The notes under the pieces: model-generated
What the model was told of the DNA's origin: nothing
Database searches by the model: none
Seen by the model: only the letters and a program-made list of their open reading frames with translations
DNA from: a virus
Reading direction: 5' to 3' (one strand)
DNA length: 23,608 nt
Virus record (IMG/VR): IMGVR_UViG_3300005466_000277
Span: 1-23,608 of that record
Shown here: piece by piece, positions 1 to 23,608 of the stretch
Position numbering within the stretch: the first letter of the stretch is position 1
Layout of the letters: each line of letters opens with the position of its first letter
Program-made: the position numbers and the translations under genes

Positions 1-235
1 CTACCTGCGAGAGAGTGAAATTACTCCGTTGCTTTATGCTCGGGTAATCGCTGGAGATATGGCTCGACAAGGTCGACCACTTGCTGATCAGCTTGAAGCA
101 AATGAAATGGCCCGACAACTTTTTGAAGCTGCGAAGCGTGAGGAAGAATTGGCCGAGGCGAGTGAAATTGCCAAGTCAATTCTTAAATCAAAGCTGAATA
201 AGTATGTGCATAACGGAAAGGTGTATAGAAGCTAA
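1..235 (+). CDS. 3' end of an upstream gene (partial), helical C-terminus
   Basis: The reading frame is open from the left edge of the window (first full codon at base 2) to the TAA at 233-235, so this is most likely the C-terminal end of a gene that begins outside the window; an internal TTG at 29 has no clear ribosome site. The visible residues are highly charged and Ala/Glu/Lys-rich with predicted long helices, and the tail is basic (ending in KVYRS). The stop overlaps the next ATG (TAATG), so the gene is co-translated with the adaptor that follows. In podovirus-like layouts a head protein (portal, scaffold or coat) usually lies here, but nothing in this fragment identifies which one. Confidence 0.6.
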   Translation, partial: YLRESEITPLLYARVIAGDMARQGRPLADQLEANEMARQLFEAAKREEELAEASEIAKSILKSKLNKYVHNGKVYRS

Positions 236-891
236 TGCCACAGTCTCCGAGTCTTTACACCATTGGTAATATCGCAACTTATATTACCGAACAATTTGGC
301 GACGTTGCGTCTGTCCAGATCGACACTGCAAAGATTATCCGCTGGACAAACTTGGCCATCTTGGAGGTTATCACAAAAGACCCGAAGGCAAGTCGTGGAA
401 CATACACTCAGAACTCTGTTGCAAATCAGCAGACCTATACTTATCCTGCAAGATCCCAGACAATTTTTGGGATTAAGTGGGATAATACTATGCTTGGTCG
501 GGTTGCGTTTGAAAATGCAATGGAACAGCTTGGTGCATCCTTTGTAAATGTCAAGGGCGATCCCCAGTATTGGGCGGATTGGGAAAATACTTTTCTTCTT
601 TACCCTACACCTAGTTCGGTTAAAACTATTACCGTCTACGCGACCGTCAAACCTCCAGATGTAACCTCCTTGTCGGATATTTTTCCTCTCGCTGATATGT
701 ACTATGCTCCGGTGCTTAGTTATGTTCTGGCGAAAGCTCAAGAACTTGACGAGGATTACCAAGCGGCTGCTGCAACTCGCACTCTTTTTGAAGACTCCTT
801 GAAGCAAACCTATAACCGCCCTGATGCATCTGTCGGGCAAAATGCGCTCTTGGACGATCCCGACGATTATTACTACGGGGATTACGCATGA
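235..891 (+). CDS. Head-tail adaptor, tail tubular protein A-like
   Basis: Predicted 218-residue protein that would sit between portal and tail nozzle in a short-tailed phage. The N-terminal third has the pattern of phage adaptor proteins (SU10/T7 gp11 type): a helix, then a helix with RWTNLAILEVI, followed by a long beta stretch containing repeated aromatic residues, and a C-terminal helical part (residues about 145-190) rich in Ala, Gln and Glu. The length is close to T7 gp11 (about 196). The start is the ATG overlapping the TAA of the previous gene; a purine-rich GGAAAGG lies upstream but rather far. The stop overlaps the next ATG (ATGA). The function is inferred from fold-like pattern and from its place just before a nozzle-like gene; a generic virion protein is the alternative. 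Confidence 0.65.
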   Translation: MPQSPSLYTIGNIATYITEQFGDVASVQIDTAKIIRWTNLAILEVITKDPKASRGTYTQNSVANQQTYTYPARSQTIFGIKWDNTMLGRVAFENAMEQLGASFVNVKGDPQYWADWENTFLLYPTPSSVKTITVYATVKPPDVTSLSDIFPLADMYYAPVLSYVLAKAQELDEDYQAAAATRTLFEDSLKQTYNRPDASVGQNALLDDPDDYYYGDYA

Positions 892-2441
892 CATCAAATT
901 TTCAGCCTGTCAAAATCGGGCCATTTTCGGGTGGTATGCGTAACTCGTCTGGGCTTGGAGAAGCAATTGATGACAAGGAAGTTTTTTCGCTTGTCAATTT
1001 GGAGGTAGACCTAGATGGAACGCTCGTCAACCGCCCTGCAATTCAGCCGCTCACAATTACGGGAATTAGCCCAACTACCGGAATTCGAGTCCTTGGAAGA
1101 TATATCCCTAACGACGGGAGAATCTTTCTGGTTGTCTCAGTCAATGGCCAAGTCAGGCTCATCACCGCAAGCTCTGGAGTTGCTGACGCTGCTGTCGCGA
1201 CATTAACTTGTGTCGCAGTAATTCAGTACAACAATAAAATGTGGCTCATTCCCGCTCCCGGTTCTGCTGGGAACGGGGGATATTTTGATGCCACTTCACC
1301 AGTGGTTACCTATACGTCGGTAGCTGCAATTCCTCAAGGTGAGGCTGTAACTCTCTACAAAGAACGTCTTTTTGTCGGATGCGGAATTTCTTCGACAAGC
1401 AACACCGCTCGGGTAAAATTTTGTGCTGTCGGTGATCCTCTTACGTGGAACGGCTCGGATAACTTCGACGTTTCTCCTGGTGATGGCGAAAAACTCGTAG
1501 ACCTGGTGACTTTGTCAAATGACATTATCATTTTCAAAGAGCATTCAACGTGGCGATTCAACTACTCAAAACTCCCAAGCCAAGCGGATCTCTCGAATAT
1601 CGACAGACGGATTGGCGTGCCCGCTATTAACTGCGCTGTCGTCTGGAACAGTAACACGGTATACGTCTTGCACGATAATGCTGTGTATGAACTCTTTAAC
1701 TCCACTTACGAAAGAATTTCCGCTCCAGTAGCGATGACTCAAGTTCTTGACGTAACTCTTTCTGCCGCCGACACCTATGGATTAACCCTTTTCCGGGACC
1801 GTCTATTTGTGAGGTATTATGCCAGACTCTATGTGTACGCTTTGCGGACAAAACGTTGGGGACAGTGGGACACAACCCGAAAGTTCAGCAAAATTGTCGT
1901 TGTACCAACGGCATCTTTGGGCCTCGACACCGCATATATGCATTCCGCCTCAAGTTCTGATCCCGGAAAAATCTACTTCTTCCGTGATGATCGAGTAACA
2001 GCTGTCGGGTCGGGAGAAACTTTTACCTGCTCGATTCAAACTAAGGTCATGAACTTTGAGCTGCCTCAGCAATTTAAGGCGATGTCTCATGGTGCTATAG
2101 ATATTGCCACATCAGGTGTTATTACGTCCACGGTTAAAATTCCCAACGCTTCGCAGAATAACAGTTGGGATTTTGAAGCTGCCAATTATATTTGGAACTC
2201 ACCCGGGAACTGGGATGATAACGATTTCCTCATCTATACAACCAACGTTTCTCCTGCGCTGGGTGACTACGCCAATAAGTACATCAAGATTTTTCGTAAC
2301 AAAATCAGGTTTCGGCAAGTCTATTTCACCATCAGCACCCCGGCAGTTGCTAGTACCAATGGGGCAGATTCCTCAGTAAAAATCTTCGATCTGGTACTAT
2401 TCATAAGAGAAGCGCAGGGTGTTCCTAAGGAGACAAACTAA
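888..2441 (+). CDS. Tail nozzle / stabilisation protein, beta-rich
   Basis: 517-residue protein made almost entirely of short alternating hydrophobic strands, as in the beta-propeller nozzle proteins of podoviruses (T7 gp12, P22 gp10 families). The N-terminus has the typical PFSGGMRNS followed by a segment on gene-order-conserved 'NLEVDLDGTLVNRPAI' type, which in these families lines the contact with the adaptor. Blades are suggested by repeated motifs such as LFVGCG, IIIFKEHSTWRF, VYVLHDNAVYEL and RLFVRYYARLYVYAL. Length matches P22 gp10 (about 470) better than T7 gp12 (about 790). It overlaps the adaptor gene by 4 bases with a GGGG ribosome site 7 bases upstream of ATG 888. Role is family-level inference; sequence identity to a known nozzle cannot be measured here. 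Confidence 0.65.
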   Translation: MTSNFQPVKIGPFSGGMRNSSGLGEAIDDKEVFSLVNLEVDLDGTLVNRPAIQPLTITGISPTTGIRVLGRYIPNDGRIFLVVSVNGQVRLITASSGVADAAVATLTCVAVIQYNNKMWLIPAPGSAGNGGYFDATSPVVTYTSVAAIPQGEAVTLYKERLFVGCGISSTSNTARVKFCAVGDPLTWNGSDNFDVSPGDGEKLVDLVTLSNDIIIFKEHSTWRFNYSKLPSQADLSNIDRRIGVPAINCAVVWNSNTVYVLHDNAVYELFNSTYERISAPVAMTQVLDVTLSAADTYGLTLFRDRLFVRYYARLYVYALRTKRWGQWDTTRKFSKIVVVPTASLGLDTAYMHSASSSDPGKIYFFRDDRVTAVGSGETFTCSIQTKVMNFELPQQFKAMSHGAIDIATSGVITSTVKIPNASQNNSWDFEAANYIWNSPGNWDDNDFLIYTTNVSPALGDYANKYIKIFRNKIRFRQVYFTISTPAVASTNGADSSVKIFDLVLFIREAQGVPKETN

Positions 2442-2692
2442 TGCCCTACGATCAGAATATGCTCTCCTTTGATAAACCCGATGCGTATACACCTTATGCA
2501 GCGGGGCCAAAAACTTATGGTCTTGGGGCTTCAACTTCGCCTCATGCGATGGGTCTGCTGGATAAATCTGGCTATCAAGAGCGAGATTTGTTGGCGCAAG
2601 CACGGAAAGATGCGGTACTCAGAAAAATGAAGGCTCAGCAGCAGGGGCAGTTAATGTCCTCCGCAGCGCTTTCTCCGACAACGGCGGTGTGA
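2441..2692 (+). CDS. Small basic virion-associated protein, unknown
   Basis: 83-residue protein with no domain I recognise. Residues 1-50 are rich in Pro, Gly, Tyr and Ala and look disordered; residues 50-70 form a likely basic amphipathic helix ending in RKMKAQQQ. The ATG overlaps the stop of the nozzle gene (TAATG) and is preceded by a strong AAGGAG eight bases upstream, so expression is well supported. It sits between the nozzle and the internal-protein genes, where short-tailed phages often encode small tail or assembly factors. The C-terminal RKMK also occurs in the next small protein, so the two may be distant duplicates, although the match is too short to be sure. Confidence 0.6.
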   Translation: MPYDQNMLSFDKPDAYTPYAAGPKTYGLGASTSPHAMGLLDKSGYQERDLLAQARKDAVLRKMKAQQQGQLMSSAALSPTTAV

Positions 2693-2693
2693 A

Positions 2694-2891
2694 ATGGTAA
2701 TGAAGCCAAATAGTGGTCAACGCCCGCTTAAAAAATGGGGAGAGAATCCGCCGACACCTCAAAATCCCTATGGTGTTAATAGTTATCCAGAGGATAGACG
2801 GACACCTTTGAAGCAAAATCCAAGCAATCCAAGAGCTGCACAAACTGAAGCTCTTTCCCGGAAGATGAAGCTATTTAAGAGGGGCAACTAA
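2694..2891 (+). CDS. Small Pro/Asn-rich basic protein, unknown
   Basis: 65-residue protein, strongly basic and rich in Pro, Asn and Lys, with predicted disorder through most of its length and a short helix near the end (SRKMKLFKRG). It begins one base after the preceding stop; a second ATG at 2700 (codon 3) is also possible. GGCGG ahead of ATG 2694 gives a usable ribosome site. Its stop overlaps the next start (TAATG). There are no cysteines and no membrane segment. Position suggests a structural or assembly role, but the sequence itself names no function. Confidence 0.5.
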   Translation: MVMKPNSGQRPLKKWGENPPTPQNPYGVNSYPEDRRTPLKQNPSNPRAAQTEALSRKMKLFKRGN

Positions 2892-3748
2892 TGGCTACGC
2901 AAATGGCAATGAAGAAGGCGGCGCCTGCTCCGGTAAGCGCACCTCTTAAAGTTCAGCAGCCTATGAAACAAGCTGCGGTGCCTCTGAAACAATCTGGTAC
3001 ACCGGTTAAAAGTTCTTCCTCTTCATCTTCTGGTGGCGGATCTTCGTTTTCTTCAGGTGGCGGTGGAGGCGGCGGTGGAAGTTCTTCGGGTGGTGGTACT
3101 GGGTCTAGTAATTATTCTGGTAGTGCTGGTGGAAGTTTTGCTGGAGGGGGTTCAGTTCCTGATCCGGTTCCCGTTGGGCCGGTTATGGAAGATATTACAA
3201 TCCCGGACCCGCTAGCTGATCCAACTTATCAGCGGCAGAAGGCAGAATTGGCGCGTGCCAAGGCTGATTTTGATGCGCAGCAGAGTCTTGCAAAAGCTCA
3301 ATATGATGGCACTGTCAATACAAATATGCGTCAGATGGGCTGGAGAGATTCTGTCCCGAAGTCTGGCTTGCGTAAAATGTTGACAGGAAATAACGATCCT
3401 GACCCTGCTGGTTGGGATCCGACGGCAACCGGTACTGCATACGGTCAAAGTTTTGCAGGCAACGAAGGTGATTTTGCCGGTCGCGGTCTGTATAATTCTG
3501 GTCTATACGCACAGGCTCAGGGTGATTTGAACAACGATTTTAATGATCGGCGCCAAGGTGTTTTGACGGATCAGAAGAACTGGGGAGACACCCAAGATTT
3601 GAACCGTCGGAATTTCGAGGGGCAGCAGAATTCAACAGATTTGGCGGCTCAATCCGATGCCGTGGCCGCAATTGCTGCAAGGCTTGGCGTGAATATTGAT
3701 CAGGTTTCGCCCGGTAGGCAGAATGTGATTCAGCGCGAGAAGGTGTAA
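2891..3748 (+). CDS. Gly/Ser-rich virion protein
   Basis: 285-residue protein in three parts. Residues 1-40 are Ala/Pro/Lys-rich. Residues about 41-90 are a low-complexity linker of Ser and Gly with one run of eight glycines. From about 105 onward comes a helical region with many Gln, Ala, Arg and Asp residues (for example QRQKAELARAKADFDAQQ), plus GRGLYNSGLYAQAQGDLNNDF near the middle of that region. AGAGGGG six bases before ATG 2891 is a good ribosome site. Similar helix-plus-RQ patterns occur in minor tail or internal virion proteins of actinophages, so I infer a virion role; the linker suggests an extended or flexible N-terminus. No catalytic motif is visible. Confidence 0.6.
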   Translation: MATQMAMKKAAPAPVSAPLKVQQPMKQAAVPLKQSGTPVKSSSSSSSGGGSSFSSGGGGGGGGSSSGGGTGSSNYSGSAGGSFAGGGSVPDPVPVGPVMEDITIPDPLADPTYQRQKAELARAKADFDAQQSLAKAQYDGTVNTNMRQMGWRDSVPKSGLRKMLTGNNDPDPAGWDPTATGTAYGQSFAGNEGDFAGRGLYNSGLYAQAQGDLNNDFNDRRQGVLTDQKNWGDTQDLNRRNFEGQQNSTDLAAQSDAVAAIAARLGVNIDQVSPGRQNVIQREKV

Positions 3749-3750
3749 AT

Positions 3751-5442
3751 ATGGCTGATCTGACAGATGACGAAATTCGACGGCTTCTTACTGTCGGAAT
3801 CGGCAGCGATGAAATTCTTGCGTATCGTCGTGGCACCGCTCCGATTAACATTCGGCTAAAGATTGATGCCGCTCGGGGTGGTGCTGGAATTGGTGCAGCG
3901 GCTCAAGTTGCTGGGGGTTATTCTCCGGGACCGCAATCAATTCAGCGACCCGGCGGCTCTGGAACTGTGTCAGGAACTGCAACGCGCGCAGGGTCGAGTT
4001 ATTCACCGAATAACAAAAACAGTGTTCCCGGCTCGACGCTAGGGAAAACTCTTGCCGGAATTCTTATGGGTTCCGGCTATGCGGGTATCGGAAATAAGGC
4101 TGCCAGTATCGGTAAAGGTATCGTCAATACTTTGACGCCTCCGGTTCAGTCAATTGCGCAAGGAATTGCAAATCAAGTTCGTGGGAGTGGCGGGCCGAAA
4201 ACTTCTGCTTCTGTCGGAGGATTTAAGCAGAATACCTCTGTGCAAGATCCTGGACTTGGTGATTTGGGAGATACTGGGGATGCAGGACTTGAATATGCTC
4301 CACCACAACTTTCTCTGAAAGATTTTACGGATCAGGCTAATGCCCAAGCTGCGGCTGCCTACGGCCCTCGTTATTCTGCAATCGACACCGCCACTGAAAA
4401 TGCTCGTAATCAGTATTCTCGATCAGATTCTATGACTGCTGGACTTTATAATAATCTTGTCAACTCCATCGCAAAAACTGCTTCCGACACCGCTGCACAA
4501 TATGCGGCGAGAAATCAGGAGCAGGGACAGCATACTCAGGATTTGTCGAAGGGTATCGGGGATACTTACGCTTCATCACAAAATCAGATGGCTGGGCTCT
4601 TGCAACAATTAGGTCAGGGGCAGGCCGGTTCAGATGTTTTGGAACGAGGTGCTGGTGATCAGGCTTGGAATCAATCGCAAGCTCAAACGCAGGGCGCAGC
4701 GCAGCAGGCTGCAATTACCCAGCAAGGTCAGGGTCAGCAAGATTATATGGCCAACGTGGGAAATGCGGAGCGGACGCAGGGAGTTGTAAGTCGAGAGGGC
4801 TTGCTAAATGATTTGGGTCAAGCCTTGTCGGGTTACGACCAGCAGCGTCAAAATCTTGCGGGGGACCAAAGTTCTGTAGCATTGCAAATTGCACAGGCGA
4901 TGCAGGATCGAGATTTTGCGCTTCAGCAGGCTCAATATGGTCAGTATCAAGATAAATATTCGGCACAATTCCAGCAGCAGCAAGCAGCAAATCAGGCAAG
5001 ACAGCAGCAAGCTGCAATGGCTTACCAGTTGTCGAGTGATAATCGTGCTCAGGCTAATTCCGACAGGGAGTATGATTTAGCATTAGCACAGCAGGCTATG
5101 AAGGGCGCAACAGATCAAGCACAATTGCGTCTCGATCAGCAAAAACTTCAGGGTCAGGGTTCACAAAGTTCGCTAGCTTTTGGTGACCAAGATCCCGTTT
5201 CTCAGGGGATTGCACAAGTTGCTAGTGCGCTCGGTGGAAATAATGGAATGGCTCAGCAATATTGGGACGTTGTTAATCAACTAACTTCTGGAATTGCCGC
5301 TGCGACTGGAGATGCCCAGTCGATTGTCGGAAATAAATACGCATATGTCCAGTACATTTCTCAGCAAGCTGCGAAAAAGGGGTTGAATGCCCGAGCAGCA
5401 CAAGCGGCTGCGCAAGCGTTCTGGAACGCTAATTTCAAGTAA
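3751..5442 (+). CDS. Gln/Ala-rich internal virion or tail protein
   Basis: 563-residue protein. Residues 1-35 form a helix (LTDDEIRRLLTVGIGSDEIL), residues 40-110 are Gly/Ser-rich, and a weakly hydrophobic Gly/Ala segment follows (LAGILMGSGYAGIG). Residues about 187-480 are an extended helical region extremely rich in Gln and Ala, of the sort found in ejection proteins and tape-measure-like proteins. The C-terminal 90 residues are more ordered (AQQYWDVVNQLTSGIAAATG). AGAAGG upstream of ATG 3751 supports the start. In T7-like phages the genes after the nozzle encode internal core proteins injected with the DNA, which is my working assignment by position; sequence alone supports only a long helical structural protein. 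Confidence 0.6.
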   Translation: MADLTDDEIRRLLTVGIGSDEILAYRRGTAPINIRLKIDAARGGAGIGAAAQVAGGYSPGPQSIQRPGGSGTVSGTATRAGSSYSPNNKNSVPGSTLGKTLAGILMGSGYAGIGNKAASIGKGIVNTLTPPVQSIAQGIANQVRGSGGPKTSASVGGFKQNTSVQDPGLGDLGDTGDAGLEYAPPQLSLKDFTDQANAQAAAAYGPRYSAIDTATENARNQYSRSDSMTAGLYNNLVNSIAKTASDTAAQYAARNQEQGQHTQDLSKGIGDTYASSQNQMAGLLQQLGQGQAGSDVLERGAGDQAWNQSQAQTQGAAQQAAITQQGQGQQDYMANVGNAERTQGVVSREGLLNDLGQALSGYDQQRQNLAGDQSSVALQIAQAMQDRDFALQQAQYGQYQDKYSAQFQQQQAANQARQQQAAMAYQLSSDNRAQANSDREYDLALAQQAMKGATDQAQLRLDQQKLQGQGSQSSLAFGDQDPVSQGIAQVASALGGNNGMAQQYWDVVNQLTSGIAAATGDAQSIVGNKYAYVQYISQQAAKKGLNARAAQAAAQAFWNANFK

Positions 5443-5450
5443 GGACAATA

Positions 5451-8400
5451 ATGGCTGACGCCAATAGCCGCAAAGCGCAATTAGCGGCAATGACTAATGC
5501 TTATATCACTAGTCTGCAAGGAATCGGGCGGGCGGGCGCAATTAGTTCTGCGCCTTCCCGTCTTGACGCGACTTCGGTGCAAGATTGGGGTCCTGGGGAT
5601 AAATTTCAGCAGCCCGAAAGTTTTAATCTGGGCTCTGCAATCTTGGATTACCTGTCCCGACCGCTCAATGCAGTAACGGGGTTTGCCGCCGCGACTGCGA
5701 ATAATGTCGATGTTCTTTTTGGATCAAAGCCTAAGACGGCAGCCGAAAATCCTTTCGAGCGAGCTGGTGCAAACCTTGTCGGGGATCGAAAAGATTCCGG
5801 CGCGACCCTGATTGATGAGCAATTAAAGCCTGGTTGGGGAGAATCTGACAGTCAGTGGTCAAAAAGTGCTGGACTCGCATCCCAAATTTTGGGCATGTCG
5901 GGTCCGATGTTGGGTGTCGGAGCTGCACCAATTGCTGATGCTGTGTCGAGTCCCCGAAATGCTGTCAAGGGAATTGGTGGCTTGTCGTGGGATCTTATTG
6001 CTGACCCTGTAAATGGAATTGCTGGCGGTGCGGCTGCGGCTGCTAAATTTGCGAAGAGAGCAAAAGTCCCTGTCGCTGATGCTGAGAAGATTCTCGAAGC
6101 TGCACCGAAGCCTGCATTCACTAAGACACCTGAAGATTTGACTGCGGCGGTCCAAGATAATCCGCTTTTTGCTAAGTACACTCCTGAAGAATTGCAGGCT
6201 CACCTAGGACCAGAACTTAGTCAGTTGTCGGTCGAGGACAACCTCACTCCTGCAAAATTTGACGCGCTTGCAACTTCTGCGCAAGATCGTGCTGCCAAAT
6301 TCAATCTTGATGCTCACGCCAAAAATGATGCGCTCATGGCGCATATTAAAGCTGATCCATTTACGCCACTGGATATTGCCCGACAGGAGCAAAAAGTTTC
6401 ACCTCTGGCGGATATGGAGCAGCCTGGTCTTGCGGACAAATTAATTGCACAGTCGGAACTTCCGATTCATCGTGAAGCTCCTGTGTCGAATATTGCTCGG
6501 GATACTGCGACTCCGACAAAGCTGAATAGTTATGAAATGGGCTCTGAACTTCAGCGCCTAAATTCTGCTGCCGCAGCAAAGACACGGGCGGCCGGAATTA
6601 CTGGACCGGAGTCCAAGGGAATTCGTGCACAAGCAATGTACGATGAGGTAATTCCTCAAATGCGTGCATATACTGATGCGCAGGAGGCGAAAGGTCGAAT
6701 TCCTGAAATTGTGGCGGCTGACAAAACAACCTATAACTTGTCGACTGCTGATGTTTTGGAGTCTATTCCGCCCGAAATTGTTCAAGAGGTGCATTTTGGA
6801 GGGTCAGCACAAGCTCGTGACCTGTACCCTTCACAGATTAACGCGGGTGCCGCAACTGCCCTCCGTATGAAGGAGCTGGGCGTCGCAAATGCCGATGCTT
6901 TAGGGTCGGTCGTTCAAGCTATGCGTGATGCGACTCATCCAAAAGCAACAAGAATGCGAGCAATTGAAAAAGCTGGCCATCTTGAAAAAGCTGCACGTGC
7001 GCTTCTGTTAAATACTGATCAGCTTGGTCTGAAACTTGTCGAGAATGCTAAGCGGTTTGCGAAAAAAGATGCTACCGACGCGCGTGCAATTTCTACGACC
7101 CATGCGAATGATGCTATCGCTGCGCTTGAACACGGAAGTGTTCGACAAACTACCGATGCACTTGGTAGTGTCGGTGTCGATGTAGCTAATTCTGCACAAA
7201 AGATTGGAGCATCTGAAAATGCCGCGCATCTCGCAGTCCAAGATCTTGCACCTGTCGTCGCAAAAATCGCACCGGAGGCCGACATTAAGTTCGCCAGAGC
7301 TGCGAAAGCTACTGAGCGAGACAGAATCAAGCACGGAAAAGCCGCTGACGAAAAAGCAGCTAAAAGAACTCGAAACCTCTTGCCCGCCGTTGAGAGAGAC
7401 GCAGAGGCTTTTGCCGCCGAGCATAATGTTCCTTATCTGACGGTTGGAGAAAAAGTCGATGTTCAGAATTTCGAGTACTTGGACCGTCTTCTTCATCCTT
7501 TCAGAAATGCTTTTCAATTCGGCTATCGAACAGGTGATCTTGCAAATGCGCTCCGCAAGGGAATTTCCCGAGCAGACGAGGACGCAAATCAATTCCGTAG
7601 AAGGCTTTCTGAGATAAATAAGAAGCATAGTAAGGAGAATGTTTCTGCTGCGCATACTGCATGGCGTAACGGTGAAATGCCCGTTGACGCTAATGTTTTG
7701 GCTGCATGGAATGATCTAAGGGGGGTCTTGGATCATACATTAGACAACGGTTTAATGGGTCGACTCTGGAGAAACGGCGCCTCAGTCGAATCGGTAAATA
7801 AAGCCTTGAAGGAAAAAGGCTCACCATTCCGATATGATCTAACGAAAGCCGGTGGAGATTACGCCAAGCTCGCCGAGCAACCGCGTAATTGGGATATGAA
7901 AGATCCCTTGTCCGATTTAGAACGTATAAACGCGGCCGCGTTGATTACGGAAGCCCGCCAGACAGTCGGCGCGCTAGCTTCTAAATTCGGTAGCGCAACT
8001 CCCAAGCCAGGCTGGGTGAAGTTGCGTTCCAATGAAACTTCGACACTTGGAGATTTCATCGACAAGGATCTTTTCTATCCTAAGGAAGCTGGCGAGTTCA
8101 TTCAACGCCTGGATGAACTCGCCGGTGCCTCCACAACTTTCCGTGGTGAAAAAGGCGGAATGGCGTGGGCGGCAAATAATGTGATTGACCCGGTCATGCA
8201 ATTGTGGAAGCCCTACATGACAATTGCACGGCCCGGCCATCATTCTCGTAACTTGGTGTCGGACATTATTATGGCGATGTTCGATGGAGTCATGGGTGTC
8301 AAGCCTTATCGCGAGGCAAAAAAGGCGATGGAGGCTGGTGGAAAACTTAAGGCCAACAATGTAGATATTTCCCACGAGCATATAATTCCTTCAACTGATG

Positions 8401-9326
8401 GTGCGGCTACGACAATGACCTACAAAGGTCAGCCTCTTAGCTACGCCAATTTTTACCAGATGGCACATAAAGAGGGCCTGCTTCAGAGTTACTTGGTTCG
8501 TGAGGATATTGCTGAAGAGGTTAGCGGAATTGCGCACAAGCTGACGCATAATCCGTATATGCACGCTATGGGTAAGGTGTCGGAAAATGAGGGTCAATTT
8601 AGTCGACTCGCTCATTTTTGGGCTTTGCTCGAACGGGGCATGGACGCGGAAAAAGCTGGAATCCAGGTTCGTAAATTTCATCCTGACGTGAAAGGTTTGA
8701 CTCCCTTTGAAACCAAATATCTACGGCGTCTTTTCCCCTTTTATTCCTGGTTTCGTCAGTCTGCACCTGTTGTTTTGGGCACAATGGTATCTAAGCCCGG
8801 TAGGGTCACTGGACTCTTCAAGGTAGAACAAAATGCAGCTATCGCGATGGGTCTTAATCCTGAAAGCATTTCTGATCCTTTCCCAGACGATAAGCTCTTC
8901 CCCTCGTTCATCTCTGACAACATTGTTGGTCCGATTGTTGGTAACTACGGGATCAATATTGGTTCGCCTCAGGAGGGAATCCTAGGTGATACACTCAATG
9001 GAAATATCGGTCGCAATTTGGCTGGTATGCTCAACCCTGTGCTTAAAGCTCCAGTTGACCTTGTTACCCGGACAAATTTGGGCACTGGGGGTCATATTGC
9101 TGATGTGTCGGACTATGTTGATCAACAGCTTCCGATACTAAATCAGGTGTCGACAATTTCCGGTCAGTCGGCAAGTTCTGGATTTATGGACCCTCAGCGA
9201 GCTGTCGAAATTGGAGATAAGAACCGATTCTTTAATGAGCAGATGGCGAACTTCTTAACTGGGCTCGGGATTCAAAATTACGGCAAGCCGTCGTATAAAG
9301 TTATCGCTGGAAAGGAACGTCAGTGA
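5451..9326 (+). CDS. Large internal virion protein (1291 aa)
   Basis: The longest gene in the window. TAAGGA overlapping the previous stop gives a ribosome site for ATG 5451. A hydrophobic segment at about residues 174-193 (GGLSWDLIADPVNGIAGG) followed by an Ala-rich stretch recalls the membrane-prone segments of large phage polyvalent or ejection proteins. Residues about 200-850 are mainly charged helices with repeated Ala and Lys. The C-terminal third is best conserved in appearance: LWKPYMTIARPGHHSRNLVSD near 917-937 and RRLFPFYSWFRQSAPVVLG near 1092-1110. I see no lysozyme Glu motif, ATPase loop or protease site. By size and position it resembles the T7 gp16 slot, with the muralytic activity placed in the next gene instead. 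Confidence 0.6.
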   Translation: MADANSRKAQLAAMTNAYITSLQGIGRAGAISSAPSRLDATSVQDWGPGDKFQQPESFNLGSAILDYLSRPLNAVTGFAAATANNVDVLFGSKPKTAAENPFERAGANLVGDRKDSGATLIDEQLKPGWGESDSQWSKSAGLASQILGMSGPMLGVGAAPIADAVSSPRNAVKGIGGLSWDLIADPVNGIAGGAAAAAKFAKRAKVPVADAEKILEAAPKPAFTKTPEDLTAAVQDNPLFAKYTPEELQAHLGPELSQLSVEDNLTPAKFDALATSAQDRAAKFNLDAHAKNDALMAHIKADPFTPLDIARQEQKVSPLADMEQPGLADKLIAQSELPIHREAPVSNIARDTATPTKLNSYEMGSELQRLNSAAAAKTRAAGITGPESKGIRAQAMYDEVIPQMRAYTDAQEAKGRIPEIVAADKTTYNLSTADVLESIPPEIVQEVHFGGSAQARDLYPSQINAGAATALRMKELGVANADALGSVVQAMRDATHPKATRMRAIEKAGHLEKAARALLLNTDQLGLKLVENAKRFAKKDATDARAISTTHANDAIAALEHGSVRQTTDALGSVGVDVANSAQKIGASENAAHLAVQDLAPVVAKIAPEADIKFARAAKATERDRIKHGKAADEKAAKRTRNLLPAVERDAEAFAAEHNVPYLTVGEKVDVQNFEYLDRLLHPFRNAFQFGYRTGDLANALRKGISRADEDANQFRRRLSEINKKHSKENVSAAHTAWRNGEMPVDANVLAAWNDLRGVLDHTLDNGLMGRLWRNGASVESVNKALKEKGSPFRYDLTKAGGDYAKLAEQPRNWDMKDPLSDLERINAAALITEARQTVGALASKFGSATPKPGWVKLRSNETSTLGDFIDKDLFYPKEAGEFIQRLDELAGASTTFRGEKGGMAWAANNVIDPVMQLWKPYMTIARPGHHSRNLVSDIIMAMFDGVMGVKPYREAKKAMEAGGKLKANNVDISHEHIIPSTDGAATTMTYKGQPLSYANFYQMAHKEGLLQSYLVREDIAEEVSGIAHKLTHNPYMHAMGKVSENEGQFSRLAHFWALLERGMDAEKAGIQVRKFHPDVKGLTPFETKYLRRLFPFYSWFRQSAPVVLGTMVSKPGRVTGLFKVEQNAAIAMGLNPESISDPFPDDKLFPSFISDNIVGPIVGNYGINIGSPQEGILGDTLNGNIGRNLAGMLNPVLKAPVDLVTRTNLGTGGHIADVSDYVDQQLPILNQVSTISGQSASSGFMDPQRAVEIGDKNRFFNEQMANFLTGLGIQNYGKPSYKVIAGKERQ

Positions 9327-10537
9327 CCGCATCGCTTTTTGATCTGACGACTGAACCCCAGCCGAAAAGACCAACATCCCAAATTCAAATGCCCGACCAG
9401 GAAGCTCCGATCGAAGAAAGATTCGATCCTAGCCTCTGGTGGCAAAAGCGGGATCAAGCGCGCCAAAAAGCAATTGAAGAACAAAAACAGAAGCAAATTG
9501 TTAATCCGATGGCCGACAGTCTTACTGTCGACACGTATCTAAATCGTTTGACGCCTATCAAGGAAATTGGCCAGAAAGCCCTGGCCGGGCAAATTGTTTC
9601 ATCGCAAGTGCAGGCAGAATACCAGAAGCAACTTGCAGCAGCAAAAGCTGAGCGCGCCCGACAGGCTGCATTTAATGATGCAATGAACAGCATGGGTGAT
9701 TTTTCCGGCATGGATATGTCGGGAATTGAAAATCAAGGCTCAGGTGCTGGATGGGGCGGTGGGGGTGATCAGGGTGTAGCAAATGTTTTGAGAGCGGCTG
9801 GATTCCCAGAGAATTTGATTCCGACATTTATCGGAATCGCTCACGCAGAATCTAGCTTGAATCCCAACGCTACACATATGAATAGCAATGGAACAATTGA
9901 TCAAGGCTTGTTTCAGATTAACTCTGTGCACAAGGGTAATTCTTGGTATCCGACAAATCCTTTTGATCCGATTCAATCTGCAAAAGCTGCATGGGCAATC
10001 TATAATTCACAAGGGCTAGGAGCCTGGTCGGTTTATAAGTCTGGCGCGTACCGTCAATTTGTGCCAGCTTCTGCGCCGCCTGTTCAAAATTCAATCGTGG
10101 CAAAAACTGTTACTGTCGGAAATCAAGCCTCAACGAGTTCTGTCGGTGGCGTTCGCCTGTCGGCAATTCAAAAAGCTACAGCCTACATGAATTCTGGTGT
10201 CGGGTATGTATGGGGCGGAAATAATCTCAAGACTGGTGTAGATTGTTCGGGTCTGGTTCAGCAAGTTTACCTACAGTTGGGAGTTCGTCTTCCGCGTACA
10301 GCACAAGAGCAAGCTTTCTTTGGAAAGAAAACTCCGGTTGCCCAACTTACACCGGGAGACTTGGTTGCCTTCAATAATGGAGGTAGTCGTGGTCTACAGG
10401 TCGGGCACATCGCTATATACGTTGGTAATGGCGAAATTATTGAATCCTACGATACCGGAAAACCCGCACGAAGACGAAAACTTTCAGCCTCGGAAGTGAG
10501 TTCAGGTTATGCCTGGGGAGTACATCTAAATATCTAG
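9323..10537 (+). CDS. Virion lysin: transglycosylase-like plus NlpC/P60 peptidase
   Basis: 404-residue two-domain peptidoglycan hydrolase. Residues 1-125 are a charged helical leader with QKQ-rich coiled coil. Residues about 150-245 match the SLT/lysozyme fold: the likely catalytic Glu176 in AHAESSLNP, then GLFQIN (195-200) and a helix ending GLGAWSVYKSG. Residues about 278-404 are an NlpC/P60 domain with Cys308 in DCSG, YVWGG just before it (295-299), and His362 in VGHIAIYVG. It would cleave both glycan strands and stem peptides during genome entry. The GTG start overlaps the stop of the 1291-residue gene (GTGA) with GGA six bases upstream. Being last in the structural operon and before the terminator favours a virion enzyme rather than the lysis endolysin, which is encoded elsewhere. 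Confidence 0.85.
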   Translation: MTASLFDLTTEPQPKRPTSQIQMPDQEAPIEERFDPSLWWQKRDQARQKAIEEQKQKQIVNPMADSLTVDTYLNRLTPIKEIGQKALAGQIVSSQVQAEYQKQLAAAKAERARQAAFNDAMNSMGDFSGMDMSGIENQGSGAGWGGGGDQGVANVLRAAGFPENLIPTFIGIAHAESSLNPNATHMNSNGTIDQGLFQINSVHKGNSWYPTNPFDPIQSAKAAWAIYNSQGLGAWSVYKSGAYRQFVPASAPPVQNSIVAKTVTVGNQASTSSVGGVRLSAIQKATAYMNSGVGYVWGGNNLKTGVDCSGLVQQVYLQLGVRLPRTAQEQAFFGKKTPVAQLTPGDLVAFNNGGSRGLQVGHIAIYVGNGEIIESYDTGKPARRRKLSASEVSSGYAWGVHLNI

Positions 10538-10543
10538 ACATAG

Positions 10544-10576
10544 AAAAACCCCGGGTGACCCAAGCCCGGGGTTTTT
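10544..10576. terminator. Bidirectional rho-independent terminator
   Basis: A perfect 12-bp stem, AAAAACCCCGGG (10544-10555) paired with CCCGGGGTTTTT (10565-10576), closes a 9-base loop. The A and T runs at the stem ends give a U-tract in either direction. It begins six bases after the stop of the virion lysin and so ends the rightward structural operon. Because the element is symmetric it could also stop leftward transcripts that run past the end of the replication operon and through whiB. Confidence 0.92.
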
Positions 10577-10649
10577 CTTTCACGTTCCCAGTGTGCGCGA
10601 GTTAGGACTGCCCACCAGGCCCAAACCGGCTCCTACGGCACGCTGAGGT

Positions 10650-10660
10650 TATGATACCAT
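10650..10660 (+). promoter_or_regulatory. Candidate -10 elements for near-leaderless whiB mRNA
   Basis: Two overlapping -10-like hexamers precede whiB: TATGAT at 10650-10655 and TACCAT at 10655-10660. The second ends exactly seven bases before the A of ATG 10667, the spacing expected when the transcript starts at the start codon, a common arrangement in actinobacteria. The first would give a leader of about five bases. No purine-rich ribosome site separates them from the ATG beyond a bare AGGT, and I see no clear -35. A leaderless or almost leaderless transcript is inferred. Confidence 0.5.
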
Positions 10661-10666
10661 AGGTAC

Positions 10667-10954
10667 ATGTCAAACAACCCAATTAAGCAATTGACATCAC
10701 CGATGGAAATTGCAGCGTGCGCAGGGGAGTCAGTCAGTAAATTTTTTGCTGACGCGGATGGCCTTAAAGGTCAAAAAAGGCGAATGGCCAATTGGGAAGC
10801 GAAGCAGATATGCCATCGTTGCCCATTGATGAAACCTTGCTTACGATATGCTCTCCAGACAAATCAAGTTTTCGGAGTCTGGGGTGGCAAAACCGAAGCG
10901 GAACGTGCTCAATTACAACAAGTCAGAAAACTGATTTTTCCTGGTGGGCGGTAA
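10667..10954 (+). CDS. whiB: WhiB-family iron-sulfur transcription factor
   Basis: 95-residue protein with the full WhiB signature: four cysteines Cys18, Cys49, Cys52 and Cys58 (C-X30-C-X2-C-X5-C) that ligate a 4Fe-4S cluster, followed by the GVWGG turn at 70-74 and a basic C-terminal tail (RKLIFPGGR). WhiB-like proteins are found only in actinobacteria and their phages and act with the primary sigma factor or bind DNA; phage copies such as that of mycobacteriophage TM4 can interfere with host WhiB2 and cause superinfection exclusion. Its expected role here is redirection of host or phage transcription. It is transcribed alone between the terminator and the opposing operon, and its last 42 bases overlap the end of the gene on the other strand. 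Confidence 0.95.
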   Translation: MSNNPIKQLTSPMEIAACAGESVSKFFADADGLKGQKRRMANWEAKQICHRCPLMKPCLRYALQTNQVFGVWGGKTEAERAQLQQVRKLIFPGGR

Positions 10955-11632
10955 TGAATGAGCCTGTCGAGCCATCTGTATATTCGTTCGTGTTCGATTA
11001 TATTCATGCTGTAGCCGACGCAAATCTTCATCGTATAGACCAGCTTTTGCTGCCGACACCACAGCCTGAGTATGAGAATCTGAATCTGAAAAAGGCACTT
11101 GAGTATTATCAGTCTCGATTTCCTGCTTTGCCTCAATACCCGGAACTTTATTTTCTACCGGAAGACCCCGAAACTCATCGAGAGATTTAACCGCTAGAAT
11201 TCGCTTGGCCCAGTCTTGCATCTTTGCCCACGTTTTTGGAGTGATGATAGCTGGGGGAATTCCAAACCCCCAGCGTTCATCTGGATCTTTCTCCGGGTCC
11301 CATCTAATTTGTTGCTGATCCCACAAATACTGTGCTGCGCAATCATCTGAGCAGAGCCTGACATATAGGTAATCTGCTGCGAATTCTTTCTTGCATTGCC
11401 AGCAAATTACCTTCACTAGCTCCCCTCTCTTTTCTAGATGCATGATGACGGCTCGATTCTCCCGGAGGATCGCCGCTTTTTGCTCTGGAATTTTCGTGGG
11501 CGCCTTTGCCTTTTGTGCGGCTGTCGAATACTTCGCAAGCATGGTTTCAAGATCAGGCCGAGAATCCTCGTCCATCGCTTCCCATGCTGCCATCACTTGT
11601 TTCTGTTTTGCGTTGAGTCGTGACAAGTCCAC
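10913..11632 (-). CDS. Zinc-finger protein of unknown function, last gene of replication operon
   Basis: 239-residue protein. Residues 1-65 are helical and charged; residues 77-98 hold a four-cysteine zinc site (CWQC at 77-80 and CSDDC at 94-98) similar in spacing to MYM/FCS-type fingers; residues 110-155 contain a Trp-rich segment (WGFGIPPAIITPKTWAKMQDW); the last 80 residues are disordered and then helical. The GTG start overlaps the previous gene by 80 bases; ATG codons at positions 14 and 20 would shorten the overlap to about 40 or 23 bases. The 3' end runs 42 bases into whiB on the opposite strand. A nucleic-acid-binding role is plausible from the zinc site, but no family is recognised with certainty. 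Confidence 0.6.
   Translation of the reverse strand: MDLSRLNAKQKQVMAAWEAMDEDSRPDLETMLAKYSTAAQKAKAPTKIPEQKAAILRENRAVIMHLEKRGELVKVICWQCKKEFAADYLYVRLCSDDCAAQYLWDQQQIRWDPEKDPDERWGFGIPPAIITPKTWAKMQDWAKRILAVKSLDEFRGLPVENKVPGIEAKQEIETDNTQVPFSDSDSHTQAVVSAAKAGLYDEDLRRLQHEYNRTRTNIQMARQAHSLPPTRKNQFSDLL
10954..11190 (+). CDS. Candidate 78-aa ORF after whiB, antisense to another gene
   Basis: An ORF starts at the ATG that overlaps the whiB stop (TAATG), the same junction used by several real gene pairs in this genome, and runs 78 codons to TAA 11188-11190. The product would be acidic and Pro/Tyr-rich with a helix (LKKALEYYQSRFPALPQYPELYFLPED). No domain is recognised. It lies entirely inside the C-terminal part of the 239-residue gene on the other strand, in register such that first codon positions coincide. 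One of the two is probably a shadow, and the opposing gene has stronger operon support; this entry records the alternative. Confidence 0.3.
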   Translation: MNEPVEPSVYSFVFDYIHAVADANLHRIDQLLLPTPQPEYENLNLKKALEYYQSRFPALPQYPELYFLPEDPETHREI

Positions 11633-11924
11633 GGATCTTCTCTTCCATTTCCGACACGGATAGTTGCTTTTTGTTAATTGGGAGAGTAATACGAAGAACC
11701 TTTACATCAAGAAGATCTCCTTCCCCATCAGGCTCTAGTCCGTTTTCCATCACCATCTTGAACTTGTCCCATTCAATGGAAATAATGTCTTCTTCTTGTT
11801 CATCGAGAGCACGGAAAAATTCTCGAAGGAGTCTTATAAATTCTTTACCCAGAAGTTGAGTTGGGAATTGTGTTATTGCATATTCGGAAAATAATTGAGC
11901 GGCGTAAAAAATATCAGTTGCCAC
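11553..11924 (-). CDS. Acidic helical protein, unknown
   Basis: 123-residue protein, strongly acidic in the middle (DEQEEDIISIEWDKF). Residues 1-40 form a helix with alternating aromatic residues (YAAQLFSEYAITQFPTQLLGKEFIRLLREFF). A short beta segment (LLDVKVLRITLPI) is followed by a helix (VSEMEEKIRGLV). No cysteine, membrane segment or catalytic motif is seen. It overlaps the gene upstream by 11 bases and the gene downstream by up to 80, consistent with tight operon packing. Function is not apparent. Confidence 0.55.
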   Translation of the reverse strand: MATDIFYAAQLFSEYAITQFPTQLLGKEFIRLLREFFRALDEQEEDIISIEWDKFKMVMENGLEPDGEGDLLDVKVLRITLPINKKQLSVSEMEEKIRGLVTTQRKTETSDGSMGSDGRGFSA

Positions 11925-12423
11925 TTTGTTTCTCCTGAATCATAGCAAGACAAAGGACAGCATAGTTAGCCAGATCAACGAAAGTGTCCACGACGGATTC
12001 GTTGGAGGGGTCCTCCATCCTTCCGTTTTTTCGTAGGCTACGAATGCGAGCCACCTTTGTGAGCAGAAGAACATACGCAGACTCCACATTACCAAAATCA
12101 TCAATGCCAAGATTAAAGGCCACATCGGTAAAATTAGAATCGAATTCTCCATCGAGGGCGTAGTCCCGTCGTTTGGCACGATTAACCTCCACCATTTTGA
12201 GAATTACACTGTCAAATGGATCCCCAGGGTCGAGGGTATTTTCGTGATTTGCGGCACTCAAAAGCTTTGCAGCTTTCTTAGCAGACTTGCTAATGGGCTT
12301 ACTTAATTCTGGTGTTGGAAGTTTGCAAAAGTTGCATCGAAGGGTGCCATTAGCGTCAATGTAACTGTTTTCCTTAGTAACGCTGCCATGTCGGCTACAG
12401 TACAGGTTTGCTTCGATTCCCAT
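11914..12423 (-). CDS. MazG-like (DUF1599-type) protein with N-terminal zinc knuckle
   Basis: 169-residue protein. The N-terminus carries a probable zinc knuckle (CSRH at 9-12 and CNFC at 30-33). After a Lys/Ala-rich linker, residues about 70-165 have the pattern of the all-alpha nucleotide pyrophosphohydrolase relative DUF1599 (nucleotide-modification-associated domain): a helix ending KRRDYAL, then NFTDVAFNLGI, a helix with KVARI, and ESVVDTFVDLANYAVL at the end, which supplies the acidic E..D..D helix. Proteins of this kind act on or bind nucleoside triphosphates. AAAGG seven bases upstream supports ATG 12423. It overlaps the RuvC-like gene by 29 bases. Fusion of a zinc knuckle to this domain is the unusual feature. 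Confidence 0.65.
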   Translation of the reverse strand: MGIEANLYCSRHGSVTKENSYIDANGTLRCNFCKLPTPELSKPISKSAKKAAKLLSAANHENTLDPGDPFDSVILKMVEVNRAKRRDYALDGEFDSNFTDVAFNLGIDDFGNVESAYVLLLTKVARIRSLRKNGRMEDPSNESVVDTFVDLANYAVLCLAMIQEKQSGN

Positions 12424-12844
12424 TGCGGGACCTTTCTAGAGCGGTGGGTTTGATATTGTTCTTGATGAGGTAAAAACTTCCGTGAAGATAAGCGCTCATA
12501 TCATCTGGCATGTGACCCTTTGGAACTTTTACTTGGGTCCATTTTGCGCCAATGAGTCTATCGCTTGGATTTTGTTTGACAACTGCCACCCCAAGCCGTC
12601 GAGCGACAAGTGTAATTGCTCCGATAACCTGCGAAGCTTCATTGCGGCTTCCTTGAGTGACTCGTCCTCTGGAAATGAATTCTTCAACAACGAATCGAGT
12701 GACCTGATTTGTCTGGATAGCGTCAAGACGGTCGATAAGAGGTCCGTACTCGATTTTCTCACACTCAATAAGTTGTCCATTCTCTGCATTAAAGATTGCC
12801 AAGCCGCAGTGCGTTCCGGGGTCAATTGCCCACAACTCCTTCAT
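12395..12844 (-). CDS. RuvC-like Holliday junction resolvase
   Basis: 149-residue protein of the RNase H-fold RuvC type. The first strand carries Asp8 in AIDPGTHCG, the acidic Glu pair VVEEF lies near residues 53-57, and the C-terminal helix has MPDDMSAYLHG near 112-121, giving the expected D-E-D-D set for two-metal cleavage. Length fits the phage members (about 150). It would resolve branched DNA during replication and recombination before packaging. CGGAG five bases before the ATG supports the start, two bases after the stop of the exonuclease gene. Assignment rests on motif order. Confidence 0.8.
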   Translation of the reverse strand: MKELWAIDPGTHCGLAIFNAENGQLIECEKIEYGPLIDRLDAIQTNQVTRFVVEEFISRGRVTQGSRNEASQVIGAITLVARRLGVAVVKQNPSDRLIGAKWTQVKVPKGHMPDDMSAYLHGSFYLIKNNIKPTALERSRNGNRSKPVL

Positions 12845-12846
12845 TA

Positions 12847-13398
12847 TTACTCCGAGGGTAAAACGCCGAGGTACTGGAGATAATACCTAAGATCATGGAT
12901 TGAGTCATAGCAATCCGACACTGCTCGATGGGCTCCGACAGCTTTTACTGGTCGTTCTGGAAGATTGTACTTCTTGAACATTGCCTTATAACTTGATACA
13001 TCAATGTTCCGGTAGTGGAACCAATTTTCAAGCTTGGGCATATGCTTCTTAAGCCAAGCTCTATCGAACGAAATTGTCGAACCCGACAGTTCAATAATCT
13101 TGGGCTCTGAATAGTCAGCTAGGAAATCTAGTGCAGCTAATTCAGCCGTAGCGCGAACGGTGTAACTTTCGGCGCAGATATCCCAAAGTCCATTTTTTGT
13201 GTGCATGTCAATAACGAAGTCATCAATTCCACAATTTTCGTACTCATATCGCGGATCATCAAATTGGAGTATTTGTTGAAAAGATCCAATAGGTTGAAGA
13301 TTAATGTCAGCTACGACAATTCCAAGTTCGAGGACAGATCCTAAATTTTCATCCAATCCGGTCGTCTCAAGATCCAAAAATACATACTCATTCGCCAT
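12847..13398 (-). CDS. DEDDh 3'-5' exonuclease, oligoribonuclease-like
   Basis: 183 residues when started at ATG 13398, which has GGGAG seven bases upstream; an open frame extends 45 codons further 5' but that stretch lies over the neighbouring gene and lacks family similarity. All DEDDh residues are in place: Asp9 and Glu11 in FLDLETTG, Asp112 in SFDRAW, His157 and Asp162 in AHRAVSD. Length and spacing match bacterial oligoribonuclease Orn (about 180 residues), which degrades 2-5 nt RNAs and linear dinucleotides; a DnaQ-type proofreading or DNA-degrading role is the alternative. It starts 11 bases inside the preceding gene. A role in nucleotide salvage or turnover of host nucleic acid fits the MazG-like neighbours. 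Confidence 0.82.
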   Translation of the reverse strand: MANEYVFLDLETTGLDENLGSVLELGIVVADINLQPIGSFQQILQFDDPRYEYENCGIDDFVIDMHTKNGLWDICAESYTVRATAELAALDFLADYSEPKIIELSGSTISFDRAWLKKHMPKLENWFHYRNIDVSSYKAMFKKYNLPERPVKAVGAHRAVSDCYDSIHDLRYYLQYLGVLPSE

Positions 13399-13681
13399 TC
13401 TTGTTCTCCCAAGTAAGAGTAATGTCGCCTTCGATTGCCCTATGCTTGCCTTTATGACCCTTTTTCTTGCCACATTCCAAATAATCGTCGTAGTGGTCAT
13501 GTTGGTCCCAGCAAAATTTCGCTTTGTCGGCAAGGTATTTCTGATGATCTATCTCTATTTGTTCGGGTGTTCTATTATCTAGTATTCTAAACATAATGCT
13601 ACCCTGCTCAAGTTGTTTCTTAAGTACAGGAGCATAAATTTCTTGAAAAACTTTACTGAAATCGTTAAGAGACTTCGCCAC
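13388..13681 (-). CDS. Small Cys/His-motif protein, unknown
   Basis: 97-residue protein. The N-terminal 55 residues are helical and basic. Residues about 57-82 contain Cys, His and Gly spaced as in a motif common in actinophage small proteins: CWDQHDHYDDYLECG followed by GHKGKH, a likely zinc site. A short acidic beta tail follows. GTG start with AAGGA six bases upstream; it overlaps the coiled-coil gene by 17 bases. Function unknown; the zinc motif suggests nucleic-acid or protein binding. Confidence 0.6.
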   Translation of the reverse strand: MAKSLNDFSKVFQEIYAPVLKKQLEQGSIMFRILDNRTPEQIEIDHQKYLADKAKFCWDQHDHYDDYLECGKKKGHKGKHRAIEGDITLTWENKNGE

Positions 13682-13985
13682 GTTGAGTCCTTATCGGGAT
13701 AGTAATGTAGTTGGGAATTTTGAACTGCTTCATGCGTTTGTTAAGTTCTTTGACGGTCTTATTAACCTCCCACAGTTGTTGAGTCGCTACTGCCAATTCA
13801 GATTGAAGTCTTTGGATTTCCTCAGCAAAAACGTTTCTTTCGCCCCGAAATCCGGCTTCTTGCTCTTTCAATAGTTTTTCAACTCGATCCGTTAGACCCT
13901 CTAACAGACCCTCTTTCAGTTTTGCATTTTCAGCTCGGAGTTGTCGGATTGTGTCGTGTTGCATCATTTCATCTTGACCCATCAT
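13665..13985 (-). CDS. Coiled-coil protein, unknown
   Basis: 106-residue protein whose residues 10-85 form an almost unbroken charged coiled coil (for example IRQLRAENAKLKEGLLEGL and EEIQRLQSELAVATQQLWEV), ending with a basic beta segment (KIPNYITIPIRT). The ATG overlaps the stop of the DNA polymerase gene (ATGA), indicating coupled translation; a second ATG directly follows. It may be an oligomeric accessory factor of the polymerase, but that is inferred only from position. Confidence 0.6.
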   Translation of the reverse strand: MMGQDEMMQHDTIRQLRAENAKLKEGLLEGLTDRVEKLLKEQEAGFRGERNVFAEEIQRLQSELAVATQQLWEVNKTVKELNKRMKQFKIPNYITIPIRTQRGEVS

Positions 13986-15817
13986 TTACCCCACTCTTTT
14001 GCATCAGCTCGAAATACCACTCCGAAGTCGTATGGCACGTCGGACATGATCTTACTGATTTCATGCTTAGCGGCATCGGCATCGTCCCGTAAAATTTCAA
14101 ATACCACAGAGTCATGCACTTGGAGCAACATGCGACTGCGTATCCCGTCATTAAAACCAGCCTCCGCCAATCTCAACATTGTTCGTTCGACAACATCTGC
14201 TGCGCCTCCTTGAATCATTGAATTTAGAGCCTTGCGTGCATCTCTCTGAGGGTTGAGAAAATGCCTGTATCGCCCGGACCAGACTGGAACTTTACCCTTC
14301 CGTAGGGCAATACCTCTAGCTATGTCGGAAGCTTTTTTCAGACCTGGGTAGAGATTATAGAAATACGCGATTAGTTCCTTTGCCCTTGCGATTGATACCC
14401 CGAATACGAAGGAAATTCTTTGGGCTCCAGCTCCGTATGCGATCGAGTAAACAAAGGTCTTGACATCCTGTCGTTTCCAACCAAGAAGATCCGCCATTTC
14501 TTGAAAAACGTCGCGTGTCGGATCTGCGAAGATTTCTAAGAGGGCCGCCTCTTCGCCATAGCCTGCGTTGAGACGAAATTCCAACTGTGAATAATCGCAC
14601 TCGATCAGTACATAACCGTCTTCCGGAATGAACGCCTGTTTCAGGTTTCCGTTCCACGGTTTTGCACCTGCTCTTGGTATTTGTTGTAGATTTGGTTTCT
14701 CGCATGACATACGACCGGTAACTGTACCGTGCAATTTGTAGTTTGGTCGAAGCCGTCCGTCCGGCGACAAAAGATGCAGGTAAGGGAGGTAGTTGCTGGA
14801 GACTGTTTTTTGCCATCCACGGTATTCCAACACCAACTTTGCTAGAGGATTATTAATCCGTTCAAGCAGTTGATCGTACTGCTCCATTGCATCTTTGTCG
14901 AAAGTTCGAGTTACCTCGACACTGCCATCTTTACGCTTACGAGTCTTCTTAATTTCAGGAAGTCTTAGCGTATCAATAAGTAGGTAGGCTAAATCAAGAG
15001 GACTCGCAGGATTTAGGAGCTTCCCCGTCTTGGGGTGTTTACCCAGCTCTTGCTGAATTTCACCCATGCGGATTTCGCCCTCTTCAGCCATTGCGTCACA
15101 TAGGTCCACATCAATTCGTACACCGTTGCTCTCCATTTCGATAATTAGTTCGATGAATTTCTGTCGATGTAACCAGATCGGATAGAGGTCTTCAGCTTGT
15201 AGATACGGGATCAGTGCTTCAAATAATTCGTATGTTGAGAACGAATCGTAAGCTGCATATTCACCGTGGGCTTCTGGTGGAAGTTCAGCCCATCCGAGAG
15301 TTGCTAGCGCTTTTTTGAAAATCTCTGATTTCTTTTTGCCGGATCGTCCGAGATACTTTTGGCAACAGACGTCGAGCGAGTACGGATCACCTGAAAATCC
15401 CTCGAATTTATGGTTTTCATCCAACTTGTGGCAGAGGTCGAGTGTGTCAAAAAATCGTGACCCCGCCACATCAAGGCCAAGTGTTCGCAGGGATACCAAG
15501 TCAAATTTCGCGTTATGGTAGACACCAGTTTTTTGGCGAATGATCTGTTGCAACACCGGCAAAAACCGCTGTAAGTCATAATTGCCGACTGACCCTTTAT
15601 TCGTATGTCGAAATGGCATGTAAAAGGAGATAAGTCCATCCCCGACACGGCCACATATCGAAACTCCGTATGCGTATCCTCGTCCATCTCGAATATCTTT
15701 TTCGTTTGTTTCAGTGTCAATTGCAACTCTTGCATTATCCCCACTGTCCAAAATCTGCTGAAGGAGGCTGTGGGCCAGATCCTCGTCCAAAACCTTGTCC
15801 GCGAGCAAAAGAGGCAA
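13982..15817 (-). CDS. Family A DNA polymerase with 3'-5' exonuclease
   Basis: 611-residue replicative polymerase. The N-terminal proofreading domain has Asp34 and Glu36 (DTETN), Asp106 in HNAKFDLV and the YxxxD pair Tyr187/Asp191. The polymerase domain has RLRPNYKLHGTVTGRMS, motif A Asp408 in CDYSQLEFR, the O-helix Arg449, Lys453, Tyr457 and Tyr461, and motif C His568-Asp569. No 5'-3' exonuclease domain is present, as in T7 and other phage enzymes. Tyr at the position equivalent to T7 Tyr526 predicts weak discrimination against dideoxynucleotides. Motif C reads HDS rather than the usual HDE. The start is taken as TTG 15817, inside the end of the primase-helicase gene (83-base overlap); a later TTG is possible, but it must precede the exonuclease motif. 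Confidence 0.95.
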   Translation of the reverse strand: MPLLLADKVLDEDLAHSLLQQILDSGDNARVAIDTETNEKDIRDGRGYAYGVSICGRVGDGLISFYMPFRHTNKGSVGNYDLQRFLPVLQQIIRQKTGVYHNAKFDLVSLRTLGLDVAGSRFFDTLDLCHKLDENHKFEGFSGDPYSLDVCCQKYLGRSGKKKSEIFKKALATLGWAELPPEAHGEYAAYDSFSTYELFEALIPYLQAEDLYPIWLHRQKFIELIIEMESNGVRIDVDLCDAMAEEGEIRMGEIQQELGKHPKTGKLLNPASPLDLAYLLIDTLRLPEIKKTRKRKDGSVEVTRTFDKDAMEQYDQLLERINNPLAKLVLEYRGWQKTVSSNYLPYLHLLSPDGRLRPNYKLHGTVTGRMSCEKPNLQQIPRAGAKPWNGNLKQAFIPEDGYVLIECDYSQLEFRLNAGYGEEAALLEIFADPTRDVFQEMADLLGWKRQDVKTFVYSIAYGAGAQRISFVFGVSIARAKELIAYFYNLYPGLKKASDIARGIALRKGKVPVWSGRYRHFLNPQRDARKALNSMIQGGAADVVERTMLRLAEAGFNDGIRSRMLLQVHDSVVFEILRDDADAAKHEISKIMSDVPYDFGVVFRADAKEWGK

Positions 15818-17579
15818 GTAGATCAGCGCCTTTCTCTCCGTCTAGAATGTCTACTATTTCAAATGATAGGTCTGAGTTTCGACGCATGATGAAATCCGGG
15901 TATTCGACCTCGTAACGATTTTTCGCATTCTTGACATAGATTTCACCAGGGATCGAAGTCTTTCCGAAACCGAGGAGAAAATCCAAATCGGCAGACAAAA
16001 ACCGAGAGCCAAACAGGTCATTAAGAGGGTCCATCTGGGATGCTTTGCGGTCTTGCTGACGTTTCTTAGTGTGCGCCACAAAAACCACAGAGCACTGAAA
16101 ACGTTCCCGGAACTCTTGGATAAAATCGTTGAATCGCTTTGCGACATCTTCGTCACTCAGATTCTTGAAAACTGCCTTGGAAATACTGTCGACTAGGATT
16201 GTAGCGGGCTGGTATTTCTCAGCCAGGTCAATTAGAAACTTTCTGCCGGGCTCGGTGTCGAGTGGCACTGGGGTGTTTAACGGTGCGATAAGAAGATTTT
16301 CTTCGACTAGTCGATTCTGCTCTTCCGTTCGATTTTCCTCCGTCGCCCGGAAGAATTTCTGGAGTCCTACGGTGGGCATTTCCAACCCAAGATACAGGGT
16401 TCGTCGGGGCAAGCCCGGATTCGACCAAGCTAAGAAATTCATCCCAGCAGAATTTGCAAGGGCAAGTTGGTTCAAAATCTGAGTTTTCCCAACTCCTGGT
16501 TCCCCGCCCAAGATACCTGAGCCATTCCTGGTTAGGAGTCCTGTGAAGTCCCATGTAAAGACCGTCCTTATCTCCATGAATTCTCTCATTTTGTAAACGA
16601 TTTGTGTATTAGTCTGGTCCTGTGCTTTGGCATTGAATCTTTCAACGAGATTGGAACCTCCCGATGGATACTTCTGACGGGCTCGTTCCACAATATCCAC
16701 AATACGAAACCGGCGGTTTTCGGGCGTCCTGAGAGTATATTTTTCCCAGCGAGAGTCCGCATTTTCGACGAGTACATAGACTTCATCGTCCGATAAACCC
16801 GCTTCTGCCCCGTAATACCCAACAACAAGTAATGTGTCGCTTCGTTTCTTATCGGGTAAGTCTTCTTTGGTCTTGAAGAAAACTTCCGAGAAGGCGTCCG
16901 GGAAATTGTGCGAGGCCAAAATCCGGGAAAGATCGGGCAAGTTGTCGAAATTGATTGAATCTTTGACGACCTGGACAAAGTTCTTCGGAGCTTCGATAAA
17001 TGCAGGGTTGAAAATTGCGCTTGATTGGGATATGATTTCGACAGGAAATGTCTCAAATATCTCCGGTTTAGAGTACTTGTGGTTTGTCGTGGTGGGCGGT
17101 CGTAAAACTTGGCCCGCGTCCCAACCACTTGTGTCGGCGTGCAATTCATAAGCGAGTGCACGATTTTTATCCTCCAAGGTGGGCTTGTCGATAAATTGGT
17201 CGAGCAACCAATAGCAATGTTCGTGCCCCGGCGAGCTGGATTGGACCCTCAGCGAAGGGCTCAGTGGGCTCAGGTGGGCCTCGGACCAGTCCGCCGGGGC
17301 ATTGCCATCAAAGTCAGCCCACAAAACATGTGAGCCTTTGACATTATCAGATTTCCCAGATGATCTGTCATAATACATTGCAGGGCTATAAAAAACTTCG
17401 TTGCCCGTTCCATTTTGAGCGATTACCCAATCTACGACGCGCTCAGCGGCATCTGGCCACGCGAACATTAGATTTTTCCACTCAAGATTTTCGCTCTGGG
17501 TAGCGAATTTTACTGCTCCCGGAGTGTCCTGCCAGATAAGCCGGAACCACTCGGTTAATTCGACTCTATCCACGGACAC
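15735..17579 (-). CDS. Fused AEP primase and RepA-type replicative helicase
   Basis: 614-residue bifunctional replication protein. The N-terminal half resembles RepB-type archaeo-eukaryotic primases: catalytic hhhDhD motif VLWADFD (85-91), the S-x-G-x-H motif SPGHEH (116-121), and a terminal RPPTTTNHK (160-168) that corresponds to the RxPGTxNxK of these enzymes. The C-terminal half is a RecA-fold helicase of the RepA/AAA_25 group: Walker A GEPGVGKT (359-366), LYLGLEM (395-401), Walker B ILVDSIS (461-467) and FVAHTKK (500-506), with a Gly/Pro-rich tail. It would synthesise primers and unwind the fork for the polymerase encoded next. GTG start with GAGAGG six bases upstream; alternative GTG two codons later. 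Confidence 0.88.
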   Translation of the reverse strand: MSVDRVELTEWFRLIWQDTPGAVKFATQSENLEWKNLMFAWPDAAERVVDWVIAQNGTGNEVFYSPAMYYDRSSGKSDNVKGSHVLWADFDGNAPADWSEAHLSPLSPSLRVQSSSPGHEHCYWLLDQFIDKPTLEDKNRALAYELHADTSGWDAGQVLRPPTTTNHKYSKPEIFETFPVEIISQSSAIFNPAFIEAPKNFVQVVKDSINFDNLPDLSRILASHNFPDAFSEVFFKTKEDLPDKKRSDTLLVVGYYGAEAGLSDDEVYVLVENADSRWEKYTLRTPENRRFRIVDIVERARQKYPSGGSNLVERFNAKAQDQTNTQIVYKMREFMEIRTVFTWDFTGLLTRNGSGILGGEPGVGKTQILNQLALANSAGMNFLAWSNPGLPRRTLYLGLEMPTVGLQKFFRATEENRTEEQNRLVEENLLIAPLNTPVPLDTEPGRKFLIDLAEKYQPATILVDSISKAVFKNLSDEDVAKRFNDFIQEFRERFQCSVVFVAHTKKRQQDRKASQMDPLNDLFGSRFLSADLDFLLGFGKTSIPGEIYVKNAKNRYEVEYPDFIMRRNSDLSFEIVDILDGEKGADLLASFARGQGFGRGSGPQPPSADFGQWG

Positions 17580-17589
17580 TACGGACCTC

Positions 17590-17973
17590 TCAAATTAAAT
17601 CCGCAAAGGCGTTAACTCGTTGGGGTTGAGCTAGCAACTTTGCTGCCTGGGCCGGGGTCAAAACTTCCGGTGGCGGCGGTGTCTTTTTGAGTTCTTTATA
17701 CATACTCGACACCGCAGGTGGGAGCCACTTTTCAAGACAAGACCAACAATACCATCCCTTCAAAGGCTTAATGTGATAACCCATTCTCGAATGTTGAAAG
17801 AATTGATAATACCGTTCGTGACACTTGCAGCAAACGTGAAGGTTATTGAACCATTTTCGACAGCGCCCGCAAACTGGGGGAACTTTGAAATCACTTGGAA
17901 AAGGCCAGGGGCCACCGTCTCTATATCGGGGAACCTCGCATTCACAAATCTTCCCCTCGAAGAAGTCAGACAT
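17590..17973 (-). CDS. Multi-cysteine zinc-binding protein
   Basis: 127-residue protein with at least three Cys pairs: CEC (10-12), CGRC (35-38), CCKC (48-51) and CWSC (76-79), with His52, His61 and His67 nearby, giving two probable zinc sites. The C-terminal 45 residues are Pro/Ala-rich with a helix (LTPAQAAKLLAQPQ). The ATG overlaps the stop of the gene upstream (TAATG), and it ends ten bases before the primase-helicase GTG. It may be a primase- or DNA-associated zinc-finger accessory; position supports that but no family is recognised. Confidence 0.65.
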   Translation of the reverse strand: MSDFFEGKICECEVPRYRDGGPWPFPSDFKVPPVCGRCRKWFNNLHVCCKCHERYYQFFQHSRMGYHIKPLKGWYCWSCLEKWLPPAVSSMYKELKKTPPPPEVLTPAQAAKLLAQPQRVNAFADLI

Positions 17974-18284
17974 TAGACCGGGAGGCGTCGATGAATTTCT
18001 GAGACACGATTACGCAGACTTTGCAGTTTGTCTGCATAGCCGTAAAGCTGATTTTCGATGTAACTAACAGGATAATCCGGGATAAACTCCTTTGAAGGAG
18101 AAACCTTATCATCCCCAGGTCGAAGGAATTTCTCCAAACCCATCGAAAGTTTATCAATAGAATTAGCAAGGTACTCTAGCTGTTCTTCAATATGTTCAGT
18201 TGCCGTTTCAATAGTGGGTTCAGTAGCTGCAACTTCTTTCATCCGAGGAAGTTCAGCTTCCATTGCGACATTTTGTCCATACAT
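17973..18284 (-). CDS. Helical protein, unknown
   Basis: 103 residues from ATG 18284, chosen because TTTTGGAG lies eight bases upstream; the frame could extend 14 codons to a GTG at 18326, but that start lies within the loop of a strong hairpin. The protein is mostly helical with heptad character (ATEHIEEQLEYLANSIDKLSMG and ENQLYGYADKLQSLRNRVSEIHRRL) separated by an acidic, Pro-containing stretch. It has no cysteine or membrane segment. It is the first gene after the lysis block and heads the primase-polymerase group. Function unknown. Confidence 0.6.
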   Translation of the reverse strand: MYGQNVAMEAELPRMKEVAATEPTIETATEHIEEQLEYLANSIDKLSMGLEKFLRPGDDKVSPSKEFIPDYPVSYIENQLYGYADKLQSLRNRVSEIHRRLPV

Positions 18285-18305
18285 TTGGTGGGCTCCAAAA
18301 TTAGG

Positions 18306-18356
18306 GGTGCCGCCTCGATCATCCACCTTTCGGCTTCTTCACGCCGAGGCGGCACC
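18306..18356 (-). terminator. GC-rich hairpin, probable terminator or attenuator
   Basis: A perfect 12-bp inverted repeat, GGTGCCGCCTCG (18306-18317) and CGAGGCGGCACC (18345-18356), encloses 27 bases. On the minus strand it lies seven bases after the stop of the lysozyme-like gene and is followed after a few bases by AATTTT, a weak U-tract. It separates the lysis block from the primase-polymerase genes. The large loop and short U-run make it a partial terminator or a processing hairpin rather than a textbook terminator. Confidence 0.55.
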
Positions 18357-18362
18357 GGTCAA

Positions 18363-18797
18363 TTAATACTCGACAAGTTGGGTGTGCTCGTCGGGGTGAT
18401 TCGTGAAGTACAAACCATCCGCCATGATGTCTCTGATCTTTCCTAGGCGACTGGTATAATTCTGTGTTTCAGGTGCTGCCCAAAATTTATCATTGAACGT
18501 GAATGGATTTGTAACTGACCATCCTTGAATGAACCAAGCATCAATTGTCGGATCACCGGTCAGTTTTCTTTTGCGCAATTGTTCCAACCTATCAACAGTA
18601 GAGTACTCAATGTCAAGAATCTGATCCTTTGTACCCCACCACCTGTCGGACATTTGGAACATTCCCCAAGTACGATGAACTCCGTCCTCCATTACTTGAG
18701 ACCGATCATTAAACATATCGGACTCAGAGAAGGCAATATAATTCATCACGAAACGTTCGTAATCGGTTGCCTTCTCATGGAATAAAACGAGTTCCAT
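18363..18797 (-). CDS. Lysozyme / transglycosylase-like lysis protein
   Basis: 144-residue protein with the core of the lysozyme-like fold: a helix ending in a likely catalytic Glu25 (IAFSESDMFN), then HRTWGMFQMSDRWWG (41-55), where GMFQ matches the G-L-F-Q turn of SLT-type transglycosylases, then a helix with DRLEQLRKRK and a Trp-rich segment. It would cut peptidoglycan glycan strands. It directly follows the amidase endolysin, with 53 bases between them, so the two probably act together at lysis. The ATG has only a weak ribosome site (AAAGATAAG). No signal peptide is seen. A glycosidase call is family-level inference. Confidence 0.65.
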   Translation of the reverse strand: MELVLFHEKATDYERFVMNYIAFSESDMFNDRSQVMEDGVHRTWGMFQMSDRWWGTKDQILDIEYSTVDRLEQLRKRKLTGDPTIDAWFIQGWSVTNPFTFNDKFWAAPETQNYTSRLGKIRDIMADGLYFTNHPDEHTQLVEY

Positions 18798-18812
18798 CTT
18801 ATCTTTATTGCT

Positions 18813-18851
18813 ATCCCTAATATCCCTCTTGCGAACCGGCTTATTAGGGAT
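18813..18851 (-). repeat. 10-bp inverted repeat between the two lysis genes
   Basis: ATCCCTAATA (18813-18822) and TATTAGGGAT (18842-18851) form a perfect 10-bp inverted repeat with a 19-base loop. It starts at the stop codon of the amidase gene and fills most of the gap before the lysozyme-like gene. There is no U-run, so an RNA stem that adjusts decay or translation of the downstream gene, or an operator, is more likely than a terminator. Confidence 0.6.
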
Positions 18852-19855
18852 TACTGGGAAGGGGGTGTCGGCTCCGGTTCACCCTTAACAATTCGCTGGA
18901 TGTCATAAACCAGCTTGGTTAGATCAGAAATCTGCGTAGATAGAAAATCCTTATCAGATAGCCCGTACGGGTGTTCTTCGCCACCGTTAGGAATGTGTTC
19001 CTGCGTTCGGGCTCCAATAACGTTTACGTTGCCCTGAATTTCAGTGAGCTTCGCAATGATTGGTGCGAGCAAAAACTCGTCATCTACAGTTCCTGAACGA
19101 AGCGCGTGCTCGAAACCATATGCAACCCACTGCTTAAAATCTTCCTTGCTGTCGAACAGTGCCATGAAATCATCCTCTTCTGTTGGTTCCGGGGGTGTCG
19201 GGAGAATAACTCCGCCTTCGAGTCGTCCTTTAATTAGCTGTCGAAGATCGAAACCTCCGTTGACAGTGTGAAAGGACATATCAATCTTGCGGGAAGAATG
19301 TTCCGCGTGCATATGGCAACGTTTCCAAGTCCAGCCACCGACAATGCACATCGCTGCATTAATATCCCGAGCGATTTCAATTAGTCCTGGCGGCCAAGGC
19401 GTGGAATCTCCCGGGTGGTGCAATTCTGTTCCTGCATAGACAGTTGTAGCACCACTCCAGTTGTCGGAAATTCCGTGAGTTGCTGCCCATCCAATAGGTT
19501 CGATGTCATTAAGGACTCGATCGCGATTCGTCGTGTTTCCTTGTCCGGGATGGTTGGCTGTCCCCACTGCAATAAATCGGATGCGCTTCTTCCCAGTAGT
19601 CGGGTCCACGCCTCCGTAATAATTGCATTTTGGTCCTTGGAGGGTGGAGTCTCCATAGGTGACATTATTCACTCCCGACATAAACGGGGCGCTAAGTGGG
19701 ATTACGAAGTGATGATTCGTATGTGCTCTAGGAATTCCAGCAGCCCACGATGAACCATTACTTCGTCCCCAGCACCCCTCTTGTTCCTCAACGTCATATC
19801 CCCAACCTCGGAGAACTTGATTGACGCGCTGGAAAAAATCAGATGCCTGACTCAT
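18851..19855 (-). CDS. Endolysin, N-acetylmuramoyl-L-alanine amidase
   Basis: 334-residue amidase of the zinc amidase-2 type seen in LysA proteins of mycobacterial and related phages. Residues 37-60 contain AAGIPRAHTNHHFVIPL with the zinc His at 48; RIRFIAVGTANHPGQG (91-106) is the central strand; AGTELHHPGD (141-150) and HMHAEHSSRKIDMSF (181-195) provide the second ligand His and the Lys/Asp pair of the active site. Residues 215-334 follow a Pro-rich linker (LPTPPEPTEEDDF) and form a helical domain ending with a coiled coil and PEPTPPSQ; it could bind the wall or oligomerise. TGAGGGG seven bases upstream supports the ATG. It would hydrolyse the amide bond between muramic acid and L-Ala at the end of infection. 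Confidence 0.9.
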   Translation of the reverse strand: MSQASDFFQRVNQVLRGWGYDVEEQEGCWGRSNGSSWAAGIPRAHTNHHFVIPLSAPFMSGVNNVTYGDSTLQGPKCNYYGGVDPTTGKKRIRFIAVGTANHPGQGNTTNRDRVLNDIEPIGWAATHGISDNWSGATTVYAGTELHHPGDSTPWPPGLIEIARDINAAMCIVGGWTWKRCHMHAEHSSRKIDMSFHTVNGGFDLRQLIKGRLEGGVILPTPPEPTEEDDFMALFDSKEDFKQWVAYGFEHALRSGTVDDEFLLAPIIAKLTEIQGNVNVIGARTQEHIPNGGEEHPYGLSDKDFLSTQISDLTKLVYDIQRIVKGEPEPTPPSQ

Positions 19856-19866
19856 AAATCAGCCCC

Positions 19867-20058
19867 TCAATGATAGGTGGAATTTGAGGTGCAGTAATAA
19901 CCAATGGCTGCCAAATATCCCGCGTAACTTGCGCTAGAAGTTCCGACAGAATGGTAACCGCTTCGACACTGCCAATACTGACCTGCTTCCGCGTTGGTAA
20001 TTCCGACAGCCGTCAAAATTCCGACAGCTGCAAGGATGGATGCAATCTTACGCTTCAC
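19867..20058 (-). CDS. Exported Cys-containing peptide, unknown
   Basis: 63-residue precursor with a clear Sec signal peptide: MKRK, then a hydrophobic core rich in Ala, Val, Ile and Leu, and a cleavage site after Ala25 (AEA before GQYW). The 38-residue mature part is aromatic and Ser/Gly-rich with two cysteines (Cys31 and Cys56) that could form a disulfide. The GTG start overlaps the stop of the Acb2-like gene (GTGA), and AAGGGCGG four bases upstream gives a ribosome site, so translation is probably coupled. A 12-bp direct repeat lies in the signal-peptide DNA. An exported phage peptide next to the endolysin suggests a role at the envelope, for instance superinfection exclusion or lysis timing; this is speculative. 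Confidence 0.7.
   Translation of the reverse strand: MKRKIASILAAVGILTAVGITNAEAGQYWQCRSGYHSVGTSSASYAGYLAAIGYYCTSNSTYH
19999..20028 (-). repeat. 12-bp direct repeat in the signal-peptide DNA
   Basis: AATTCCGACAGC occurs at 19999-20010 and again at 20017-20028, 18 bases apart, so the repeat keeps frame and encodes the related segments AVGILT and AVGITN of the signal peptide core. Each copy includes the CCGACA hexamer that is over-represented across the window. It may be a simple duplication that lengthened the hydrophobic core. Confidence 0.75.
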
Positions 20059-20240
20059 AAAGCCGCCCTTACAAAACAGTCCTTAGCTTCAAGGAGTTTA
20101 CGAAGACCCGCCGATTTTTCGGGGCCGTCTGGCAACGTAGTTTCTGCAAAGGTAGCAAGACTTCTGAATGGCGCACTAACTTCTTGCAAGTTTGCAGGGA
20201 GATGCTCGTAGTCAAAATACTTCAGAATGGGCGAGGCCAT
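20055..20240 (-). CDS. acb2: Acb2-like cyclic-nucleotide sponge (anti-CBASS candidate)
   Basis: 61-residue protein from ATG 20240, with AGGAG seven bases upstream (a TTG one codon earlier is less likely). It has the features I associate with the Acb2/Tad1 hairpin family: FDYEHLPANLQEVSAPF near the start, then DGPEKSAGLRKLLEAKDCFVRAAL as the C-terminal helix. Members form small helical assemblies that sequester cyclic di- and trinucleotides made by CBASS or related immune systems. Published contacts as I recall them, Tyr11 and Lys26 of the PaMx33 protein, would fall on Tyr11 and Arg26 here if the numbering is collinear, which I cannot verify. It is shorter than typical members (about 70-95). 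Its stop overlaps the exported-peptide start, and it begins three bases after the membrane mini-protein. Confidence 0.75.
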   Translation of the reverse strand: MASPILKYFDYEHLPANLQEVSAPFRSLATFAETTLPDGPEKSAGLRKLLEAKDCFVRAAL

Positions 20241-20243
20241 CAA

Positions 20244-20324
20244 TTATCTCCTGATGAAGAATCCGGCGAGTGCCAGAACGAGTAGAATGGCAACGATGAT
20301 GAAAGTCCACATTGCAAAATCCAT
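20244..20324 (-). CDS. 26-aa single-span membrane mini-protein
   Basis: A very short gene supported by the best ribosome site in this region, AAGGAGAG ending four bases before ATG 20324. The product is almost all membrane segment: MDFAMW, about 18 hydrophobic residues (FIIVAILLVLALAGFF), then IRR. The positive C-terminus predicts N-out/C-in. A longer in-frame reading from TTG 20432 adds 36 residues but has no ribosome site. It lies directly upstream of the Acb2-like gene and near the endolysin; a holin-like, antiholin or envelope-modulating role is possible. No other holin candidate is visible in the window. Confidence 0.65.
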   Translation of the reverse strand: MDFAMWTFIIVAILLVLALAGFFIRR

Positions 20325-20483
20325 GATGCTCTCCTTAAATAGGATTTTTATGCGGGGCACCCCTCCCGCTCCCTCGGCTCTACCATAACCTTGCTTTCGC
20401 CTTACCCGAGGCCCGACGTAAAAATTAACCAACTCGCGTGCCCATGTCGGGATTCCTTTCTATGACCCCGACACTAGTTTATC
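20325..20483 (-). promoter_or_regulatory. 159-bp leader before the membrane mini-protein
   Basis: The gap after the SSB-like gene is the longest untranslated stretch within the minus operon. Just after the SSB stop it holds an inverted repeat, TGTCGGG (20445-20451) and CCCGACA (20467-20473). A six-codon ORF (20425-20445, encoding MGTRVG) has AAAGGA eight bases upstream of its ATG, with that ribosome site in the loop of the repeat. Further on is a CCTCGG/CCGAGG pair (20372-20377, 20406-20411) and a GC-rich run. I see no convincing -35/-10 pair. A structured leader or an uncharted promoter for the accessory genes is inferred. Confidence 0.4.
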
Positions 20484-20966
20484 TCAGGCCCAAGGATTAC
20501 TGCCAGAAGAATTCGCTCCGACTTCTTCGCGAGCAGACACCGCCGAATCATGCACCTGGTAATCATCATCGGATGCAAGACCGATGATATTCGTGAAGAC
20601 CTGCCCGGCCTTCTTTCCTGCTTTGCGCTCGATCACGACATTTTCGAACCCGACAAGCTTTTCCGGGTCCTCGGAGATATCATCCCACTCGTCCTCGGGA
20701 ATTTCGAGAGCCGACAACATCTTCTTGATGTTGGAATTTGTGCGAGCCTGCTGCTTGGAATCTCCACCAAGGAAAAACAGGTGCTCCTGGTCCTGGTCAG
20801 GATCTTCACAGTGGAAGACAATTGCCCAGGTGTTGTACTCCGTGCCGTCACTACCCTTGAATGATTTCGGCCCGGACTTAGTAATGCTCGTGACGTGTCG
20901 GCCCTCTGGCAAATTAAACGGGTCGTCATTTGCGGCTGCGACATCTTCTGTATTAAACATGCCCAT
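20484..20966 (-). CDS. OB-fold single-stranded DNA-binding protein (SSB-like)
   Basis: 160 residues from ATG 20966, selected because GGAGG lies ten bases upstream; a TTG three codons earlier would sit too close to it. The core is beta-rich with LPEGRHVTSITKSGPKSFKG and YNTWAIVFHCEDPDQDQEHLFFLGG, followed by a helical part and IERKAGKKAGQVFTNIIGL, consistent with an OB fold. The acidic, Ser/Gly-rich tail ends in SNPWA, like the protein-interaction tails of SSBs. It lies just after the Sak4-like gene, a pairing common in phage recombination modules. Assignment is by pattern and neighbours; no sequence identity can be measured. Confidence 0.65.
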   Translation of the reverse strand: MGMFNTEDVAAANDDPFNLPEGRHVTSITKSGPKSFKGSDGTEYNTWAIVFHCEDPDQDQEHLFFLGGDSKQQARTNSNIKKMLSALEIPEDEWDDISEDPEKLVGFENVVIERKAGKKAGQVFTNIIGLASDDDYQVHDSAVSAREEVGANSSGSNPWA

Positions 20967-20971
20967 TTGAA

Positions 20972-21823
20972 TCAAACCTCCACAGGTTCTAGTTCTTTAC
21001 TGACTTGACTTGTGTTGTTACTTAGCACGTACTCACGAATTGCTCGTTGGACTTCTTCTGGCGGTAGTTCAGTAGGCATCGGCTTTCCGTCTAGTTGGAC
21101 CCTTGTTTTCGCTAGGGCAAGATTTGTTCCCCAGACTTGGACTTGTCGGACTAGCTTAACATCCTTGCCAGTTTTTACCTCCTTTAATTCACAGAACCCG
21201 ATCATTTCGAGTTCCGCTCGGATTGCATTCCCCACTTGAGGTTGAAAAGCTGGGGAAAGTTTCTGAAAACCCTTTACCTCATCAGTCCGGTAATGCGCAA
21301 CTGTCAAAAGGTTAAGCGTGGGTATCGACTGAAACTGTTGCATGATGTATCGGAACTTATTACCGGCAATTGCATAATCAGGTCGAGTGGCAAAGTTTTC
21401 TTCCTTGGAATCGTCAGCTTGGGCTCGCCCTTCGACAACAACATCAAGAATGTATTGCCCCATTGTCGACGCTTCATCCAAAACGAGCGTCGCCACATTA
21501 CCAAATCCCCCAGCGTGGGATCGAAGCGCTTTACCGAGTTCCTTGAGCTGAATTTCCCCGTCGAAGTGAAGTAGCAGCATACGTCCGCGCAACTTTGCAT
21601 CCAGGTCGGGGTGATTTCTGATTGTCTGGAATCCAGATGATGTGTCGACATAGAGTATTTTCTTAGATACCGGAGTGATATCGGCCGCCACTTCGAGAGC
21701 CAGCTTGGATTTTCCAGATCCGTTGTCTCCATAAAACATCCCCATGAATTTTGTCGGACGCTGGTTGTAATCTGGCTCTAGTGCATTTTCTAGCGCAGCA
21801 AGATTCCATTTACTAAATACCAT
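20972..21823 (-). CDS. Sak4-like RecA-fold ATPase (recombination)
   Basis: 283-residue ATPase of the AAA_24/Sak4 type. Walker A is GDNGSGKS (32-39) right after GMFY; KILYVDTSSG (55-64) follows; Walker B VLDEAS is at 114-119; a sensor-like LLTVAHYRTDE is near 194-204. The C-terminal part is a beta sheet and then an acidic tail. Sak4 proteins are phage single-strand annealing or strand-exchange enzymes and pair with an SSB and a RecB-like nuclease, both encoded beside it. AAGGGGA eight bases upstream supports the ATG, which overlaps the MazG gene stop by 11 bases. Confidence 0.83.
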   Translation of the reverse strand: MVFSKWNLAALENALEPDYNQRPTKFMGMFYGDNGSGKSKLALEVAADITPVSKKILYVDTSSGFQTIRNHPDLDAKLRGRMLLLHFDGEIQLKELGKALRSHAGGFGNVATLVLDEASTMGQYILDVVVEGRAQADDSKEENFATRPDYAIAGNKFRYIMQQFQSIPTLNLLTVAHYRTDEVKGFQKLSPAFQPQVGNAIRAELEMIGFCELKEVKTGKDVKLVRQVQVWGTNLALAKTRVQLDGKPMPTELPPEEVQRAIREYVLSNNTSQVSKELEPVEV

Positions 21824-22151
21824 CTCGCTGGTCCCCTTGAATTGTGTTGGCCTTTTGTCGGGCTAGAAGTTTGTTCGAGTTTCGGATTAGGACTTCTTCG
21901 ACTGTGATATGAAGTTCTCTGGCCGTTGCTGCTGCATACCAGAATACATCGCCTAGTTCGTCAATGAGTTTTTGTCGGCGCTCTTCAGTTAATTCTCCCC
22001 TGTCGTCTCGGATAATTTTCTTGATCTGATTAGCTAATTCTCCGGCCTCCCCCGTCAATCCGAGACCGGTATAAACTAGTGCTTCAGCTACTGTGTCCCG
22101 AGGGTAGATCCCTGTTTTCTGGACTAGGTTCGAGTACTCGCTGAGTTTCAC
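21813..22151 (-). CDS. mazG: MazG-type nucleotide pyrophosphohydrolase
   Basis: 112-residue all-alpha NTP pyrophosphohydrolase. The metal-binding ExxE...ExxD set is complete: Glu35 and Glu38 (GEAGELANQI) and Glu65 and Asp68 (DELGDVFWYAA). These enzymes cut nucleoside triphosphates to monophosphates and may lower (d)NTP or alarmone pools in the infected cell; phage copies are common. The GTG start has AAAGG six bases upstream and overlaps the nuclease gene by 68 bases. The C-terminus is a helix with RQKAN and a short polar tail. Confidence 0.88.
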   Translation of the reverse strand: MKLSEYSNLVQKTGIYPRDTVAEALVYTGLGLTGEAGELANQIKKIIRDDRGELTEERRQKLIDELGDVFWYAAATARELHITVEEVLIRNSNKLLARQKANTIQGDQRDGI

Positions 22152-23034
22152 GTTTCACCTTTTTCTTGTAGTCTACGCCTATGTAGTTTCTTCTGTCCTC
22201 ACCGTTTAAATCTCCGACACAAATAGCCTGGAAGCCGCAGAACGTGCAGGTTTTATTATTTCCTGTTCGATAGGCCCATTTATCCCATTCTTCTATAGGT
22301 AATTGTCGGAGTCTATAGATTGTTTCACCGACTCGAATGTGCTCTTCCATAGTTTGGATGACTCGCTGCTTAGAAATCCTCGGAGCGGGTCGATTAAATC
22401 GTTTTGTATAGTCTCCCTCAATTTCTCTTGTATTTCGGTATCGAATTTCGTTGTATCGGACTGTTGCAGTTGCGTAACGCTTGTCGGATCCAAGCATTCT
22501 AAGTCCAGCGTAGTACAAAGGTAGCTGTGGAGATAGATCGAGCGTTTTCGGATTGAAAAAGTCCCACACAAATTTATGGTCCCATGCTTCGATGCCAGAT
22601 CCGGGAACTCGGACAATAAGGTCAACAACGAAGGGCAAGCTGAAATTTTCATTGATCCTAGCTTCAAAGACTTTTTCGACTTCGAGGACTTGGATTTCTT
22701 CCGCTTCGGGCTCGACCCACCGAAAATAATCTCTAAGGGTTGTCGCGAGTTCGAGCTGGAGACTGTCCTTATTGTAAAAGTCCGGAGTTTCTGTAATGAG
22801 AACTGCAAGTAGCCTAGATCCGCGCCGACGAGATTCATCGTGGCCGAGTCCATCTTTAAGACCCTGGTAATACTCAGCGAGGACAGCGTGTCCAATAATT
22901 CCTCGGACAAGCTGGATGCCCGGCGTATTGCTTGTAATTCCGAGTCCGTAACCATAAAAGTGTCTCCGTGGGCAGGTTTTGAAAGCTTCGACTTGTGAGT
23001 GACTTGCGTCATATTTCTCTAGGATATTTGCCAC
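22084..23034 (-). CDS. Cas4/RecB-like PD-(D/E)XK exonuclease with Fe-S cysteines
   Basis: 316-residue nuclease of the RecB/Cas4 family. Four cysteines in the expected places, Cys21 (FKTCPRRHFYGY) and Cys263, Cys266, Cys272 (KTCTFCGFQAIC), predict a 4Fe-4S cluster that staples the fold. The active site is visible as His49 (IIGHAVLAEYY), Asp138 (FVVDLIV), Asp152 and Lys154 (EAWDHK) and Gln170 with the following Tyr (SPQLPLYYAG). It probably resects DNA ends for the adjacent Sak4-like and SSB-like proteins. The GTG start overlaps the stop of the gene upstream (TAGTG). The last 30 residues are polar and overlap the MazG gene. Confidence 0.88.
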   Translation of the reverse strand: MANILEKYDASHSQVEAFKTCPRRHFYGYGLGITSNTPGIQLVRGIIGHAVLAEYYQGLKDGLGHDESRRRGSRLLAVLITETPDFYNKDSLQLELATTLRDYFRWVEPEAEEIQVLEVEKVFEARINENFSLPFVVDLIVRVPGSGIEAWDHKFVWDFFNPKTLDLSPQLPLYYAGLRMLGSDKRYATATVRYNEIRYRNTREIEGDYTKRFNRPAPRISKQRVIQTMEEHIRVGETIYRLRQLPIEEWDKWAYRTGNNKTCTFCGFQAICVGDLNGEDRRNYIGVDYKKKVKRETQRVLEPSPENRDLPSGHSS

Positions 23035-23477
23035 TAGAAGCCTGCATTTTCAGCTTGAACTTGTGCTAAGCGATCGTAGAAAACTCGCTTTGTACGCTCA
23101 AGATCTGTACCTCTGGCGTAAACTCTTGCTCGGGAACCCTCGAAGGCCACGCGCGTAACTTGGACATCGACAGGTTTTGCTGTAATTTCACTAGGTGGCC
23201 AGACAATTTCGGTGCTTCGATACTCGTGGTATGGACTGGATTCGTAGGAACGTTGTTCTAATTTTCCCCCCGCAAGTACGATCGCTTGGTACGAAACTGT
23301 TTCAACTGTGAGCGGGAGTTCTGTTGAAATTTCATAGTCGACAATTTCCCAAGAATCTCTTGGTTTGATAAGCTCAATTTTTGCGAGAGCTTGCTTAGCT
23401 AACTCTTCATCAAGATAAACAGCTTCAATTCTCCAATCTGAGTATTCACCTGCTGCAATTGCGTAGATTTTTGTCAT
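23034..23477 (-). CDS. GEYSDW-motif protein, first gene of the replication operon
   Basis: 147 residues when started at the second ATG (23477), which has GAGAGGG six bases upstream; the first ATG (23483) directly abuts that ribosome site and is unlikely. Residues 1-45 have the pattern KIYAIAAGEYSDWRIEAVYLDEELAKQAL seen in pieces in many small phage proteins (DUF7336-like, as I recall), an alpha/beta fold. The rest is beta-rich with a C-terminal helix. It is the promoter-proximal gene of the leftward operon, and such early-expressed proteins often act on host functions, but no activity can be named. Confidence 0.6.
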   Translation of the reverse strand: MTKIYAIAAGEYSDWRIEAVYLDEELAKQALAKIELIKPRDSWEIVDYEISTELPLTVETVSYQAIVLAGGKLEQRSYESSPYHEYRSTEIVWPPSEITAKPVDVQVTRVAFEGSRARVYARGTDLERTKRVFYDRLAQVQAENAGF

Positions 23478-23498
23478 GATCATCCCTCTCTATCTACT

Positions 23499-23526
23499 AG
23501 TATACACGCATTATTTTGATTGTCAA
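23499..23526 (-). promoter_or_regulatory. Sigma-70-type promoter of the leftward operon
   Basis: On the minus strand TTGACA (23521-23526) is followed after 16 bases by TATACT (23499-23504), a near-consensus vegetative promoter. Its -10 lies about 20 bases from the first start codon and just before the GAGAGGG ribosome site. It is the only strong promoter I see for the whole leftward gene set. The -35 is perfect. Confidence 0.85.
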
Positions 23527-23557
23527 GTCGGATTATCTTGTCACGAGTTGTCGGGGT

Positions 23558-23588
23558 CGAGCAAAAATCTTAGGTACTTTTTTGCTCG
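23558..23588. repeat. 10-bp inverted repeat upstream of the leftward promoter
   Basis: CGAGCAAAAA (23558-23567) and TTTTTGCTCG (23579-23588) form a perfect 10-bp inverted repeat with an 11-base spacer, about 32 bases upstream of the -35. The A/T-rich half is next to the loop, not at the outer end, so it lacks the U-tract of a terminator. An operator for a dimeric regulator, or part of an origin or divergent control region, is possible. Confidence 0.6.
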
Positions 23589-23608
23589 GGCGATTGTTAC
23601 TGCATCAG

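Follow-up and report, generated by a model that had tools for sequence, protein, structure and literature searches.

Gene and genomic context

The window analysed here is the whole of virus record IMGVR_UViG_3300005466_000277, 23,608 bases long, and it carries on its minus strand, at 20240-20055, an open reading frame (ORF) encoding a 61-residue protein with the full translation MASPILKYFDYEHLPANLQEVSAPFRSLATFAETTLPDGPEKSAGLRKLLEAKDCFVRAAL. The ATG start codon occupies 20240-20238, the last codon ends at 20058 and the TGA stop codon occupies 20057-20055 (Table 1). A first-pass annotation had proposed an Acb2-like anti-CBASS sponge of an actinobacterial phage at this site; the two peptides it quoted, the length of 61 residues and the Arg at residue 26 are all present in the translation, the minus strand being a detail that it did not give. 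The ORF is a real gene, far beyond chance, because an AGGAG sequence sits at normal spacing from its ATG, its stop codon overlaps the start of the next gene in GTGA, relatives are found by tblastn in 368 phage records (including phages of Vibrio, Mycobacterium, Erwinia, Acinetobacter, Brevibacterium and Gordonia) and, with one query, in at least 578 IMG/VR stretches, and the family is under purifying selection (median dN/dS of 0.30 across 731 unsaturated family pairs; pS of 0.89 and pN of 0.25 for the 61-residue protein against its relatives).

Table 1. Features of the 61-residue protein gene and of other genes in the window
Feature	Position	Strand	Evidence or remark
WhiB-like regulator gene	10667-10954	+	Pfam E 3.2e-18
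Endolysin gene, neighbour	18851-19855	-	phrog_880, E 4e-14
Next gene downstream, 63 residues, apparent signal peptide	19867-20058	-	No family match; start overlaps stop of 61-residue protein gene (GTGA)
61-residue helical-hairpin gene (PHROG 1761/5120 family)	20055-20240, including stop codon	-	ORF, PHROG, tblastn, alignment
Predicted helix 3, residues 40-60, with near-invariant RKLLEAKDxxVR	20061-20123	-	AlphaFold2, alignment
LPDGPEKSAGLRKLLEA, residues 36-52, loop and start of helix 3; motif common to PF24729 hairpins and PDB 9ptq	20085-20135	-	Profile alignment, motif comparison
Predicted helix 2, residues 16-35, one turn shorter than in PF24729 control	20136-20195	-	AlphaFold2
Predicted short N-terminal helix, residues 4-9	20214-20231	-	AlphaFold2
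Upstream 26-residue ORF, one membrane span, candidate lysis gene	20244-20324	-	No significant family match
Shine-Dalgarno-like AGGAG 5' of ATG	20246-20253 (approximate)	-	Sequence
ORF beside Sak4-like gene	20484-20975		Weak ssDNA-binding-protein match (E 4.5e-5)
Sak4-like annealing ATPase	20972-21823	-	PHROG E 1.3e-20

The assignment to an actinobacterial phage is backed by the WhiB-like regulator gene and by the DNA polymerase of the record, which is closest to those of Arthrobacter phages (43% identity). Across the family, the gene has no fixed place: it may precede or follow the terminase gene, adjoin minor tail or lysin genes, or lie in the replication region or the right arm. It keeps company with accessory genes at changing module borders, which is how a mobile accessory gene behaves and was counted in favour of the sponge reading. 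Of 101 family groups, 38 have a lysis, terminase or portal gene no more than 6 kb away. No synteny was seen with a PF24729 gene of Arthrobacter phage Jasmine within the stretch read. An SMODS nucleotidyltransferase (CD-NTase) is encoded in only 2 of 14 carrier genomes, a count listed against the sponge reading but, for want of a matched background, uninformative on enrichment.

A widespread and slowly changing phage family

The 61-residue protein belongs to PHROG 1761 (E 1.4e-28) and PHROG 5120 (E 2e-24), its own family, from which it does not differ and whose function is listed as unknown in PHROG; our literature search found no published description of this family or of PDB 9ptq, a structure discussed below. 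In addition to the phage and IMG/VR relatives, 197 confirmed stretches of bacterial genome contigs, prophages across many phyla, encode family members, the contigs being assigned to Proteobacteria, Actinobacteria, Cyanobacteria, Chloroflexi, Verrucomicrobia and others. Identity to the 61-residue protein is mostly 60-75%. An alignment of 48 members has 18 invariant columns, part of this invariance stemming from the search patterns, since the peptide RKLLEAKD itself served as a scan pattern; in twelve phage members sampled across the tblastn ranking, RKLLEAKD is nearly, not fully, invariant, and Ruegeria phage V13 has RSLWEAKN in its place. PHROG 1761/5120 is thus a widespread, slowly changing phage family, and its slow evolution, unusual for an arms-race protein, counts against a sponge.

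Several members depart from the common form. The genomes of Xenorhabdus szentirmaii, Stenomitos rutilans and Silvania confinis hold two copies of the family gene each. The gene of Brevibacterium phage 2C contains two tandem 51-bp repeats (3106-3207 of the stretch examined), which duplicate in frame a 17-residue piece (LPDGPEKSTALRKLLE plus one residue), and gp69 of Mycobacterium phage JAMaL (2369-2608 of the stretch examined) keeps the C-terminal half of the family only (DGPELAAGLRKLLEAKDCFVRQAL), behind a divergent N-terminus. In Cellulosimicrobium phage DS1 the hairpin is fused to an N-terminal region that bears C2H2 zinc-finger-like motifs (10021-10608 of the stretch examined), in a protein annotated as "sliding clamp DNA polymerase", and in Ochrobactrum phage OH it is fused to a domain annotated as anti-TRAP (765-1133 of the stretch examined).

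Relationship to the Acb2/Tad1 hairpins

The AlphaFold2 model of the protein (mean pLDDT of 95.4) is a short N-terminal helix followed by a predicted antiparallel two-helix hairpin, and the model of a PF24729 control protein likewise has three helices (residues 2-6, 14-37 and 42-63). When the family's own entries are set aside, proteins named "Acb2/Tad1 hairpin" dominate the named matches in a BFVD fold search. A PDB fold search with the 61-residue model returned generic hairpins only, Acb2 and Tad1 not being among them, while the control returned T4 Acb2 (7uq2) first, a difference listed against the sponge reading. As modelled, the fold agrees with the Acb2/Tad1 hairpins, at more distance than that of a typical member.

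Membership in PF24729 (Acb2_Tad1_hairpin) is defined by a score above the curated cut-off of 27 bits, and by this test the 61-residue protein is outside the Pfam family: the profile gave no match to it at an E value of 1 or better, which runs against the family assignment of the first-pass annotation and was counted against the sponge reading, and no match in the whole record. Among 48 relatives, 7 match below threshold (best E 0.0093). Elsewhere in the family, gp27 of Brevibacterium phage 2C matches at 1.2e-4, and the best family member found scores 22.7 bits. A PF24729 scan of 396 genomes of the Streptomyces phylum was silent everywhere, controls included, and is therefore uninformative. The most frequent weak Pfam match was Occludin_ELL (13 of 48 members, best E 0.006), which we took as a chance match between helical sequences and which is probably the source of the "occludin homology" labels in Acinetobacter phages. 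Sequence searches of the PDB with the protein and with the family profile found no Acb2 or Tad1 chain; a short match to 8jaj Gp22 at 0.0086 is unexplained.

Because the curated Pfam test was negative or weak for the family, we compared profiles directly with 18 bona fide PF24729 proteins (from T4, PaP2, Saintus, Lactococcus phage 1706, BRock, Phabba, Microbacterium phage ISF9, IMG/VR and prophages). With hhalign, the family aligned with all 18 at a probability of 87% (score 31.2) and with the eight phage hairpins among them at 93.7 (score 37.5), a match that was stable on dropping any one of six members, whereas the highest scores were 21.1 among 200 column shuffles and 17.9 among 55 unrelated phage families. 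The Acb2 clade proper (T4, PaP2 and prophage Acb2) gave a score of 10.5 (probability 0.3%), which is chance level and was counted against the sponge reading, and a divergent subset reached 12.6; the two branches of PF24729, phage hairpins and Acb2 clade, align with one another at 95%. Bona fide PF24729 proteins fall in phrog_1454, which is weakly linked to 46 of the 48 family members (best E 3.8e-6), to the 61-residue protein (4.1e-3) and to T4 Acb2 (7.1e-4). Furthermore, PDB 9ptq, deposited as "Acb2 homolog 43", has LPxGxEKSxxxxKLxEA in common with the 61-residue protein: its segment LPEGREKSVFKTKLEEA aligns with LPDGPEKSAGLRKLLEA, at a pairwise score of 42 against 39 or less in 1000 shuffles. 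The peptide PEKSAGLRKLLEA is the motif common to the PF24729 hairpins, and FDYEHLPANLQEVS is private to PHROG 1761/5120.

Since the hhalign score of 37.5 lies far above the shuffle and unrelated-family maxima, profile comparison supports homology to the phage-hairpin branch, and PHROG 1761/5120 is best called a sister family of the Acb2/Tad1 hairpins, the homology being remote but well supported. By the same profile evidence, together with the phrog_1454 link and the predicted helix layout, the 61-residue protein falls within an Acb2/Tad1 hairpin superfamily drawn more broadly than PF24729. The proposed link to Acb2/Tad1 therefore stands as remote homology to the phage-hairpin branch and falls as membership in PF24729 or as direct similarity to the Acb2 clade.

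The first-pass annotation had also pointed to Arg26 as the replacement of a nucleotide-contacting Lys. PaP2 Acb2 does have Lys26, together with Tyr11, and T4 Acb2 has Lys23 with Tyr8, its Y8A variant being described as binding-deficient (PMC12657230). The 61-residue protein has both Tyr11 and Tyr8, and the partners 15 residues on are Arg26 and Ala23. However, because helix 2 is one turn shorter, the same residue numbers do not settle equivalence: position 26 is Gly in 59% of the family, and Arg does not rank among the five residues most often found there; Lys or Arg fills position 23 in 80%; and in profile alignments it is the near-invariant Ser22 that falls at the site of Acb2 Lys26. Three registers are possible on alignment, and the choice is ambiguous: (i) Tyr11 with Arg26, (ii) Tyr8 with position 23, or (iii) Ser22 at the Lys site. 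The argument from Arg26 is therefore not supported: a conserved basic residue is not placed with confidence at the Acb2 Lys26 site, which was again counted against the sponge reading, and Arg26 is probably not the residue that binds a ligand.

Possible function

For a gene annotated as "hypothetical protein" in hundreds of sequenced phages, the link to the superfamily offers a concrete, testable idea of what the family does. That the family is conserved over so many host phyla, where the known sponges diverge fast, points to a target that is hard for bacteria to alter. The reading that we prefer, at a little under even confidence and by analogy with its remote sisters Acb2 and Tad1, is that of a hairpin oligomer that binds a small, nucleotide-like host molecule. 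Four steps would be involved: (i) the family protein would oligomerise through its hairpins, as Acb2 and Tad1 do; (ii) pockets would be formed by polar residues conserved in the loop and in helix 3 (E41, K42, R47, K48, K53, D54 and R58); (iii) the predicted pockets would bind a small host molecule, probably derived from a nucleotide; and (iv) this binding may blunt a host defence.

The main rival, doubtful yet a serious contender, is that the hairpin, although homologous to Acb2/Tad1, now serves to bind a conserved host protein in place of a nucleotide signal, as a takeover factor or inhibitor. This would suit the extreme conservation of helix 3 (RKLLEAKDxxVR) over phages of many phyla, the zinc-finger-like fusion of DS1 and the anti-TRAP-annotated fusion of OH, as well as the replacement of the Met-Trp common in helix 3 of PF24729 proteins by Asp-Cys, with an invariant Lys before it; on the other hand, a candidate partner protein is lacking, and nucleotide signals are what the known superfamily members of assigned function bind.

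A special case of the preferred small-molecule reading, and weaker than it, is the anti-CBASS sponge of the first-pass annotation, which would take up cyclic di- and trinucleotides as Acb2 does. The superfamily link and the motif common with 9ptq, an Acb2 homolog according to its depositors, argue for it, whereas the lack of profile similarity to the Acb2 clade proper, the absence of a conserved Lys26 equivalent and an N-terminal Tyr for which alignments allow more than one register make it unlikely. Similarly low is the probability that we give to PHROG 1761/5120 being a sponge for a bacteria-wide ligand or signal that phage sponges are not yet known to target.

Two further explanations are improbable. 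A role late in infection, in aid of lysis or DNA packaging, would agree with the endolysin gene nearby and with the lysis, terminase and portal neighbours noted above, but not with the changing place of the gene, which is the pattern of a mobile accessory gene. Convergence of short amphipathic helical hairpins, which the shortness of the proteins and the generic hairpins of the PDB fold search might suggest, is hardly compatible with the null scores, all far below that observed, or with a loop motif common in sequence, beyond helicity alone.

Comparison with known systems

Tad1 (PDB 7uav and 8kbg) has an N-terminal beta-sheet part that is missing from the 61-residue protein, and its C-terminal helical hairpin falls, by the name of the model, in the same Pfam domain. 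Acb2 proper (T4 Vs.4, PDB 7uq2; p26 of Pseudomonas phage PaP2, PDB 8h2j and 8h2x) appears to have the same general helix layout as the modelled 61-residue protein, and helix 3 of T4 Acb2 has Glu-Ala and Arg-Ala pairs spaced as in it; the 61-residue protein differs in being about 30 residues shorter, in showing no direct profile similarity and in not conserving an equivalent of Lys26. Phage hairpins of PF24729, among them those of Lactococcus phage 1706 and of Mycobacterium phages Phabba and Saintus as well as 9ptq, have the same short helix plus hairpin; like the family, they carry [LV]P[DE]GxEK in the loop ahead of a helix 3 rich in leucine, and profile homology between the two is detectable. 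The family differs from them in its helix 2, one turn shorter, in its private motifs FxYxHLPxxLQxVSxP and RKLLEAKDxxVR, and in being far more conserved, one family query finding at least 578 IMG/VR stretches, while four PF24729 queries found 1 to 6 each.

Follow-up and report, generated by a model that had tools for sequence, protein, structure and literature searches.

Three small genes on the minus strand of a phage fragment, read from position 20324 down to 19867 in the replication arm, seem on balance to form the front of a lysis cassette. The slot that holds them, bounded by the SSB and primase genes, is variable, and a putative nucleotide sponge lies in their midst. The window, i.e. the whole stretch of DNA analyzed, is a 23.6-kb virus record (23,608 nucleotides). 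The central gene (gene 2) is flanked by genes for a predicted membrane peptide (gene 1) and a predicted exported peptide (gene 3), and an endolysin gene follows directly. The slot changes in make-up from relative to relative, and the family of gene 2 is enriched beside lysis genes in unrelated phages.

Organization of the region

The features of the region are listed in Table 1. All three open frames described in the sequence-only reading were found on the minus strand, together with the 3-base gap between genes 1 and 2 (20241-20243), the GTGA overlap of genes 2 and 3 (20058-20055), and their location, flanked by an SSB-like gene on one side and by an endolysin on the other. Were gene 2 to begin at the in-frame TTG that precedes its start by one codon, the gap would vanish. 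The same reading granted each gene a good ribosome site, which is slightly overstated: gene 1 has AAGGAG at a distance of 6 nt and gene 2 has AGGAG at 7 nt, both good, gene 3 being preceded by the weak AAGGGCGG only. The genes may be co-expressed. The 144-aa gene beyond the endolysin is a possible second lysin, judged from its sequence.

Table 1. Features of the island and of its borders in the window
Feature	Position	Strand	Evidence or remark
SSB-like gene, upstream border of the variable island	20484..20975	-	phrog_378, E 4.5e-5; same place in about 30 relatives
GC hairpin GCGGG-AGGGGTGC-CCCGC	20351..20369	-	in the 159-nt gap from the SSB to the membrane peptide gene
Gene 1, predicted 26-aa single-helix membrane peptide, MDFAMWTFIIVAILLVLALAGFFIRR	20244..20324	-	strong ribosome site and helix
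Gene 2, 61-aa Acb2/Tad1-hairpin-like protein, MASPILKYFDYEHLPANLQEVS...DCFVRAAL	20055..20240	-	PHROG, AF2, BFVD, hhalign
Gene 3, predicted exported 63-aa two-Cys peptide, GTG start at 20058	19867..20058	-	signal-peptide-like N-terminus
Endolysin, N-acetylmuramoyl-L-alanine amidase type by motif	18851..19855	-	phrog_880 (endolysin), E 4e-14
Lysozyme/transglycosylase-like gene, 144 aa	18363..18797	-	weak; Pfam Lys E 0.033 only, FSES...GMFQ motif by eye
Cys-rich (zinc-type) gene, downstream border of the island	17590..17973	-	homologues directly before the primase in L084, L091 and L097

The GC hairpin downstream of the SSB gene is kept in two relatives, L084 (6093-6110, plus strand) and L091 (about 5904-5921, plus strand). 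In the latter a paired base change turns GCGGG...CCCGC into GTGGG...CCCAC. Hairpins of this kind are expected 0.03 times by chance in the window, and the element could be a regulatory one ahead of the island. Promoters and terminators in the region are no more numerous than in shuffled sequences, and neither Rfam families nor tRNA genes were detected in the window.

Variation of the SSB-primase interval

The phage is of the soil actinobacterial type, and its host is probably an actinobacterium. The fragment has no close relatives, and no near-identical phages, in the annotated phage collection. Relatives were gathered with the polymerase as query; searches with the SSB returned a single weak SSB match, those with the endolysin none. 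The polymerase is about 60% identical to those of the metagenomic contigs L083 and L084 and 43% identical to those of the Arthrobacter phages Brad and Jasmine, Cellulosimicrobium phage DS1 and Microbacterium phage Shocker being more distant. Brad, Jasmine and DS1 share with the window the order of the replication genes (exonuclease, AAA ATPase, SSB, primase, polymerase). Unlike the window, they carry neither lysis genes nor an Acb2 gene between SSB and primase. In DS1, as in the relatives L127 and L128, an Acb2-like domain is encoded downstream of the polymerase instead.

The interval could be read in about 30 relatives, in many of which SSB and primase abut, and in none of which are the same three genes found in the same order. 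In L084, the nearest relative, the slot holds nothing but an exported lipoprotein-like Cys peptide, in L120 nothing but a canonical Acb2, and in L119 nothing but a 27-aa membrane peptide plus tRNAs. In L100 a canonical Acb2 comes first, followed by an exported Cys protein of 209 aa, a membrane peptide of 38 aa and an amidase-like endolysin. The membrane peptide gene lies 3 nt before the amidase gene there, and the whole arrangement is found unchanged in contig L194. L093 has the slot of L100 without Acb2, and its 37-aa membrane peptide gene lies 5 nt before the endolysin. In L091 the gene for a 98-aa one-helix protein overlaps a gene 2 relative by GTGA, and an endolysin of the peptidase type comes next. 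Thus, a one-helix membrane protein accompanies the slot endolysin in all three relatives that have one (L091, L093, L100), an Acb2-type gene in two of the three, an exported Cys protein also in two, and gene order differs among them.

A fixed trio is ruled out by these differing contents and orders. The sequence-only reading had made its proposal depend on conservation of the three genes and of their order; the parts occur alone in L084, L120 and L119, and are largely independent and varied in position among relatives. The slot is a variable island in which parts come and go. Its one steady feature is the pairing of a one-helix membrane protein and an endolysin, which Acb2-type genes and genes for exported Cys proteins often accompany.

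Genes for tRNA-Leu(UAA, anticodon TAA) lie in the slot of L092 (6942-7016), L093 (6172-6255), L100 (5931-6013) and L119 (7887-7961), and genes for tRNA-Gln, -Ile or -Lys come later; none of these occurs in the window. The 209-aa exported protein beside the endolysin, featuring six cysteines, is common to L100 (6392-7021) and L093 (6277-6906), and that of L093 has no relatives in annotated phages.

A slot so variable in content, harbouring tRNA-Leu(UAA) and other tRNAs in L092, L093, L100 and L119, might be just a landing place for small accessory genes behind the SSB, the four genes of the window sharing a transcript and not a function; Acb2-like genes are indeed found at many other places in phage genomes. 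We regard this as rather unlikely, as endolysin and one-helix protein recur jointly in the slot, and the gene 2 family is enriched beside lysis genes in phages otherwise unrelated.

The gene 2 family and its kinship to Acb2

By sequence similarity, gene 2 belongs to a very common phage family. It is a direct member of two PHROG families lacking a function label, phrog_1761 (E 1.4e-28) and phrog_5120 (E 2e-24), and has relatives in at least hundreds of IMG/VR stretches and in 338 annotated phage records (phages of Vibrio, Erwinia, Acinetobacter, Mycobacterium, Gordonia, Brevibacterium and others). The motif EKSAGLRKLLEAKD..VR is strikingly conserved across hosts in the family alignment.

Gene 2 lies below the gathering score of the Acb2 family PF24729 and has no Pfam match at all. 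Among 36 family members, five reach PF24729 weakly (best E 0.009); the Acb2 proteins of L100 and L120 pass it with 64 and 58 bits, respectively, vs. a cut-off of 27. The family profile matches the Acb2 of L100, a PF24729 member, in hhalign (E 5.7e-6), and finds no match when aligned to T4 Vs.4 alone. PHROG families are cross-linked in the same sense: phrog_1454, which is the family of the L100 Acb2, matches gene 2 weakly (E 0.004), as phrog_1761 does the L100 protein. The AF2 model of gene 2 is a helical hairpin (pLDDT 95, helices at residues 16-35 and 40-60). Fold matches in BFVD include the direct family first, then many proteins named 'Acb2/Tad1 hairpin domain-containing' (probability up to 1.00, TM about 0.7), one of which is from phage Jasmine. 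PDB searches by sequence and by fold (Foldseek) did not return Acb2 for gene 2; the absence of Acb2 from VIA-align results is uninformative, as this procedure merely re-ranks the Foldseek list.

Gene 2 is tied to Acb2 because L100 and L120 have canonical Acb2 proteins in this very slot, and because hhalign, the PHROG cross-matches and the fold agree. By homology and predicted fold, it encodes a relative of the Acb2 hairpin, and the label 'Acb2-like' given to the middle protein by the sequence-only reading is borne out. Acb2 proteins (T4 Vs.4, PaMx33 gp24; PF24729) and gene 2 are alike small helical-hairpin phage proteins, both having an aromatic residue early in the hairpin. Gene 2 is shorter (61 vs. 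88-94 aa) and escapes Pfam detection, and its family differs from Acb2 in a signature of its own (YFxYxHLP...EKSAGLRKLLEAKD) and in the recurrent position beside spanin and endolysin genes. The dinucleotide site of T4 Acb2 features two aromatic stacking residues, Tyr8 and Phe82 (PMC12657218). In a hand alignment Tyr11 of gene 2 corresponds to Tyr8, a position at which almost all of the 36 aligned relatives have Y or F; at the position of Phe82 the family has Leu. Gene 2 is probably a cyclic-nucleotide sponge, its binding of cyclic oligonucleotides being predicted from this kinship. The assignment to the family is held with higher confidence than any role of genes 1 and 3 in lysis.

Association with lysis genes

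The neighbourhood of the family was monitored in 45 independent contigs with unrelated flanks, drawn from the best 80 relatives of gene 2. For the genes on the same strand within 1 kb (130 in all), the commonest PHROG families are Rz-like spanins and endolysins; 2.5-3.5 kb away (90 genes) no lysis family ranks among the 25 most frequent. Local phmmer searches with seed lysis genes gave no matches, and HMMs were used instead. By these, an endolysin or spanin resides within 1 kb in 11 of the 45 loci, and the far set yielded none, a zero that is biased, as the HMMs were built from the near genes, and with which the independent PHROG scan agrees.

The order is endolysin, holin, gene 2 relative in Brevibacterium phage AGM3. 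The relative lies between lysin genes in Gordonia phage Jumbo, overlaps Rz in Citrobacter phage phiNP, and is found two genes before lysin A in Gustavvirus phages. About three-quarters of the copies are not beside lysis genes, and relatives reside outside the lysis cassette in Acinetobacter and Vibrio phages, BigNuz, Vincenzo, Finkle and others. The association is hence recurrent, not obligatory.

Gene 2 may have kept the Acb2 hairpin for a role other than that of a CBASS sponge, such as lysis control or a structural part. The conservation of EKSAGLRKLLEAKD..VR across hosts is tighter than usual for arms-race genes, the family is distinct from PF24729, and spanin neighbours are frequent. Such a role is unlikely: canonical Acb2 proteins fill the same slot in relatives, the fold matches are of the Acb2 type, and the position of T4 Tyr8 is kept as Y or F in nearly all relatives of the hand alignment.

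Neither Acb2 proteins nor actinophage lysis cassettes are new. Their pairing, and the enrichment of this Acb2-hairpin branch beside spanins and endolysins, were not found in the literature searched, coverage of which is incomplete; the recurrent place of the family beside lysis genes seems to be undescribed so far. If the family binds cyclic oligonucleotides, a large set of phage genes now called 'unknown', with 338 annotated phage records among them, would become counter-defence genes having the lysis cassette as a testable partner.

Predicted membrane and exported peptides

The membrane peptide announced by the sequence-only reading is confirmed as a 26-aa product with one strong predicted helix, the strongest membrane segment of the fragment. 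The signal-peptide-like stretch of gene 3 aside, no other gene of the fragment features a clear membrane helix. Small open frames combining a strong ribosome site and a membrane helix were absent from 40 second-order Markov shuffles and number two in the window, the second being a GTG frame (3075-3215, plus strand) inside a Gly-rich gene. Searches of Pfam, PHROG and NCBIfam gave no notable match for gene 1, and no known holin family was matched. Sequence similarity among the membrane peptides of the relatives is not significant. In the 80 loci of gene 2 relatives, a membrane mini-gene directly upstream is not the rule.

Actinobacteriophages are known to have one-helix lysis proteins whose sequences differ widely (PMC13056207, PMC9671378). 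In their lysis cassettes (LysF1b, PMC13056207; Gordonia phages, PMC9671378), as in the window, one-helix membrane genes are packed against lysin genes, and vary greatly in sequence and order. LysF1b counts 124 aa and has a C-terminal domain that is charged; the product of gene 1, at 26 aa, is almost devoid of a soluble part. Given its transmembrane helix and its grouping with the endolysin, two small genes away from the amidase, gene 1 probably encodes a lysis-associated, holin-like peptide. A true holin may reside in the part of the genome beyond the 23.6-kb fragment.

Gene 3 has a signal-peptide-like N-terminus (KRK, a hydrophobic stretch, NAEA|GQ) and cysteines at positions 31 and 56; searches of viral contigs, phages and 85k genomes found no relative. 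It was accepted as a gene solely because of this start, the overlap with gene 2 and the tight packing. It has no lipobox (TNAEA|GQ), and matches no lysis family in Pfam or PHROG, Rz1-like spanins included. Homology to the exported peptide of L084 was rejected: both feature W-x-C and a later C, yet only position is common to the two, because their mature parts score below the shuffle mean.

A proposed lysis module with an embedded putative sponge

In the reading of the three genes as the front of a lysis cassette, the 26-aa peptide would insert in the inner membrane and help set or permit lysis, as a holin-like or accessory component, and the amidase encoded downstream, perhaps along with the lysozyme-like protein, would cut the wall. 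The 61-aa protein would oligomerise in the cytosol as an Acb2-type hairpin and soak up cyclic oligonucleotide alarm signals, so keeping CBASS-type effectors from killing the cell, or breaking its membrane, before the lysis programme of the phage has come to its end. The exported peptide would act outside the membrane, perhaps on the envelope, which is a guess. CBASS brings about the early death of the infected cell, and lysis genes end the infection on the terms of the phage. Control of host death and control of lysis would be joined in one gene group, which makes the idea directly testable.

That the genes are instead a dedicated anti-defence island, in which the sponge removes the signal, the peptides guard the envelope against membrane-acting CBASS effectors or exclude superinfecting phages, and the endolysin is a mere neighbour, fits their tight coupling and the fact that Acb2 proteins act against signalling systems with membrane-disrupting effectors, Cap15 among them (PMC12657218), but is quite improbable, as no relative keeps the three together without endolysin, the parts occur alone, and genes 1 and 3 match no model of the defence library. 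The sequence-only reading had offered either an anti-defence set or a mixed lysis and defence cassette; the comparative data are better fitted by the mixed cassette than by the pure set. The tie it drew between the membrane peptide and CBASS effectors is unsupported, nothing having been found to link the two.

A long shot, going beyond the lysis module with a sponge, is that the YFxYxHLP branch is lysis-linked and couples the nucleotide alarm signals of the host to lysis timing, rather than acting merely as a passive sponge. Lysis would then be held or released by the level of free signal, and the presence of the branch in lysis cassettes of unrelated phages would be due to this coupling.

Other observations

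The window encodes a WhiB-like small Cys protein (10667-10954, plus strand) downstream of an NlpC/P60 tail lysin. At the matching place Brad has a WhiB gene and a holin; the holin is missing there in the window. In Cellulosimicrobium phage DS1 (L086), the gene at 19021-19608, annotated as a sliding clamp, is a C2H2-type zinc finger frame with an Acb2-like domain of the gene 2 family fused in it, and its deposited product name looks wrong.
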